This document shows positions 1-64,000 of a stretch of DNA of 64,000 bases, piece after piece (position 1 is the stretch's first letter; each line of letters starts with the position of its first letter). The notes below the pieces were generated by a model. The model was given only the letters and a program-made list of their open reading frames with translations. It had not been told where the DNA came from and ran no database searches. Location of the stretch: positions 62,001 to 126,000 of the forward strand of contig NZ_QQAW01000004.1 in NCBI RefSeq assembly GCF_003350405.1, in the 5' to 3' direction. Origin of the DNA: Gluconacetobacter liquefaciens (lineage in GTDB: Bacteria; Pseudomonadota; Alphaproteobacteria; Acetobacterales; Acetobacteraceae). A program made the position numbers and the translations under genes.

Positions 1-595
1 AATCGAATAGGAGCCGAAATAGCCGTAGCCAGTGGTTTGCAGCCGCCGGCGTACTGGCCCGGCGGGCGACGAATCGTCGGATATGCTGGGGCTCGAAGTG
101 GGCCAAGAGATGCATGGCGTAGTCCTCGGCCTGCATCCGCATGAGGATACGACGATAGTTCGTCTGGGTTGGCGCCTTGAGTTGCTGGAACTTGGCCGAC
201 CGAAGCCAATCTTCTATCAGTGCGGTCAGAGTGTCGGTCGCACGTCTTGTTCTTTCCTCAGTTTGTGCCTGCTGGCCGAGTTCGGCCCGAAACGCTGCCC
301 AGAACTCAGGTGAATTGGTTGCCGGCAGCGGCCCCTGGGGCAACCTCTGGTGCCGGAAAGACAGGCGAACATGACTGACCTCTTTGTCCCTCAGTTCGTC
401 GACCCACTTGTCCAAATCCTCAATCAAGAAAGACTTCCGCTTTGGAGTAATGCGGATTTCTCTTATTGCCGGAGCAACGATGCTCATGAATGTCGATTGC
501 GATATCGAGAGGTAAAGGGCGGAATCCTTTGCCGACAATAAACGCGGACGAACCTGAACCAAACGAGTGCCGAGGTCGGTTGGTTGCCTTCTCAT
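1..595 (-). CDS. Tyrosine recombinase (phage integrase) with N-terminal HTH, partial
   Basis: The frame is open from an ATG at 595 (a GGGGA ribosome-binding site lies about 10 bases upstream) to the left window edge, giving 198 codons. Residues about 20-65 (LLSAKDSALYLSISQ...RKSFLIEDLDKWVDEL) look like an excisionase/AlpA-type winged helix. Residues about 90-198 (SPEFWAAF, then LIEDWLRSAKFQQL, TQTNYRRILMRM, AAANHWLRLFRLLFD) match the SAM-like core-binding domain of tyrosine integrases. The catalytic R-H-R-Y domain would lie beyond the window. The protein would recombine the element between attP and attB. In related elements the HTH and the integrase are, as far as I know, usually separate genes, so the in-frame fusion is unusual. 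Confidence 0.85.
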   Translation of the reverse strand, partial: MRRQPTDLGTRLVQVRPRLLSAKDSALYLSISQSTFMSIVAPAIREIRITPKRKSFLIEDLDKWVDELRDKEVSHVRLSFRHQRLPQGPLPATNSPEFWAAFRAELGQQAQTEERTRRATDTLTALIEDWLRSAKFQQLKAPTQTNYRRILMRMQAEDYAMHLLAHFEPQHIRRFVARRASTPAAANHWLRLFRLLFD

Positions 596-1101
596 GGCTT
601 CAGGTCCCCTGGGTGACGGCCGCGCTTCTTCCATTCAGCAGATCAAACGTTTCCCTGCTGATCTGGGTCATGTCGAGATACCGATCGGCTTTACACTTTC
701 CTGTGCGTAAGATGCTCAGCCCCTGTTGGCGACTGAACGCGTCCTGCGGAGCAAGGTAGCCAAAGGGCAAGTACGGCTTCTGTCGGCGAAATCGGCAGCG
801 ACGTCATCTTGAGCTAATGCAGTCCCCATCCTGATAGCAGTCGATACGGCTAATAATGACGCTAGATGGCCGTAGTGGCGTTTTTTTCGCTGCTCGGCTT
901 CGTAATGGATGCAGGAATTTCTGACCACTAACGAATTAATTGTTTATAAACAGATAAATTTACTAAATATTAACCATATAATTTACATTTATAAAATTAC
1001 TTTGAAAGAATAAAGTATTAAATGAGGGTGATCAAACCATTATTTTTAGAAATAAGTAATAAATTCCACGGGCAATCTCGCCCCAGAGGAATATTGCTTA
1101 T
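596..1101. other. Intergenic region, AT-rich on its right half
   Basis: No convincing gene here. From about 925 to 1100 the sequence becomes strongly AT-rich (runs such as TTTATAAACAGATAAATTTA), unlike the GC-rich flanks. It probably holds the promoter of the gene at 1102, and fits recently acquired DNA. A 23-codon frame (600-671, minus) ends four bases before the integrase start but cannot be supported as a gene. Confidence 0.5.
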
Positions 1102-1884
1102 ATGGAAACGCAACTCCGTCCATTGCTGGACGCGATTGAGATCAACCACGGTCCAAAAATTGAACTCGGCAGATACTTTCTTCAACTTGCAGAGGAAGCT
1201 CGCAAACTTGGTATATCGTTGCATATGGGGCGCGGTAGCGATCGCTTGAATGAAGTGAACAAGCACCACCAAGACACCTGGGAGCCATTGGCCCCCGTCT
1301 ATAATCCTGATCTATCAGGCATTAACGAGGATAATGCCATCTACGTCGAAGGACAGCATGAGGGTGATCCCGTGGCTACGCTGATTCTGCGCCGGTACGA
1401 CTGGCCGAAAAGCACGTTACGCGAGGAATGGGAGGCTGGCCGCTTTGCATATCGCGATCCAGATGCCCAGATGGACCCACAAGAAAAATGGATTGCTGAA
1501 GCCCCGATGGCGTCCTCTATTTCTGGCCGCGTCGTATTCGCTGGTGGATTGTGGTGCCATCCGAGCTTTCGTCGCAAGCGGGTACCCGTGTTGACGGTGG
1601 CGCTGATGCGGAGCATTTCACTTGCCGTTTGGAATCCAGATTTTGCCATTGGCATGATAAAGACCGGCCCCTTGGCGCGGATGTTGCTACCCCTTTATGG
1701 GAATCCACCGGTACAGCCTGGCATGAAAATTACCGGTGCTTGGAGCACTTTTGAGAGCATCTTGAGTTGGGAAACGCCCGCAGTGCTGACGAATCATGTG
1801 CTGAGAAATTTAGCACCTGCGAACCAACCTAACCATCGGGACAGAGCAAACGAAGGTATCCGAAGCACTGGTTCGCCACGGTAA
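1102..1884 (+). CDS. Hypothetical protein, GNAT-acyltransferase-like
   Basis: 260 residues, ATG start with AGAGGAA about 11 bases upstream. The layout (a helix with LAEEARKLGISLHMGR, then HHQDTWEPLAPVYNP, a strand with IYVEGQHEGDPVATLILRR, and a later SGRVVFAGGLWCHPSFRRKR) resembles uncharacterised GNAT-like proteins of alphaproteobacteria and their phages. No catalytic residue can be assigned. The gene sits in an AT-rich block and runs tail-to-tail into the gene at 1810-2658, sharing its last 75 bases. It is probably element cargo; the fold assignment is inference from pattern only. Confidence 0.6.
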   Translation: METQLRPLLDAIEINHGPKIELGRYFLQLAEEARKLGISLHMGRGSDRLNEVNKHHQDTWEPLAPVYNPDLSGINEDNAIYVEGQHEGDPVATLILRRYDWPKSTLREEWEAGRFAYRDPDAQMDPQEKWIAEAPMASSISGRVVFAGGLWCHPSFRRKRVPVLTVALMRSISLAVWNPDFAIGMIKTGPLARMLLPLYGNPPVQPGMKITGAWSTFESILSWETPAVLTNHVLRNLAPANQPNHRDRANEGIRSTGSPR

Positions 1885-2658
1885 AACCAACCGTTCATAG
1901 CGACACCAAAATCTGGAGCCATCGAGGCGTGTCATAAGCGCCTCGATGAGTTCCAATCGCGCTGTTTGCTGGTGGGTCGCGGCAAAATAGCTACGAGTGG
2001 TCGGGATGGTATAATCTCTGTCAGGCAAGTCCCGGACGTCACGTCCTAAGAAGTTGTCGCAGGAGACATCTCCATATGACCTGTAGCTTTGCGGCCATGC
2101 TTCGATCAAGCAGCGGTCCCGGCCGGGCATCCATACCACGCCGCCACCTCCGAATGCGGCGTCTTCGGCAAGACTGGCTATATTCTGCGTGGTGACATAG
2201 CGGTTTTCTTGCTTCCAAATTTCGAATGCCGCTCGCAAGCTGGCTCGTTTCGGGTCCTCCAGCCGATCAAGGGATAAGCCGATTATGCTAGGAGAGCCAG
2301 GCAGTTCCTCTTTGTCCGACGTTGCAGCTTGCAGAGAAACCAGTCGAGCGACAGTGTCGTTGATATTCCGTATCACTTCCAAGGGAGAAAAGGACGTGCC
2401 AACGCGTTCGAGAACAAAACGCAGCTTTCCATCATACAGGATGATCTCAAGTACGGTTTGGAGGCAGGCCGCCGGGAACAATGCCGGTTGAAAACGAATG
2501 CGCGTATAGCTTGGAAATGTCGCTACGGCTGCGAAGCCAAGGTTTTTGATTGCGTAAGAAATCAGATCGATGTCTTGTCCAAAATACCCAATGTATTGAA
2601 AAAACTCTTGGGTTCCTGGGTAAAATATTTTTCCGTCCGGTCCAATGAGTAGGATCAT
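1810..2658 (-). CDS. Hypothetical protein with C-terminal PAS-like region
   Basis: 282 residues. The N-terminal half is not recognised. Residues about 180-278 (DRCLIEAWPQSYRSYG, NFLGRDVRDL, LIEALMTRLDGSRFWCRYERLVLPW, then FVCSVPMVR) resemble the PAS_5-like sensor domain of alphaproteobacteria, including the RYERLVLPW strand. It lies four bases after the 86-residue gene at 2663-2923, which overlaps the XRE regulator, so the three probably form one leftward operon. Its 3' end overlaps the convergent gene at 1102-1884 by 75 bases. Function unknown; a signal-sensing role is inference. Confidence 0.6.
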   Translation of the reverse strand: MILLIGPDGKIFYPGTQEFFQYIGYFGQDIDLISYAIKNLGFAAVATFPSYTRIRFQPALFPAACLQTVLEIILYDGKLRFVLERVGTSFSPLEVIRNINDTVARLVSLQAATSDKEELPGSPSIIGLSLDRLEDPKRASLRAAFEIWKQENRYVTTQNIASLAEDAAFGGGGVVWMPGRDRCLIEAWPQSYRSYGDVSCDNFLGRDVRDLPDRDYTIPTTRSYFAATHQQTARLELIEALMTRLDGSRFWCRYERLVLPWRTSASDTFVCSVPMVRLVRRC

Positions 2659-2662
2659 TTTT

Positions 2663-2923
2663 CTATTTTCTCTTTAATGAATCAATAATATTTTTCGCCA
2701 TATCAATGAATTCTTCAGATATCCGTATAATTACAGTATTACCCCTAGCCTTTCCGGGATCATCTGAGAACTCAATGAAAATATCATCCCCTCCAGTTGG
2801 GTATATTCTATCAATATGCATCTTCGAACGAACGGGCTTGGCGGTTGCTTTGCGGGGATGGCTCGTCGCCGAAAAACTTTCGCGCAGAAGGGCGGCTAGT
2901 TCTGCCGGCACGTGCTTGCTCAC
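2663..2923 (-). CDS. Hypothetical small protein in XRE regulator operon
   Basis: 86 residues from a GTG whose first bases overlap the stop of the XRE gene (GTGA). The N-terminal third is basic (HPRKATAKPVRSK). The rest looks like a small alpha/beta domain (MHIDRIYPTGGDDIFIEF, NTVIIRISEEFIDMAKNIIDSL). No family recognised. Tight coupling to the regulator upstream and to the PAS-like gene downstream suggests a shared function or shared control. The gene is AT-rich compared with most of the element, in keeping with separate acquisition of this block. Confidence 0.6.
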   Translation of the reverse strand: MSKHVPAELAALLRESFSATSHPRKATAKPVRSKMHIDRIYPTGGDDIFIEFSDDPGKARGNTVIIRISEEFIDMAKNIIDSLKRK

Positions 2924-3171
2924 GTAGTGATTTCCTTCCTCAACCGCACCCCAGCCCCTCCGCCGTTCTCGGCTATGAACTCCACCCCGGCGGTCTCCAG
3001 GGCGGCGCGTATGGAGGCCAAATTGCTCGGATGGGGCGTGCGGGCGCCACGCTCAAAGTCTTTGACCGTGGGCCTGGAGATGCCAGCAGCTTCTGCCAAG
3101 CGCTCCTGGCTCCATTCGAGCATGGCTCGGGCGCCTCGGCACTGAGCTGGCAAGAGGTTAGGATGCGGCAC
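2920..3171 (-). CDS. XRE-family HTH transcriptional regulator
   Basis: 83 residues from a GTG start preceded by AGGTAAATA. Residues about 15-70 form a Cro/C1-type helix-turn-helix: ARAMLEWSQERLAEAAGIS, then RPTVKDFERGARTPHPSNL and a dimer-type tail IRAALETAGVEFIAENGGG. This compact form is common in alphaproteobacterial prophages. It is divergent from the early-gene chain starting at 3314, with a perfect inverted repeat in the spacer, so it is the likely repressor of the element. It heads an operon with the 86- and 282-residue proteins. An internal ATG (MLEWSQ) would still leave the HTH intact. Confidence 0.85.
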   Translation of the reverse strand: MPHPNLLPAQCRGARAMLEWSQERLAEAAGISRPTVKDFERGARTPHPSNLASIRAALETAGVEFIAENGGGAGVRLRKEITT

Positions 3172-3221
3172 TATTTACCTTTTTGGTTGACTTTAAATCT
3201 ATAGTCACCCAATTTGGCAAA

Positions 3222-3241
3222 GGTTGCGTGCCGACGCAACC
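3222..3241. promoter_or_regulatory. Candidate operator between repressor and early operon
   Basis: Perfect 8-bp inverted repeat GGTTGCGT-GCCG-ACGCAACC in the divergent spacer between the XRE gene (starts 3171) and the first early gene (starts 3314). Position and symmetry fit a repressor operator. A TTGACT (3187-3192) nearby could be a -35 element, but its -10 is weak. Binding is inferred. Confidence 0.45.
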
Positions 3242-3313
3242 AAAAGCGGCCGAACGTGGAGCTTGCACCCTCCTCGTCCGGCCTAACCACAACCGCTCGA
3301 GCAGGAGCAGGCA

Positions 3314-3520
3314 ATGGCTGAACACGCCCATAGCGTACGGGTAGACGCCTGTACAACCCAAAATCGCACGCCGTCGCATTGGCAGGACATTGTTCTTGCT
3401 TTGTTTTCCCCGATTTTGGTGCTGATCGCACTGGCGGGAATGGCCCGTACGGAAACTCTGGCCGGTCATACGGCTCGGCCCGCTCACGCGCCCCTGGTGC
3501 TGGCGGAGGGCGCCCGATGA
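3314..3520 (+). CDS. Small membrane protein, first gene of early chain
   Basis: 68 residues with ribosome-binding site AGGAG (in GAGCAGGAGCAGGCA) before the ATG. One clear membrane segment lies at residues about 24-43 (DIVLALFSPILVLIALAGMA), between a short polar N-terminus and a basic, histidine-containing tail. It is the first gene rightward of the divergent XRE repressor, and its stop overlaps the next start as ATGA. No family recognised; small single-pass proteins at this position are common in temperate phages, but the function is unknown. Confidence 0.55.
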   Translation: MAEHAHSVRVDACTTQNRTPSHWQDIVLALFSPILVLIALAGMARTETLAGHTARPAHAPLVLAEGAR

Positions 3521-3741
3521 GCCAGGAACGCATGGACCGCATCGCGGCCGCCGGCTTCAAGGCCCAGAGCATCGCGACCCTCCTGACCTGGGCAGGAAAT
3601 GCGGCCGGCCAGGTGTGCTTCGAGCCTACCAGAGAGCGGATGTCCGCCCTCGGATGCGCCATCCAGTGGGCCGGCGAAGAACTCTCCCGGCTGTCGGACG
3701 AAATCACCACCGGCATCGAGGAACTGGAGGCGCGGTCATGA
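3517..3741 (+). CDS. Small helical protein, WxGEE paralogue 1
   Basis: 74 residues, starting at the ATG inside the preceding stop (ATGA). Predicted all-helical: IAAAGFKAQSIATLLTWAG, a linker, then ALGCAIQWAGEELSRLSDEI. The pattern A-x-x-W-x-GEELSR is shared with the next gene and more loosely with those at 4160 and 5304, so this is one member of a tandemly duplicated family inside the element. No known domain recognised. The stop overlaps the next ATG, showing translational coupling along the chain. Confidence 0.65.
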   Translation: MSQERMDRIAAAGFKAQSIATLLTWAGNAAGQVCFEPTRERMSALGCAIQWAGEELSRLSDEITTGIEELEARS

Positions 3742-4163
3742 GCGCCGTAACAGCACAAGACCTCGAACAATCGTATGACGCCGTCACGAGCATCGGCACG
3801 CTGTTGCAGATTGCTGGCCGCGAAATGCGGGAGCCAGATGGCGAGATGGACAGCGTCCGGGCGTCGGGAATCGGGCACGCCCTGGTGTGGTGCGGCGAAG
3901 AACTGTCCCGCCGCAGCACGACCATTGCCGAAGCCGCGGGCGACTATGTGCATCAGACCGTCCCGCCTCGGCAGGGCCAAAAGGATGCCGCCGACCAGGT
4001 TCACTCCGTCGTGTGCGGTATGGCCACTTTACTCGATTCATTGGAACGCATGGCAGCCGAGAAGAAGGATAAGCGGCTCTCACGCGCCTCATCAGAGCTC
4101 AAACGCCTGTGGGTTGCTCTCGACACGGCTTGGCTGGATTTGGGCAAGGAATATGAAGCATGA
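3738..4163 (+). CDS. Helical protein, WxGEE paralogue 2
   Basis: 141 residues from the ATG overlapping the previous stop. The first half (YDAVTSIGTLLQIAGREM, then GIGHALVWCGEELSRRSTTI) is clearly related to the upstream 74-residue protein. The second half (VHSVVCGMATLLDSLERM, SELKRLWVALDTAWLDLG) may be a diverged second helical repeat. No enzymatic motif. It is the longest of the paralogous set and lies in the same coupled chain. Function unknown; the family looks like a structural or binding module rather than a catalyst. Confidence 0.65.
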   Translation: MSAVTAQDLEQSYDAVTSIGTLLQIAGREMREPDGEMDSVRASGIGHALVWCGEELSRRSTTIAEAAGDYVHQTVPPRQGQKDAADQVHSVVCGMATLLDSLERMAAEKKDKRLSRASSELKRLWVALDTAWLDLGKEYEA

Positions 4164-4432
4164 GCGGGCGCCCAGCAGCCAGCCGGAAGGATCCGGTTGC
4201 TCCGCCGCCGGCAGATGGCGCCGCTTCCCTCGACCGGCAGACTTTCCACACGCGCGACCTGCGCGATATCGCCCTGGCGATCGGGCGGGACATGAACCTG
4301 GTGCAGGACGCGCCCGAAGACACGGTGTCGGAATGGCACGGCGCGTTGCTTTGGCTGGCGGCCTATGCCGAGCGGATTGCGGAGGTCGCGGAGAGAGACG
4401 CGGAAGCCCTGCGGAAAGGCGGTGCAGCATGA
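4160..4432 (+). CDS. Small helical protein, diverged paralogue 3
   Basis: 90 residues, ATGA overlap with the previous gene. A proline-rich, probably disordered N-terminus (about 25 residues) precedes two helices: DLRDIALAIGRDMNLVQD and SEWHGALLWLAAYAERIAEV. The spacing of AxLWLxxYAERI mirrors AxxWxGEELSR in the two upstream proteins, so I treat it as a distant paralogue. It ends in an acidic/basic helix (AERDAEALRKGG) and overlaps the next gene by four bases. Function unknown. Confidence 0.6.
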   Translation: MSGRPAASRKDPVAPPPADGAASLDRQTFHTRDLRDIALAIGRDMNLVQDAPEDTVSEWHGALLWLAAYAERIAEVAERDAEALRKGGAA

Positions 4433-4722
4433 GCATTCAATCCGCCGCGCAGGCCGCGCTGACTTGCAGCCGCCGTGTCACGCGCGCCATCCCCTCCAAC
4501 CGCCTTCAAACATCGGTAGAGGAAGACGTGATGGACACGGCTATCAGTCGGTGGCGGCGGGCGTGGGATGCCGCCTGGTCGAGCCCGGCCCGCTCCAAGC
4601 GTGACCTGATAGCCCGCGCCCGCCTGGCCGTGTCTGATCCTGACGGGATGGACGCTGCTGAAGGCGAGCGTCTGGCCCGCGACGTGCTGGCCGTCCTTGG
4701 CGACGGGAGGATCGCGCGATGA
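4429..4722 (+). CDS. Hypothetical protein in early chain
   Basis: 97 residues, starting at the ATG that overlaps the previous stop. The N-terminus has cysteine and basic residues (AALTCSRRVTRAIPSNR), then SRWRRAWDAAWSSPARSKRDLIARA and an acidic helical end (AEGERLARDVLAVLGDG). An internal ATG at residue 35 (MDTAISRW) is a possible alternative start. No family recognised. Its stop overlaps the following 42-residue gene by four bases, so it is one link of the coupled series. Confidence 0.55.
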   Translation: MSIQSAAQAALTCSRRVTRAIPSNRLQTSVEEDVMDTAISRWRRAWDAAWSSPARSKRDLIARARLAVSDPDGMDAAEGERLARDVLAVLGDGRIAR

Positions 4723-4847
4723 TCGGTTCCATCTCGAGGCAGGTGGCGCTGTTCGTCCTGCTGCCCCTGTCCTGCTGGGCGATGCGCTCGGCCGGCGCAC
4801 TCAGCCAGTTCACGTTGCGCCTGGCCCGGCGGGAGGGCGCGCTATGA
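4719..4847 (+). CDS. Tiny membrane protein (42 residues)
   Basis: 42 codons plus stop, with ATGA overlaps at both ends. The sequence has one hydrophobic stretch (VALFVLLPLSCWAM, residues about 9-22) followed by a basic amphipathic tail (TLRLARREGAL). Its support comes from the perfect fit between two coupled genes rather than from homology. It could be a small inner-membrane peptide; function unknown. Confidence 0.45.
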   Translation: MIGSISRQVALFVLLPLSCWAMRSAGALSQFTLRLARREGAL

Positions 4848-5113
4848 ATGAGGGAATGCGCGCCTTCATCCTCGACCGGGTGCATGACCGGAAGGTCACG
4901 GAGCAGGAGCGGGATATCCTTGATGCCCTGCGCGACAAGGTCATCCTGGCGCAGGATGCCCGACGCATCGCGGAACTGATAGTGATGCTGAACTGCGGGG
5001 ATCTGCAGCCCGAGGACAGCGAGCCGGAAGCCATCAAGTGGCTCGCGAAACGCCAGCTCGAGCGGCTGGAGATCCTCGAAGCCATGCTGCTCCGCGACGA
5101 GAGGACCGCCTGA
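4844..5113 (+). CDS. Hypothetical helical protein in early chain
   Basis: 89 residues, starting at the ATG overlapping the previous stop. Highly charged and probably helical throughout: MRAFILDRVHDRKVTEQERDI, LRDKVILAQDARRIAELIV, then IKWLAKRQLERLEILEAMLL. There is no recognisable domain. The stop overlaps the next start as TGATG. The charge pattern suggests a coiled or helical-hairpin protein; function unknown. Confidence 0.6.
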   Translation: MNEGMRAFILDRVHDRKVTEQERDILDALRDKVILAQDARRIAELIVMLNCGDLQPEDSEPEAIKWLAKRQLERLEILEAMLLRDERTA

Positions 5114-5307
5114 TGGGCCGCCCCCGCAAAGTCTGGCCCGAGGCGCGGGTCAAGGAACTGGTCCGGCTGCGCGAGGCCGGACGCACCTGGAAGGAAATCG
5201 GCGCGAAGCTCGACCTGCCGCACATCACCTGCTCTCGTTACTGGCAGGAGGTGCTGGGGCGCCCGGCGTATCGCGTGCAATTGGAAGATCGGAGGCCGGT
5301 GACATGA
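5113..5307 (+). CDS. Small DNA-binding HTH protein
   Basis: 64 residues, starting on the last base of the previous stop (TGATG). It opens with GRPRKVWPEARVKELVRLRE, then AGRTWKEIGAKLDLP and HITCSRYWQEVLG. This is the pattern of a trihelical HTH as in GcrA-like or resolvase-type short domains: a basic GRPRK arm, a WKEIGAKL helix and a recognition helix. Inside the early operon, a regulatory role in the element's gene expression is likely. The stop overlaps the next gene by four bases. Confidence 0.6.
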   Translation: MGRPRKVWPEARVKELVRLREAGRTWKEIGAKLDLPHITCSRYWQEVLGRPAYRVQLEDRRPVT

Positions 5308-5522
5308 GGCGGAAAGCCTCGCCCGTGGCGACGCCTGATCGCATTGCTGCAATCACCCAGCAGACACGCGACCTCGGCATGCTGTCGGTGCTGATGATCG
5401 GCGCCAGTCGGGCGGCGCTGCTGGATGATCATCCCAGGCCCAGCGATTACGCGATGGCCATGGAGTGGGTCGGGGTCGAGATCGATCGGCGGGTTGCGGC
5501 GATTGAGGAGATGCTGTCGTGA
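5304..5522 (+). CDS. Small helical protein, paralogue 4, end of early chain
   Basis: 72 residues, ATGA overlap with the HTH gene. Helices at IAAITQQTRDLGMLSVLMIG and SDYAMAMEWVGVEIDRRVAAIEEM. The second matches AxxWxGEEL-R of the proteins at 3517 and 3738, making this the fourth recognisable member of the paralogous family in the same operon. It is the last tightly coupled gene; about 300 bases without a supported gene follow. Function unknown. Confidence 0.6.
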   Translation: MRRKASPVATPDRIAAITQQTRDLGMLSVLMIGASRAALLDDHPRPSDYAMAMEWVGVEIDRRVAAIEEMLS

Positions 5523-5824
5523 TAGGACGGATTACATTTTCTACATTGGGAAAATCGTGCTTGCACACTCGTCCCATTTTTCTTAATGATCAAAGCACGG
5601 CGCGCGAAAGCGTAGGCGGCCAACTTCCAGCTCAGGTCAAAGAGTTTCTCGGTCAGTTCGAGAAAGTTGCGTCGTCATGCTTTCGCCGTGACGGGTCACA
5701 ATTAGCCTCGGTTTTGAGCACGCAAGATGCGTGTGAGGTTGTGTCCGTCGTGCCGGTTTGGATTTTTCCGAAGCATCGTCAGGCGCAACTGGGCCGGGGT
5801 CTCGTAAACCCATCCAGGAGCATT
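5523..5824 (+). other. Spacer between early chain and excisionase-like gene
   Basis: The frame of the following gene stays open back to a GTG at 5519. The extra 102 residues have no domain-like character, and a good ribosome-binding site (CCAGGAG) lies just before the ATG at 5825. I therefore read this as a non-coding spacer that probably holds the promoter of the excisionase-like gene. Confidence 0.45.
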
Positions 5825-6067
5825 ATGACGACTATCCTGAACAAAAATCCTGTTACAGCAAGCCATGTTGTGATCGAAGAACCGTATTTCGTGACGGTCG
5901 ACAACTGGTGTTCCAGAACAGGAATCAGCAAGAGCGACACCTATCGCAAGTTAGGTGCCGGGATTTTGCGTGCCAAAAAGGTCGGACGCCGTACGCTGAT
6001 CGATTTTCAGCATGGCTTGGCCTGGCTTCGAGCACGGCCTGACGCAGAGATCACGACGACAAAATGA
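5825..6067 (+). CDS. Excisionase/AlpA-like HTH protein 1
   Basis: 80 residues with CCAGGAG before the ATG. Core: YFVTVDNWCSRTGISKSDTY, then LGAGILRAKKVGRRTLID and FQHGLAWLRARP. This is the MerR-like winged-helix fold of excisionases and AlpA-type regulators (a conserved wing with KVGRRTLID and a C-terminal helix with LAWL). A clear paralogue lies at 11304-11573 (KVGKRTLIDIEHALAWL). It may direct integrase-mediated excision or regulate element genes; which of the two paralogues is the excisionase cannot be told. Confidence 0.7.
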   Translation: MTTILNKNPVTASHVVIEEPYFVTVDNWCSRTGISKSDTYRKLGAGILRAKKVGRRTLIDFQHGLAWLRARPDAEITTTK

Positions 6068-6075
6068 AAGCCTGA

Positions 6076-6119
6076 AACGGAAAAACGCCAGCCTGCGATT
6101 TGCAGACCGGCGTCCCGTT
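6076..6119. terminator. Imperfect hairpin after excisionase-like gene
   Basis: Arms AACGG...ACGCC..CTGC and GCAG..GGCGT..CCGTT surround a GATTT loop, starting eight bases after the stop at 6067. Read on the minus strand it is followed by TTTTT, so the stronger terminator direction is leftward; on the plus strand no T-run follows. Confidence 0.4.
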
Positions 6120-6217
6120 GAAGGCTTATCGATTGAGGCTACCGAACACCTCGATTGATACGGTTCGTCGGGCCGCTCGTCCAGAAAAAATCGCGGTTGG
6201 CACATAGGAAAAGTGCC

Positions 6218-6421
6218 ATGCCGAGCTTGAAAAAGCGCGGGCGCCCGAAGTGCGTCCGCAGTGGGGGAAGTGTGCCCCGCCTGATCCTCCTGTCCGATGC
6301 GTGCCGCCCCGATGGCGAGCCGCGCGTCGGTGTGCTGATGCCGGGTTGCCGGCTGCCTGTCCTCATTCCGTCGATTGCGGCCGCCAGTGCTGCCATCGAG
6401 GTCGGGAGGGCTACGCGATGA
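6218..6421 (+). CDS. Small hypothetical protein
   Basis: 67 residues. ATG at 6218 chosen because AGGAAAAG lies just upstream; the frame is open further back but without a ribosome-binding site. It begins with a basic arm (PSLKKRGRPKCVRSGG), then short hydrophobic strands (VPRLILLSDAC, RVGVLMPGCRLPVLIPSIAAA). Its stop overlaps the next start as ATGA, so it is the first gene of the replication operon running to 10132. No family recognised. Confidence 0.5.
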   Translation: MPSLKKRGRPKCVRSGGSVPRLILLSDACRPDGEPRVGVLMPGCRLPVLIPSIAAASAAIEVGRATR

Positions 6422-7290
6422 GTAAATGCGCGCACCAGATGAAACTGCCCGTGCCTTATCTGAGCAGCGGGAAGGAAGCGCCACAGGACATCGTCCCCGA
6501 ATGGATCATCGACTGGGGTTCGGTGCTGCACCTTTGGGTGCTGGAAATGGAGAGTGACGACGGACCGGTCTATGCGCCGTGCGTGGTCTTCTGCGACGAC
6601 ACCTGGTCAAAGATCGGGCCGATATCGTCGCTGGAGGTAGTACGGCAGACCTGCCATCGGTGGGCCGCCATCCACGACCGTACGGTTCGGGATATGACGC
6701 GCCCCCGTCGGCAACTCATGTCTCAGGCAGAAGCCACAGTCGATATCGAGCCATCCGAGCTTGATGCGGATTTGCCGGGCGATCCTTGGTCCTATGATGA
6801 GGAGGTTGGCCGCTTTCGCCTCAATCTTGCCTGTCTGGGTGTCGAAATTGCGGGAGAGGTTACCGGGAGCGATCTGCCGATCGACCAGAAGGCTGAGGCG
6901 CTTGGTCCTGGCCTTGCGCGCGTCGAGAGCATTTTCCGCAGTTGCAGTGCGATCCAGCCGCATCACATCGCGCCGTGGTTGGCCAAGGTTCGCGCTGCTG
7001 CTGTGTCCTGGCTGACCGAAATGGATGCGGTCGATGTCCTCGAAACCGACGAAGACCTCGGCCGCTCCATGGCGGATGAAGTGCGGCGGGACGACCTCAC
7101 CCTTGATGAGGCTCTTTCCCGCCTGGGTAACGACATCGTCGATTTCTACCGAAGCCTTCCTGTGCAGGAGACTCGGCCCAACGAGGATCCATTTTCTCGT
7201 GCGAGGAAGGCTTGGTCGGCAGGGGTGGACCGCCTCTCCTATTTCGCGGCGCTGATCCCCGCCCAACAGGCGATGGAGGGGTCGGAATGA
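6418..7290 (+). CDS. Hypothetical protein upstream of primase genes
   Basis: 290 residues from the ATG overlapping the previous stop. The N-terminal about 90 residues include WIIDWGSVLHLWVLE and YAPCVVFCDDTWSKIGPIS, followed by an acidic, largely helical part with RVESIFRSC, HHIAPWLAKVRAAAVSWL and FSRARKAWSAGVDRLSYFAAL. No domain recognised. Its position directly before the primase/helicase genes, with four-base overlaps on both sides, suggests a replication-module accessory. Function unknown. Confidence 0.6.
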   Translation: MSKCAHQMKLPVPYLSSGKEAPQDIVPEWIIDWGSVLHLWVLEMESDDGPVYAPCVVFCDDTWSKIGPISSLEVVRQTCHRWAAIHDRTVRDMTRPRRQLMSQAEATVDIEPSELDADLPGDPWSYDEEVGRFRLNLACLGVEIAGEVTGSDLPIDQKAEALGPGLARVESIFRSCSAIQPHHIAPWLAKVRAAAVSWLTEMDAVDVLETDEDLGRSMADEVRRDDLTLDEALSRLGNDIVDFYRSLPVQETRPNEDPFSRARKAWSAGVDRLSYFAALIPAQQAMEGSE

Positions 7291-7601
7291 GCACCACCAT
7301 TCCCCGTCTCGACTTCGACCACATCAACCGTACCGCCATGAACGTGCTGCCGACCCTCCTGGCGCGCTGGCTGCCGGACGGCCGGCGCCAGGGCCACGAG
7401 TGGGTGGCGCGCAATCCTCGCCGCGGCGACCGCTCGCCCGGCTCTTTCAAGGTCAACATGAATAACTGCCGTTGGTCCGACTTCGCGACTGGGGATCGCG
7501 GTGGCGATCCCGTGTCCCTGGCTGCCTACCTGTTCGACCTGAAGCAGGGGGAAGCCGCCCAGCGGCTGGCCGCCATGCTTGGTCTGGGAGGTGAGGCATG
7601 A
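7287..7601 (+). CDS. Primase-associated N-terminal-type protein
   Basis: 104 residues, ATGA overlap with the previous gene. The segment LLARWLPDGRRQGHEWVARN, PRRGDRSPGSFKVN, WSDFATGDRGGDPVSLAAYL and AAQRLAAMLGL matches the short domain that precedes TOPRIM primases in alphaproteobacterial elements. It takes the place of a CHC2-type domain, but the four zinc-binding Cys/His ligands are absent. It overlaps the TOPRIM-DUF927 gene by four bases and probably acts with it in priming DNA synthesis. Role inferred from context. Confidence 0.75.
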   Translation: MSTTIPRLDFDHINRTAMNVLPTLLARWLPDGRRQGHEWVARNPRRGDRSPGSFKVNMNNCRWSDFATGDRGGDPVSLAAYLFDLKQGEAAQRLAAMLGLGGEA

Positions 7602-10132
7602 ACGCTGTGCCACCCAATGCGTCGGCCGCGCTGTCGGCAGGAATTCCTGCTGACCCGTTCCGGCCGCTGACCCCGGCGGAGAGGCAGAATGCAACACCCG
7701 CCAGCGGCAAGGATGAGGTGTGGGAGCCGCTTTCTCCGGCGCCGTGCGAGCCGGACTTGCCGCGCGGAGCGTCTGGCATGTGGGTCTACCACGACGAAGA
7801 GGGCCGGCCGCTTTGCGCCCGGTTCCGCGTGGATCGTGAGGACGGCGGGAAGGACATCCTGCCGCTGACCTATGGACGTCGGGTATGGATCGATCGGACG
7901 GGCCAACGTCGGGATATTACCGGCTGGCATTGGAAACAGGCGGCCAAGCCTTTGCCGCTCTATGGCTTGGATCGGCTGGCGGCCCAGCCTGATGCGCCCG
8001 TGCTGCTGGTCGAGGGTGAGAAGACGGCGGATGCGGCCCAGCGCCTGTTCCCTGACTATGTGGTGATGACGTCGCAGGGCGGTGGCAAGGCGGTCGGCAA
8101 CAACGACTGGTTGCCGCTGGGTAGCCGCACGGTGACGATCTGGCCGGACAACGATGAACCGGGCATGGCCTACGCAGATGCCGCCATCACAGCGATGCGC
8201 GAGGCCGGAGCGCTGATCGTGCGGCAGGTCGCCCTGCCGGCGGGTCTGCCGGACGGATGGGACGTTGCCGATGACGTGCCGCCGGAATTGACCAGTGGGG
8301 AGATCGCCGGCGTCGAATTCCTTCGGCCATGCCTGGACCAGGCCCCGCTGGCCGAGGCCAACGTGAAGATGCCCCTTGGCTACGCCATGACCGGCAAAGG
8401 GCTGCAATTCCTGCCCGAGCAGACCGGTGATGTGCCGGTATTCCCCGTCTGGATCTCGGCTCCGTTCGATGTGGTGGCCGAGACGAACGACGGTGACGGC
8501 TTCGGCTGGGGGTTGCTGATCCGCTGGCTGGACCGTGACCGGCGCGAGCATCAATGGGCCATCCCGAAACGGATGGTGCATGGCGAAGGGAAGGACATCG
8601 CCGGAGAGCTTGAGGATGCCGGCCTGAATTGTTCTATCTCGGCCACGCGCTACCTGCGCCAGTTCATCGCCTCGGTTCACACGAAGACCCGGCTGCGGTG
8701 CGTCGATCGGGCGGGCTGGCACCGCACCGACGACGGGCATGCCTTCATCCTGCCGGGTGGCTTCACCATCGGTGGCGGCCGGCGCTCGGTCGTGTTCCAG
8801 TCCAGCCGGGCCACTGTCGGGCGCGAGTTCACTCCCGGCGGCACGCTTGCGGACTGGCAGAAGCAGGTGGCGGCCTATGCGGTGGGCAACAGCCGGCTTG
8901 CCCTGTTTGTCTCGGCTGCCTTCGCGGGGCCGCTGCTGGACATCATGGGCGAGCAGTCGGGCGGCATCCATCTGGTTGGTAAGTCCCAGTCCGGCAAGAG
9001 CACGTCCGCCTTCATTGCCGGCAGCGTGTGGGGCAAGGGCGACCGTGACGGCCAGATCAGGGCATGGCGCGGCACGGCGAACGGACTGGAAGGCATTGCC
9101 AGCGAAACCTCCGACACCGTCCTGATCTTGGACGAGATGGGACAAGCCGAACCGCGCGAGGTGGGCGAGATCGCCTACATGCTGGCGAACAACACCGGCA
9201 AGCAGCGGGCCGGGCGGAATGGCGACGCCCGGGCACGCAAGACCTGGCGGGTTCTGTTCCTCTCGACCGGCGAGGTCACACTGGCCGCCAAGATGGGCGA
9301 GGCCGGGAAGCGTGCCATGGCGGGCCAGGAAGTGCGCCTGGTCAATATCCCCGCCGATGCCGGTGCGGGTATGGGCGCCTTCGAGCAACTGCACGACATG
9401 CGCTCGGCCGGCGCGCTGGCGGACCATTTGCGGGTGGCATCCCGTACCTTCTACGGCGTGGCCTCGCGGCATTTCCTCGAGGCACTGGTGCGGGACCGGG
9501 CCGCCGATCCGAAAGCACTGGAAACTGTGGTTCGTGCCATCCGGTCGCAGTTCGAGGAAGCGTATGCGCCCGCTGGCAATGTCGATGGGCAGGTGCGCAG
9601 TGTCGCGGCCCGGTTCGCCCTGATCGCGGCGGCCGGCGAGCTTGCGACCGACTATGGCGTGCTGCCCTGGGAACGGGGTGAAGCCATGAAAGCCGCCGGC
9701 GTGTGCTTTCTGGCATGGCTGGGAGAGCGCGGCAGCGTCGGGGCCAGCGAAGACGTGAAGGCGGTCGAGCAGGTCCGGGCCTTCATCGAGCAGCACGGCG
9801 AAAGCCGGTTTACCAACCTGGAACGGTTGGCATCGCTCGCGTCGGATCTGGGCGCCATCCCTGACAGCAAGACCATCAACCGCGCCGGTTTCAAGCGGAA
9901 GGTCGAAACGCCGGACGGTGATCGCTGGGAATACCTGATCCTGCCGGTAATGTGGAAAACGGAGATCTGCAAAGGACTGGACGCCGCAAACGTCGCCAAG
10001 GTGGTGCGTGATGCGGGCTATCTGGTGCCAGGGAATGACGGCAAGTCAGCTCAGTCTATCCGCATTCCCGGCGAGGGGCGGCTTCGGCTCTATGTCGTGA
10101 TGAGCAAAATCATGGGAGGGGCCGATGCTTAA
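7598..10132 (+). CDS. TOPRIM-DUF927 primase/helicase
   Basis: 844 residues. A TOPRIM-like domain lies at about 125-215 (VLLVEGEKTADAAQRLFP, VTIWPDNDEPGMAYAD). The DUF927 helicase-like region runs from about 275 to 600, with Walker A GKSQSGKST near residue 465 and Walker B VLILDEMGQ near 510, then an FLSTGEVTL strand. A C-terminal winged-helix-like region is less clear. Such proteins combine primase and superfamily-3-like helicase functions and initiate replication of integrated elements and phages. It ends at the edge of the symmetric repeat array (10169-10413), which may be its origin. It overlaps the 104-residue gene upstream. Confidence 0.85.
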   Translation: MNAVPPNASAALSAGIPADPFRPLTPAERQNATPASGKDEVWEPLSPAPCEPDLPRGASGMWVYHDEEGRPLCARFRVDREDGGKDILPLTYGRRVWIDRTGQRRDITGWHWKQAAKPLPLYGLDRLAAQPDAPVLLVEGEKTADAAQRLFPDYVVMTSQGGGKAVGNNDWLPLGSRTVTIWPDNDEPGMAYADAAITAMREAGALIVRQVALPAGLPDGWDVADDVPPELTSGEIAGVEFLRPCLDQAPLAEANVKMPLGYAMTGKGLQFLPEQTGDVPVFPVWISAPFDVVAETNDGDGFGWGLLIRWLDRDRREHQWAIPKRMVHGEGKDIAGELEDAGLNCSISATRYLRQFIASVHTKTRLRCVDRAGWHRTDDGHAFILPGGFTIGGGRRSVVFQSSRATVGREFTPGGTLADWQKQVAAYAVGNSRLALFVSAAFAGPLLDIMGEQSGGIHLVGKSQSGKSTSAFIAGSVWGKGDRDGQIRAWRGTANGLEGIASETSDTVLILDEMGQAEPREVGEIAYMLANNTGKQRAGRNGDARARKTWRVLFLSTGEVTLAAKMGEAGKRAMAGQEVRLVNIPADAGAGMGAFEQLHDMRSAGALADHLRVASRTFYGVASRHFLEALVRDRAADPKALETVVRAIRSQFEEAYAPAGNVDGQVRSVAARFALIAAAGELATDYGVLPWERGEAMKAAGVCFLAWLGERGSVGASEDVKAVEQVRAFIEQHGESRFTNLERLASLASDLGAIPDSKTINRAGFKRKVETPDGDRWEYLILPVMWKTEICKGLDAANVAKVVRDAGYLVPGNDGKSAQSIRIPGEGRLRLYVVMSKIMGGADA

Positions 10133-10168
10133 GGCGGCCTACTCCCATGTGCTTCATTCAATTTTCCG

Positions 10169-10413
10169 GTGTTCCGGGTGTTCCGGGTGTTCCAGTCTGC
10201 TGGACTCCGCAGCATTCCGCCGTTTTTGGCGTGTCCGGTCTGGAACACATCCCAAAGTGGCCAGTGTTCCAAGTGTTCCCGTAACACTCCGAGACAGAGA
10301 ACTGGAACACCTGGAACACGTCGTTTCTTGCCCGGTGTTCCACCGCGCCATCCCTGAATGCGTTGGGAAACAGCCGTTTTCTCGACATGGAACACCTGGA
10401 ACACTTGGAACAC
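10169..10413. repeat. Mirror-symmetric iteron-like array (12 GTGTTCC units)
   Basis: Six GTGTTCC units (10169, 10178, 10187, 10264, 10273, 10335) and six inverted GGAACAC units (10242, 10304, 10313, 10389, 10398, 10407), spaced 9 bp within groups. The groups are 3+, 1-, 2+, 2-, 1+, 3-, and every pair is symmetric about position 10291 to within half a base. The array directly follows the primase/helicase gene. It resembles an iteron-type replication origin or a cooperative protein-binding array. Open frames across it (10125-10454 plus and others) consist of tripeptide repeats created by the 9-bp period. Confidence 0.8.
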
Positions 10414-10447
10414 CACATTCCAGTCATGTCGGGGCGGAGGACGGCGC

Positions 10448-11179
10448 ATGGTGAGCCCGAACCTCCTGCGTTGGGCAGAAGATCAGGCACCGACGCCCTC
10501 AGATCCAAGGCGGTCTGCCCCCATCGATCTGGCGGCCGTAACCGATGACGAGCGTGCCGCTGCGCTGGCTGGAAACTCCAGGGGCGTGATCCGGGAACTT
10601 GAATGGTGCGGGGCCACGGTCCTGCTCAAGGATGGCGTGCCGGTCATCAAGGGAGCGGCGAACGTCGAGCCGGAGACGATGGTGCTGGCTCGCGAGTATC
10701 GGCGCGAGATTGCCATCGTGCTGGACTGCTGGGCCCGGGAATGGCTGCCACCCCGTGATCCGCTCTCCGCTGACGATCCGGCGTCAGTCTCAGCCGCTGC
10801 CGATAATGGGAACCATATCGAACGAGACCCCGTCACCGCCAAGCTGCGCATCATCGGAGAGGCGCCAGATGAGCGGTGGCTGACAGACCGTGGCTGGACG
10901 TGGTGTCGCACCCGGCACCGGTGGATGGCGCCCTACCCGCACGACGTTGCAGACCCGACGCCGGAATGGTTCGTCCAACTCGCGCCCAGGCAGAGCGTGA
11001 ACGGCAAGTCGGCGCCCGACATGGACCCGACCGAGGTGCCGTGTTCGCTATGTGGTCTCGCCCATTGGTGGCGCAGGCATGATGTTTCCAGCCGGGAATG
11101 GGTGTGCCGGACCTGCCATCCGCCCCCGCCGGGCATCGGCATCACTGCGCCGAGAAAGGAGATCGGCACCGAGCGGTGA
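10448..11179 (+). CDS. Hypothetical protein with C-terminal zinc-finger-like motif
   Basis: 243 residues, starting just after the repeat array. The N-terminal part (LLRWAEDQAP, ERAAALAGNSRGVIRELEW) and DRGWTWCRTRHRWMAPYPHD belong to no family I know. Near the C-terminus CSLCG (about 203) and CRTC (about 223) form a CxxC-x(about 16)-CxxC zinc-ribbon pattern. The place after a primase gene and a proline-rich linker suggests a DNA-handling accessory. A GTG three bases on is an alternative start. Confidence 0.6.
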   Translation: MVSPNLLRWAEDQAPTPSDPRRSAPIDLAAVTDDERAAALAGNSRGVIRELEWCGATVLLKDGVPVIKGAANVEPETMVLAREYRREIAIVLDCWAREWLPPRDPLSADDPASVSAAADNGNHIERDPVTAKLRIIGEAPDERWLTDRGWTWCRTRHRWMAPYPHDVADPTPEWFVQLAPRQSVNGKSAPDMDPTEVPCSLCGLAHWWRRHDVSSREWVCRTCHPPPPGIGITAPRKEIGTER

Positions 11180-11303
11180 TGCGACGGCATGCCGCTGGCC
11201 GCCGAGTCGAGGCGCCTATCTGGGACGCCCAGACACGTCCTGGGACAACTGGGGACACAAGTAATTAGCAATAAATATTTGTCTTTTACTTGTTTGCATA
11301 AAG

Positions 11304-11573
11304 GTGTATCGTCTCGTTATGCCTGAAATGCAGAAAAACAGCGGTCCCCGCCGAAAACCTTCTCCGTTGGAGAATGCTGGACTGACGCCCCGTTATATGC
11401 CGCTCAGTCTGTCTTCTCCTTTCTTGGGCCTGACCCGGTGCAAGCTGTATGACCTGCTGGGGTCGGGCGAGATCCGGGCGGTCAAGGTCGGGAAGCGCAC
11501 CTTGATCGATATCGAACATGCTCTTGCATGGCTCGGGTCACTGCCGCCGGCCCGCTTCGGGAAGCAGTCGTGA
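11304..11573 (+). CDS. Excisionase/AlpA-like HTH protein 2
   Basis: 89 residues from a GTG (an ATG five codons later is equally possible). The core SSPFLGLTRCKLYDLLGSGE, IRAVKVGKRTLIDIEHALAWL is the winged-helix fold of excisionases and clearly paralogous to the protein at 5825-6067. It lies behind an AT-rich 120-base spacer that probably holds its promoter, and its stop overlaps the start of the DUF5681 gene (TGATG). It may control the downstream virion-protein operon or assist excision. Confidence 0.7.
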   Translation: MYRLVMPEMQKNSGPRRKPSPLENAGLTPRYMPLSLSSPFLGLTRCKLYDLLGSGEIRAVKVGKRTLIDIEHALAWLGSLPPARFGKQS

Positions 11574-12043
11574 TGGCTGACGTGGCAGCGAGTCAGCAGC
11601 CAGAAAAGAAACGTGGAGGCCCTGGGCGTCCATTTCCCAAAGGACAGTCAGGCAACCCTGATGGCCCGAAGAAAGGACGTCGGCATCCTGCCTTTGCTGC
11701 TCTCGACCAGATCGGTCAGGAGAACGCCGAACGGATTGTCCAGGCTGTGACCGCATCGGCACTCAGGGGCGACATGCGGGCGGCCGAGATCATGCTCCGG
11801 CGGGTCTGGCCCGAGCGGAAGGGGCGCCCCCTCAGCCTGTCATTGCCGCCGTTGACCGATGCGGCCGACCTCTCTGCCGCGATGGCCACCATCATCCAGG
11901 CCGTGACTGCTGGCGAGATCACGCCGGATGAGGGGCAGGCATTGTCGGCACTGATCGAGGCGCAGCGGAAGACGATCGAGACCCACGACTTGGCCGCGCG
12001 GATGGATGCGATTGAGCAGCTATTACCCAAAGGCAAGCCATGA
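11573..12043 (+). CDS. DUF5681 domain protein
   Basis: 156 residues. The N-terminus GRPFPKGQSGNPDGPKKGRR (about 18-37) is the hallmark of DUF5681, a domain found in phage proteins usually located just before the large terminase. The remainder is helical: AERIVQAVTASALRGDM, AAEIMLRRVWPERKGRPL and DEGQALSALIEAQRKTIE. A packaging or small-terminase-like role is plausible, yet no large terminase follows here. Starts within the previous stop (TGATG), ends overlapping the next gene by four bases. Confidence 0.75.
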   Translation: MADVAASQQPEKKRGGPGRPFPKGQSGNPDGPKKGRRHPAFAALDQIGQENAERIVQAVTASALRGDMRAAEIMLRRVWPERKGRPLSLSLPPLTDAADLSAAMATIIQAVTAGEITPDEGQALSALIEAQRKTIETHDLAARMDAIEQLLPKGKP

Positions 12044-12255
12044 ATCTGAAAGCCCGCTTGAATGCACTGGAAGTTTCTCTTAGCCCGCGCCCGTCCTGGC
12101 GCGTGCTTTTCCATCCGCCTGGGATCGATGGCAATCCCGAAGCGTGCGCAGCGTGGCTGGCCCAGCAGCCGCCGGCCCCGCGCGGGTGCCTGACGATCAT
12201 TATCAGGAACTTCAGCAAACTTGAGGAAGAGGCGGATGGCGTCCAGTCAACTTAA
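12040..12255 (+). CDS. Small hypothetical protein, RLxALE type 1
   Basis: 71 residues, four-base overlap with the DUF5681 gene. It begins with MNLKARLNALEVSLSP, a short coiled-coil-like helix resembling the start of the next gene, then a small alpha/beta body (SWRVLFHPPG, CLTIIIRNF). Such short proteins follow DUF5681 genes in alphaproteobacterial prophages. Function unknown. Confidence 0.55.
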   Translation: MNLKARLNALEVSLSPRPSWRVLFHPPGIDGNPEACAAWLAQQPPAPRGCLTIIIRNFSKLEEEADGVQST

Positions 12256-12460
12256 TCAGCGCCTCGATGCGCTCGAACGCAGGATCGCACCGCCAGACCA
12301 AGGCACACATGTGGGCTTCATCCCCTCATCGGTCACCGATGAAGAGGCCGAGGTTCTGAGCGGGCAGATCGCCAAGAAGGCCGCCGATCTCGGGAAGAAA
12401 CACATCGTCGTGCGGTTCGTCGCCGCGCCGGCGAGGCATCAATTCGAAGGGGCGGCGTGA
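12236..12460 (+). CDS. Small hypothetical protein, RLxALE type 2
   Basis: 74 residues. ATG at 12236 chosen because GAGGAAGAGG lies just before it; an upstream TTG would add five residues. It opens with SSQLNQRLDALERRIAPP, similar to the previous gene, and continues with VGFIPSSVTDEEAEVLSG and KKHIVVRFVAAPAR. It overlaps the previous gene by 20 bases and touches the next start (GTGATG). Function unknown. Confidence 0.55.
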   Translation: MASSQLNQRLDALERRIAPPDQGTHVGFIPSSVTDEEAEVLSGQIAKKAADLGKKHIVVRFVAAPARHQFEGAA

Positions 12461-12888
12461 TGATCGCGCTGCCGCCTATCCCCGGTGCCGCGCTCAACGA
12501 TCTGGATGCGATCAACGCGGTTTTGACGCACCCGGCCGTGTTCGGAGAGGTCGCGCGCCTGAAGGATATTGGCTCGGGCCTCATCGTCTCGGTGCCTGGC
12601 GTCGTCGTGGGTTTCCAGGAGGTGCGGCCCCGTGTTCATGAATGCCACCAGGCCGTGATTCCTGAAATGCGGGGGCGTCCCGCGCTGGAGATCATGCGCC
12701 GGGTTCGGGACTGGTGGTGGGCCACACAGCCGTCCGATCTGATGATCGCCCCTATCCCCGAGCACAAGAAGCCGGCGCGCTTCCTGATGCACCTGCTCGG
12801 TTTTCAACGCATCGGCCCATATCGCGCCGTCAGCAATGACGGGATCGAGCGCGAATATGTCGCCTATCAAATGGAGCGTCCGCAATGA
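12457..12888 (+). CDS. Phage GNAT-like acetyltransferase
   Basis: 143 residues from GTG (or the ATG that follows immediately). The order VGFQEVRPRVHECHQAVIP, ALEIMRRVRDWWWATQPSD, IAPIPEHKKPARFLMHLLGF and RIGPYRA fits the GNAT fold of phage proteins encoded beside DNA-ejection proteins, where a central histidine strand precedes a helix and an LGF-R-G motif. The substrate is unknown. Overlaps the next gene by four bases. Confidence 0.65.
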   Translation: MMIALPPIPGAALNDLDAINAVLTHPAVFGEVARLKDIGSGLIVSVPGVVVGFQEVRPRVHECHQAVIPEMRGRPALEIMRRVRDWWWATQPSDLMIAPIPEHKKPARFLMHLLGFQRIGPYRAVSNDGIEREYVAYQMERPQ

Positions 12889-13511
12889 GTGATATGTTCG
12901 GCATCGGCCAGGGGGTGCAGGCGGCGACTACCGCCGCTTCGACCGCTGCCCAGATGGTCATGACCCAGAACGCGATGAATCGCGCCAACTCGACCGCAAA
13001 GGATGTCGCATCCAACATCCAGCAGGCGGGCAGCTATGCAAACAACCTGCTCAATCCCTATGCCACAACCGGCACCAATGCTCTGAACAGCCTGTCGAAT
13101 GGCCTGACAGAAAACTACCTTCAGTCCACGCCCGGCTATCAGTGGAACCTGAACCAGGGCGAGCAGGCAGTGACGAACAGCGCGGCGGCGCGGGGGCTGG
13201 CGAACAGCGGCGCCGCACTAAAGGGGGCTGCGACCTATGCCAGCGGGCTAGCCGACAGCACCTATCAGAACCAGTTCAACGACACGAACGCCTTGGCCAA
13301 CTACGGATACAACGCCCTGAATACGCAGAGCACCAACACGATGAACACGGCCAACCTTGCTGCACAGGCACGCATGGCCGGCGTGGGGGCGACCATGAGC
13401 GGCACTACCGCCATGTCGAACGCTCTGACGAACGGGCTGAATAGCCTGGGCAACCAGGCGTCCGGGCTCAGTTCCAATTATCTGGCCTACAAAAGCCTGC
13501 TGGGGGGATAA
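12885..13511 (+). CDS. Virion DNA-ejection/internal protein 1
   Basis: 208 residues, rich in Ala, Asn, Gln, Ser and Thr. N-terminal amphipathic helix (AATTAASTAAQMVMTQNAM), then LLNPYATTGTNALNSLSNGL, the diagnostic TPGYQWNLNQGEQAVTNSAA and further Asn/Ala-rich repeats. This matches short ejection-type proteins of podoviruses (position of T7 gp14 or P22 gp7) that enter the host membrane with the DNA. First of three consecutive ejection-type genes. Six bases separate it from the next ATG. Confidence 0.75.
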   Translation: MSDMFGIGQGVQAATTAASTAAQMVMTQNAMNRANSTAKDVASNIQQAGSYANNLLNPYATTGTNALNSLSNGLTENYLQSTPGYQWNLNQGEQAVTNSAAARGLANSGAALKGAATYASGLADSTYQNQFNDTNALANYGYNALNTQSTNTMNTANLAAQARMAGVGATMSGTTAMSNALTNGLNSLGNQASGLSSNYLAYKSLLGG

Positions 13512-13516
13512 ATCTG

Positions 13517-15067
13517 ATGAGCCAATATGATTTCAATGCCAATGCCTTGATGGGGATTGGGCAGGGCGTCGTACAACCCCAGACCAATCAGCTTCAGAAC
13601 ATTGCGGCAGTGCAGAGCATCAAAAACACTGCACTCGCTTATGAACAGAATGCCCTGGCGTTGGCAGGCGCTCGGGCGCGCGGCAAGGCCTATGCCGATA
13701 ATTACAATCCCCTGAGCGGCAAATACGATCTGATGGGCATTCAGAAAGAAATGTCTTCCTCAGATCAAGGGTCGTATGCGCTGCCGGATACCGTGACCCA
13801 GATCCGCAGCCAGCAGGCCCAGCAGATCGGAAACGATCGGGCTCAGACCCAGTTGCAGGCCGCTCGGGCTGGGCACATTGCCGGGTTGGCCGCCCCGCTC
13901 ATGAACAATCCTGACGTGACAAAGGCCGACGTTGCGCGGCAACTCGGCGTTGGGGTTGCTACGGGGACGATCGACCTCAGCACGGCGCAAAAGGTCTATT
14001 CGTCACTTCCGGCGGACAGCAAGGGTATCCGCACCTCTGTCCGTGGCTTGATGGACAGCCTCATGCCGGGCGCCGGGCAGTCCGCGGACGCTTTCGGCTC
14101 AATGCAGCTCGTTGATGTTGGTGGCCATCTCCAGTGGCAGAACGTCGGTTCTCCGGCCAGCGGCCAGGGTGGCGTCAATCAGGGCGCGCCGATTGCCAAG
14201 ACGCTGTCGCCTGGAGAGGCCACCGCACTGCAGCCGTATAATGACGCAGGTGGAAACCCGAAGATCGGCACGCGGGCGCAAGTTGCTCAAGCGAACGGTC
14301 AGGGTGGGTATGTGGATACTACCAATAAGCCCACCGTCCCGCTCGATGTGATGGGGAGCGGCCGTTATCCGGGCAGCCAGAACGATTTCTCGGGTGCAGG
14401 AACCGACGCGCAGTCGGCCGGCTTCTCCGCTGGTCCGCCCGCAGGACAGATCGAGGCGCAGCGCGCCACGGCCGAAGCGGGCGCCAGGGGCGCGAATGCC
14501 CTGATGTCGGCCGCTGCCAGTCGGAATGACCGGCTCGGGATGCTGGGGAATATGGCGACGGATCTGGATGGATTCACTAGCGGCCCCGGCCATGAAAAAT
14601 GGCGCGCCTTGAAGGCGTTCGCTGCCAATTGGGGGATGCCGATCGATACCAGCGACGTGGATTCAGCCCAGGCCTTCAACAAGTGGGCTCAACAGCTTGC
14701 GAACGCCCAGTCGCAAGCGCTCGGGAGTTCCGATGCTCGCCTGTCAGCCGCCGAGCACGCGAACCCGAACAGCCGCCTTCAGGGGGCAACCAACCAACTG
14801 ATGATCCATGAGTTGATGGGCAATGAGGACGCCCTCAATGCCAAGGCTCAGGCATGGCGCGCGTCGGGTCTGCCGGCAGCGCAATACCAGGCATGGGATC
14901 AGCAGTTCAGCCAGGGTTTCGACCCGCGTGCGTTCCAGATTCTGCGTATGACGCCGGCAGAGCGAAAGAAGAAGTTCGACGGCATGCGCGAAAGCGGGCA
15001 ACTGGACGAGTTCAAGCAGACCTACAACCGCATGGCCGCTGCCGGGCTGGTGCCGAGTGGCCGATGA
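13517..15067 (+). CDS. Virion DNA-ejection/internal protein 2
   Basis: 516 residues, low in aromatic residues and rich in Gln, Ala and Gly. N-terminal helices (LQNIAAVQSIKNTALAYEQN, LALAGARARGKAYADNYNP), a central Gly/Gln-rich linker and a C-terminal helical part (YQAWDQQFSQGFDPRAFQI, MTPAERKKKFDGM). By size, composition and position it corresponds to the middle ejectosome protein (T7 gp15-like, P22 gp20-like). Its last 11 bases overlap the transglycosylase gene. The family call rests on context more than on a single motif. Confidence 0.65.
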   Translation: MSQYDFNANALMGIGQGVVQPQTNQLQNIAAVQSIKNTALAYEQNALALAGARARGKAYADNYNPLSGKYDLMGIQKEMSSSDQGSYALPDTVTQIRSQQAQQIGNDRAQTQLQAARAGHIAGLAAPLMNNPDVTKADVARQLGVGVATGTIDLSTAQKVYSSLPADSKGIRTSVRGLMDSLMPGAGQSADAFGSMQLVDVGGHLQWQNVGSPASGQGGVNQGAPIAKTLSPGEATALQPYNDAGGNPKIGTRAQVAQANGQGGYVDTTNKPTVPLDVMGSGRYPGSQNDFSGAGTDAQSAGFSAGPPAGQIEAQRATAEAGARGANALMSAAASRNDRLGMLGNMATDLDGFTSGPGHEKWRALKAFAANWGMPIDTSDVDSAQAFNKWAQQLANAQSQALGSSDARLSAAEHANPNSRLQGATNQLMIHELMGNEDALNAKAQAWRASGLPAAQYQAWDQQFSQGFDPRAFQILRMTPAERKKKFDGMRESGQLDEFKQTYNRMAAAGLVPSGR

Positions 15068-17504
15068 TCTCGACAGGCATTACGAGCGCGCTGGCCAGTA
15101 TTGGGGCGTAGATCCTGACATCCTGCGCGCCGTCCACCAGGTGGAAGATCCATCTGGCGACCCAGCCGCACGCAGCCGGGCCGGCGCGGTCGGACATATG
15201 CAGATCATGCCAGCCACAGCCCAGGCGGTTGGCATCGATCCGCGCGACCCGGTGCAGTCGATCTACGGTGGTGCGCGTGTCCTACGTGAGAACCTGGACC
15301 GGTATGGAAACCTTCCCGACGCCCTGCGCGCCTACAACGGCGGCACGGACCGGTCGAAATGGGGAAACGACGAGACCATGGCTTATCCGCACAAGGTGGC
15401 CGACCGATATGCCGCCCTCAAGGCGCCGGCCGATGACCCTTTTGCCGGGCCAGGAACAGATGCGCGGCCGGGTGCATCCGGTCCGAAGCAGAGGGCGCCG
15501 GCGACCCAGGACGCGTTCGGCAGCATGTTCGGCACTGATCACGACAGCAGCACGCATCAAGAGCCGAAGGAGAGCGCATTCGAGGGGATGTTCGGGCACG
15601 AGACCGCGTCCGCCATTCCCGCCGAAGCGCGGGCCCACCAGGGATCATGGTACGGTAACATGGCGCAGTTCGCGCAGGACATGGATCATGCTGCGCGCAA
15701 CCAACTGATGCGTGTTGGCGTCGAGGCTGTTGACCATATCCCCGGCGTCCATGGGCTGCTGAAGGGAACGGCACTTGATCTTCAGGCCCGGCGCGCGGGC
15801 CTGGATCGAGCGGACCAGTCGGTGGCCGAGCGTGACGGTTCCGGTGCGACGGCGAACGAAGCGGGCCGCTTTCTCACGAATGCTCTGCTGGCCGGTGCCG
15901 CGACGGAACTGGGCGCCGGGGCGATCGGCGCAGGAGGTGGCGCACTGGCGGGTGCCGCGGGCGGCACGGCCGGACGGATCATCCAGGCGGGGACGAATGC
16001 ACTTACGGGTGGTGGTGGCCTGCTGACGCGGGCGACCAGTGGTGCAGCCCAAGGCGCAGCAGCAAATGCGCTGACAGGCGGCGACCCGCTGACCGGTGCT
16101 GCGCTTGGCGGTGCGCTGGGAGCGGGGTTGCCCATGGCAGCCCGAGGTGCGCGCGCTGTTGCGGGGCGTGCTTCGTCGATGGGCACGCGCGCCCTGAACC
16201 ACCTTGCTCCTGAGGCAGCGGAGATCCCGGTGGATGAGGGGGCAGCAATCCCCGGCGAGACGCCGGTGGCGCCTCCTTCTGCTGCCAGTGCGGGGCGCGC
16301 TTCGTCGGCACCGCCGCCATCGAACCCAGCACCCGAGGCCGTGAAGCTGGGATTGTTCACGTCGCCGAAGGATGCCGACAAGCTGGCCGGCCGGATCTGG
16401 TCCGATTACCAGAAGGGTGGCCCTGTCGCTCTGGTGCAGTCCAAGATCCCCGGCGTACAGCTTACCGCGTCGCAGGCCACGGGGAATGCCGGCCTGGCGC
16501 AACTGGAGCGCGTCCGCCGCGCTGCAAACCCGTCGCCATTCACGGCCCTCGAGCAGCAGAACAGCGAAGCACGCAATGCCTTCGCGCGAGACGTGATCGG
16601 AACGGAAGACCAGTTGCAGGCGTCGGAGGCGGCCCGCAGCGCGATCGAGGCCGAGCACCGCAACGCAGCATTCGGGAATCAGCAGCCGGTCGATGTGACG
16701 CCGATCCGCCAGCATCTCGCACGCCTGATTGATGACAATCGAGGGCGCGACACGGTGCGGGCGCCATTGATCGGCGTTCTGAAGCAGATCGGCGCCGTGG
16801 CCGACAAAGACGGGAATGCACTGCCGGAGCATCTGTGGAACGTCCGGAAATACATGGGCGACATCATCTCCCCGGCGGCACGTGGAACGGCGCAAAGCGG
16901 GCATGCCGCAGCCTCTCAGCTTATGGACCTCAAGCCGACGATCACGGATGCGATCGAGGAAGGTGCTCCAGGCTTCAAGGCTTACGCCCAGCGATACGAG
17001 GAACTGTCCCGTCCAATCGATGCCATGCGGTTCCTGCAATCGCGCAACCTGACAGACACGCAGGGCAATGTGCGGTTGGGGCAACTGGACACGCTGCTGA
17101 AGGCGATCCGGCGCGAGAAGGGCAAGCCGGGCTATCGCGAGGCTGACAGCGTGACGGACGAGCAGTTGAAGGCCCTGGAGACCCTGCGCGACGACATGAG
17201 GCTGGCGTCACGCATCGACATCGGAAAGGCGCGCGGGTCAGACACCAACATCAACCTGACGACCAGCGGGCGCGTTGCGGATATGGCGCAGGGCATCGCC
17301 GGGAAGTTGGCGGGCGCGGCCGGTGTGGGCCTCGGCGGCGCGCTGACCGGCGGCATTGAGGGCGGAGCCGTCGGGACGATGCTGGGGAATGCTCTGGCCG
17401 CCGGGGCGTCGCGGCGTGTGGCCGGCCGGCTGGCGAACACCCAGTCGGCGACTTACGACGCCTTGGACAATATGCTGCTCAATCCCGCGAGGCGAGGAAA
17501 CTGA
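15057..17504 (+). CDS. Ejection protein with lytic transglycosylase domain
   Basis: 815 residues from a GTG inside the preceding gene. Residues about 5-115 are an SLT domain: WGVDPDILRAVHQVEDPSGD (the Glu in VHQVED is the likely catalytic acid), AVGHMQIMPATAQ, ALRAYNGG, and YPHKVADRYAAL. A Gly/Ala-rich, membrane-compatible region lies at about 275-370 (ATELGAGAIGAGGGALAG), followed by a long helical C-terminus. This is the layout of podoviral gp16-like proteins, which cut peptidoglycan and conduct DNA. The C-terminus has a second Gly/Ala-rich stretch. Confidence 0.8.
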   Translation: MADDLDRHYERAGQYWGVDPDILRAVHQVEDPSGDPAARSRAGAVGHMQIMPATAQAVGIDPRDPVQSIYGGARVLRENLDRYGNLPDALRAYNGGTDRSKWGNDETMAYPHKVADRYAALKAPADDPFAGPGTDARPGASGPKQRAPATQDAFGSMFGTDHDSSTHQEPKESAFEGMFGHETASAIPAEARAHQGSWYGNMAQFAQDMDHAARNQLMRVGVEAVDHIPGVHGLLKGTALDLQARRAGLDRADQSVAERDGSGATANEAGRFLTNALLAGAATELGAGAIGAGGGALAGAAGGTAGRIIQAGTNALTGGGGLLTRATSGAAQGAAANALTGGDPLTGAALGGALGAGLPMAARGARAVAGRASSMGTRALNHLAPEAAEIPVDEGAAIPGETPVAPPSAASAGRASSAPPPSNPAPEAVKLGLFTSPKDADKLAGRIWSDYQKGGPVALVQSKIPGVQLTASQATGNAGLAQLERVRRAANPSPFTALEQQNSEARNAFARDVIGTEDQLQASEAARSAIEAEHRNAAFGNQQPVDVTPIRQHLARLIDDNRGRDTVRAPLIGVLKQIGAVADKDGNALPEHLWNVRKYMGDIISPAARGTAQSGHAAASQLMDLKPTITDAIEEGAPGFKAYAQRYEELSRPIDAMRFLQSRNLTDTQGNVRLGQLDTLLKAIRREKGKPGYREADSVTDEQLKALETLRDDMRLASRIDIGKARGSDTNINLTTSGRVADMAQGIAGKLAGAAGVGLGGALTGGIEGGAVGTMLGNALAAGASRRVAGRLANTQSATYDALDNMLLNPARRGN

Positions 17505-17757
17505 CGCCGTGCAAGGTGCGCTCGATCTGTCGGGCGCGCCGCCGGGCGAGAAGGTGGGGGATGAAGGCGCATATCGAGAAGATAACGAGAAGTGCCAGGA
17601 ACTCTGGCGGGTCAAAGTGCGGTCTATCCCCAAAGTCAGTGTAGGACGCCCATTCAAACATCGTGCATGCCAGAGGCACCATCAGCGCTGGCCAGATCGA
17701 CCCACGCACCCACCAGATGCACCAAGCAACGAAGAGGATACCGCCTACCCATGTCAT
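17479..17757 (-). CDS. Possible small membrane protein on opposite strand
   Basis: 92 residues with two or three hydrophobic stretches (GGILFVAWCIWWVRGSIWPA, LMVPLACTMF, FLALLVIFSICAFIPHLL) and a basic tail. Hydrophobicity and size resemble small phage membrane proteins. Against it: no clear ribosome-binding site, its 5' end overlaps the opposite-strand gene at 17751, and its 3' end overlaps the transglycosylase gene. Confidence 0.4.
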   Translation of the reverse strand: MTWVGGILFVAWCIWWVRGSIWPALMVPLACTMFEWASYTDFGDRPHFDPPEFLALLVIFSICAFIPHLLARRRARQIERTLHGVSFLASRD

Positions 17758-18068
17758 ATGATCAGGATAATGCGATTCGTGACGCCAGCACCATGGAAGA
17801 ATTGTGTGCGGCCATGTCGGGCCAGCCGGGAAGCCCCAATTATAGCGTCGGCAAGCACCTTGCGGAGATCGCCGCGGTCGGTGGCCACAACGAGGTGGAG
17901 TTCATGGAGCTACTGAGAGAAAAAGCCCGCGACGGCTTGGCGTCGATGCTTGGACAAGGGCTTCCGCTCGATCAGATCAGCGCCGCCATCGTCAATGAAG
18001 TCGCCTTGGCTATTACCGGTCGCTCGATGCTCCGCGCGCGAGGGGCCGGACAAGCCGGGTCCGCGTGA
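17751..18068 (+). CDS. Hypothetical protein
   Basis: 105 residues from the ATG at 17751 (GAAGAGGA about 12 bases upstream). Mostly helical: STMEELCAAMSG, SVGKHLAEIAAVGGHNEVEF, ARDGLASMLGQGLPL and AAIVNEVALAITGRS. No domain recognised. Last rightward gene after the ejection operon; it converges with the secreted nuclease gene. An upstream extension of the frame is possible but lacks a start with a ribosome-binding site. Confidence 0.5.
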   Translation: MSYDQDNAIRDASTMEELCAAMSGQPGSPNYSVGKHLAEIAAVGGHNEVEFMELLREKARDGLASMLGQGLPLDQISAAIVNEVALAITGRSMLRARGAGQAGSA

Positions 18069-18086
18069 AACTGAGACCGCTGCGAT

Positions 18087-18878
18087 CTACGGGAAAGCGC
18101 TTTCGTTCATCTGGCGGTGCCGCCCGTCTGGGAGCCGATAGGGACGCGCCTTCACATCAGCCGAAAGAGCCGGGAACGGATCGACCCCCGTCACCCGGAT
18201 GAGCGTCGCTACCGTGACCTGGCTGCAGGGCGGGGATCGCATCTCGTTGCGGCAGACATAGACCCCGGCACCACCCGTCTTGGGGTCATAGACGGCCTTC
18301 CAGGTCGAGGTAGGCACCTTCACATGGTCTGGCCCGATCGTCGCGATGACCGACGAATGATAAGCGGGCCCGGTGACGACATAGACCTCGCCGTCCCGGA
18401 GCGCGAGGTTCCGCACCATCTGCTCAATGTGAGACCAGGGGCCGCTGTTCAGGGCGTTGGTCTGCGGGACGACGTTCGAGAGGGCGAAGGTCTCGGCCTG
18501 CAGGGCTTCGGTGGGCGCGTCGCCACTGGGCGTCATGTGCCCGCGATCGAAGCCGGACCGGCGATAGTCCTCAAGCTCGGATCGCGCTTCGATCGGTAGC
18601 CGCGTGTCTTCATGGAATTGCCCGTGCCGCTTCAGGCGCTCGGCTGCCTTCACCTCATCTCGCGTCAGGTGCTCGGCCGACCAGAGCGGGGCTCGAGTCG
18701 CGTCCGCATCCAGTAACGCATAGCTGCCGTTGCATAGCGGGGTCGTGCGGCCGGGGAACTGCTGGTGGACTAGCGCGGGCAGTTGCCCCTGGACGCCGAA
18801 CTGAGGGCACGAAGGCGAGGCATGAGCAAAAAGCGGAAGAGCGATGAGAAAGGGCGCGAGAATCGGCAGTCTGGACAT
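18087..18878 (-). CDS. Secreted DNA/RNA non-specific endonuclease
   Basis: 263 residues. A signal peptide (residues 1-20, LPILAPFLIALPLFAHA) directs export. The mature part matches the NUC/EndA family: SYALLDADATRAPLWSAEHL, the catalytic DRGHMTPSGD (His near residue 114), the magnesium-site Asn in NVVPQTNALN (about 140), and YVVTGPAYHSS. It would degrade DNA and RNA in the periplasm or outside the cell. It lies on the opposite strand from the virion genes at the end of the element, so it is probably cargo. Confidence 0.85.
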   Translation of the reverse strand: MSRLPILAPFLIALPLFAHASPSCPQFGVQGQLPALVHQQFPGRTTPLCNGSYALLDADATRAPLWSAEHLTRDEVKAAERLKRHGQFHEDTRLPIEARSELEDYRRSGFDRGHMTPSGDAPTEALQAETFALSNVVPQTNALNSGPWSHIEQMVRNLALRDGEVYVVTGPAYHSSVIATIGPDHVKVPTSTWKAVYDPKTGGAGVYVCRNEMRSPPCSQVTVATLIRVTGVDPFPALSADVKARPYRLPDGRHRQMNESAFP

Positions 18879-18960
18879 CGCCGCCGCTTAACGGTCGATT
18901 GTGTCAGGAGCAAGGGTGCAGCGCGGTCGGCCCCCTGCCCTTCACCGCCTGGAGCAACGA

Positions 18961-19272
18961 ATGAAACGCATCTTGTTCGCGATCGGCGTTATCACGCCCG
19001 TGCTATTCGGCGGCGTGCCGGCATTCGGCTTCGATCAGACCGGCTACCATGCGCCTCAGACTGAACCCCAAGAGCAGCAGCTTGCCGGCCATGGACACTA
19101 TGTGAACTCGAATCGTGAACTGGTGCATTCGCCGGCGCGTTCCCTCACCGGACAGGTGCCCGTGGGTGCTGTGGCGAGGTGCGGTGATGGCACATACAGC
19201 TTCAGCCATCATGCCCGGGGTACATGCTCGCACCATCAAGGCGTGGCGGAGTGGATTACTGAACCGGGATGA
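18961..19272 (+). CDS. Exported DUF3761 protein
   Basis: 103 residues. ATG chosen because it gives a clean signal peptide (MKRILFAIGVITPVLFGGVPAFG). The mature domain GHGHYVNSNRELVHSPARSL, TGQVPVGAVARCGDGTYSFS, GTCSHHQGVAEW has the paired cysteines and histidines typical of DUF3761. The role of this family is not known; members are small secreted proteins. Last gene before the tRNA-Ser and the likely end of the mobile element. Confidence 0.75.
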   Translation: MKRILFAIGVITPVLFGGVPAFGFDQTGYHAPQTEPQEQQLAGHGHYVNSNRELVHSPARSLTGQVPVGAVARCGDGTYSFSHHARGTCSHHQGVAEWITEPG

Positions 19273-19458
19273 CCCGGACATTCTCGGCCGGCGGTGGCCA
19301 ATCGAGCGGCTGCGTTGAGAGAGCTTTCGGCGCGTGGATATGCCCCGCTGCTCATCGCTGTATCTGGGCAGCGCGGTTTCTAAGAGGGATAGCAAGAGGG
19401 GTAGAATACCTACGTCCTTCGCTAAGGCCCTGATTTACAATAGGAAAATGGGAAGTGT

Positions 19459-19551
19459 TGGCGGAGGGGATGGGATTCGAACCCACGGTACGGCTTGACA
19501 CCGTACAACGGTTTAGCAAACCGCCGCCTTCAGCCACTCGGCCACCCCTCC
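19459..19551 (-). tRNA. tRNA-Ser (anticodon GCT)
   Basis: 93 bases including an encoded CCA. Acceptor GGAGGGG/CCCCTCC with discriminator G, D-arm TGGCCGAGTGGCTGAAGGC, anticodon stem-loop GGTTTGCTAAACC with anticodon GCT, a long variable arm, and T-arm GTGGGTTCGAATCCCAT. It decodes AGC and AGU. Its 3' end faces the mobile element, the standard orientation for a tRNA used as an attachment site. Confidence 0.97.
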
Positions 19552-19629
19552 GCCGAGGAGCGTGTTTGTTAACACGGCGTTTGCAGCGCTGCTTGTAGAC
19601 TGTCACCACAGCGCCGTCAAACCCCAAAC

Positions 19630-19645
19630 CGCCGGTTCCCCGGCG
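19630..19645 (-). terminator. Probable terminator of gatCAB operon
   Basis: Stem CGCCGG, loop of four, CCGGCG, immediately downstream of the gatB stop. On the minus strand it is followed by the T/G-rich GTTTGGGGTTTG. The stem is short and the U-tract interrupted, so a rho-independent terminator is likely but not certain. Confidence 0.45.
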
Positions 19646-19646
19646 A

Positions 19647-21098
19647 TTACAGCACTTTCTTCAGCGCCTCGTTCACCAGCGCCGGATTCCCTTTACCGGC
19701 CATCGCCTTCATGACCTGCCCGACGAAAAAGCCGAACAGCTTGTCCTTACCACCGCGATATTCCGCCAGCTTGTCAGGGTTCTTGTCCAGCACCGCCTGC
19801 ACGGCAGCGTCGATCGCCCCCGTATCGGTCACCTGCCGCAGCCCCTTGCGCTCGACGATATCCGCCGCCGACTCACCGGTCTCCAGCATCTCCTCGAACA
19901 CATCCTTGGCAATCTTGCCGTTGATGGTGCCATCGGTGATCAGGTCCAGCATTCCGCCCAGCGCATCCGCACTGATCGGACTATCCTGAATCGTGCGACC
20001 GGTGCGGTTCAGGGCCGCGAAAAAATCGCCGATCACCCAGTTCGCCGCCAGCCGCGGATCACGCCCGCGCGCCACCGTCTCATAGAAATCGGCCGTCGCC
20101 TGTTCCGCCACCAGCACCCCCGCGTCATAGCGCGGAATGCCATATTCATCCTGGAAACGCTGGCGCTTCGCATCCGGCAGTTCCGGCAGATGCGCGGCCA
20201 AGCCCTGAACCCACGCCTCCTCGATCACCAGCGGCAGCAGGTCGGGGTCGGGGAAGTAGCGATAATCATGCGCATCTTCCTTGCTGCGCAGCGACCGCGT
20301 CTCGGAACGCGCCGGGTCGAACAGGCGCGTTTCCTGATCGACCGAACCGCCATTTTCCCAGATCTCAACCTGCCGCACGGCCTCGACCTCGATCGCCTGC
20401 ATGACATAGCGGATCGAATTGACGTTCTTGATCTCGCAGCGCGTCCGGAACGGCTCACCCGCCTTGCGCACCGACACGTTCACGTCGGCACGCATCGAGC
20501 CCTCTTCCATATTGCCGTCGCAGGTGCCCAGATACCGCAGGATCATGCGCAACTTGCGCAGATACGCCCCCGCTTCCTCCGGCGAGCGAATATCAGGCTC
20601 GCTGACGATCTCCATCAGCGCCACACCCGCCCGGTTCAGGTCGATGAACGAACGCGCAGGGTCCTGATCATGCATCGACTTGCCGGCATCCTGTTCCAGA
20701 TGCAGACGGGTAATACCGATCACGCGGGTCGAACCGTCAGCCAGTTCGATCTCCACCGCACCCTCACCGATGATCGGATGCGTAAACTGGCTGATCTGGT
20801 AACCCGTCGGCAGGTCCGCATAGAAATAATTCTTGCGGTCAAACCGACTTTCCAGATTCACCCGTGCCTTCAGCCCCAGCCCGGTGCGCACGGCCTGCGC
20901 CACGCACTCCCGGTTGATGACCGGCAGCATGCCCGGAAACCCGGCATCGACCAGGCTGACATGCGTGTTCGGCTCACCACCGTACGAGGCCGAAGCCCCC
21001 GAGAACAACTTGGACTGGCTGATGACCTGGGCATGGACTTCCAGCCCCACCACCAGTTCCCACGGGCCGTCGCGCCCTTCGATCAGATAGGTCATCAC
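19647..21098 (-). CDS. gatB: Asp-tRNA(Asn)/Glu-tRNA(Gln) amidotransferase subunit B
   Basis: 483 residues, about the usual GatB length. The N-terminal part [20 protein letters not shown] and the signature [19 protein letters not shown] belong to the aspartate/glutamate transamidase kinase-like domain, followed by the helical domain and a C-terminal YqeY-like tail ([20 protein letters not shown]). It binds mischarged tRNA and activates the side chain, which GatA then amidates. Its start overlaps the gatA stop by four bases in a gatC-gatA-gatB operon. Confidence 0.97.
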
Positions 21099-22582
21099 AC
21101 CACCTCCGCGCGCACGGCCGGACGATGCGTGAAGCCCGCCGCCCGCTCCAAGGCACTGGCCGCCGCGAAAACCGATTCCTCGTCGAACGACCGGCCGATC
21201 ACCTGCAAGCCCAGCGGCAAGCCGGATGCGCTCAACCCGGCGGGCACCGACATCGCCGGCACGCCGGCCATGCTGGCCGGCACGGTAAACACGTCGTTCA
21301 GATACATCTGCACCGGATCATCCATCTTCTCGCCCTGCGCGAAGGCGGGCGACGGCGCGGTCGGCGTCAGCAGCACGTCCACCGTCCGGAACGCATTTTC
21401 GAAATCCTTGCGGATCAGGTTCCGCACTTTCTGCGCCCGCAGATAATAGGCGTCATAATAACCGGCCGACAGCACATAGGTCCCCATCAGGATACGGCGC
21501 CGCACCTCGGCCCCGAACCCTTCCCGCCGGGTCGCCTCATACAGCGCATCCAGCGACTCACCGGGCACCCGGCGGCCGAATCGCACACCGTCATAGCGCG
21601 CAAGGTTCGACGAACATTCCGCCGGCGCCACGATGTAATAGGTCGCCAGACCGTATTTCGTGTAGGGCAGCGAAACCTCGACGATCTCGCATCCCGCGTC
21701 ACGCAGCCACGCGATGCCCTGCTCCCACGCCGCCTCGACCTCGGCAGGCATGCCCGCCACACGATATTCGGCGGGAATACCCACCTTCATACCCTTCAGC
21801 GACCGGCCGCAGGCCGCACGATAATCCGGCACCGCGATATCCACGCTGGTGCTGTCCCGCACGTCGAAACCGGCCATGGACTGCAGCAGGATGGCGCAGT
21901 CCTCGACCGTACGCGCCATCGGCCCGGCCTGATCCAGCGAACTGGCGAAGGCAATCGTCCCCCAGCGGCTGCACCGCCCGTAGGTCGGCTTGATGCCCGC
22001 GATGCCGCAATAGGAGGCAGGCTGGCGGATCGACCCGCCCGTATCAGTCCCGGTCGCCCCCATGGCCAGCCGCGCGGCCACCGCCGCCGCCGACCCGCCG
22101 GACGACCCGCCGGGCACGAGCACGGTCTCCTCATCCCCCGCCCGCTTCCACGGATTCTCCACCGAACCGAAGGCCGAGGTGATGTTGGCCGAGCCCATGG
22201 CGAACTCGTCCAGGTTGGTCTTGCCCACAAAGACCGCGCCATCGGCCAGAAGGTTCGCCGTCACCGTGCTTTCATAGGGCGGCACGAACGCTTCCAGCAT
22301 CCGACTGGCAGCCGTCGTCCGCACGCCATCGGTGCAGAACAGGTCCTTGATCCCCAGCGGGATTCCAGTCAACGCCGGCGCATCCTCGCCACCGGCCAGG
22401 ATCGCATCGGCCCGCCGCGCCGCATCCAGCGCCAGGTCGGACGTGACGGTGATAAAGGCATTCAGCCGCCCGTTCAGCCGCTCGATGGCCGCGACATGCG
22501 CCCCCACCAGTTCCGTGGCGGAGAATTCGCGGCGACGCAGCCCCCCCTGGGCACCGGCGATCGTGAGTTCGGTCAGCATCAT
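21095..22582 (-). CDS. gatA: Asp-tRNA(Asn)/Glu-tRNA(Gln) amidotransferase subunit A
   Basis: 495 residues. Amidase-signature enzyme with the Ser-Ser-Lys triad: catalytic Lys in [10 protein letters not shown] (about 78), and the serine-rich loop [15 protein letters not shown] with [16 protein letters not shown] (about 155-180). It releases ammonia from glutamine for GatB and so makes Gln-tRNA and/or Asn-tRNA. The gene overlaps gatC upstream and gatB downstream by four bases each. Confidence 0.97.
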
Positions 22583-22866
22583 TCCACCACCTTCGGCACG
22601 GTATAGTACGGCCCCGCCGCATCGGGCGCGTTCGACAGCACGGCATCGCGCGCATCGCCATCGGTCACCACATCCTCGCGCATGCGCAAGGCAGCGTGTC
22701 CGGTGCCGACCATGGGTTCGACACCGTCGATATCGACTTCGTTCAATTGCTCGATCCAGCCGAGAATGCCGTTCAGTTCCCGCTGAAGGGCGGGCAGGTC
22801 GGACTCGTCGATACCGATCCGTGCCAATCTGGCGATACGTCGGACCGTCGCGGGGTCAAGCGACAT
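22579..22866 (-). CDS. gatC: Asp-tRNA(Asn)/Glu-tRNA(Gln) amidotransferase subunit C
   Basis: 95 residues. Start at the ATG giving [20 protein letters not shown]; a longer frame exists but lacks GatC sequence. The family core ([63 protein letters not shown]) is complete. GatC braces the GatA-GatB interface. First gene of the operon, divergent from ruvX with a 76-base spacer that must contain both promoters. Confidence 0.95.
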
Positions 22867-22942
22867 GAAGCACAACTTTCCATTATCATCTGGGGGGAAT
22901 ATCCTGCCGGTCAGGACACCGCGCGGACCATAGACCCAGACC

Positions 22943-23422
22943 ATGCCCCTGTTCAACATGCACCAGATCCGCGCCCAGTTGGGCCGCGGCCAACGCCTGC
23001 TGGGCATCGACCCCGGCCAGAAGACGATCGGCCTCGCCCTGTCGGACCCGCTTCTGATGCTGGCCTCGTCCTACGGCACGCTCAAACGCGGCAAGCTGGG
23101 CGCCCTCGCCGCCGAAATCGGCAAGATCGCGGCGCGTGAGGACGTCGGGGGCCTGGTCTGCGGCCTGCCGCTGTCGATGGATGGCAGCTTCGGCCCGGCG
23201 GCCCAGGCCGCACATGACTGGATGCTGAACCTGTCGGCCCTGGTCGGTCTGCCCGCCGCGATGTGGGACGAACGCCTGTCCTCCAGCGCCGTCAACCGCA
23301 TGCTGATCCAGGACGCCGACCTCACCCGCCAGCGCCGCGCCGAACTGGTGGACAAACTGGCGGCCGCCTACATGCTGCAAGCAGCGCTGGACGCCTCGGC
23401 CACCCGATCGGAAAGCGTTTGA
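22943..23422 (+). CDS. ruvX: Putative pre-16S rRNA nuclease / Holliday junction resolvase-like
   Basis: 159 residues, YqgF/RuvX family. RNase-H-like fold with LLGIDPGQKTIGLALSD (first catalytic Asp near 23), GGLVCGLPLSMDGSFGPAA and WDERLSSSAVNRML (acidic residues), then helix RAELVDKLAAAYMLQAAL. The family takes part in 16S rRNA 5' processing. Alphaproteobacterial genomes often place it beside gatCAB, as here (divergent). Confidence 0.92.
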   Translation: MPLFNMHQIRAQLGRGQRLLGIDPGQKTIGLALSDPLLMLASSYGTLKRGKLGALAAEIGKIAAREDVGGLVCGLPLSMDGSFGPAAQAAHDWMLNLSALVGLPAAMWDERLSSSAVNRMLIQDADLTRQRRAELVDKLAAAYMLQAALDASATRSESV

Positions 23423-23523
23423 AAACACACCCGCCCCACGCGCCGCTTTCGCGGCCCGCTCACGCGACGTTCGTCTTTTCAGACGATCTATATTCTTTTT
23501 TTCAGAAAAAGGAGCCCGAAGGA

Positions 23524-23598
23524 TGGTGGGCGCAACAGGGATTGAACCTGTGACCCCTACCATGTCAAGGTAGTGCTCTACCGCTGAGCTATGCGCCC
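23524..23598 (-). tRNA. tRNA-Val (anticodon GAC)
   Basis: 75 bases with encoded CCA. Acceptor GGGCGCA/TGCGCCC, D-arm AGCTCAGCGGTAGAGC, anticodon stem CTACC-TTGACAT-GGTAG with anticodon GAC, T-arm CACAGGTTCAATCCCTGT. Nearly the same body as the tRNA-Val at 25339, which differs in the acceptor and anticodon stems. Confidence 0.97.
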
Positions 23599-23742
23599 AT
23601 CCGTTCGGTGAACAGGCTTCTAGCCGGGCAACCGGCGTTGCGCAACCCATCCGTACGGAAAAAATGACGAGCCAGTGACCATTTTGGCTAACAAATTAAA
23701 AAAGAAGGATAATATCCTTCTCACCGCGCCGGATGGCCGCAC

Positions 23743-24669
23743 GTGACGCACACGGACTCCCCGGTTTCCCCTGAATCGGAGACGATGTCGGGCACGACAT
23801 CGGAATCGCCCCTCAGCCCATTCGTGCTGGTGCCACCCATGATCGCGGGCGTGCCCCTGGTCGTCGCCTCCCCCCATTCCGGGCACGCCTATCCGCAGGA
23901 TTTCCTCACCCTGGCGCGCCTGGACCGCACGCTCCTGCGCCACAGCGAGGATTTCCGCGTCGACGCGTTGCTGGCCGGCGCCCCCGGCGTCGGCGCCCAC
24001 ATGATCCACGCCACCTTCCCGCGCATCTATTGCGACGTGAATCGCGATTCGGACGAACTCGACCCCACGATGTTTACCGAGCCCATGCCCCCCGAGCGCA
24101 CGACCATCACGCCGAGGGTCCGCGCGGGCCTCGGCGTCATTCCCCGCATCTCCGCAGCCGGCGCGCCCATCTACCGCACCCGGTTGCCGCTTCGGGAGGC
24201 AACGGACCGAATCGCCCGCTTCTGGGCTCCCTATCACGCCGCCCTGTCGGCCCTGATCGCGGCCCAGGTCGCGGCCCATGGCGCCTGCGTGCTGGTCGAC
24301 TGTCACTCGATGCCCAGCACCGGCCTGCGCGCTTACGACATGCCGGATTTTGTGCTGGGTGATGCCTGGGGATCGTCCTGCGCGGCCGCCCTCACCGAGG
24401 CAGCCGAGACCTGCCTACGGTCCTGCGGGTTCCGGACCAACCGCAACGCCCCCTATGCCGGGGGTTACGTCACGCGCCATTACGGCAGGCCCGCAACAGG
24501 GTGCCACGCGCTCCAGGTCGAAATCCGCCGCGGGCTCTACATGGATGAAAACAGCCTGACGCCGAACACCGGATTCGGCGACATCCGCGCCGTCATGACC
24601 GCACTGCTGCGCACGCTGGCCGGCGTCGCCACCGACCTGCCCCACCCGTCCGGCATCCGGACGGGCTGA
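23743..24669 (+). CDS. N-formylglutamate amidohydrolase family protein
   Basis: 308 residues from a GTG; an ATG at 23785 is an alternative start. Family motifs: PLVVASPHSGHAYPQDFLT (metal/substrate His), HSEDFRVDALLAGAPGVGA, IYCDVNRDSDELDPTMF, and VLVDCHSMPSTGL; late HALQVEIRRGLYMDE. Members hydrolyse N-formylglutamate to formate and glutamate in histidine breakdown. No other hut gene is near, so the physiological substrate is uncertain. Confidence 0.85.
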   Translation: MTHTDSPVSPESETMSGTTSESPLSPFVLVPPMIAGVPLVVASPHSGHAYPQDFLTLARLDRTLLRHSEDFRVDALLAGAPGVGAHMIHATFPRIYCDVNRDSDELDPTMFTEPMPPERTTITPRVRAGLGVIPRISAAGAPIYRTRLPLREATDRIARFWAPYHAALSALIAAQVAAHGACVLVDCHSMPSTGLRAYDMPDFVLGDAWGSSCAAALTEAAETCLRSCGFRTNRNAPYAGGYVTRHYGRPATGCHALQVEIRRGLYMDENSLTPNTGFGDIRAVMTALLRTLAGVATDLPHPSGIRTG

Positions 24670-24693
24670 CGCGGAAAGCGCGCGCAGGCGCGC

Positions 24694-25050
24694 TCAGGCG
24701 GTAGGAGGCGTGCCGCCCGGCGTCTGATGATCGACGGCAGCCGGCAGAAACTGCGCCAGCGCCGGCAGGATCGTCGCCGCCGGCAGGCCCGTCTTGTCGA
24801 CCAGCGCCTGCACCTGCTGGTTCGAGAGAATCGAACGCAACTGGTCGGGCGACACCGGCAGGTTCTCGCCGGTACCGATCCACGACCGCACCTTGTCCCC
24901 CAGCCCGGCCTGCTCGGCCTGCGCCAGCAAGGTCGAAATACCGTTGGCCGACGTCAGGTCGGCCAGATGCTGATGCACCTGATCGGTCAGACCCGTGCTG
25001 TCCGCCAGTTCCGTCAGCTTGTTCACCAGTCCGTCAAAAAGTCCCGCCAT
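24694..25050 (-). CDS. YidB/DUF937 family protein
   Basis: 118 residues: MAGLFDGLVNKLTELADS, then ISTLLAQAEQAGLGDKVRSW, IGTGENLPVSPDQLRSILSN and LVDKTGLPAATILPALAQFL, the order typical of YidB-like (DUF937) proteins, including the GENLPVSPDQL loop. Cytoplasmic, function unknown. The gene is preceded at 25083-25104 by a palindrome and at 25118-25200 by a probable small RNA running in the same direction. Confidence 0.85.
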   Translation of the reverse strand: MAGLFDGLVNKLTELADSTGLTDQVHQHLADLTSANGISTLLAQAEQAGLGDKVRSWIGTGENLPVSPDQLRSILSNQQVQALVDKTGLPAATILPALAQFLPAAVDHQTPGGTPPTA

Positions 25051-25082
25051 GATCCACCTTCAATGCCGATCGGTTCAGTAGA

Positions 25083-25104
25083 GGCCGATCATCAGGGATC
25101 GGCC
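25083..25104. promoter_or_regulatory. Inverted repeat upstream of YidB-like gene
   Basis: Perfect 8-bp arms GGCCGATC and GATCGGCC with a six-base loop, 33 bases before the start at 25050. No U-run follows on the minus strand, so it looks more like an operator or a 5'-leader hairpin than a terminator. Confidence 0.35.
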
Positions 25105-25117
25105 AAGAGGCCCGGAC

Positions 25118-25200
25118 AAAAAAAAGACGGTGCCGAAGCACCGCCAAGTTTAGGGAGGAAACGTCCAAGAAGCAGCCGTTCAAACGAAACGCTGCAACCC
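25118..25200 (-). ncRNA. Candidate small RNA with CCUCCC loop
   Basis: Read leftward: GGGTTGCAGCG begins a hairpin (GCAG-CGTT...AACG-G-CTGC), then an apparently single-stranded TGGACGTTTCCTCCCTAAAC (25148-25167), then a 6-bp stem with a TTCG tetraloop (CGGTGC-TTCG-GCACCG, 25128-25143) and eight Ts, a canonical intrinsic terminator. A perfect TTGACA lies about 30 bases upstream of the proposed 5' end. The TTTCCTCCC stretch is complementary to Shine-Dalgarno sequences, a feature of several alphaproteobacterial small RNAs. A related copy is in the rnj-proS spacer. A leader/attenuator of the YidB-like gene is the alternative. Confidence 0.6.
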
Positions 25201-25205
25201 GATTT

Positions 25206-25234
25206 TGATGGCTCAGATCACTTTTAAGTGTCAA
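25206..25234 (-). promoter_or_regulatory. Candidate promoter of small RNA
   Basis: Consensus -35 TTGACA (25234-25229) and, 17 bases on, a weak -10 CCATCA (25211-25206). The predicted start falls at about 25200, where the conserved GGGTTGC begins. Confidence 0.45.
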
Positions 25235-25338
25235 GAAAAATCGCGACGCCAAACGCACGTCCGCGGCTGATGCGGCACGACGGGCGTATTGAACTCAATT
25301 CTAGATCGCAGAATTTAAACAGGATTTTTCCGGTCGGA

Positions 25339-25413
25339 TGGTGGGTGCGACAGGGATTGAACCTGTGACCCCCGCCGTGTGAAGGCGATGCTCTACCGCT
25401 GAGCTACGCACCC
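25339..25413 (-). tRNA. tRNA-Val (anticodon CAC)
   Basis: 75 bases with encoded CCA. Acceptor GGGTGCG/CGCACCC, D-arm AGCTCAGCGGTAGAGC, anticodon stem TCGCC-TTCACAC-GGCGG with anticodon CAC, T-arm CACAGGTTCAATCCCTGT. Decodes GUG. Close relative of the tRNA-Val at 23524. Confidence 0.97.
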
Positions 25414-25481
25414 ATCCGTGCCCGGTGGGGACCTCTTAATGGATCTCCCTCCGGGCTGCAAGACACCCCGTCACACATTCT

Positions 25482-27404
25482 TCAAAACCCGAACATATGG
25501 TCCAGCGAGAAGGCGCCATCGGCCCGCATCACGCCGTGATAGCCGAACAGCCGGCACGTCACGTCGCGGATCATGACATACCCCCCCATCCCTGCACGCT
25601 CGATCGCCGCCGCGCCGAACAGGCGATGCGGCCAGACCATCGCCGATCCCGAACAGGCAATCTCCAGATCCGCCTTCGCTACCGCCTGCCCCTGCCCGTC
25701 ATGCAGGCTCAGCACGGTTCGCGACCACGGCCGCCAGGCGGCCGAGGCAGGATAGATCAGGCAGCAGAACGCCTCGCCCAGCCCGTTCCCTCCCTTCAGG
25801 AACAGCCGCGTGGTCAGCCCCGGCGGCGGCCCGGAATAGGATTGCGGCTCACCGCGATAGGTCATGACGGTATTGAAGATATGGGCCCCGAAACTGGTCT
25901 CGGCCGCATGGCCGCCCTCCCGGGCGGTAAAACGGATCAGCGCATGCAGCCAGCCATCTGCCTCGCCGCCATCGCGGAAATCATAGACCAGTTCCCCATG
26001 CCCCTCGGGCACGCCCAGTTCCGCCACATCCTGCGCCAGGTCATGGTCGCGCCGCAGGCAGCCGAGGAATTTCCGGCCGGTCAACCGCCCCTCGGTATCG
26101 AAACAGTCCAGCCGCAGCGGCAAGGTCACCTGCGATTCGGCCATGGGCGAAGGCTGGACCACCGTACGAAACCGCGCCGGGTCCAGAATCGGGAACGGCA
26201 GCAGATACCCCCGTCCCAGACTCGGCGGCAACTCCGCAATCCCCGGATCGGGGCGCAGATCCGCGCGCTCCACGTTCAGATGGGCGATGCGCGTCCGCGC
26301 GGCCTGCGTGACCTCGTAGCGCGGCCGCACCAGATACCGCCCCGACCGAAGCTCGATCTGCGCCGGCCAGCGCAGGTCGGGCAGACACTCGGCCACAGGA
26401 ATCGCCACCGTTTCATAGGGGCCGATTCCACGCAGGATCGGCACCTGCCGCTCGTCCCCCATGCGGTTGAGCGCCATCGCACCGGCCGGAATCGACACCG
26501 CGTGGCTGTTCTGCACCCATAGCACCACCTCTTCGCCCACATCCGGGGCCGGCAGGTTGGCATAGCGGTCCGATGGCCAGGCATTGGCGTCGTGCGTCAC
26601 CGACAGGCTCGGATTATCGCCGGTGCCATAGGTATCCAGCGCATATTTCACCACGTCGTGCCCGGCCACGCCGATGGCATGCACGAACAACTGCCCGACG
26701 AAGGGCGGCAGGCCGAACCGCGCGCGCACCGCGCGACTGTCGATCACGATCGCACTTTCACCGTCGGGTACGGCCTCTTCCCAACTGGCCAGCACCTCGC
26801 CCCGCGCCCCGAACAGCCGCAGCCACAGCCGCACGTCCGCCGCCCCATAGCGCGCCCAGTAATTCGCCGTGACCAGACGGGTCGACAATCCCTCCGCATC
26901 GCGGAAAAAGGCATGATTGGTCGCGAAATTCAGCCGGTCGAGATACCGCTCCGGCACGGTCAGCAAGGCATCGGGCAACCGCACGCCGTCCAGAGCGAAA
27001 ACCCGCGCCCCGTCGGGCAGCAGATGCGCGATCCGGTCGCGTACCCGCGCACCATCGAAACTGACGACCAGCACCGCCCCGACCGATGCAAGGGGCAGAT
27101 CCGCCAGCGCCCGCGCGGGACCGGCCGCCGTGGGCCGGCCGACGCGCTGCGTATCATGGACATACACGCCTTCGATCACGCCCAGGCCGGACACTCCATC
27201 GAGGGCACCGGGGCAGAGCGCCAGCACCATGGCGAACATGCCCTCGGCGTCATACACCGCCACCGGCCCGGCGGCGCGAACCGAAGCCGCCAATCCCGCC
27301 AGCGCCTCGGCCGCCAGCGGATGCGCCAGCGCCTTGTAGAGAACATTGCCGCCCGCCTGGGCGTCATAGGTATGGATGTCCAGCATGGAGATTCCATACC
27401 GCAT
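25482..27404 (-). CDS. Large hypothetical protein
   Basis: 640 residues from the ATG giving MRYGISMLDIHTYDAQAGGN; the frame is open 15 codons further, and a later ATG (MLDIHTYD) with GGAATC upstream is also possible. The first about 150 residues look like an alpha/beta domain (VAVYDAEGMFAMVLALCPGA, GAVLVVSFDGARVRDRIAHL). The rest is rich in strands, Trp, Arg and Gly without motifs I can assign (e.g. EEVVLWVQNSHAVSIPAGAM). No signal peptide or membrane segment. It reads convincingly as a real gene by composition and length, but I do not recognise the family. An ELM1-like gene follows upstream on the same strand at 63 bases. Confidence 0.75.
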   Translation of the reverse strand: MRYGISMLDIHTYDAQAGGNVLYKALAHPLAAEALAGLAASVRAAGPVAVYDAEGMFAMVLALCPGALDGVSGLGVIEGVYVHDTQRVGRPTAAGPARALADLPLASVGAVLVVSFDGARVRDRIAHLLPDGARVFALDGVRLPDALLTVPERYLDRLNFATNHAFFRDAEGLSTRLVTANYWARYGAADVRLWLRLFGARGEVLASWEEAVPDGESAIVIDSRAVRARFGLPPFVGQLFVHAIGVAGHDVVKYALDTYGTGDNPSLSVTHDANAWPSDRYANLPAPDVGEEVVLWVQNSHAVSIPAGAMALNRMGDERQVPILRGIGPYETVAIPVAECLPDLRWPAQIELRSGRYLVRPRYEVTQAARTRIAHLNVERADLRPDPGIAELPPSLGRGYLLPFPILDPARFRTVVQPSPMAESQVTLPLRLDCFDTEGRLTGRKFLGCLRRDHDLAQDVAELGVPEGHGELVYDFRDGGEADGWLHALIRFTAREGGHAAETSFGAHIFNTVMTYRGEPQSYSGPPPGLTTRLFLKGGNGLGEAFCCLIYPASAAWRPWSRTVLSLHDGQGQAVAKADLEIACSGSAMVWPHRLFGAAAIERAGMGGYVMIRDVTCRLFGYHGVMRADGAFSLDHMFGF

Positions 27405-27467
27405 AATCCGGTCCCCAGAAATCATACCGTTTCGACAGGTTGCGGACACCGGGTGCGGGGCAGAACC

Positions 27468-28436
27468 TCAGCCCAGCCCCAACCGCCGACGCATCGTCTC
27501 CGCCACCTCGATCGTATCGTCCAGCGGCCCCACCGGCCACGCTTCCATCCGCCCCGAAAAGCGGCGGATGCGCCCGGCCGACGCCAGTTCCCGCAGAAAC
27601 AGCCCGATCCGCCGCGACCGTCCCGGCAGATCGACAACCATCACCGGCGCGGTCCCCGCCACGGCCTCGGACACCATCGAGACACTGTCCTGCGTCACCA
27701 CCACCGCATCGGCGCAGGCCAGCAACCCCAGATACGGATTTTCGCCCTGCATGTCCCACACCCAGCCCCCCAGAGGGGCCAGCGCCTCGCGTATGATCCG
27801 GCACACCCCTACACCCGTCCGCCGCGACGGCGTCACCGCCACCCCGACTCCGTCACGGCGCATCATGTCCGCCAACTGCCCCGCCAACCTGGCCGCAACC
27901 GCCTCATCCAGCCGGAACCGCCCGTTGGAACCACCCAGCAGCACGGCCACCAACGGGCGCGGCAGATGGGCCAGACGCGGCAACCACACCGCCCGCGCCG
28001 CCGCCAGCCGCTCGGGCGAGACCCCATGCAGCGCGGTGCGCGAAAGCAGCACGTTAGAACCACTGATTTCATCATGCCGGTTGGCAATGACCAGATCGAA
28101 GCGGTCCAGCCGCATGCGCGGGTTCTGGATCTGCACTACCCGCCGCGTGCGCGCCCGCAACGCAGCCCCCACGGCCCCCCCGGTCCCGCCGACGCTGAAG
28201 ACCAGCCCCGCCGCCCCAGCATCCAGCGGATCGACGGCCCGCAACGGTGCCGGCCACCATGCGGCCGGCACCCGGCCCCACAGGCCCCGCGCCCGCACAG
28301 GGCAGAAAAACGGCTCCAGTCCGGCCCGCGCCGCCAGCCCGAACGCCTGCGACCGCATCCCGGCCAAGTCTTCCGCCACCACCGCCACCGCGCGATCCGC
28401 GGGGGGCAGAACAGAAGGGGCGTCATGCGTGTTCAT
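27468..28436 (-). CDS. ELM1/DUF1022 family protein
   Basis: 322 residues from the ATG giving MNTHDAPSVLPPADR; the longer frame is not supported. Two Rossmann-like halves as in mitochondrial-fission ELM1 and glycosyltransferase-B-like proteins: RRVVQIQNPRMRLDRFDLVI, PRPLVAVLLGGSNGRFRLDE, GVGVAVTPSRRTGVGVCRII and NPYLGLLACADAVVVTQDSV, SMVSEAVAGTAPVMVVDLPG. The bacterial family is widespread in alphaproteobacteria with unknown substrate. It lies 63 bases ahead of the 640-residue gene and may share its transcript. Confidence 0.82.
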   Translation of the reverse strand: MNTHDAPSVLPPADRAVAVVAEDLAGMRSQAFGLAARAGLEPFFCPVRARGLWGRVPAAWWPAPLRAVDPLDAGAAGLVFSVGGTGGAVGAALRARTRRVVQIQNPRMRLDRFDLVIANRHDEISGSNVLLSRTALHGVSPERLAAARAVWLPRLAHLPRPLVAVLLGGSNGRFRLDEAVAARLAGQLADMMRRDGVGVAVTPSRRTGVGVCRIIREALAPLGGWVWDMQGENPYLGLLACADAVVVTQDSVSMVSEAVAGTAPVMVVDLPGRSRRIGLFLRELASAGRIRRFSGRMEAWPVGPLDDTIEVAETMRRRLGLG

Positions 28437-28539
28437 CGCCCCATCTGCCGTCCATCCCGGCCGACCGTCAATGCCACGACCCGCCCCGAAGATTCGCTTT
28501 GCTTCCCCCGGACCGCCACACACGGTATCCCCTCATGGA

Positions 28540-29724
28540 ATGACCGACACGCCCTCCCCGGCCGACAGCGCCAGCACCGACACCCCCACCTTCGCGCAGC
28601 TTGGCCTTCAGGAGCGAATCCTGGCCAATATCGCCCGCGCCGGCTACGCCGCGCCCTCGCCGATCCAGGCCCTGGCAATCCCGCCGATCCTGGCCGGAAA
28701 GGATGTCGAGGCCCTGTCGCGCACCGGCAGCGGCAAGACCGCCGCCTTCGCCCTGCCGCTGGTCCAGAAACTGCTCGCCTCCCCCCAGCCCGCCGCGACG
28801 GTGCAGGAAGGCGTCCCCGGCGTGGTGCGGACACTGATCCTGTCGCCGACCCGCGAACTGGCCAGCCAGACCGCGACCGCCATCCGCACCTGCGCCCATG
28901 GCTGCCAGTTGATGATCGGACTGGCCATCGGCGGCGTCCCCAAGGACCGCCAGACCCGCGCCCTGCGCGGCGGCGTCGACATCCTGGTCGCCACCCCCGG
29001 CCGCCTGCTCGATCACCTGGCCGACGGCACGATCAGCCTGGACCAGACCACCTGCCTGGTGCTGGACGAGGCCGACAGGATGCTGGAACTGGGCTTCATC
29101 GAAGACATCCAGTCCATCGCCGAACGCCTGCCGACGCGGCACCAGACCCTGCTGTTCTCCGCGACCATGCCGCCCGCCGTCGCCACCCTGGCGCACCGGC
29201 TGCTGCACCGGCCGCTGCACGTCGCCCCGCCCGAGGCCACCGCCCCCCCCCCCCGGATTCGCCAGCAGGTCGCGTTCGTCGCGACGGCACGCAAGAACGC
29301 GACGCTGATCGCCCTGCTCAGGCGCGACACGCCGGACAGGGTCATGGTCTTCACCCGCACCAAACAGGCCAGTGACAGCGTGGCCCGCGCGCTGGAATCC
29401 GCCGGCCTCTCCGCGGCGGCCCTCCATGGCGACCACAGCCAGGCCAAGCGCGACCGCACGCTCGCCACGTTCCGACGCGGCACGCTGCGGGTGCTGGTCG
29501 CCACCGACGTGATGGCACGCGGCATCGACGTCGACGATGTGACGCTGGTGGTGAATTACGACATTCCCGAACAGCCCGAGACCTATATCCACCGCATCGG
29601 CCGCACCGCCCGCGCCGGACGGCGCGGCACCGCGCTGTCGCTCTGCGCGCCCGAGGAACGGCAGTTGCTGCGCGAGATCGAACGCCAGACCAGCGCGAGA
29701 ATCACCGCCATCGACCCTACCTGA
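28540..29724 (+). CDS. DEAD-box ATP-dependent RNA helicase
   Basis: 394 residues. All helicase motifs are present in order: Q motif (FAQLGLQERI...PSPIQALAIP), I SRTGSGKTAA, Ia PTRELASQ, Ib TPGRLLDHL, II VLDEADRM, III SATMP, IV VMVFTRTKQA, V ATDVMARGIDV, VI YIHRIGRTARAG. The protein ends soon after motif VI, without the basic C-terminal extension of RhlE/DbpA types, so its substrate is open. ATG at 28540 chosen as the first in-frame start near the Q motif; no strong ribosome-binding site. It remodels RNA duplexes in ribosome assembly or decay. Confidence 0.92.
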   Translation: MTDTPSPADSASTDTPTFAQLGLQERILANIARAGYAAPSPIQALAIPPILAGKDVEALSRTGSGKTAAFALPLVQKLLASPQPAATVQEGVPGVVRTLILSPTRELASQTATAIRTCAHGCQLMIGLAIGGVPKDRQTRALRGGVDILVATPGRLLDHLADGTISLDQTTCLVLDEADRMLELGFIEDIQSIAERLPTRHQTLLFSATMPPAVATLAHRLLHRPLHVAPPEATAPPPRIRQQVAFVATARKNATLIALLRRDTPDRVMVFTRTKQASDSVARALESAGLSAAALHGDHSQAKRDRTLATFRRGTLRVLVATDVMARGIDVDDVTLVVNYDIPEQPETYIHRIGRTARAGRRGTALSLCAPEERQLLREIERQTSARITAIDPT

Positions 29725-29923
29725 CCACCCGTCGGCCCGCCTGCCCCAGGAATGCAGGCGGCGACACCCAGCCCCCATGCCGGGACAGGCCCCAGGCGCG
29801 CCATGGCATTGCAGGTCCGGCGCGACGCTATAAAATCATTTTCATGACCTGTCCGACCGCTCCCATGGCGCATGACGATGGCCTGTCCGGCACCTGCCGC
29901 CCGGACGCGCGGCGCGTGACGGG

Positions 29924-30955
29924 ATGAGCTGCGGCACAGGGTCCCGCCCCGGCGCGTCCCCGCGCGTACGCGCCAGGCCGAAATTTCTCGAAATCCTGCC
30001 GCCCCCGCCGCAGGCGCTGCCCGCCTTCACCCAGGACATCACGCCGCCCGACCTCTCGCCGTGGCTGACCGATCATTGCGGCATTCCCGGCGTGGTGCAT
30101 CACGAGGCCCCCCGCCCCGGCCCCCATGTCGTGCTCACGGCCCTCGTCCACGGCAACGAGTTCGCCGGCGCCATCGTGCTGGACCGCCTGCTGCGCGAGC
30201 GGGTCCGCCCGACACGGGGCCGCCTGTCGCTGATCTTCGCCAATCCGGAGGCATTCGCCCGTTTCACCCCGACCAATCCGGTCGCCTCCCGCTTCGTCGA
30301 GGAAGACATGAACCGGGTCTGGAGCCGGCAGATCCTGTCCAGCCCGCGCCGTTCGGTGGAACTGGACCGGGCACGGGCGATCCTGCCGGTAATCGAAACC
30401 GCCGACATCCTGATGGACCTGCACTCCATGCTCTGGCCCGGCGCACCGCTGATCCTGGCCGGCGCCACCGAAAGCGGCCGCCGGCTGGCAACGATGATCG
30501 GCAACCCGCCGCTGGTCGTCTCCGACCACGGCCACAAGGCCGGCCCGCGCCTGATCGATTATGACCGGTTTTCCGACCCATCCGGCCCCTACGCCGCCTG
30601 CCTGCTGGAGGCCGGCGCACACTGGTCGGCCGACACGGTCCAGACGACGGATAGCGCGGTGCGCGCGCTGCTGCGGCATAGCGGCCTGCTGCCCGTCGAA
30701 CCGGCACCACCGGCCGCCGCCAGCCGCCAGTTGATGGTCACCGATATCGTCACGGCCGAAACGCCGGGCTTCCGCTTCGTCCGTCCCTTCCAGGGCGGCG
30801 AAATCATCCGCCGCCGGGGCACCCTGCTGGCCCAGGACGGCCCAGACGAAATCCGGACCCCCTACCCAGACTGCATGCTGGTCATGCCCAACCTGCGCCC
30901 CGGCCGGGGCCAAACCGCCGTCCGCCTGGCCCGAACCCTGCCCACGCCACCGTAG
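29924..30955 (+). CDS. Succinylglutamate desuccinylase/aspartoacylase family protein
   Basis: 343 residues. Zinc-carboxypeptidase fold of the AstE/AspA family: VVLTALVHGNEFAGAIVLDR (zinc-binding His and Glu), FVEEDMNRVW (substrate-binding Asn-Arg), TADILMDLHSML (zinc-binding His), and a C-terminal part with MLVMPNLRPGRG. Such enzymes deacylate N-acyl amino acids; the substrate is unknown. The N-terminus is proline- and arginine-rich and may be overextended. A 16-bp stem terminator follows eight bases after the stop. Confidence 0.85.
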   Translation: MSCGTGSRPGASPRVRARPKFLEILPPPPQALPAFTQDITPPDLSPWLTDHCGIPGVVHHEAPRPGPHVVLTALVHGNEFAGAIVLDRLLRERVRPTRGRLSLIFANPEAFARFTPTNPVASRFVEEDMNRVWSRQILSSPRRSVELDRARAILPVIETADILMDLHSMLWPGAPLILAGATESGRRLATMIGNPPLVVSDHGHKAGPRLIDYDRFSDPSGPYAACLLEAGAHWSADTVQTTDSAVRALLRHSGLLPVEPAPPAAASRQLMVTDIVTAETPGFRFVRPFQGGEIIRRRGTLLAQDGPDEIRTPYPDCMLVMPNLRPGRGQTAVRLARTLPTPP

Positions 30956-30962
30956 GCAGTCG

Positions 30963-31007
30963 CCCGACACCCCGCCGACCGGTCAGGCCGATCGGCGGGG
31001 TGTCGGG
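30963..31007. terminator. Bidirectional 16-bp stem terminator
   Basis: Perfect arms of 16 bases (30963-30978, CCCGACACCCCGCCGA, and 30992-31007) with a 13-base loop, placed between the converging stops at 30955 (plus) and 31015 (minus). No U-run, but the position and stability point to termination in both directions. Confidence 0.75.
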
Positions 31008-31014
31008 CCGCTCG

Positions 31015-32166
31015 TCACTCCGCCGCCGAAGAGCGCGCCAGATCCGCGCCGCCGCCCGGCAGAGGCGCTTCGCCAACCCGCTCCAGTTTCTCGCCATCCC
31101 AGCCCAGCGTCAGCAGGCTGCGATCCATGACGCCCTGAACGAGGATTTCCTTCCCATCGGGCGCAAAGGCCAGTCCCTGCGGCCACAATGTTCCCGGCGC
31201 CTGGGCAAGCGTGTGCAACTGCCCGTCCTTCAGGGACAGGACCGTCACCACGCCACGGGGATGATAGCGTGGCGAGGTCGGCGGCACCGCCGAACCGTTC
31301 TGCGACACGACGGCGACATACTGCCCATCGGGGGAGATATCGAGTCCCTCGGGCGCATTGGGCACCGTCACGCGCTGAACCTCCCGGATCGGCGACGCCG
31401 TCAGGTCCAGCACCGACAGGGCACCCGGCAGTCCTTCCCCATGCCCCAGCATGCCCATGACCGCGTAATGCCCATCCTTCGTCATCCGGATGTTCCACGG
31501 GCCGGGCGCGATGTTCAGCGGCGTGGGATCGACGGAGATCGCGTCGCCGTCGATATGCAGCAGATAGACCCGATCCGCCTGCCACAGGCTCACAAGCGCC
31601 CGCTTGCCATCCGGCAGGATCGCAATGCCGGCCGGAAAGCCCGAAACCGGCAGCGTGATGACCTTGCGGTCGCCAAGCCTGTGTCCGTCGAAGCGAAACC
31701 ACGTCAACACGCCCGACTTGCCATTGGCGACCAGCAGATGCTGTCCGTCGGGGGTAAAGCGCATCGTGGTCGCCCCGGCGGCGGAGGCCACCTGCTGGAC
31801 CAGCCGGGGCTTCGCCCCGGACAGGTCCACGACGCTGATACGATCATCGGGGACGATCTTGTTCGTCTTCACGTCGGGCTTCGACGCCGAGGACACCAGG
31901 ACGGTCTTGCCGTCATGCGTGAATTCAAGCGCCGTCGGCGGCCCGATCACGCTTACGGGCACATTCAGGCTCGCCCGCACACCCCAAACACCGTTCGCGG
32001 CCCTTTCCAGAACGGACAGCGTGTCGGGAACCAGCGGCTTCGGCAGGACCTGCACCCCATTCTGTAGAATGGAGTGCCCGTCATTGGCCGAAACGACCGT
32101 CTGCGCGCAGACCGGCGAGGACATGGCAAGCAGTGCCGTAAAGGCAAGCGTCAGTTTGTTGCGCAT
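31015..32166 (-). CDS. Exported YncE-like beta-propeller protein
   Basis: 383 residues. Start at the ATG giving a signal peptide (MRNKLTLAFTALLAMSSPVC-A). The mature part has repeated blades with D-G-K/D-G-Q turns: LEFTHDGKTVLVSS, MRFTPDGQHLLVAN, IAILPDGKRALVSL, RMTKDGHYAVMGM, LDISPDGQYVAVVS, LAFAPDGKEILVQG. It fits the YncE/lactonase-like propellers seen with periplasmic dehydrogenases. It lies 41 bases behind the cytochrome c gene of the FAD-dehydrogenase operon and is probably cotranscribed. Role unknown; scaffold or lactone handling is conceivable. Confidence 0.82.
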   Translation of the reverse strand: MRNKLTLAFTALLAMSSPVCAQTVVSANDGHSILQNGVQVLPKPLVPDTLSVLERAANGVWGVRASLNVPVSVIGPPTALEFTHDGKTVLVSSASKPDVKTNKIVPDDRISVVDLSGAKPRLVQQVASAAGATTMRFTPDGQHLLVANGKSGVLTWFRFDGHRLGDRKVITLPVSGFPAGIAILPDGKRALVSLWQADRVYLLHIDGDAISVDPTPLNIAPGPWNIRMTKDGHYAVMGMLGHGEGLPGALSVLDLTASPIREVQRVTVPNAPEGLDISPDGQYVAVVSQNGSAVPPTSPRYHPRGVVTVLSLKDGQLHTLAQAPGTLWPQGLAFAPDGKEILVQGVMDRSLLTLGWDGEKLERVGEAPLPGGGADLARSSAAE

Positions 32167-32207
32167 CTTCGATATCAACCCATCAGTCCCTGAAACCGGC
32201 CTATCTT

Positions 32208-33635
32208 TCAACGTGTCTTCCGGACCCGGCGCACAACCAGCACGACAAGACCGGCCAGGACCAGAACCCCGACGATCATGCCCGGCACGGCAAAGGCCCC
32301 GAGCTTCGCGATCAGCGGCTTGGGACCACCCGAGCGGATCAGCTTCACGTCATCCGCCGAGACCTTCACAGCCGGGTTGCCGAATTCCTGCTCAACATAG
32401 TTGCTGATATCGGCAATGTCCTGATCGGAGAGCGCATCCACGTACGAGCCCTCGCCAAAGCCCGGCATATAAACCGTATGGCCGCCCACTTCGCGCCTGA
32501 CGCCCATCAGGATCGTCGAGATCAGGTTATCCGCGATCGGTGCGCCGACAGCCGTATTATGGAAGAGCTGCGGATAATACCCATCGGGGCTGCCCTTGCC
32601 CGTCGGGCGATGGCAGGCCGCGCATTCGCCGGTAAACAGGCGCTCCCCACGGCTCATCCCGCTTTCCGCCAGCCCACGATAGGCGGTCTCGCGGTCGGAA
32701 GCCTTGCCATACGCATCGCGCGGCGCGGTGTCCCTGCTGTCCGAAATCGCGGGAACCTGCTTGATATAAGCAACGATCGCGCGAATATCGCTGTCGTCGA
32801 GATATTGGAAACTGTGCTCCACAGCCTCCGCCATCGGACCGCCGGCCTGGGCCTTCCCAGGCACGTCGCCGGTCTTCAGGTACCGGGCGAGGTCATCATC
32901 GCTCCAGGACCCGACACCACTTTTCTGATCGGACGTAATATTGGGCGCATACCACGACGCCAGCGATGCGCCGCCCAGAGCCTTGCTGCCGATCTCGGCC
33001 ATCATCGCATTGCGCGGCGTGTGGCAGGTATCGCAATGCGCCAGCGCGTAGGACAGGTAATGCCCGCGATTGACTTCCGCCGACTTGCCCGGCTCCGGCT
33101 TGAAGCGCGTATCGTCCAGGAAGAGCAGGTTCCAGAACGCCATGCTGGCGCGAATATTGTACGGGAACGGCAGCGCCGTCTCCCGCGCCTTCGCCTCGAC
33201 CGGCTTCACGTCGGTCATGAAATAGACATACAGCGCGTGAATGTCTTCGTCGGTCAGCTTGGTGTACGACGTGTATGGCATCGCGGGATAAAGATGCGCG
33301 CCATCGCCACGAATCCCCTCGCGCAACGCGCGGGCAAACTGCGCCTCGGTATAGGCGCCGATGCCGTACGTCTTCGAAGGCGTGATGTTGGTGGCATAGA
33401 TCGAGCCCAGGGGCGATGCGATTCCATAGCCACCGGCAAACGGCTTTCCGCCACCCGGCGCCGTATGGCAGGCGGCGCAATCCGCCGCGACGGCAAGATA
33501 GTGCCCGCGCTGGGCAATGGCCTCATTCGGCTCCGGCACCTGCGCCCGAACGACAGAGCAGGACAATACCAGCGCTGCGGCGGCCAGTCCGAGATGACCG
33601 GCCAGTTCCCGCACCTTCCTGGAACTCTGCATCAT
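32208..33635 (-). CDS. Triheme cytochrome c subunit of FAD dehydrogenase
   Basis: 475 residues, start fixed by the ATGA overlap with the flavoprotein gene. Signal peptide (about 1-32, LAAAALVLSCSVVRA), three CxxCH heme sites (CAACH near 54, CDTCH near 200, CAACH near 332) and a C-terminal membrane anchor (VPGMIVGVLVLAGLVVLVVRR). This is the membrane cytochrome subunit that passes electrons from the FAD subunit to ubiquinone in sorbitol, fructose or gluconate dehydrogenases. Third gene of the S-L-C operon. Confidence 0.93.
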   Translation of the reverse strand: MMQSSRKVRELAGHLGLAAAALVLSCSVVRAQVPEPNEAIAQRGHYLAVAADCAACHTAPGGGKPFAGGYGIASPLGSIYATNITPSKTYGIGAYTEAQFARALREGIRGDGAHLYPAMPYTSYTKLTDEDIHALYVYFMTDVKPVEAKARETALPFPYNIRASMAFWNLLFLDDTRFKPEPGKSAEVNRGHYLSYALAHCDTCHTPRNAMMAEIGSKALGGASLASWYAPNITSDQKSGVGSWSDDDLARYLKTGDVPGKAQAGGPMAEAVEHSFQYLDDSDIRAIVAYIKQVPAISDSRDTAPRDAYGKASDRETAYRGLAESGMSRGERLFTGECAACHRPTGKGSPDGYYPQLFHNTAVGAPIADNLISTILMGVRREVGGHTVYMPGFGEGSYVDALSDQDIADISNYVEQEFGNPAVKVSADDVKLIRSGGPKPLIAKLGAFAVPGMIVGVLVLAGLVVLVVRRVRKTR

Positions 33636-35290
33636 GCCCGTCCCTTTTCGAAATCCGCTTTGATGGAGTCGGCCGCCTTCAGGCCGAGGGCCGCCATGCT
33701 CAGCGTCGTGTTCACCACGCTGGCCGAAGGCATCGCCCCGCCGCCAGGCAGCCAGAGGTTGGGGTGGTCGTGGGCGCGGCAATCACCGTCGACGACCGAA
33801 TCCTTGGGATTCTTTCCCATGATCGTGCCGCCCATGATGTGATTGTTCGCGTTGTAATCGGTCGTGATGCGCAGCTCGGTGCCGCCCAGAAGACCCGCGA
33901 TCTGCTTGACCTGCTCGTTGACCGATTCCAGTCCCTTGCGAACATAATCGCCGACATCATAATGAATGTCCGGGCATGCCAGACCCAGCGGGTCCTTGCG
34001 CGTGCTGCTCAGGGTCAGCCGGTTATTGGGGTCAGGCAACGGCTCCAGGCTGATCGACAGATCGACACCGCACGCCGCGCGACGGCGGATCTCGTCATCC
34101 AGTTCCTGGCCAACCAGCCCGAGCGCCAGCGCCTGCTGGGTCGCCGGCGCAACACGGCTGATATTGTTCAGGATCATCTTGTTCGCGGAATACTCGCTGC
34201 GGAACCCACCGTCCCGCGGCCCGACGATGCAACTGCTCTGCGCCGGCCCGCGCCCGAACCAGAGCGGCTCGTTGGCCAGGAACGACGCATGCACGCCCGA
34301 ATGGTCCATCATGTTCCGGCCGACCTGGTCGGACGAATTGGCAATGCCGTTCGGGTTGCGGGCATTGGCCGCCAGCAGCAGCAGACGGGGCGTCTCGATC
34401 CCGTTGCACGCCAGCACGAACGTCTTGCCGGTCGCCTTGTGCGACTGGCGGTGCGCATCATACCAGTAGACGGCCGTAATCCGGTTGTTCTCGTCCGTAT
34501 CCATCCGGTAGACGACGGCTTCGGCGAGCGTCACGGCTCCATTGGCTTCCGCGCGGTCGATATGCTGGATGCCGTTATACATGGCGCCGATCGGGCAGAT
34601 GGGCTGGCAGTTGTTGTTGCCGCAGCACGACGGACGGTCGCCGAAAGGCTCCATGCTGCGCCCCTGCGGAATGGGCACAAGATGAAAACCGTGCGGATTC
34701 ACAATCTCCGCCACCCGCCGATCGCCATAGCCGAAGGGGATCATGTCGCGGGGATAAGGCCGGCTCCGTTCCGGAGGCGACTGGAGGGAAACGTCATGCG
34801 GGCCGGAAACGCCCATCTCCTCTTCCGCGCGGCAATAGTACGGCTCAAGCTCGTTATAGGAAATCGCCCAGTCCCGGCCGACGCCATAACGCGATTTCAT
34901 CTCGAAATCGGCGGGCAGATGCCGCCAGCAGGACGCCGCCCAGTGCCAGGTCGTGCCACCGACCGTCCGCAGATACCCCTGCTTGAACGCCGAACCATTG
35001 GGACCGGACAGACCGACATAATCGTTGGCAGGAAAATACAGCGGCGCCTGGGCCAGCGGAGATTGCGGATAAAGCCCCTGGAAATCGGAATGCAGGCGGT
35101 TATGAAACGACATGTTCCGCCAGTTTTCGACATACTCTTCCCGCTTGAGGCGCAGGCCGGCTTCGAGAATGACGACCGAGCGACCAGCGGCCGCCAGTTC
35201 GTTCGCGATCATGCCGCCCACGACCCCCGAACCGACGACGACGACATCGGCCGAAACGTCGCCGGACTGGGAAAATTCTGGTTTGGCCAC
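33632..35290 (-). CDS. FAD-dependent sugar/polyol dehydrogenase large subunit (GMC type)
   Basis: 552 residues. FAD-binding VVVVGSGVVGGMIANELAAA near 16, GGTTWHWAASCWRHLP, a cysteine motif CCGNNNCQPICPIGAMYNG (about 223) expected to hold a 3Fe-4S cluster, and active-site histidines in NNHIMGGTIMG and HDHPNLWLPGG near the end. From memory the cysteine block and its surroundings closely resemble the fructose dehydrogenase and FAD-sorbitol dehydrogenase large subunits of acetic acid bacteria. No signal peptide of its own: it is probably co-exported with the Tat-signal small subunit three bases upstream. S-L-C order resembles sldSLC. Exact substrate not assignable. Confidence 0.92.
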   Translation of the reverse strand: MAKPEFSQSGDVSADVVVVGSGVVGGMIANELAAAGRSVVILEAGLRLKREEYVENWRNMSFHNRLHSDFQGLYPQSPLAQAPLYFPANDYVGLSGPNGSAFKQGYLRTVGGTTWHWAASCWRHLPADFEMKSRYGVGRDWAISYNELEPYYCRAEEEMGVSGPHDVSLQSPPERSRPYPRDMIPFGYGDRRVAEIVNPHGFHLVPIPQGRSMEPFGDRPSCCGNNNCQPICPIGAMYNGIQHIDRAEANGAVTLAEAVVYRMDTDENNRITAVYWYDAHRQSHKATGKTFVLACNGIETPRLLLLAANARNPNGIANSSDQVGRNMMDHSGVHASFLANEPLWFGRGPAQSSCIVGPRDGGFRSEYSANKMILNNISRVAPATQQALALGLVGQELDDEIRRRAACGVDLSISLEPLPDPNNRLTLSSTRKDPLGLACPDIHYDVGDYVRKGLESVNEQVKQIAGLLGGTELRITTDYNANNHIMGGTIMGKNPKDSVVDGDCRAHDHPNLWLPGGGAMPSASVVNTTLSMAALGLKAADSIKADFEKGRA

Positions 35291-35293
35291 GAT

Positions 35294-35974
35294 TTATTGC
35301 TCCCTGTGCGGCAACGGAGAATGAGGGGGAGATGACGGGGGAATGGTCCCCAGCGGCGGCGTCTGCCGGGGCGCCTTGCCTTCGACGCCCGCACCCTGCG
35401 GCATCGGAGCCGGCGGCGTGGCCGGCAGCGGCGCATGAACGGGAATCCCCAGCGGCGGCGGCGTCTCCGTCCACCAGCCCGGACGATCGAAGCAATAGGT
35501 CGGAACCGGCAGCCCATCGCGCGTCGGCTGGTACATCAGCGCATCATAGTAAGCGACCGTCGGCGCATTCGTCTTGTCCTGCACCGAGCCGGTATACCAG
35601 GCCGCGTTCAGGGCCAGCAGGTCATCCTTCAGGTCGCCGGCACGGTCCAGAATCTCCCGGGGCGTACCCCCCTGGGCAACCAGACCGGAAAGTGCCTGTA
35701 TCTTTGCGGCATAATCCGGAAACGTCTTCTGCATCGCCGCAAACAGGCGGCGCGCGATGACCGGATGCAATTCCGAATGCCCGGTAATGGCACGAGAGAC
35801 CGACAGGAACGTCGCATCATCGACCGTCGCGGCATGCGCGACATCGCCGGAGAACCCGAACTCGCCGAAAGCTGCCGAAAAGCCGGCAACGACCGTCCCC
35901 AGCATGAGCGAGCGGCGACTCACTCCGGGTTTCCGGGCGGACCCGTCGCCGTTCACGTCACTATTTCTGTTCAT
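35294..35974 (-). CDS. FAD dehydrogenase small subunit, Tat-exported
   Basis: 226 residues. Twin-arginine signal (VSRRSLMLGTVVAGFSAAFG, about 19-38). The family core follows: FLSVSRAITGHSELHPVIAR, LNAAWYTGSVQDKTNAPTVA, and YYDALMYQPTRDGLPVPTYC, as in the FAD-SLDH/fructose dehydrogenase small subunit. The C-terminal about 50 residues are proline-rich (PVHAPLPATPPAPMPQG) and longer than I expect for the family. It probably carries the large subunit through the Tat pathway. First gene of the operon. Confidence 0.9.
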   Translation of the reverse strand: MNRNSDVNGDGSARKPGVSRRSLMLGTVVAGFSAAFGEFGFSGDVAHAATVDDATFLSVSRAITGHSELHPVIARRLFAAMQKTFPDYAAKIQALSGLVAQGGTPREILDRAGDLKDDLLALNAAWYTGSVQDKTNAPTVAYYDALMYQPTRDGLPVPTYCFDRPGWWTETPPPLGIPVHAPLPATPPAPMPQGAGVEGKAPRQTPPLGTIPPSSPPHSPLPHREQ

Positions 35975-36093
35975 GCCTCACTTTTCTCCAGAACACGCAT
36001 CGGGATGGCCGAGGACAAGACGGTTTCGCAACGGAAGGGCGGGCGATCCGATCCACGAATCCTGCCCCGTGAAAAACCGTCCGGAATGCCCGC

Positions 36094-36609
36094 TCACTCT
36101 TTCATCGCTGCCAGGCCGGCTTCCGCCGCCTGCTCATCCTGAGCGTTGTTTCCTCCGCTCACCCCAATGGCGCCGATCAGACGGCCATCATGAAAAATCG
36201 GTATTCCACCAGCAGCCGGCATGGCATGCGGCAAGGCCAGCACGGCCATTTTCCCACCCGTCAGCGCCGTTTCGAATGCGGCGGAGGGGCGCTTGTAAAA
36301 GACCGCGCTGATCGCCTTGCGTTCCGCCAGTTCGAGGCTCGCAATCTGCGCATCCGCCATCCGTTCGGTCAGGATCGTCCGCCCGCCCGCATCCACCACG
36401 TACACGACAACGGCCGTACCATTCGCCACCGCCTTGCTCTCCGCCGCCTGCGCCATCGCCCGTGCCTGAGGCAGCGCAATCACACCGGCAGAGCGGGTCT
36501 CCGCGAAAGCCACCCCCGACAGCAGGTTCAGGCCGACGACGAACCCGCACACCAGCCGGCACGCAACGCGGGAAACGGTCTTTGTCGATGCACTCTTGAG
36601 TCGCAGCAT
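36094..36609 (-). CDS. Exported GlcG/HbpS-like protein
   Basis: 171 residues with a signal peptide (about 1-36, VCGFVVGLNLLSGVAFA). The mature domain (ALPQARAMAQAAESKAVANG, VVVYVVDAGGRTILTERM, AERKAISAVFYKRPSAAFE, GGIPIFHDGRLIGAIGVSGG) is the GlcG/HbpS fold, some members of which bind heme. 119 bases before the dehydrogenase small subunit on the same strand, so it may head the same transcription unit and assist the cytochrome-linked enzyme; that link is inference. Confidence 0.85.
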   Translation of the reverse strand: MLRLKSASTKTVSRVACRLVCGFVVGLNLLSGVAFAETRSAGVIALPQARAMAQAAESKAVANGTAVVVYVVDAGGRTILTERMADAQIASLELAERKAISAVFYKRPSAAFETALTGGKMAVLALPHAMPAAGGIPIFHDGRLIGAIGVSGGNNAQDEQAAEAGLAAMKE

Positions 36610-37023
36610 CCGGCTCGCCTTTCGGGTCGTGTCGCTTAACGTCTTGAGCGCCCTTTGCCATGCACGGGCATAGTTTCACTAGATCGATCTAAATCACTAT
36701 ATTGTGAACACCGTATCATGATCGCCGCCGCCAACCCGCGCATGCCACACGAGAAAGACTCGGAAAATCGGCCATCCTTATGAGAATATGTATTTTTTTT
36801 CATAATCCCGACCGGTCAGGATTTTATATCGGTCTAAAATGGATTTCATGATTCACCACCCGCACATACCTGATCACGGTTTTCGTGATCTGGCATGATC
36901 TGTGAAGCATGACGATTGTATGGCATCTCGCTGGCTTAACGATATCGAGTATTTTATCCGAGCCCCCGCGCTATTCGGATAAGGTGCAAAGTATATAATA
37001 CACTTCAGGTCACAGGATTTCAG
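36610..37023. promoter_or_regulatory. Divergent control region of dehydrogenase operon and porin
   Basis: 414 bases without a gene, AT-richer than the flanks, between the leftward dehydrogenase operon and the rightward porin. It holds two palindromes: TAGATCGATCTA (36680-36691) and GATCACG-GTTTT-CGTGATC (36872-36890). Either could be an operator; the LacI-type regulator at 38969 is a candidate ligand, but this is inference. TTTTATATCGGTCTAAAATG near 36820 is promoter-like. Confidence 0.45.
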
Positions 37024-38650
37024 ATGACAGGCTCTGTATATAAACAAAAAATCGCACAGTGTTCCTGCTTCAGTTTCGGGAAATACAGGAATTTTTCGCT
37101 TACTACTCTTACCTTACTCCAATTGTCCGGAAACACCGTCCCGTCATTCGCACAGGACACCCAAGGCACCGCCAAGGTGGCCAAAGCTACGAAGCGGAGC
37201 CAGGCTCAAAACCAGAATCTCGGTCCGCAGCAGAATGCGTCGTCACCACTTAACTCGGTCCAAGAGAATGCCCCCCCCTCAGGCATCCATTCCGCCGGGC
37301 ATCCTGACGACGTACCCGTCTCCTCCCCTCGCCTCTCGGGGCGGGCAGCCGGCCCCCATCACCAAGGGGCCCCCCGCCCTGTTCCCCGCTCTTTTCGGCG
37401 TCACACCCTGGCTCCAGCGGCGCGGCATTGGCTTTCATTTCGACAACACCAACGAATATGCGGGCGCGCTGCAGGCCCCCACGCGCGGTCCCCATTACGG
37501 CAACTATCGCCAGGGCTCGAGCAACGCGGGCCAATACTCGGCCAACCTGACCGTGGACTGGGAACAGCTGGCGGGCATCAAGGGGTTCATGACGCACATG
37601 ACCACCGTCGGCCGCTACGGCACGACCGCCAACCGCATGTTCGGCGACTGGCTCGCCCATAGTTCGGAAATCTATGGCGGCGGTGGCAACGTGGTCGTGC
37701 ATCTTGTCTCCCTGTACGGAGAGCAGAGTCTCTACAAGGGCAGGCTCCTGATCGCCGGCGGCCGCATGTCCCAGATGTCGGATTTCGCCTCCAGCCCGCT
37801 CTTCTGCAATTTCCAGAACAATTCGTTCTGCGGGCGTCCCAAGGCGGCGGCGGACAGCACCTTTTACGGCAGTTATCCGGCCGCGACCTGGGCCTTTCGC
37901 CTCAAGGGCCGTCCCCGTAAGGATCTTTACGTCCAGACCGCCGTCTATTTCGCGGAAAACGGCATTTACATGAACTATCAGCACCGCACGGGCTTCAAAT
38001 GGAACGGCGCCAACATCGTCGGATACGAAATCCCCGTCGAAACCCAGTGGGAACCGAAATTCGGCGCCGACCACGACCTTCCCGGCCATTATAAACTCGG
38101 CTTCGTTTTCGACGATGTCCAACGCGCCGACAATTACTACAACACCGCCGGACAGTCCTATTATGTCTATGGCGGCAAGCAGCTCATGCGGAAATCCTCA
38201 TGGCAGACATATTTCATGTTCGACCAGAAGATCATGAACTATCCCGGCCGCCCCAAGACCAGCGGCCTGACCTTCATGGGTGGCTATATCTACAACTCTC
38301 CCCACACCTCGGTCCGTGATTTCGAAGTCTATGGCGCGTTCATGAGCCAGGGCCTCTTCCCCGGCCGCCCCCAGGATATCCTGGGCGCCGCGTTTTCATA
38401 TGTCAGCATCGCACCGGGCACGAGAGACACCACCATGGCGATGGTCAACGCCGACAAATATACCGGCATGCCCAACCATGCCACGGGTGTTCAGACGAAT
38501 GCTCAGGTGCTGGAACTCGATTATTCCATACATGTTATGCGCGGCGTGACCTTCAGCCCGGACTTTCAGTACTATATGAACCCCAACGGCCAAAAGGGAT
38601 TGCGGAACTCCGTGATGCTGGGCTTTAAGTCCTATGTCTCCTTTTTTTAG
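37024..38650 (+). CDS. OprB-family carbohydrate porin, frame broken at C8 tract
   Basis: As given, two frames are needed. The first (from ATG 37024) encodes a long signal-like start (FSLTTLTLLQLSGNTVPSFAQ) and a linker to NSVQENAPP. At a run of eight C (37271-37278) it leaves frame, and the porin body continues in another frame to 38650: QASIPPGILTTYP, LFGVTPWLQRRGIGFHFDNT, then beta-strand repeats, ending in VMLGFKSYVSFF with the terminal Phe of outer-membrane proteins. Removing one C fuses both parts to 541 residues. OprB porins admit sugars and polyols; the neighbours oxidise them. The tract could be a phase-variable switch, a mutation or a read error. Confidence 0.85.
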
Positions 38651-38710
38651 ATCGGTCCAAGCGGATATTTGCGCATGACGGTTCCGTCCGTATCTGATCG
38701 TTTCGGCACA

Positions 38711-38732
38711 ATGCCGCCCAACCGGGCGGCAT
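38711..38732. terminator. Hairpin between converging porin and LacI genes
   Basis: Perfect stem ATGCCGCCC-AACC-GGGCGGCAT in the 318-base spacer (38651-38968) between the porin stop and the regulator stop. No U-run on either side. Nothing else recognisable is in this spacer. Confidence 0.45.
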
Positions 38733-38968
38733 CGTACCCTCGCGTGTCCAACGATCGCGTAACGCACGGATATGTACAGGCGGGCAGGACACGGCCCGCA
38801 GCCCTGCGGACTGTCGGCAAGGTCCTCCTGCCGGCGATCCAACGCGCATGTCCTGCGCCTCGCGGCTGCCGCCCATCAGAGCCGCTCCGTTCCCATGCTC
38901 AAAAATACACGCAGGCCCTGCCGTTGCGCGACACGCTCGCCCGGCTGGCCGACTGCGCAGACAGGCTC

Positions 38969-39994
38969 TTACGGCAGGGGGCCGCCGCAGCTTTCCCTGA
39001 CCATCAACTGGCCCGATACGAGAATACGCATGCTGGACGCACGCGGTTCCGTAATCCGGTCCAGCAGCAGCCGCGCGGCATTGCGTCCCACCCCGACGGG
39101 GTCCGTCACGATCGTCGTCAGCGTGGGGAAGGACGTCGCGGCCTGCGGCAGGTTATCGGCCCCGATCACGGCGAAATCGCGACCGGGCAACTCCCCCTCG
39201 GAGAGCAGCCGCCCCATGAGCGACAGCGCAACCATGTCGTTGTAGCAGATCGCGGCATCCGGCGGGGACGCGGACGCCATAAGGCTTTCCAGCGAACCGA
39301 AATCGGACAGATTGTCAAGGTCCGTCGGTATGATCAGGTCGCTTTCCAGACGATGACGCCTGAGCGCGCGCTGGAAGCCTTCCAGCCGCTCGCAGGCCGC
39401 CGAGTGCACGCGGTCTCCGCCCAGAAAGGCGATTTTCCTGCGTCCATGCCGCACCAGATGCGAAACCGCCAGGTCGGTGCCCCCGGCGTAATCCGGCCCC
39501 ACGTAATCGCCGGCAGTCGGGGACACGTGGCGCAGCACCTGCACGTAAGGCAGACCCGTTTTCTCGATTTCGGAAAGGAGCGTTTCATCACTTCCCACCG
39601 CCGGACAGATGATCAGCCCATCCACGCCATGTTCCCGCAGGCGCCAGATCTGGCGCATCTGCCGTTCGGTGTTCTCGGCGCTGTTGACCAGCAACGCCAC
39701 GATCCCGGCATCGACGAAGACTTCATCAATGCCGATCAGCAGCTTGCTGTAGAAGGGGCTGCCGATATTGCACAGCACCACGCCGATCGTGCCGGTCCTC
39801 TGCCGCCGGAGATTGGCGGCGCCCCGGTTGTAGATGTAGCCAAGCTTGTGCATGGCCGCGATCACGCGCTTGCGCGTTTCGGCCGAAACAAGGGGGCTTT
39901 CCCGCAACACCAGCGAGGCGGTCGCCCGCGAAACCCCGGCTTCTTCGGCAACCGACTGCAGATTCACCCTTTTCTGACTGCCGCCTGTGCTCAC
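38969..39994 (-). CDS. LacI-family transcriptional regulator
   Basis: 341 residues. N-terminal LacI HTH (VNLQSVAEEAGVSRATASLV, hinge helix YNRGAANLRRQ) and periplasmic-binding-protein-like effector domain (TGTIGVVLCNIGSPFYSKLL, VDGLIICPAVGSDE, GRRKIAFLGGDRV, DAAICYNDMVALSLMGRLL, FPTLTTIVTDPVGVG). It sits between the porin and the gluconate-type dehydrogenase operon and is divergent from the latter, so it probably represses one or both in response to a sugar or sugar acid. The effector is unknown. Confidence 0.92.
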   Translation of the reverse strand: MSTGGSQKRVNLQSVAEEAGVSRATASLVLRESPLVSAETRKRVIAAMHKLGYIYNRGAANLRRQRTGTIGVVLCNIGSPFYSKLLIGIDEVFVDAGIVALLVNSAENTERQMRQIWRLREHGVDGLIICPAVGSDETLLSEIEKTGLPYVQVLRHVSPTAGDYVGPDYAGGTDLAVSHLVRHGRRKIAFLGGDRVHSAACERLEGFQRALRRHRLESDLIIPTDLDNLSDFGSLESLMASASPPDAAICYNDMVALSLMGRLLSEGELPGRDFAVIGADNLPQAATSFPTLTTIVTDPVGVGRNAARLLLDRITEPRASSMRILVSGQLMVRESCGGPLP

Positions 39995-40313
39995 CAGCCT
40001 CTCTCCTCTGATCGCGACGGGCCATGAGCATTCAAGCGATGCATTTCAGACAGTCACTTCTTCGTCCGGCGATCATCCCATAGCTCCGGTCATCCGCAAA
40101 GGGGCATTCCCCCTCCCCACAGAGACATCGGAAGTGTTGATCATGGTCAGAACGATCCCCAAGGAAGACAAAAACAAAAACAGACCAACGAAAAGGAGCT
40201 TAATATCGAAAGACGCATAAAAATTTCGCGAGCATGGCGCCCTATACACAGAGACATCTGCTGAGCGTCATCAAAAACCCACCGTGTGTATTTTTTATTA
40301 GATGGAGTCCACA
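39995..40313. other. Divergent spacer, LacI regulator / dehydrogenase operon
   Basis: About 320 bases without a supported gene. The right part (40140-40300) is AT-rich and likely holds the dehydrogenase operon promoter. I saw no perfect palindrome typical of a LacI operator; short imperfect ones exist (around TTGATCATGGTCAG, 40137). Confidence 0.4.
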
Positions 40314-41012
40314 ATGAAAATGCCCTCACCGACCCGGCGCCACTTCATCGGCGGCCTCCTGGGGTCCGCGTCGTTCTGGCTTTACAGCGACCACAAGGTC
40401 TGGGCCGATGCGCTCGCCGTCGGCAATGCAGGCCCCTATGCCCCGCGCTATTTCAACAAGGAGGAATGGCGCTTCCTGAACGCGGCGTGCGAGCGGATCT
40501 ACCCGACCGATGCCCACGGTCCCGGCGCGCGCGGCCTCGGCGCTCCCGAGTTCATCGACCGTCAGATGGACACGGCCTATGGACGTGGCGAATTGTGGTA
40601 CATGTCCGGCCCCTTCGTCAGCGCGCCGGCCAATCTCGGCTACCAGCTCTCCCTCCCCCCGCGTGAAGTCTACCGCCAGGGCATCGCGGGCGCCGACGCC
40701 TATGTCCGCGCGCACCATGACGGCCGCAGCTTCGCCGACCTCGAAGCCGCCGAGCAGACGGCCGTCCTGAAAGAGTTCGAGCACGGCGAGATGGCGCTGG
40801 GCGCCGTTCCGGCACATCTCCTCTTCGAGCAGTTGCGCCAGAACACGCTCGAAGGCGTTTTTTCCGATCCTCTCTACGGCGGCAACAAGGGCCTCGCCGG
40901 CTGGACGCTGCTCGGCTTCCCCGGCGCCCGCGCGGATTTCATGGACTGGGTCAACCAGGAAGGCGCCGCCTACCCGTTCGGACCCGTCTCGATTTCCGGC
41001 GAAACAGCCTAA
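40314..41012 (+). CDS. Gluconate 2-dehydrogenase subunit 3 family protein
   Basis: 232 residues. ATG at 40314 chosen for the GGAG seven bases upstream; an ATG 12 bases earlier is in frame. Twin-arginine signal TRRHFIGGLLGSASFWLYS. The family core is present: FNKEEWRFLNAACERIYPTD, GAPEFIDRQMDTAYGRGELW, FEQLRQNTLEGVFSDPLYGG, NKGLAGWTLLGFPGARADFM. The small subunit escorts the flavoprotein through the Tat pathway. First gene of an S-L-C operon (gndFGH- or kgdSLC-like order). Confidence 0.92.
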   Translation: MKMPSPTRRHFIGGLLGSASFWLYSDHKVWADALAVGNAGPYAPRYFNKEEWRFLNAACERIYPTDAHGPGARGLGAPEFIDRQMDTAYGRGELWYMSGPFVSAPANLGYQLSLPPREVYRQGIAGADAYVRAHHDGRSFADLEAAEQTAVLKEFEHGEMALGAVPAHLLFEQLRQNTLEGVFSDPLYGGNKGLAGWTLLGFPGARADFMDWVNQEGAAYPFGPVSISGETA

Positions 41013-41025
41013 GGATTTTCATATC

Positions 41026-42804
41026 ATGACCACGAAGAAGACCGACGCCATCGTGATCGGCGCAGGCTGGGCAGGATCGATTCTTGCCAAGGAACTGACC
41101 GAGGCCGGCCTCTCGGTCACCATTCTGGAACGCGGGGAAGATCGCGCGACGGCCGTGGAGGGCGATTACCCCACCTCCATCGACGAACTTCGCGGCGCCA
41201 TCCGCCACCGCCTGTTCCAGAATCTTTCCCAGTCGACGGTCACCATTCGCAATACGACCGACCAGGTCGCGGTGCCCTATCGCCGCCTTGCCGCCTTCCT
41301 CCCCGGCGAAGGCGTCGGCGGTGCCGGCCTGCACTGGTCTGGGGTCCATTTCCGCGTCGCGCCCGACGACCTGGCGCTGCGCACCAACGTCATTGCCAAA
41401 TACGGCAAGAACTTCATCCCCGAAGGCATGAACCTTCAGGATTACGACGTGACCTATGAAGAACTGGAGCCGTTCTTCGACAAGGCGGAAAAGGTCTTCG
41501 GCACGTCGGGCGAACCCTACACCATCAAGGGCAAGGTCGCCGGCACCGGCAACCCCTTCGCCCCGGACCGCTCCGACGCCTTTCCCCTGCCGGCGATGAA
41601 AGACGTCTATTCCGCCAGCATCTTCAAGAAGGCGGCGGCCAATGTAGGGTACCACCCCTACTCCCTGCCGGCGGCCAACGCCTCGGCCCAATATACCAAC
41701 CCCTATGGCGTGCAGATGGGGCCATGCAATTTCTGCGGATATTGCAGCGGGTACGATTGCTACATGTATTCCAAAGCGTCGCCCAACGTGAACATCCTGC
41801 CCGCCCTGCGCCAGGACCCGAAATTCACGCTGATCACCAAGGCCCATGTCCTGAAGGTCGATCTCGACAGCGACGGCAAGAAGGCAACGGGCGTCACCTA
41901 TCTCGATCTGCGCACCAACCAGGAGGTCCAGCTCAAGGCCGATCTGGTCATCATCAGCGCCTTCCAGTTCCACAACGTCCATCTCATGCTGCTCTCCGGC
42001 ATCGGCGAGCCCTATGACCCGGTCAAGAACACGGGCACGATCGGACGGAACTTCGTGTACCAGACCATCACGACGTCCCGCGCCTGGCTGCCCTCCAAGC
42101 AGTACACCAACCTGTTCGTCGGCGCCGGCGGCGCGGGTGTCGCCATCGACGATTTCAACAGCATGAATTTCGACCACGGCCCGCTCGGCTTCGTGGGCGG
42201 CTCGCCCGTGTGGGTCAACCAGGCCGGCGTCAAGCCGATCGCCGCCGCCATCGGCGGCCCCGGCGGCAAGGCCCCGACCTGGGGCGAAGGCTACAAGGAC
42301 GCGATGGTGGAAACCTACCGCCATTCGCTCACGATCGATGCCCACGGCAGCAACATGGCGTATCGGGACATCTATCTCGACCTCGATCCGACCTACAAGA
42401 ACGCCTACGGCCAGCCCCTGCTCCGGATGACCTTCACCTGGAAGGACAACGACATCCGGATGAACCAGTACGTGGTGAGCAAGATCGAGCCCATCATGAA
42501 GGAACTCGGCGCGACGCGCTACGCGCTGGGCACGCTCCACGCCAACGACGTCTTCGATACCCGCCGCTATCAGACGACGCATCTGGGCGGCGGCGCCGTC
42601 ATGGGTGCCGACCCGAAGACCAGCGCCATCAACCGCTACCTGCAAAGCTGGGACGTCTCGAACGTCTTCGTCATCGGCGCCAGCGCCTTCCCGCAGGGCA
42701 TGGGATACAACCCGACCGGCATGGTGGCCGCACTTGCCTATTGGGCAGCCTATCACATCCGCACGACCTATCTGAAAAACCCCGGCCCCATGGTGCAAGC
42801 ATGA
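41026..42804 (+). CDS. Gluconate-type FAD dehydrogenase large subunit (GMC)
   Basis: 592 residues. FAD site AIVIGAGWAGSILAKELTEA near 12; LPGEGVGGAGLHWSGVHFRV; cysteine motif MGPCNFCGYCSGYDC (about 230) likely binding a 3Fe-4S cluster; C-terminal THLGGGAVMGADP and VIGASAFPQGMGYNPTGMV. This is the catalytic subunit of membrane gluconate 2-dehydrogenase or 2-ketogluconate dehydrogenase, oxidising sugar acids in the periplasm. Which of the two cannot be settled here. Thirteen bases after the small subunit; its stop overlaps the cytochrome start (ATGA). Confidence 0.93.
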   Translation: MTTKKTDAIVIGAGWAGSILAKELTEAGLSVTILERGEDRATAVEGDYPTSIDELRGAIRHRLFQNLSQSTVTIRNTTDQVAVPYRRLAAFLPGEGVGGAGLHWSGVHFRVAPDDLALRTNVIAKYGKNFIPEGMNLQDYDVTYEELEPFFDKAEKVFGTSGEPYTIKGKVAGTGNPFAPDRSDAFPLPAMKDVYSASIFKKAAANVGYHPYSLPAANASAQYTNPYGVQMGPCNFCGYCSGYDCYMYSKASPNVNILPALRQDPKFTLITKAHVLKVDLDSDGKKATGVTYLDLRTNQEVQLKADLVIISAFQFHNVHLMLLSGIGEPYDPVKNTGTIGRNFVYQTITTSRAWLPSKQYTNLFVGAGGAGVAIDDFNSMNFDHGPLGFVGGSPVWVNQAGVKPIAAAIGGPGGKAPTWGEGYKDAMVETYRHSLTIDAHGSNMAYRDIYLDLDPTYKNAYGQPLLRMTFTWKDNDIRMNQYVVSKIEPIMKELGATRYALGTLHANDVFDTRRYQTTHLGGGAVMGADPKTSAINRYLQSWDVSNVFVIGASAFPQGMGYNPTGMVAALAYWAAYHIRTTYLKNPGPMVQA

Positions 42805-44133
42805 AACACTGCACGTTCTCCTTCACGACCGCACTTGGCGCCGCCGCCCTTCTCGTGCTTGGCCACATGCCGCAGGCACGCGCGGACGCATCGGCGGATC
42901 TGGTCGCCAAGGGGCGCTACGTCGCGGAAGCCTCGGATTGCAGTGCCTGCCACACCATCAAGGGCGGCAAGCCCTACGGGGGCGGCATGGAATTCAAGCT
43001 CCCTATTGGATCGATCTACTCATCCAACATCTCGCCCGACCCGGCTCATGGCATCGGCACCTATTCCGAGGCCGAGTTCGCCCGCGCGGTGCGTGAGGGC
43101 GTCCGCAAGGACGGCGCCAGCCTCTATCCGGCCATGCCGTTCCCGTCCTATGCCCGCATGAGCGACAGCGACATCCACGCGCTCTACATCTATTTTATGA
43201 AAGGCGTGCAGCCGGTCGCCCAGGCGGCCCCCGCCAACGGCATCCCCTGGCCCATGTCGATGCGCTGGCCGATGATTTTCTGGCGCGCGGTCTTCGCCCC
43301 CTCCGTCGCCTCGGCACAGAAGGACGTCAATCGCACCTTCCCCACGCCCGCCATCGCGCGCGGCGCCTATCTGGTGGAAGGCCCCGGCCATTGCGGCGCC
43401 TGCCATTCTCCGCGCGGCATCGCCTTGCAGGAAAAGGCCCTGTCCGCCAGTTCGGGCACGGCGTTCCTGTCGGGCGGCGCGCCGATCGACGGTTTCGTGC
43501 CGACCAGCCTGCGCCAGGACCAGCGCACCGGCCTGGCTTCCTGGTCCGAGGATGACATCGTCGCGTTCCTGTCCACCGGGCGGAACCTGAAAGGCGAATC
43601 GTTCGGCGGCATGACCGACGCCGTCTATCACGGCACGCAGCATCTCACCGTGGAAGACCTGCACGCCATGGCGCAGTATCTCCGCTCTCTACAGCCCAAC
43701 AGCCCGAACGTGGCGGCATGGCAGTACGACCCAGCGGCCGCGACCGCCCTGCAGCACGGCGATGCCTCGGCCCGCGGGGCCAAGGTGTATGTCGATCATT
43801 GCGCCGCCTGCCATCGCACGGACGGCCACGGCTACGCTCCGGCCTTCCCGCCGCTCGCCGGCAACCCGGTGGTCATGAGCGACCAGCCGGATTCCCTGGT
43901 CCATGTCGTCCAGAGCGGTGCGGCCCTTCCGGGCATGACCAAGGCACCATCGGCCTTCGTCATGCCGTCCTACAGCCAGATGCTCAGCGCACAGCAGATC
44001 GCGGACGTGGTGACATTCATCCGTGGCGCCTGGGGGGAACAACGCCTCCCCCGTCGATGCGGCAACGGTCACCAGCCTGCAGAAATCCGCTCCCCCGCGG
44101 GTGCTGGACGAAAAACCCGTTCCGCTGAACTGA
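42801..44133 (+). CDS. Triheme cytochrome c of gluconate-type dehydrogenase, frame broken near 3' end
   Basis: Signal peptide (LGAAALLVLGHMPQARA) and three CxxCH hemes (CSACH near 49, CGACH near 200, CAACH near 335). The reading frame is intact to FIRGAWG near residue 411. A run of six G (44032-44037) then shifts it, and the frame as given runs on to 44243 through the terminator hairpin. Removing one G restores NNASPVDAATVTSL and ends KPVPLN at 44133, 443 residues, a tail I expect for this family. So the true end is very probably 44133, and the tract carries an extra base (mutation or read error). It passes electrons to ubiquinone. Confidence 0.85.
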
Positions 44134-44203
44134 ACCAGCGGCAACGCAAGGTGTCCGGCATGGTCGCCGGGCACCGAAAGGCGGCAACGGACGCACAAAA
44201 AGA

Positions 44204-44234
44204 AACGGGCGCCGGATCATCTCCGGCGCCCGTT
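44204..44234. terminator. Strong bidirectional terminator
   Basis: Perfect 13-bp stem (AACGGGCGCCGGA, five-base loop, TCCGGCGCCCGTT). On the minus strand it is followed by TCTTTTT, making it the terminator of glyA; on the plus strand it lies 70 bases behind the restored cytochrome stop. Confidence 0.85.
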
Positions 44235-44258
44235 CTCATTTGAAAATTCAGAGAAATT

Positions 44259-45557
44259 TCAGCGATAGATGGGGAAGCGGGCGCAAAGCGCCTTCACCTT
44301 CTCATGCACCGCCTGCTCGGTCTCGGTGCATCCCTCGTCCCCCTTCTCGGCCACGGCGGTCAGAACCTCGTCGATCATCTCGCCGATCGCCCGGAATTCC
44401 TCCACGCCGAACCCGCGCGCCGTGGCGGCCGGGCTGCCCAGACGGATGCCCGACGTCACCGCCGGCTTCTCGGGGTCGAACGGCACGGCATTTTTGTTCG
44501 CCGTGATGCCCGCCCGCTCCAGGGCACGCTCGGCGGCCCGGCCGGTCACCTTCTTGGGGCGCAGGTCCACCAGCAGCAGATGGCTGTCGGTTCCGCCGGT
44601 CACGATGTCGAAGCCGCGCGCCAGCAGCGTCTCGGCCAGCACGTTGGCATTGGCCGCCACCGCTTCCTGATAGGTGCGGAATTCCGGCTGAAGCGCCTCG
44701 CCGAACGCCACCGCCTTGCCGGCGATCACATGCATCAGCGGGCCGCCCTGAAGGCCGGGGAACACCGCCGAATTGATCTTCTTCGCCAGGTCGGCGTCAT
44801 TGGTCAGGATCAGCCCGCCACGCGGCCCACGCAGCGTCTTGTGCGTGGTGCTGGTCACGACATGGGCGTGCGGCACCGGCGAGGGATACAGGCCGGCCGC
44901 CACCAGCCCGGCGAAATGGGCCATGTCGACCATCAGATAGGCGCCGACCTCGTCGGCGATGGCGCGGAAGCGCGCGAAGTCGATCACGCGCGGATAGGCC
45001 GAGCCACCGGCCACGATCAGCTTCGGCCGCTCGGCGCGGGCCAGGCGCTCCATCTCCTCGTAATCCAGCAGGCCATCCTCGCGGCGCACGCCATACTGCA
45101 CCGCATTGAACCATTTGCCGGAATAGTTCGGCGCGGCCCCGTGCGTCAGATGGCCGCCGGCGGCCAGGCTCATGCCCAGGATCGTGTCGCCGGGGCTGAC
45201 CAGCGCCATGAAGGCGGCCTGGTTCGCATTGGCGCCGGAATGCGGCTGCACATTGGCGAACCCGGCCCCGAACAGCGTCTTCACCCGCTCGATCGCCAGC
45301 GCCTCGACCTTGTCGACCTCGACACACCCGCCGTAATAGCGCCGGCCCGGATAGCCCTCGGCATATTTGTTGGTCAGGACGCTGCCCTGGGCGTCCAGCA
45401 CGGCCTGCGAAACCATGTTCTCACTGGCGATCAGTTCGATCCCGTCGCGCTGCCGCTCCAGTTCACCGGCGATCATCCCGGCCACGGCCGGATCACGTTC
45501 TGAAAGGGGGGCACGGAAATAGGACTGCAACCCGCTCTGGCTCAACTGGTCCGGCAT
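44259..45557 (-). CDS. glyA: Serine hydroxymethyltransferase
   Basis: 432 residues. ATG at 45557 chosen because GGAG lies just upstream (GGAGAATATAACG). SHMT motifs: [54 protein letters not shown], and PLP lysine in [15 protein letters not shown]. It interconverts serine and glycine with tetrahydrofolate and supplies one-carbon units. Single gene, ended by the strong hairpin at 44204-44234. Confidence 0.98.
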
Positions 45558-45765
45558 CGTTATATTCTCCAAACTTTCGTGCAACGCCTTTAGCCGGTCC
45601 CCGGAAAAGTTCCCATGGTCCCCGCCCGCGCGTCATTGCAATTTTGCGCATTCTAGCGTCTCCACCCCGGCGAGGCCACACGCCGAATAACCGATATCCT
45701 CCCGCCGACCGCTCCGCGACCCGGCATGTTCCCCTCCGACACCCCCTTCTCAGGAGACGCCCTGC

Positions 45766-47226
45766 ATGGCGCAGCCGCCCGTTACTCAGTCCAGCTCGAG
45801 CCTGCTCCGCCGCAAACGAATCGAAATTCCCTCCGACAGCCAGGGTCTGCGCCGGGTCCTCGGCCCCGCCAGCCTGATCGCCCTGGGAGTCGGCTGTACC
45901 ATCGGCGCCGGCCTGTTCTCGCTGACCGGTATCGCCGCGTCGGAAAACGCCGGCCCGGCCGTGGTGCTGTCCTACATCATCGCCGCCATCGCCTGCGGCT
46001 TCGCCGGCCTGTGCTACAGCGAACTGGCCAGCATGATCCCGATCGCGGGCAGCGCCTACAGCTATGCCTACATGGCGCTGGGCGAGGTCGTCGCCTGGAT
46101 CATCGGCTGGGATCTGGTGCTGGAATACGCCGTCGGCGCCGCCGCCGTGTCGGTCAGTTGGTCGCGCTACGTCTCGTCGCTGCTCGGCAGTTGGGGGATC
46201 TCGCTCCCGCCCAGATTGCTGGCCTCCCCCTTCGAGACGGTCGCGCTGCCCGACGGCAGCCACGTCACGGGGCTGATGAACCTTCCGGCGGCCTTCATCA
46301 TCTGCGTCGTCTCGGCGCTGCTGATCCGCGGCGTGTCCGAATCGGCACGGGTCAACGCCGTCATCGTGGTGGTCAAGCTGGCCATCATCGTCGCCGTCGT
46401 CGCCTTCGGCCTGCCCTATATCAAGACGGCGAACTACGTCCCCTTCATCCCCGACAACACCGGCACGTTCGGGCATTTCGGCTTCTCCGGCATCATGCGC
46501 GCGGCCGGCACCATCTTCTTCGCCTATGTCGGCTTCGACGCCGTCTCCACGGCGGCGCAGGAAGCCCGCAACCCCGGCCGCGACATGCCGATCGGCATCC
46601 TGGGCAGCCTGGTGATCTGCACCATCGCCTATGTCCTGTTCTCGCTCGTGCTGACCGGCCTGGTGAATTACAAGGACATGCTGGGCGACGCCGCTCCTGT
46701 CGCCACCGCCATCGACCAGACGCCCTTCACCTGGCTGAAACTGGCCGTGAAGTTCGGCATCATCTGCGGCTTCACCTCGGTGCTGCTGGTACTGCTGCTG
46801 GGGCAGAGCCGCGTCTTCTACGCCATGTCGCGCGACGGGCTGCTGCCGCGCCTGTTCGCCTCCATCCACCCCACCTGGCGCACGCCGTGGTATTCCAACC
46901 TGCTGTTCATGGTCCTGACCGGCGCGCTGGCGGCGTTCCTGCCGATCGACCAACTCGCGCACATGACATCGATCGGCACCCTGCTGGCCTTCGTCATCGT
47001 CTGTATCGGCGTCATGTTCCTACGCCGCAGCGCCCCGGACATGGAGCGCCGCTTCCGCGTGCCCGGCGGCCCGATCATTCCCGTCCTCGGCATCGTCTGC
47101 TGCTCGGCGGTCATGCTGTCGCTGGATGGTCTCACATGGGTCCGGCTGGCCGTCTGGCTGGTCATCGGCATGGTGATCTATTTCGGCTATAGCCGCCGCA
47201 ATAGCCATCTGGCCAAAGACGCCTGA
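45766..47226 (+). CDS. APC-family amino acid permease
   Basis: 486 residues with about a dozen hydrophobic segments. First segment carries the APC signature SLIALGVGCTIGAGLFSLTG. Further motifs: CYSELASMIPIAGSAYSYAY, GTIFFAYVGFDAVSTAAQEA (conserved in YhdG/CAT-type permeases), and SRVFYAMSRDGLLPRLFASI. It imports amino acids across the inner membrane, perhaps cationic ones; specificity not readable. GGAG precedes the ATG by nine bases. A GC-rich terminator follows. Confidence 0.92.
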   Translation: MAQPPVTQSSSSLLRRKRIEIPSDSQGLRRVLGPASLIALGVGCTIGAGLFSLTGIAASENAGPAVVLSYIIAAIACGFAGLCYSELASMIPIAGSAYSYAYMALGEVVAWIIGWDLVLEYAVGAAAVSVSWSRYVSSLLGSWGISLPPRLLASPFETVALPDGSHVTGLMNLPAAFIICVVSALLIRGVSESARVNAVIVVVKLAIIVAVVAFGLPYIKTANYVPFIPDNTGTFGHFGFSGIMRAAGTIFFAYVGFDAVSTAAQEARNPGRDMPIGILGSLVICTIAYVLFSLVLTGLVNYKDMLGDAAPVATAIDQTPFTWLKLAVKFGIICGFTSVLLVLLLGQSRVFYAMSRDGLLPRLFASIHPTWRTPWYSNLLFMVLTGALAAFLPIDQLAHMTSIGTLLAFVIVCIGVMFLRRSAPDMERRFRVPGGPIIPVLGIVCCSAVMLSLDGLTWVRLAVWLVIGMVIYFGYSRRNSHLAKDA

Positions 47227-48321
<1,095 letters not shown>

Positions 48322-48495
48322 TCTCGTCATGCGCATGTCACAAATCGTCATTTCCATGGCGGTTTGTGATGCAAGGCAGCTCCTTTACGGTTACCATCGG
48401 TTCTGGCCGCTGCTTCCCGACGCTTAAGGTTTATCCGCACGGGGCCGCTGTCACCGTCGGCCCATATGGGGCGCTGAAGCCAGTCGAGGAGGCGT

Positions 48496-49275
48496 ATGAC
48501 CTATACATCGCCGCGTCGTCCGCAGCTTTTCTACACGACCGCCCCCATGCCATGCCCCTATGTATCCGGCCGCATGGAGCGCAAGGTCGTGACCGACATC
48601 GGCGGCCCGGACGCCGAACGGCTGCACAACCGCCTGTCCCGCGCCGGCTTTCGCTGCAGCCACACCATCGCCTATGCCCCGGTGTGCCCGTCATGCAATG
48701 CCTGTGTCCCCATCCGGGTGCCAGTCGCAACCTTCAGCCCCGACCGGACGCAGCGCCGCACCCTGCGCCGTAACGCGGCGATCGAAGGGTTCGAAGTCCC
48801 GGCCCACGCCACGACCGAACAGTTCGTCCTGTTCCAGCGCTACCAGTTGGCCCGCCATGCGGAAGGCGACATGGCGGGCATGAATTTCTACGATTACCGC
48901 GCGATGATCGAAGATACGCCGGTCGATACGGCCATGGTCGAATTCCGCACCCAGGAAGACCAGCTCGTCTGCGTCAGCCTGATCGACCGGATGGATGACG
49001 GGCTGTCGGCGGTCTACAGCTTCTTCGACCCCGGCATGGAAGACCACTCGCTCGGGTCCTACGCCATCATGCATCTGATCGCGTACGCCGGCCGCCTCGG
49101 CCTGCCCTATCTGTATCTAGGCTACTGGATCCGCGACAGCGCCAAGATGGCCTATAAATCCCGCTTCCGCCCGGCGGAAATCCTCCATCACGGCAGTTGG
49201 ACGGCGCTCGACCCCGCCAACCTGCCTCCCCATGGCAGCAACGCGTCCCGCTTCCCGGTCAGCCTGCCGGAATAG
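48496..49275 (+). CDS. bpt: Aspartate/glutamate leucyltransferase
   Basis: 259 residues with a strong GAGGAGG before the ATG. N-terminal CPYVSGRMERKV and CPSCNACVPIRVPVATF carry the conserved cysteines of the ATE/Bpt family; C-terminal SAVYSFFDPGMEDHSLGSYA, YLYLGYWIRDSAKMAYKSRF, RPAEIL is the acyltransferase-like domain. It transfers leucine from Leu-tRNA to proteins with N-terminal Asp or Glu, marking them for ClpS/ClpAP degradation. Converges on parC with a 27-base gap. Confidence 0.95.
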   Translation: MTYTSPRRPQLFYTTAPMPCPYVSGRMERKVVTDIGGPDAERLHNRLSRAGFRCSHTIAYAPVCPSCNACVPIRVPVATFSPDRTQRRTLRRNAAIEGFEVPAHATTEQFVLFQRYQLARHAEGDMAGMNFYDYRAMIEDTPVDTAMVEFRTQEDQLVCVSLIDRMDDGLSAVYSFFDPGMEDHSLGSYAIMHLIAYAGRLGLPYLYLGYWIRDSAKMAYKSRFRPAEILHHGSWTALDPANLPPHGSNASRFPVSLPE

Positions 49276-49302
49276 CGGGGCGCGTCGGCTTCCCGCCCGG
49301 CC

Positions 49303-51522
49303 TCACGTCTTCGGCTTGGGCTTCCGGGTCGCCCATGCGGGTGCCGCGCGGCCGACATCGGCCCGCTTGCCCAGGTAATCGCGGAAATCGGCGAAACCAC
49401 GCACGCGCGCGGGGTCGGGCCAGGCCACACCGGCCGTCGACGAGAGGATGCAGGCATCCAGCAGCCCACCGTCCTTGTATTTCTGCAAGGCGACGCCGAG
49501 TCCCCGCGCCATTTCCGGCAACTGCGCCACCGGAAAGACCAGCATGCGGTGATTCTGGCCCAGCACCACCACATGGTCGCCCTCAACCGGCAGGCAGATG
49601 CGCGCGCTCTCATCGTCCTTCAGGTTCAGCACCTGCCGTCCGGTGCGCTTTTCCGCCACCATGTCCTCATCGCGCACCACAAGGCCACGCCCGGAACTGG
49701 AGGCCAGAAGATGCCGTTCGCCCTCGCGCACAGGGAACACCGCCACCACATCCTCGTCGTTCGACAGATCGGCCAGCAGGCGGATCGGCTGGCCATCGCC
49801 TCGTCCACGCGGCAGGTCGGCGGCCCGCAGCGTAAAGGCCCGTCCATCGGTCGCGAAGAAGCACAGCCGGTCGGTGGACTGGCATTCCACCGCCAGGCGG
49901 AACTTGTCCCCCTCCTTGAATTTCTGGGCTGCCGGATCGGCCGCATGGCCCTTGACGGTCTTGACCCAGCCATTGGCCGACATGATCAGGGTCAGCGGCT
50001 CGCGCTCCACGGCCTCCACGACCGACACGTCGATCACGCGCGGCGGGGCCGCCAGTTCAGTGCGCCGCGCACCCAGCTTACCACCGCCGAACGCCTTGCG
50101 GATCTCCTTGATTTCCCCGGCGATCGTCTTCCAGCGCAGGACCTCGCTCTCCAGCAGGTCATTCAGGCCCGCGCGCTCGGCACTCAGGTCGGCATGCTCC
50201 TTGCGGATCTCGATCTCTTCCAGCCGGCGCAGGCTGCGCAGCCGCATGTTCAAAACCGAATCCGCCTGCAACTCGGTCAGCGAGAACGTGGCCATCAGCC
50301 CGGCCTTCGCATCATCCTCTTCGCGGATAATCCGAATCACCTCGTCAAGATTGAGGTAGACGGCCAGGAAACCGTCCAGGATCTCCAGCCGGCGATCCAC
50401 CGCCTGCAACCGATGGCGGCTACGCCGTTGCAGCACCTCATGCCGGTGGTCGAGCCACGCCTGTAACACCTCGCGCAGATCGCGCACGCCCGGCACGCGG
50501 TCGGCCCCCAGCACGTTCATGTTCAGGCCGAACCGGCTTTCCAGCGGCGTGGCGCGGAACAGCGTCTCCATCAGCACTTCAGGCTCGACGCCGCGTGATT
50601 TCGGCTCCAGCACCAGCCGAATGTCCGTGGTGCTCTCGTCACGGATATCGCCCAGAAGCGGCAGCTTCTTCTGCTCCATCAGATCGGCGATCAACTCGAT
50701 CAGGCGCGATTTCTGCACCTGATACGGAATTTCCGTCACCACGATCTGCCATGTGCCGAAGCGACCCGGCTCCACCGCCCAGCGGGCACGGATGCGGATG
50801 CTGCCGCGCCCGGTCTCATAGGCCTGCAACAGCGTCTCGCGATCTTCCACAATGACGCCACCGGTCGGAAAATCCGGGCCCGGCATCAGGGCCATCAGGT
50901 CCGCCACGCTGGAATCGGGTTTGCGGACCAGCAGCATCGCCGCGTCGCAGATCTCGCCGACATTATGGGGCGGAATATTGGTGGCCATGCCCACCGCAAT
51001 TCCCGCCGCGCCATTGGCCAGCAGGTTCGGAAAAGCCGCCGGCATGACGACCGGCTCTTCTTCCTCGCCATCGTAGGTCGGGCGGAAATCGACCGAATCC
51101 TCGTCGATTCCCTGCAGCAGCGCACGGGCGACCTCAGTCATCCGGGCTTCGGTGTACCGCATGGCCGCCGCGTTATCGCCGTCGATCGAGCCGAAATTCC
51201 CCTGCCCTTCGACCAGCGGGTACCGCACGGCAAAATCCTGCGCCAGCCGCACCAGCGCCTCATAGACCGAGGCATCGCCATGCGGGTGGTATTTACCGAT
51301 CACGTCACCCACGACGCGCGCGCATTTCTTGAACCCGGAACTCGGGTCCAACCGCAACTGCCGCATCGCGTAGATCATCCGCCGATGCACCGGCTTCAGC
51401 CCGTCACGCACGTCGGGCAGCGACCGCGACATGATGGTGGACATCGCATAGGCCAGGTAGCGCTCGCTCAACGCCTCCGCGAGGGGGGTCTCCTCGATAT
51501 GGCCACTGGTTTCCACTGACAT
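49303..51522 (-). CDS. parC: DNA topoisomerase IV subunit A
   Basis: 739 residues from the ATG behind CAGGAGG. Begins SGHIEETPLAEALSERYLAY, the typical ParC start. Quinolone-region KYHPHGDASVYEALVRLAQD, catalytic Tyr in AAAMRYTEARMTEVA (near 125), and the C-terminal propeller of ParC type (SGRGLVVRDEDM, GRQVLNLKDDES). It cuts and rejoins DNA with ParE to unlink daughter chromosomes. Expressed alone, recO lies 79 bases upstream. Confidence 0.96.
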   Translation of the reverse strand: MSVETSGHIEETPLAEALSERYLAYAMSTIMSRSLPDVRDGLKPVHRRMIYAMRQLRLDPSSGFKKCARVVGDVIGKYHPHGDASVYEALVRLAQDFAVRYPLVEGQGNFGSIDGDNAAAMRYTEARMTEVARALLQGIDEDSVDFRPTYDGEEEEPVVMPAAFPNLLANGAAGIAVGMATNIPPHNVGEICDAAMLLVRKPDSSVADLMALMPGPDFPTGGVIVEDRETLLQAYETGRGSIRIRARWAVEPGRFGTWQIVVTEIPYQVQKSRLIELIADLMEQKKLPLLGDIRDESTTDIRLVLEPKSRGVEPEVLMETLFRATPLESRFGLNMNVLGADRVPGVRDLREVLQAWLDHRHEVLQRRSRHRLQAVDRRLEILDGFLAVYLNLDEVIRIIREEDDAKAGLMATFSLTELQADSVLNMRLRSLRRLEEIEIRKEHADLSAERAGLNDLLESEVLRWKTIAGEIKEIRKAFGGGKLGARRTELAAPPRVIDVSVVEAVEREPLTLIMSANGWVKTVKGHAADPAAQKFKEGDKFRLAVECQSTDRLCFFATDGRAFTLRAADLPRGRGDGQPIRLLADLSNDEDVVAVFPVREGERHLLASSSGRGLVVRDEDMVAEKRTGRQVLNLKDDESARICLPVEGDHVVVLGQNHRMLVFPVAQLPEMARGLGVALQKYKDGGLLDACILSSTAGVAWPDPARVRGFADFRDYLGKRADVGRAAPAWATRKPKPKT

Positions 51523-51601
51523 GCGCGCTCCTCCTGTCCGGGGGAACAGATAGAGAAAAGACAGGATTTGTCCATCACGCGGATGAATGGCGAAAGAACG
51601 C

Positions 51602-52351
51602 TCAGGCCGTAGCCGCCAGCGCCCCAATCATATCCACCAACCGCAGACGCGCCGCCGGCAGCGGCCGATGATGCTGGCCGAAGGCGTCGCGTGCCAGGAA
51701 ATACCCCGTCAGCCGCAGCCCATCCTGCCAGTCAGTGCTGGTGCCGGGGTCGGTCTCATCCAGAAAAAGAGGGGGCAGACGCAGCAGGCGCGGTCGCCAC
51801 GTCCCGGCCCCCGCGTCGCTGACCGCCCGTCCAGTCCGGGGCGATACCCAGGCCAGCCCCTCCGTCGCCCCCGTGACCGCACAGGCCGACAGATCAAGGC
51901 CATACCCCAGATCACTCAGCAGACAGGCCTCCCATCGCAACAGGGCCGCCATGCCGCTCCACGCCGCCATGTCGGGGTCGAGGCTGATCAGGGCGAAGAA
52001 ACGGGTCAGCAGATGGAAAATACGAGGATGAGGCTCCCGTTCCGGCAGGCTGCCATCAGCCACCGCACAGACCGAGGCCAGCATGGCCAGAGCCAGCGGG
52101 GCAGACATCACCCGCGCCGCCGACCCATGCACCAGTTCGCCGGAGAGATTGCCCAATTGCTCGGGCAGGCGCCCGCGCCAAACGGCCCGGACCAGATTAC
52201 CAGGCTGCCACAAGGCCCGCCCGGCGCGCGCGGCCCCACCGCGCGACAGACCGTGGAACAATCCATGCTCCTCGGTCAGCAGATGAACAATGGCGCTGCT
52301 CTCCCCGTACGGGGCTGCAGACAGCACAAGGGCGGGTGCCTCCCATTCCAT
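51602..52351 (-). CDS. recO: DNA repair protein RecO
   Basis: 249 residues. N-terminal OB fold (EWEAPALVLSAAPYGESSAI, VHLLTEEHGLFHGLSRGG, GNLVRAVWRGRLPEQLGNLS) and the helical C-terminal part (MAALLRWEACLLSDLGYGLD, LDLSACAVTG, then AGTWRPRLLRLPPLFL). The C-terminal zinc cysteines of some RecO proteins are absent. RecO loads RecA with RecR at gaps. ATG start; between tsf and parC on the same strand, possibly cotranscribed with either. Confidence 0.92.
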   Translation of the reverse strand: MEWEAPALVLSAAPYGESSAIVHLLTEEHGLFHGLSRGGAARAGRALWQPGNLVRAVWRGRLPEQLGNLSGELVHGSAARVMSAPLALAMLASVCAVADGSLPEREPHPRIFHLLTRFFALISLDPDMAAWSGMAALLRWEACLLSDLGYGLDLSACAVTGATEGLAWVSPRTGRAVSDAGAGTWRPRLLRLPPLFLDETDPGTSTDWQDGLRLTGYFLARDAFGQHHRPLPAARLRLVDMIGALAATA

Positions 52352-52392
52352 CAGGAAGGCCCCGCCCCGTTCATGCCGTTACCGGGCGTCGA

Positions 52393-53298
52393 TCAGCCGC
52401 CAGCGGCCTTCGCGACTTCAGCCGCGAAGTCGTTTTCTTCCTTCTCGATGCCCTCACCAAGCTGGAAGCGCTCGAAGCCGTTCAGCTTCGCACCGGCCTT
52501 CTCGACGACCGCGCGCACGCGGCTCTCACCGTCATGCACCCACACCTGCTCCAGAAGAACGACTTCCTCGTAGAACTTGCGGATACGGCCATCGACCATC
52601 TTCTCGATGATCGCCTCGGGCTTGCCCGACGCACGCGCCTGCTCGACCAGCACAGCGCGCTCACGCTCCAGCGAGGCCGGATCGACGCTGTCGATATCCA
52701 GCGCGGCCGGGCGGGTAGCCGCGACATGCATGCCGATCTGGCGGCCCAGCGTCTCCAGCGCTTCGCTCTCGGACGGCGCTTCGATGGCGGCGAGGACGCC
52801 GATCTTGCCCAGGCCCGGACGAACGGCCGAGTGGATGTAGCTGGCCACGACGCCCGACGGCACGCTCAGCACGCGGGCACGGCGGATCGACATGTTCTCG
52901 CCGATGGTCGCAATCAGGTGCGTCAGTTCCTCGGCAACCGTGCGGCCGCTCTCGAGCACGACTTCCTTGATCTTCTCCAGATCCTCGCCAGCCGTCAGCG
53001 CTGCCTTGGCCACGGCCTCGACGAAGCCCTGAAAGCTCTCGTTGCGGGCGACGAAATCGGTCTCGGCGTTCACTTCGACGATGGCGGCACGGTTCGGGGC
53101 CGAAGCCACGCCAACCAGACCCTCGGCGGTGACGCGACCCGACTTCTTCGCCGCGGCGGCCAGACCCTTCTTGCGCAGCCAGTCGATGGCCGCCTCGATT
53201 TCGCCAGCGGCCTCGTTCAGGGCCTTCTTGCAATCCATCATGCCGGCGCCGGTCTTCTCACGAAGTTCCTTCACCAGAGCCGCGGTAATCTCCGCCAT
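52393..53298 (-). CDS. tsf: Elongation factor Ts
   Basis: 301 residues. N-terminal UBA-like domain with the family signature [19 protein letters not shown], then the core ([40 protein letters not shown]) and a C-terminal module ([36 protein letters not shown]). It exchanges GDP for GTP on EF-Tu. Second gene of rpsB-tsf; a small stem-loop lies between them. Confidence 0.98.
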
Positions 53299-53370
53299 AT
53301 CCGTCTCTCCTCAAGGCAGGGGCGCGCCCCGCCTTTCGGCCGGACGCGCCCGCGCTTTCATCATCATCAA

Positions 53371-53396
53371 GACCCCGTCCCGGATGAGCCGGGGTC
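53371..53396 (-). terminator. Hairpin between rpsB and tsf
   Basis: Stem GACCCCG / CGGGGTC with a 12-base loop in the 118-base rpsB-tsf spacer, in the place where many bacteria have a partial terminator. On the minus strand it is followed by TTGATGATG, so it is at most an attenuator. Confidence 0.4.
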
Positions 53397-53416
53397 CTTT
53401 CAGCGATCCGCCGGGA

Positions 53417-54205
53417 TCAGGCCGCCGGAGCGGTCTCGACTTCCGCCGCCGCCACTTCGGCGGCCGTGTCGATCGGCAGTTCCTCGGCAGCGCCGAAATC
53501 CTCGCCCGAAGCGCCCAGCTCGGCCGAAATACCATCCAGCACCGCGCCGGACACCAGCTCGCAATACAGGGCAATGGCGCGGATGGCGTCGTCGTTGCCC
53601 GGAATCGGGAAGGTCACGCCACGCGGGTCGGAATTGCTGTCCAGGATCGCCACGACCGGAATGCCCAGCTTGTTGGCTTCCTCGACCGCCAGCTTCTCCT
53701 TGTTCGTGTCGATCACGAACAGGATGTCCGGCAGGCCGCCCATTTCCTTGATGCCACCCAGCGAGCGCTCGAGCTTCTCGCGGTTACGGGTGATGTCCAG
53801 GATTTCCTTCTTCGTCAGGCCGTGCGTGTCGCCGCTCAGCATGTCGTCGATCTGGCGCAGGCGCTTGATCGAACCGGTGATGGTCTTCCAGTTCGTCAGC
53901 ATGCCGCCCAGCCAGCGATGGTTGACGTAATACTGGCCAGAGCGCTTCGCGGCTTCGGCGATCTGGTCGGCGGCGGCGCGCTTGGTGCCGACGAACAGGA
54001 CGCGGCCGCCACCGGCGACAGTGTCACGGATCGCCTTCAGGGCGCGATCCAGCATCGGAACCGTCTGCTGCAGGTCGATGATATGGACCTGGTTGCGCAC
54101 GCCGAACAGGAACGGCGCCATGCGCGGGTTCCAGCGACGGGTGTGATGGCCGAAATGGACACCGGCTTCAAGCAGTTGGCGCATGGTGAAATCGGGCATA
54201 GCCAT
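53417..54205 (-). CDS. rpsB: Small ribosomal subunit protein uS2
   Basis: 262 residues from the ATG giving [20 protein letters not shown]; an upstream extension of 21 codons is unsupported. Signatures: [94 protein letters not shown]. The acidic C-terminal tail ([15 protein letters not shown]) is usual in this order. Leader of about 170 bases to dnaE. Confidence 0.97.
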
Positions 54206-54373
54206 GATAGCTGAATCCTTGATCTTCTGGTTGGTCCTCCGCGAGGCCCCCGTCCCGCGTGGGGACACCAGAGGAATTGCCTCGCGTGCGAATTGCCGGT
54301 GTTTCCACCGACGGGCGTCCTATGGCCATTTTTACCCCGCAATGCAAGCGGAGCGTCGCAGAAAACCGCAGCC

Positions 54374-57300
54374 TCAGGCCTGCTCCACGCGCGCGACACC
54401 CGCCACCGCCCGGATTGCCTGGGCCATGCGCGGCGTCACGCGATAGGCACCGCGCAACGTCACCTCGACATCCCGCGTCTCGGCCACCGACGGCAGCAAC
54501 ACGACCTTGCCCCGCCCGCCCCGGCTGTCGGCCAGGATATCATGGATCGGCGGCACCGAGTCCTCGCGGTCGAACCAGATGCGCAATTCGGCCGCCGCCT
54601 CTGCCGCCGCCTGCTCCAGCGAGACCACCTCGCTGGCGGTGATGCGCAATGCCTCGCCGTCCAGCCGCAGGTCCGCCGTCACCAGGATCGCGCTGCCGGC
54701 GGTCAGGATCTCGCGTGTGCGCGACAGCACCTCGGAAAACAGCGTGACCTCGCAGCCGCCGCTGGAATCGGAAAGCCGAACCCAGGCCATTTTGCTGCCG
54801 GTGCGCGTTGGCCGCTCCTTGCGATCGACTACGCATCCCGCGATCTTCACACGGGTCAGCCCAGCCTGGGCTGCGGCCTCCAGCCCCGTCGCCCGCACTG
54901 CCCCCAGGCGACGCAGCAACGGCCCATAGGAATCCAGCGGATGCGCGGTCAGGTGAAAGCCGATCGCCTCGGCCTCCATCCCCAACCGCTCGAATTCCGG
55001 CCAGTCCACCACGTCGGGCAGCCGTAGCGGCTCGGGCTCCGCCGTCGCGCCGCCGCCACCGAATAGCCCGATCTGCCCACTGGCCGCTTCCTCCGCCTGT
55101 GCGTTTGCCCGCCGCAGCACGGTTTCCGCCGCCGCCGCAACCAAACGCCGGTTGGGCGTAATGGAATCGAATGCCCCCGCTTTAGCTAGGTTCTCGATCT
55201 GCATCTTGTTCAACTGTCGCGGATCGACCCGCGCCGCCATATCAGCCAGGTCGGAGAACCGGCGTCCCCCGCGCGACACTACCAACGCCTCCATCGCCGA
55301 GAAGCCGACCTTCTTCACCGCCGCCAAGGCATAACGAATACCCAGCCGCCCGTCAGCCAGACGTTCAACGGTAAAATCCGGACCTGAAGCGTTGATGTCG
55401 GGCGGCAGCACCGGAATGCCCAGCCGCTCGGCCTCCTGTCGCAGCGCCGCCAGCTTGTCGGTCTTTTCCCGCGCCAGCGACATGCACGCCGCCAGAAAAG
55501 GCACCGGATGGTTCGCCTTCATCCACGCCGTCTGGTACGATACCAGGGCGTAGGCTGCGGCATGGGATTTGTTGAACCCATAATCCGCGAACTTGGCCAT
55601 CAGATCGAAGACCTCGACCGCCTTCTCGCGGTCGATGCCCCGCCCCACCGCGCCCTCGGTGAAGATTTCGCGCTGCGTGTCCATCTCCGCGCGAATCTTC
55701 TTGCCCATCGCGCGACGCAGCAGGTCGGCGCCGCCCAGGCTATAGCCCGCCATTTTCTGGGCAATCTGCATCACCTGCTCCTGGTAGACCATGATGCCGT
55801 AGGTCTCTTCCAGGATCGAACGGATCTCCTCGTGTGGCGGCTCCCACGCCTCGCCATGCTTGCGACGGCAGTAATCGGGGATATTGGCCATCGGCCCCGG
55901 CCGATACAGCGCCACCGCCGCGATCAGGTCCTCCAGGCGCGTCGGCCGCATCTGCTTCAGGACGTCGCGCATGCCAGCGCCTTCGAACTGGAACACGCCG
56001 CCAGTATCACCGCGTGCCAGCATCTCGTATGTCAGCGCGTCGTCCAGCGGCAGGGCCGACAGTTCCACCGTCTCCCCCAGCCCCTTGAGGAACTGCACCG
56101 CACGCTGAAGAATCGTCAGCGTCGTCAGGCCCAGGAAGTCGAACTTCACCAGACCCGCCTGCTCGACGAACTTCATGTTATACTGCGTCACCAGCATGTC
56201 GCTCTTCGGATCGCGATAGAGCGGCACCAGTTCAACAAGTTGCCTGTCGCCGATCACCACGCCGGCGGCGTGGGTGCTGGCATGGCGATACAGGCCCTCC
56301 AGCTGCTGGCCGATCTCCAGCAGACGGCGAATCGCCTCGTCGTCGTCGCGCATCTCCTGCAACCGAGGCTCCCCCTCGATCGCCTGCTTCAGGGTGACGG
56401 GCTTGGCCGGGTTGTTCGGAATCAGCTCCGCGACCTTGTTGACCATGCCGAACGGCAGACCCAGCACCCGCCCAACGTCGCGCACCGCCGCTCGGGCCTG
56501 CAATTTTCCGAAGGTGATGATCTGCGCCACCCGATCGGGGCCATATTCCCCCCGCACGTAACGGATCACCTCGTCACGCCGATCCTGGCAGAAATCGATA
56601 TCAAAATCCGGCATCGACACGCGCTCGGGGTTCAGAAACCGCTCGAACAGCAGATTGAAGGGAATCGGGTCGATATCGGTGATCGTCAGTGCCCAGGCGG
56701 CCAGCGATCCCGCGCCCGATCCGCGCCCCGGCCCCACCGGAATGTCATGCGCCTTCGCCCACTGGATGAAGTCCGCCACGATCATGAAATAACCGGGGAA
56801 CCCCATCTTCGCGATGATGTCGAGTTCGAAGGTCAGCCGCTCGCGATAGACCTGCCGCGTCGCGTCATCCATCGTCATGCGCGCCAGGCGGTTTTCCAGT
56901 CCTTCGGCCGCCATAGCCCGTAGCGTCTCTTCCTCGGTCGCCCCCGGCTGCACCTTGGGGCACACCGGCAACAACGGCTTGCGAGTCTCCACCCGCACGG
57001 CGCAACGCCGCGCAATGGCCAGCGTATTGTCGCAGGCCTCCGGCAGGTCGGCGAACAGTTCGCGCATCATCTCGGGCGGCTTGAACCAATGTTCCGGCGT
57101 CACGCGCCAGCGGTCACGCTCAGCAATCGTGCGGCCCTGCGCGATACACAGCAGCGCATCATGCGCCTCATACATTGCCGGATTGGGGAAGAAACATTCA
57201 TTGGTCGCCACCAGCGGCAGCCCCAGCCGGTCGGCCAGCGCGATCATGCCCGGTTCCACCGCCTGTTCGACCGGCAACCCATGGCGGTGCAGTTCCACCG

Positions 57301-57802
57301 CCAGCCGGTCGCCAAACGCCTCGTGCAGAGTCTCCAGCAGCCGGCCAGCCTCATCCTGCTGCCCATCGGCCAGCAGACGGAACAGCGGCCCCCGCGTTCC
57401 ACCGGTCAGCAGGATCAACCCTTCGGCGCGGGCGCACAGCATCTCCAGCGACACGGTCGGTTCTGCGGTATCACCTTGCAGGAACCCCTGCGAGGACAGA
57501 TATTGCAGATTCATCAACCCGACATCGTCCTGCGCCAGCAGTACCACAGGCTCCACAGGCAAGCCCGGCTTGTCTCCGCGCGGTGGCAGGGCGATCTGGC
57601 AGCCGATGATCGGCTGCACGCCCTTGCCAGAGCAATATTGCGAAAATTCAAGGGCGCCGAACAGATTACCCGTATCGGTGATCGCCACCGCCGGCATCCG
57701 CATATCCTTCGCCATCCCGGCGATATCCGCCACCCTGATCGCTCCCTGGCTGAGCGAATAGGCGGAATGAACACGAAGATGGACGAAATCGGCATAGGAC
57801 AT
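54374..57802 (-). CDS. dnaE: DNA polymerase III subunit alpha
   Basis: 1142 residues, full length. N-terminal PHP domain (FVHLRVHSAYSLSQGAIRVA, AVAITDTGNLFGALEFSQYC), polymerase core with the palm loop VGPGRGSGAGSLAAWAL and catalytic Asp triad region in SMPDFDIDFCQDRRDEVI (near 405), tandem HhH, and C-terminal OB fold (VKIAGCVVDRKERPTRTG). It is the replicative polymerase. First polymerase gene after the lolC/E-lolD block, separated by about 160 bases with A-rich runs and no clear terminator. Confidence 0.98.
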   Translation of the reverse strand: MSYADFVHLRVHSAYSLSQGAIRVADIAGMAKDMRMPAVAITDTGNLFGALEFSQYCSGKGVQPIIGCQIALPPRGDKPGLPVEPVVLLAQDDVGLMNLQYLSSQGFLQGDTAEPTVSLEMLCARAEGLILLTGGTRGPLFRLLADGQQDEAGRLLETLHEAFGDRLAVELHRHGLPVEQAVEPGMIALADRLGLPLVATNECFFPNPAMYEAHDALLCIAQGRTIAERDRWRVTPEHWFKPPEMMRELFADLPEACDNTLAIARRCAVRVETRKPLLPVCPKVQPGATEEETLRAMAAEGLENRLARMTMDDATRQVYRERLTFELDIIAKMGFPGYFMIVADFIQWAKAHDIPVGPGRGSGAGSLAAWALTITDIDPIPFNLLFERFLNPERVSMPDFDIDFCQDRRDEVIRYVRGEYGPDRVAQIITFGKLQARAAVRDVGRVLGLPFGMVNKVAELIPNNPAKPVTLKQAIEGEPRLQEMRDDDEAIRRLLEIGQQLEGLYRHASTHAAGVVIGDRQLVELVPLYRDPKSDMLVTQYNMKFVEQAGLVKFDFLGLTTLTILQRAVQFLKGLGETVELSALPLDDALTYEMLARGDTGGVFQFEGAGMRDVLKQMRPTRLEDLIAAVALYRPGPMANIPDYCRRKHGEAWEPPHEEIRSILEETYGIMVYQEQVMQIAQKMAGYSLGGADLLRRAMGKKIRAEMDTQREIFTEGAVGRGIDREKAVEVFDLMAKFADYGFNKSHAAAYALVSYQTAWMKANHPVPFLAACMSLAREKTDKLAALRQEAERLGIPVLPPDINASGPDFTVERLADGRLGIRYALAAVKKVGFSAMEALVVSRGGRRFSDLADMAARVDPRQLNKMQIENLAKAGAFDSITPNRRLVAAAAETVLRRANAQAEEAASGQIGLFGGGGATAEPEPLRLPDVVDWPEFERLGMEAEAIGFHLTAHPLDSYGPLLRRLGAVRATGLEAAAQAGLTRVKIAGCVVDRKERPTRTGSKMAWVRLSDSSGGCEVTLFSEVLSRTREILTAGSAILVTADLRLDGEALRITASEVVSLEQAAAEAAAELRIWFDREDSVPPIHDILADSRGGRGKVVLLPSVAETRDVEVTLRGAYRVTPRMAQAIRAVAGVARVEQA

Positions 57803-57963
57803 GCCGCAACTGTATCACATAGCCTTCGTTTTTTTTGAAAAAGACCCCAAAAAAAACGCCTGACCCGTTCAGAAGCTTTATACTTTCACCTTACAAAGGT
57901 CCAAAACCGCGAAAAGTCTTTTTGCTTCTTTTTCTTCAGAAAAAGAAGGTCTTCCCACGCCCT

Positions 57964-58665
57964 CTACCGACTCAAACTCAGATCCATCAATTGCCCATCC
58001 CGCAGCGTCACCACCCGGTCCATCCGCGCCGCCAGTTCCTCGTTATGGGTCGCAATCAGCGCCGCCACCCCATGTCCCCGTACGATATGCAGCAATTCAT
58101 CGAACACGGCGCCGGACGTATTCACATCCAGATTTCCCGTCGGTTCGTCGGCCAGCAGAAGGCCCGGCCGGTTGGCCAAGGCACGGGCGATCGCCACACG
58201 CTGCTTCTCGCCACCCGACAGCCGCCCCGGCAAATGCTCCAGCCGGTGCGCCAGCCCGAACGAGCCCAGCAGCGCCTCCCCCCGCACCCATGCATCTGCA
58301 CGGCGGACACCCGCGATCAATTGCGGCAGCACCACATTCTCAAGCGCCGTGAATTCCGGCAGCAGATGATGCGCCTGATAGACAAAGCCGATCATGCGCC
58401 GACGAATCGCCGTCCGTTCCAGGTCGCTCAGCCGCCCGGCATCCTGCCCGCCAACGACCACCGAGCCCGCATCCGGCGATTCCAACAGACCCGCCAGATG
58501 CAGCAGGGTCGATTTACCCGTCCCCGAGGGAGCAACCAGCGCCACGATTTCACCTGCCCGCAAGGTCAGGTTCACCCCCCGCAGCACATCCAGCCACTCG
58601 TCACCGCTGCGAAAGGTACGGCAAACATCGCGCAGAACCAGCGGGGTCGCGGATGTATCATTCAT
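57964..58665 (-). CDS. lolD: Lipoprotein-releasing ABC transporter ATP-binding protein
   Basis: 233 residues. Walker [19 protein letters not shown] (near 46), Q-loop region [17 protein letters not shown], signature [16 protein letters not shown], Walker [13 protein letters not shown]. LolD-type ATPase (MacB/LolD family). It energises release of lipoproteins from the inner membrane for the outer membrane. Overlaps the lolC/E gene by eight bases. Confidence 0.95.
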
Positions 58666-59908
58666 GGCGCAGGGCCTCCACCGGATCCGTCCGCGCCGCG
58701 CGCCAGGATGGATAAAGCGTCGCGAGCAACGACAGCACCAAGGCCATACCGATCACTTCGAACACCTGCGGCCACACCAGCTTCGCAGGCAGGCGCTCCA
58801 GATAATAGATTTCCGGATTAAACAGATTGGTACCGGTCAGCGATTGCAAGAACTGGCGGATCAGCTCGATATTCAGGCAGAATACGATCCCTATCGCGGT
58901 GCCGATCGCCGTCCCGGTCACACCAACCGATGCCCCGCACATCAGAAAGATGCGCATGATCGCCCCCCGCGTGGCCCCGATGGTCCGCAACACCGCGATA
59001 TCGCCAGTCTTGTCTTTCACCATCATGATCAACGATGAAATCACGTTAAACGCCGCAACCAGCACGATCAATGTCAGGATCAGGAAGAGCACGTTCTGCT
59101 CCACCTGCACTGCGCCAAAGAACGCATTGTTGCTCTGCGTCCAGTCCAGCACCCGCACTCTCGGATCGCCGACGACCGCCTGCTCGATCGCCTGACGCAC
59201 CGGGCGCACATTCGTCGGGTCCCGCGTCATCACCTGGATCTGCGTTACCTGCGCCGGCATCTCGAAATAGATTTGCGCCGCCGCCAGCGGCAGGAACACA
59301 TAACCCACGTTATAATCGTTCATGCCGGCATCAAAGATACCAACCACATGATAGGCGCGAATGCGCGGCATGGTGCCGAAAGGGGTCGCCGCCCCGTTCG
59401 GCGAGATCAGCGTGATCTTCGACCCCACCGAGAGCCCCGCCCGTTCCGCCAACGTCACGCCGATAATAATCGCATCATTGCCGACAAACTTGTCCAACGA
59501 CCCGGCGACCAAGGAATCGCTGACCTCATGCAGGTCTCGCAGCCCCTGCATGCTCATGCCCCGCACCATCCCACCCGCGTTGTACGAGCCGGAATTGAGC
59601 AGGGCCTGCCCCTCGATCAGCGGCGTCGCCGTCACCACGCCTGGCACTTGCCGCACCGTGGCGGCCAAATCGTCATAATCCCCGATGGTCCGGGCTACGC
59701 CGAACAGGCTCAGGTCACCATTCAGGCCCAGGATTCGCCCCATCAGGTCGGCCTTGAACCCGTTCATGACCGACATGACGATGATCAGCGTTGCCACGCC
59801 CAATGCGATACCGACCAGCGAGAAGATGGCGATGACAGATACGAACCGCTCCCCCTTGCGGGCGCGCAGGTATCGGCCGGCAACCGCCCGTTCGAACGGA
59901 CCGAACAT
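58658..59908 (-). CDS. lolE: Lipoprotein-releasing ABC transporter permease
   Basis: 416 residues. LolC/LolE family: N-terminal membrane segment ([32 protein letters not shown]), a large periplasmic domain, then three membrane segments ([60 protein letters not shown]) with the FtsX-like end [14 protein letters not shown]. Single LolC/E gene, so it likely forms a homodimer; lolC or lolE cannot be told. Four bases from the proS gene, probably in one operon. Confidence 0.93.
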
Positions 59909-59911
59909 GAA

Positions 59912-61228
59912 TCAGCCCCCGAGAATAAGTGCCAGAGCCTCGTTCACCGGCAGTTCCAGGCGCGTGCCGTCCGCACGGCGCTTCAGTTCCACCACCCCAT
60001 CCTTCGCACCGCGCGGGCCGACGATGACCTGCCACGGATGCCCCATCAGATCGGCATCGGCAAACTTCACACCCGCACGCTCGCTCCGGTCGTCATACAG
60101 GAACGTCTCCGGCGCGGCGGCATAGATCGTCTCACAGATGGCGTCACATGCCGGGTCGCCCGATTTCAGGTTCAGGATCGCCGCACGGAAGGGGGCCACA
60201 TTGTCGGGCCAAATGATCCCGTTCTCGTCATGGCTGGCCTCGATGATCGCGGCGACCAGACGCGAGACGCCGATCCCGTACGAACCCATTTCCGGATAGA
60301 GCGGTGCGCCATCCGGCCCGCTGACGGTGATCCCCATCGATTCGGTATATTTGCGGCCGAAATGGAAGATATGGCCGACCTCGATGCCCCGTCCCTCGCG
60401 CCGGCGCTCATCCGGCACGTCCGCCCAGGCGGCCTCGTCATGCTTCTCATCCGTCGCGGCATAAAACGAGGTCATACGGGTAAAGAAGGCGTCCAGCGCA
60501 TCCCGATCATCGATATCCACCGGTTCCGACAGCCAGTCCTGCGCCTCGAACGCACTGTCAAAAAACACGCCACTTTCACCAGTCGGCGCCAGGATCAGGA
60601 ATTCATGGCTCAGTTCGCCGCCGATAGGCCCGGTATCGGCCACCATCGGGATCGCCTTGACGCCCAGCCGCTGGAAAGTGCGCAGATAGGCCAGCATCAT
60701 CCGTCGATAGGAATCGACCGCCGAGGCGTAATCGACGTCGAAACTATAGGCGTCCTTCATCAGGAATTCGCGCCCACGCATCACGCCGAAGCGCGGCCGC
60801 ACCTCGTCGCGGAACTTCCACTGGATATGGTACAGTGCCTGCGGCAATTCGCGATAGGATTTGATCACCTGCCCGAAGAGATCGGTAATCATCTCCTCGT
60901 TGGTCGGTCCATACAGTAATTCGCGCTCATGCCGGTCCTGGATGCGCAGCATTTCCGGGCCATAGGCATCATAGCGGCCCGACCGCTTCCACAATTCGGC
61001 CGACTGGATCGTGGGCATCAGCAGTTCCTGCGCCCCGATCGCATCCTGCTCCTCGCGTACGATGCGCGCGATATTTTGCAGTACGCGCCATCCCGCCGGC
61101 AACCAGGCATAAATCCCCGCTGCCGTCTGGCGGATCAGCCCGGCCCGCAACATCAGTCGGTGGGAAATGACCTGCGCCTCGGCAGGATTCTCCTTGAGAG
61201 TGGGCAGGAAGCCACGCGACAGACGCAT
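59912..61228 (-). CDS. proS: Prolyl-tRNA synthetase
   Basis: 438 residues from the ATG behind GAGG ([20 protein letters not shown]). Class II motifs: motif 2 [20 protein letters not shown], motif 3 [17 protein letters not shown], and the Pro-specific [13 protein letters not shown]. It lacks the editing insertion, as usual for the short alphaproteobacterial type. C-terminal anticodon-binding domain ([20 protein letters not shown]). It charges tRNA-Pro. Confidence 0.97.
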
Positions 61229-61439
61229 ACCGTTATCAACCTCGAAAAACCGGCGGAACACCGGGTGGATCATTATTCAGGATAAAAGGAATACGCCAGA
61301 ATCCACGCCGCCGCCATGTCCGGTGATGCAGCCCGCACGAACACCCAACTGTGAAGGGTCAACGCCATCCGGACCCGTTCAACAAGCTCGTGAGGCTGAT
61401 GACAGGCCGAGTCAGGACACATAAAGTGCGGCCACCCAA

Positions 61440-61518
61440 TCCGGAGGAAGCGCCGGGTTTAGGGAAAAAACGTCCAGGGCCGGCAGGAAGGGCGACGCGC
61501 CCCTTTCTGCCGCAACCC
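61440..61518 (-). ncRNA. Diverged second copy of the CCUCCC small-RNA motif
   Basis: Read leftward from 61518: GGGTTGCGGCAG, a hairpin (CGGCAGAAAGGGGCG...CGCCCTTCCTGCCG, imperfect), then GGACGTTTTTTCCCTAAAC (61457-61476, 18 of 20 bases identical with 25148-25167). No strong U-tail terminator follows. It may be a processed 3' UTR fragment of rnj or a decayed copy. Confidence 0.4.
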
Positions 61519-61539
61519 TCATGAAGGACGCAATCTCCC

Positions 61540-61568
61540 GGATCTGAAACCTCTCCGGGTTCAGATCC
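61540..61568. repeat. Inverted repeat in rnj-proS spacer
   Basis: Arms GGATCTGAA and TTCAGATCC with inner CC/GG pairing around TCTCC. It sits just upstream (minus sense) of the small-RNA-like motif. Function unknown. Confidence 0.4.
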
Positions 61569-61608
61569 CTGGCAATACCCGATCAACCAACAATGCGACG
61601 GCCGTCCG

Positions 61609-61640
61609 ATCTCTGAAATTCGCAGGCGAATTTCAGAGAT
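61609..61640 (-). terminator. Perfect 14-bp hairpin after rnj
   Basis: ATCTCTGAAATTCG, four-base loop, CGAATTTCAGAGAT, starting seven bases downstream of the rnj stop (minus sense). No U-run follows, so it is either a weak terminator or a 3'-end stabilising stem. With 61540-61568 and the small-RNA-like element it fills the 420-base spacer between rnj and proS, which has no gene. Confidence 0.5.
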
Positions 61641-61646
61641 ACAGCA

Positions 61647-63293
61647 TCAGACCCGCAGGAGATGGACGTCGACCAGCGGCCGCTTCTGCAATTTCCGCCC
61701 GAGCGCCCTGCGCAACGCCGTCTTCGCCGCCTCGCGGAAGGTGTTGTCGTCCCGGCGCAGTTCGTCGGGGATCTCGTCCAGCGCGTTGCCGAACTCTTCC
61801 GTCAGGCGGGCGGTCTCCGTGTCTTCGGGGTCCAGCAACCCGGGTGCGCTCACCTTCGGATCGCCGATCAGATAGCCTTCGTCATCCACCGCGAAGCTGC
61901 CCATCACGATACCATTGAACAGCATGCGCCGCCGCGCCGCCAGCACGCCGCCATTCATCGGCAGTAGCCGGCCACCATCCAGCACAAGCCGACCGGTCGG
62001 CGCGGTATCCACGACCTCGACCGTACCCGGCGCGAGGTTCAGGATGTCGCCATCCTCCAGCAGGATCGGCAGCACGCCCTTCTCGCGCGCGATGGCGGCA
62101 TTGGCCGTCAGATGGCGCCACTCGCCATGCACCGGAACCGCAAAGCGCGGCCGCACCAGATCGAACAACCGCCGCACATCGCCGCCCGTTGCATGACCAG
62201 ACACATGCACCAGATGGTCACGGTCGGTCAGCACCCGTACCCCGCGGCGGGTCAGATTATCCTGGACCTGCATCACCGCCTGCTCGTTCCCAGGGATCAT
62301 ACGGCTGCTGTAGATGACCGTATCCCCCTGCCCCAGCGAGATATTGGGGTGGCTGTCGCTGGCGATGCGCGAGAGAGCCGAACGCGGCTCGCCCTGGCTA
62401 CCGGTGATGATCATCACCACTTCATCATCCGGTAGCGAATTGGCTTCCTGCTCGGACAGGAAAGCTGGCACATCGGCCAGATAGCCGCATTCCCGCGCCG
62501 ACACGTCCAGATTGCGCAGTGAACGGCCGACGATCACCACCGACCGTCCGGCCGCCTGCGCCGCCTTGGCAATCGTCTCGATACGGGCAACGTTGCTGGC
62601 AAAACAGGTCACGGCGATGCGCCCGCTCAGCGACGCGATCAGGTCGGTCATGCTGCGCCGCACGTCGGATTCCGACGCCGACGGTCCCTGCGTCATCACA
62701 TTGGTGCTGTCGCAGACCATGGCCAGGACGCCCTCGTCCCCCAGAGCCTCGAACGCCGCCACGTCCGTGGGCGGACCCACCATAGGCTGAGGGTCGAACT
62801 TCCAGTCGCCAGTATGCACCACGATGCCATGCGGCGTGCGCAGCACCACTGCCTGGGCCTCGGGCACCGAATGCGTCACCGGGATGAAACGCAGGTCAAA
62901 CGGCCCGACATTGAACGCGCCACCGGGAGCAATGACGTGGATCTTCACCTGCTGGGTCAGATGCGCCTCGCCCAGCTTGCGGCGCAGCACCGAAGCGGCA
63001 AAGGGCGTGGCGTAGATCGGGCAACCCAGACGCGGCCACAGATGGGCCACCGCTCCCAGATGGTCTTCATGCGCGTGGGTAATGACCAGACCCGCCAGAT
63101 CAGCCTTGCGATCCACGATAAAGACCGGGTCCGGCATCAGGATCTCGGCCTCGGGCGTGTCGTTGCCGGAAAAACCGATGCCGCAATCAATGGCAAGCCA
63201 GGTGGTCCCCAGCCGGTAGAGATTCAGATTCATGCCGATCTCGCCCGTTCCGCCCAGAGGCAGAAAGGCCAGACCATCATTGGTGTCGTTCAT
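61647..63293 (-). CDS. rnj: Ribonuclease J
   Basis: 548 residues. Beta-lactamase domain with HxHxDH in ITHAHEDHLGAVAHLWPRLG (near 77), further metal sites in VTHSVPEAQAVV and VVHTGDWKFDPQP, and beta-CASP motifs (GSQGEPRSALSRIA, VSGHATGGDVRRLF, VPVHGEWRHL). C-terminal domain with ALGRKLQKRPLVDVHLLRV. Endo- and 5'-3' exoribonuclease maturing and degrading RNA. The place in birA-rnj-proS is typical of the class. 267 bases to birA without recognisable features. Confidence 0.96.
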   Translation of the reverse strand: MNDTNDGLAFLPLGGTGEIGMNLNLYRLGTTWLAIDCGIGFSGNDTPEAEILMPDPVFIVDRKADLAGLVITHAHEDHLGAVAHLWPRLGCPIYATPFAASVLRRKLGEAHLTQQVKIHVIAPGGAFNVGPFDLRFIPVTHSVPEAQAVVLRTPHGIVVHTGDWKFDPQPMVGPPTDVAAFEALGDEGVLAMVCDSTNVMTQGPSASESDVRRSMTDLIASLSGRIAVTCFASNVARIETIAKAAQAAGRSVVIVGRSLRNLDVSARECGYLADVPAFLSEQEANSLPDDEVVMIITGSQGEPRSALSRIASDSHPNISLGQGDTVIYSSRMIPGNEQAVMQVQDNLTRRGVRVLTDRDHLVHVSGHATGGDVRRLFDLVRPRFAVPVHGEWRHLTANAAIAREKGVLPILLEDGDILNLAPGTVEVVDTAPTGRLVLDGGRLLPMNGGVLAARRRMLFNGIVMGSFAVDDEGYLIGDPKVSAPGLLDPEDTETARLTEEFGNALDEIPDELRRDDNTFREAAKTALRRALGRKLQKRPLVDVHLLRV

Positions 63294-63560
63294 AACCTAT
63301 CCTTTTGTACCAACACGAATCATGACGGGAAAACAGCCCCTTCATGGGAATATGCATATCGGGATGGCCCGCGCGGCCCGCGAGGGGCCTGCCGGCATCT
63401 CTCCCTTTGCGGACAGTGATTCTGTCCATCAGACTCCAACGCCCCCTTCGGGGCAATCCCACCGTATCCGGCCGCACGGCCCTTCCGATCGGAGCCCGGA
63501 ACCACCCGTTCCCGCTCGACGATCATCGGCCCCATACGACCCTAAAACCCTGACCGGCCG

Positions 63561-64000
63561 TCAGGTTCCCGCCCGCCCGGATCCCCCGGTAGCGTCACGG
63601 TCCAACAGCAGAATCTCGCCGGTCGAAATCCGTTTCAGCCCGTCGGCACAGTCCAGCAGGAGCATTCCTTGCTCGTCCAGCCCCACGAATGAACCTTCTA
63701 CCTGCCCGCTTTCGCCGCGCACTACAAGTCTCGTGCCAAGCGGATGGGCCCGTTCCAGCCATGCCGCGCGCAGCGAACCGAACCCATCCGAGCGCCACAC
63801 CGCCTGCCAGCGATCCAGTTCGACACAGATCGCACGCGCTACGACCGCAGGATCCGGTGCGGTCCCATAATCGGCGACGCAGGCAAGAGTCCGCCCGGCA
63901 ATCGAAGGCGCGGCCCGCAGATTGGCTCCGAACCCAATGACCAGCCACCGCCCGATGGCGTCGCTCCCGCTCTCAATAAGAATGCCGGCGGTCTTGCGTC
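63561..64000 (-). CDS. birA: Biotin--acetyl-CoA-carboxylase ligase, partial
   Basis: The last 146 codons are seen; the N-terminus lies beyond the right edge. RKTAGILIESGSDAIGRWLV, IGFGANLRAAP is the conserved centre of biotin protein ligases (strand with Lys-x-x-Gly-Ile-Leu and the GxGxN-like loop), followed by the C-terminal SH3-like domain (GTRLVVRGESGQVEGSFVGL, DEQGMLLLDCADGLKRISTG). It attaches biotin to acetyl-CoA carboxylase. Whether it has a regulatory HTH cannot be seen. Confidence 0.92.
   Translation of the reverse strand, partial: RKTAGILIESGSDAIGRWLVIGFGANLRAAPSIAGRTLACVADYGTAPDPAVVARAICVELDRWQAVWRSDGFGSLRAAWLERAHPLGTRLVVRGESGQVEGSFVGLDEQGMLLLDCADGLKRISTGEILLLDRDATGGSGRAGT

Follow-up and report, generated by a model that had tools for sequence, protein, structure and literature searches.

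A mirrored twelve-site array beside a Toprim-DUF927 helicase gene as the probable replication origin of an integrated element in Gluconacetobacter liquefaciens

We identified a highly ordered array of twelve short sites directly downstream of a TOPRIM-DUF927 gene in a 64,000-nucleotide stretch of the Gluconacetobacter liquefaciens genome (hereafter the window). We propose, with a probability of roughly 0.86, that this array serves a 23-kb integrated mobile element as its origin of replication, of the rep-ori kind described in SaPI and PICI elements, and that it is read by the C-terminal domain of the adjoining helicase, with each half of the array loading one hexamer. This reading is favoured because of the family of the helicase, the position of the array, the conservation of its units over its spacers, its recurrence among relatives, and the co-change of the array with the helicase C-terminus. 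An earlier note, made from the sequence of the window, had suggested an origin or initiator site, and the same lines of evidence support that suggestion. The coordinates of the features are collected in Table 1.

Table 1. Features of the array, the neighbouring genes, and the element end within the window (window positions unless a contig is given).
Feature	Position	Strand	Details
Left module	10169..10279	+	GTGTTCC at 10169, 10178, 10187; GGAACAC at 10242; GTGTTCC at 10264, 10273
Centre between modules	10280..10303	.	12/24 bases A or T; axis 10291-10291.5
Right module, mirror of left	10304..10413	-	GGAACAC at 10304, 10313; GTGTTCC at 10335; GGAACAC at 10389, 10398, 10407
TOPRIM-DUF927 protein, 844 aa	7598..10132	+	Pfam, profile search, Foldseek
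C-terminal domain aa 717-844, proposed array reader	9746..10129	+	Model, weak Foldseek, divergence together with array
Next gene, no family found	10448..11179	+	In relative L185, conserved beyond array
16-bp direct repeat, 3' end of tRNA-Ser(GCT)	19457..19472	.	Partner at C4:58209-58224, 3.8 kb left of window

An exact-word count over the 64-kb window places 12 copies of GTGTTCC or GGAACAC at 10169-10413, six per strand, in groups of three forward, one inverted and two forward sites followed by two inverted, one forward and three inverted sites (3> 1< 2>, then 2< 1> 3<), and within a group the starts of neighbouring sites lie 9 bp from each other. The starts of mirror partners sum to 20576 for the three outer pairs and to 20577 for the three inner pairs, which sets the axis at 10291-10291.5 and makes the symmetry exact to 1 bp; the earlier description of twelve units mirrored about a centre near 10291 is thereby confirmed. 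The whole window contains 20 copies of the two words compared to 5.75 expected, and 0 of 100 dinucleotide shuffles reached 20 (shuffle maximum 13). When gaps and orientations were permuted 20,000 times, six mirror pairs at 1-bp tolerance arose once. Moreover, the array is the sole location of the tandem pair GTGTTCCNNGTGTTCC in the genome (4.17 Mb, 31 contigs). A thirteenth copy with one mismatch occurs at 10281 and is absent from the nearest relative, L184.

In composition, the array has a GC content of 56% compared to 62% for the element, and its centre is 50% AT, with 40-47% AT in the remaining spacers; no AT-rich region lies between the two site sets of the window array. In the element of the window, the GC skew does not switch at the array (0.044 and 0.046), and a search of Rfam over 9800-10800 returned 0 matches, setting aside known RNA families. 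The long spacers of the window (10194-10241 and 10342-10388) and those of L186, L188 and L189 (acetic-acid bacteria) seem by eye to have in common a motif like AAAACGGCnGAAAACnGCC, which is loose in the window.

The two copies of the 16-bp direct repeat are probably the ends of an integrated element of 23,264 bp (23.3 kb) that contains the array. A tyrosine integrase adjoins the left copy, and another 16-bp repeat is present inside the element; the repeat at 19457-19472 was picked over the inner one because of its location at a tRNA end and the nearby integrase. A PICI as a whole comprises int, an excisionase or alpA gene, pri-rep and ori, and leads a life that depends on a helper phage. The window element contains integrases, the att-like repeat, excisionase-like helix-turn-helix proteins, and head- and tail-like genes; no large terminase or capsid was found among the subset of element frames scanned. 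The excisionase-like proteins (window 5519-6067 and 11304-11573) score 24 bits, under the curated cut-off of 28.8.

The first unit of the array lies 36 bp past the stop codon of the 844-aa gene, in agreement with the earlier statement that the array follows a TOPRIM-DUF927 gene. The protein can be divided into a primase-core region (approximately aa 60-230, with Toprim matches at 151-229), a helicase (approximately aa 267-696), and a C-terminal region (aa 717-844). Pfam matched DUF927 (1.6e-76) and DUF6371 (6e-7), with no match at the C-terminus. A profile of 74 sequences matched SaPIBov1 Rep (8tch; 5e-30, aa 267-696), and SCCmec Cch (5dgk; 8e-26, aa 460-691), with weaker matches to Toprim chains (2e-5, aa 151-230). 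In Foldseek, an AlphaFold model of the whole protein (mean pLDDT 90.7) was matched best by 5dgk and 8tch. By Pfam, profile and Foldseek, the window helicase belongs to the SaPIBov1 Rep/Cch family. The NCBIfam Cch1 equivalog model matches it at 2e-17 and 63 bits, far under the cut-off of 700, which makes it a distant relative and not an equivalog. Modelled alone, the C-terminus (aa 714-844; pLDDT 85.7) had chains of 8tch and 5dgk as its top four Foldseek matches, at weak E values of 0.006-0.08, and from the order of helices and strands in this model the region may be read as a winged helix. The Pfam Cch helix-turn-helix domain was found at the C-terminus of one relative (L022). A second DUF927 gene in the same genome (L364; G000:C1:62844-64553) is 42% identical and has no scored array in the 576 bp of downstream flank covered.

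Similar arrays recur beside related genes. We assembled 220 loci, of which 217 came from protein searches of whole genomes, genome contigs and viral contigs (using the best 80 of 526 genome-contig and the best 80 of 138 viral-contig matches) and three from a pattern scan, two of the latter also being recovered by protein search. Dropping 19 loci without a C-terminal match and one with a short flank left 200, and removal of 66 near-duplicates left 134, including the window. Using a de novo array caller with no preset unit and a score threshold of 9 of our own choosing, we obtained a scoring array in the first 1 kb downstream for 82 of these 134 non-redundant loci (window included), a few of the calls being badly parsed (e.g. 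L131, where the seed word is off register), as compared to 0 of 134 shuffled downstream stretches. For the 116 loci with enough flank on both sides, 70 scored downstream, 3 upstream and 5 inside the gene. Across the full set of 134, the median distance from gene to first site was 42 bp for the 78 arrays scoring at least 10. No strong array was found within 1 kb downstream in 52 of the 134 loci; 13 of these 52 have one scoring at least 10 elsewhere in the part of the locus covered (six downstream, four upstream by up to 3.6 kb, and three inside the called frame), versus 1 of 52 after shuffling. In a sample of 24 loci drawn by Pfam family, omitting the locus of the window and counting once a gene split over two loci, 13 of 22 DUF927 genes other than that of the window had an array, two of the 13 being already in the first set.

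Annotated records of seven plasmids and five phages gave scores of at least 9 in 8 of 12 cases (L344-L349, L351 and L353, with L344 doubtful), while the phage or plasmid records L350, L352, L354 and L355 scored under 9. The array lies within 83 bp of the DUF927 gene in four of the seven plasmid records (L345, L346, L347 and L353), and no such array was found near the DUF927 gene in plasmid records L354 and L355. The array of L344 scored 10, but it is situated near repM at a distance of 650 bp from the DUF927 gene and was not counted as support. Phages L348 and L349, from Bacillota hosts, carry mirrored sets around a centre that by eye is AT-rich. The viral loci L109-L126, which were found with the window protein alone, match only aa 20-260, contain no GTGTTCC array, and were omitted from the de novo search and the counts. 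A tandem GTGTTCC triple by itself was rejected as a diagnostic feature: 102 viral stretches have one, and 86 have a cluster of at least four units, which occupies both strands in 11 of the 86; the remaining viral clusters are one-strand runs, many of them spaced in multiples of 9 like coding repeats.

The unit words vary widely among arrays (GTGTTCC, GTCACACC, TCCCGACAG, GGGTTACC, GGGTAAC, TGGGGCC, and others), and a faint TGnnnC skeleton is common to the units of the 49 orientable arrays, 33 of the 82 being not orientable for unit alignment. A six-site module recurs, in which a pair is followed by one inverted site and then by a triple (2> 1< 3>), and is used singly or as a mirror pair. The number of sites per array, from 5 to 14, is distributed as 1, 22, 10, 7, 5, 6, 8, 14, 7 and 2 arrays (n = 82), with peaks at 6 and 12. 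At least eight sites stand in mirror pairs in 30 of the 82 arrays (29 with a permutation p of 0.05 or lower), and 36 are single-module-like arrays without a global mirror. The distance between pair and triple, in 51 parsed modules from 42 loci, is 53-57 bp (20 modules), 66-68 bp (4) or 76-79 bp (27), with none between. Specifically, the best period of this spacer step is 11.5 bp (R = 0.86, reached by 0 of 2,000 uniform draws; R = 0.82 at 11.0 and 0.71 at 10.5), which makes the step approximately one helical turn, slightly above 10.5 bp. The array of L203, from a Nitrospinaceae genome and beside a protein that is 40% identical, combines the word GGGTAAC with a spacing almost that of the window.

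The earlier note had recommended asking whether homologous elements keep the mirror order while the intervening bases vary, and a close equivalent of that comparison gave this result. In the nearest relative (L184, Gluconacetobacter aggeris LMG 27801; 95% identical), the 245-bp array aligns gap-free to that of the window with 84 of 84 unit bases and 110 of 161 spacer bases kept, or 97 of 102 and 104 of 151, respectively, when a wider unit is used. Units were better kept than spacers in 10 of 10 hand-chosen locus pairs whose units were identical or nearly so. Between L298 and L299, a single base separates the words, GTGGTTACA and GTGGCTACA, within a similar layout, a concerted change across the whole array.

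Among near-identical helicases, the array and the C-terminus mostly change together. L185, a locus from the same G. aggeris strain as L184, encodes a protein that is 84% identical to that of the window, and its DNA identity to the window is 82-97% over most of the gene, 33-80% at 9798-10397 (the end of the gene and the array), and 73-95% beyond, its word TGTTCCGAC being set in a mirror layout nearly as in the window. A second dip in identity, to 49-68% at 8198-8497, falls in the linker after Toprim, and the array hypothesis has no explanation for it. The two elements of LMG 27801 (L184 and L185) have 98% identical helicase cores, near-same mirror layouts and different words, as would be expected if words act as compatibility groups. 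The swap between L127 and L185 was counted as support for co-change. Where helicase cores share 95% identity or more, C-termini have a median identity of 99% in pairs with the same word (n = 92) versus 81% in pairs with different words (n = 14), the locus pairs in this comparison not being independent. The corresponding values are 84% versus 75% in the 90-95% core band (n = 6 and 3), 75% versus 59% at 85-90% (n = 21 and 5), 74% versus 61% at 80-85% (n = 5 and 3), and 64% for both kinds of pair at 75-80% (n = 39 and 78). L335 and L312 have identical cores, C-termini that are 54% alike, and different words; L331 differs in word from L325, L326, L328 and L329 despite C-termini that are 94% alike. 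A partial Mantel test on 48 usable arrays gave weak correlations for the C-terminus (r = 0.11, p = 0.028) and its last part (r = 0.14, p = 0.012), with p = 0.22 for Toprim and p = 0.56 for the linker.

An origin is not the only function that such sites might serve. The array might be an operator, where cooperative binding to the units, by the protein or by a different regulator, controls transcription of the next genes, and its location between two same-direction genes as well as the winged-helix region at the C-terminus would suit such a role. We nevertheless consider this improbable: no sigma-70-type promoter or terminator was found at 9900-10700, the arrays of the 13 loci noted above lie elsewhere than just after the gene, and twelve sites in a fixed mirror would exceed the needs of an operator. 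The earlier idea of a repressor site is weakened by the lack of a promoter in that interval, and an origin might also act as an operator in addition to its main task. Somewhat less probable again is another cis-acting site of the same protein for partition, transfer (oriT) or packaging, which would be in keeping with the phage-like genes in the element and with the weak match of the C-terminal model to 5vfx, the oriT-binding relaxosome accessory protein of pCW3 (Foldseek rank 5, E 0.086); SaPI Rep and Cch outrank 5vfx, however, and the adjoining gene encodes a primase-helicase rather than a relaxase, ParB or terminase.

The remaining alternatives concern the DNA itself and what it might encode. 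The earlier note had also raised a large cruciform. The mirror repeat might fold as a cruciform or hairpin, and the folding energy of the array is low relative to shuffles (z = -7.0), but a high fold score follows from sites laid out as a mirror. Since 36 of the 82 arrays are apparent single modules without a global mirror and the spacers diverge, a cruciform is not a conserved feature, and we regard a structural role as very unlikely and that claim as not upheld. A protein-coding repeat was set aside as having a negligible probability. Although a 109-aa reading frame spans the array, and the arrays of L131, L137 and L138 seemingly overlap (by eye) with either the beginning of the following frame or the last part of the gene frame, the sites are on both strands and mirrored, none of the six frames is stop-free in all ten loci compared, and the unit letters change between relatives while the spacing stays, such that any encoded peptide would change too.

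The proposed origin can be compared with several known systems. The alpha protein of phage P4 joins primase and helicase in one chain and recognizes short repeats of either orientation (ori/crr), but it belongs to another helicase family, and P4 needs a second site, crr. SCCmec Cch is, like the window helicase, a DUF927 helicase, and 5dgk is the closest solved structure; Cch is not known to have a fused Toprim. Classical iteron plasmid origins have long direct repeats of approximately 17-22 bp in one orientation and a DnaA box, whereas the window array has a 9-bp period and both orientations. Classical iterons of 17 and 19 bp are exemplified in PMC7433901. According to Bebel 2020 (PMC7581432), earlier work on SCC elements had not identified an origin, and the C-terminal domain of Cch2 and other D5-type helicases binds repeats downstream of their own gene; these proteins differ from that of the window in belonging to another helicase family and in having three short direct AAGTG iterons rather than twelve mirrored sites.

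As in the SaPI/PICI rep-ori (SaPIBov1 Rep and the pri-rep-ori of EcCICFT073), the initiator helicase of the window is fused or next to a primase, and two iteron sets lie directly 3' of the gene, a comparison made by description with PMC6092414 and PMC7581432; SaPIBov1 Rep is of the same helicase family as the window protein. The rep-ori segment of EcCICFT073 maintains a plasmid, while a rep mutant gives no colonies and deletion of ori gives significantly fewer (Fillol-Salom et al. 2018, PMC6092414). This kind of origin is already known, PICI origins being described there as two iteron sets around an AT-rich region, which in the E. coli PICIs of that paper always lies between the sets. We do not class the window array as a PICI origin because it has no AT-rich centre, and we suggest by analogy that it works like one. 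It also differs from the SaPI/PICI descriptions in those texts in its nested 3-1-2 mirror, in the single-module form of relatives, and in the occurrence of such arrays in plasmids and phages as well. The earlier impression that the symmetry was undescribed is accordingly only partly retained: two-set origins are described in PMC6092414. The passages searched there and in the other literature contained no six-site module, no turn-step spacers, no single-module form and no exchange of words, and part of the layout may already be in print, for instance in the original SaPI origin papers (Ubeda 2007, 2012) or the figure of the PICI origins.

We hypothesize that the neighbouring gene encodes a fused primase-helicase initiator of the SaPIBov1-Rep/Cch family, whose C-terminal winged-helix region would bind the 9-bp units. 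Each six-site module (pair, inverted single and triple) would seat one set of subunits in a fixed geometry, and, as spacers change by approximately one helical turn, we propose that the sites keep the same face. Mirrored modules would load a pair of helicase rings in head-to-head orientation, whereby the paired rings may melt the DNA and start two forks while the Toprim domain supplies primers. We thus infer a course of binding, one hexamer per module, melting, priming, and two-way replication. A more general and tentative idea, to which we give clearly less than even odds, is that these origins are written in geometry rather than in letters: any cognate 9-bp word in a phase-locked six-site module might seat one ring, domain and array might be exchanged together so that co-resident elements become mutually blind, and a single module might give one fork where mirrored modules give two. 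Natural origins that keep a layout, vary in word, and come in one- and two-module forms would allow a direct test of an open question, namely the mechanism by which self-loading ring helicases open double-stranded DNA and the number of rings, one or two, that this requires. More broadly, the layout could provide a word-independent signature for the origins of satellites, phages and plasmids carrying this helicase, and it would also predict which elements can share a cell.

Three individual loci carry related arrangements. L038 has a 14-site mirrored GTGTTCC array (9399-9632) close to an integrase gene; the four adjoining frames that were tested include no helicase. At L030 (1793-1940), GTGTTCC triples in mirror order directly follow the gene for a helicase of the D5/Pox_D5 type whose C-terminal domain is RFX-like, which places a similar layout beside another helicase family; the locus resembles the Cch2/D5-type systems in its helicase, yet its triples are mirrored. 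In L346, a linear plasmid of Photobacterium toruni with a protelomerase gene, the DUF927 gene is the only replication-type gene annotated, and it is followed by GTTACAC triples around a stretch that is, by eye, AT-rich.
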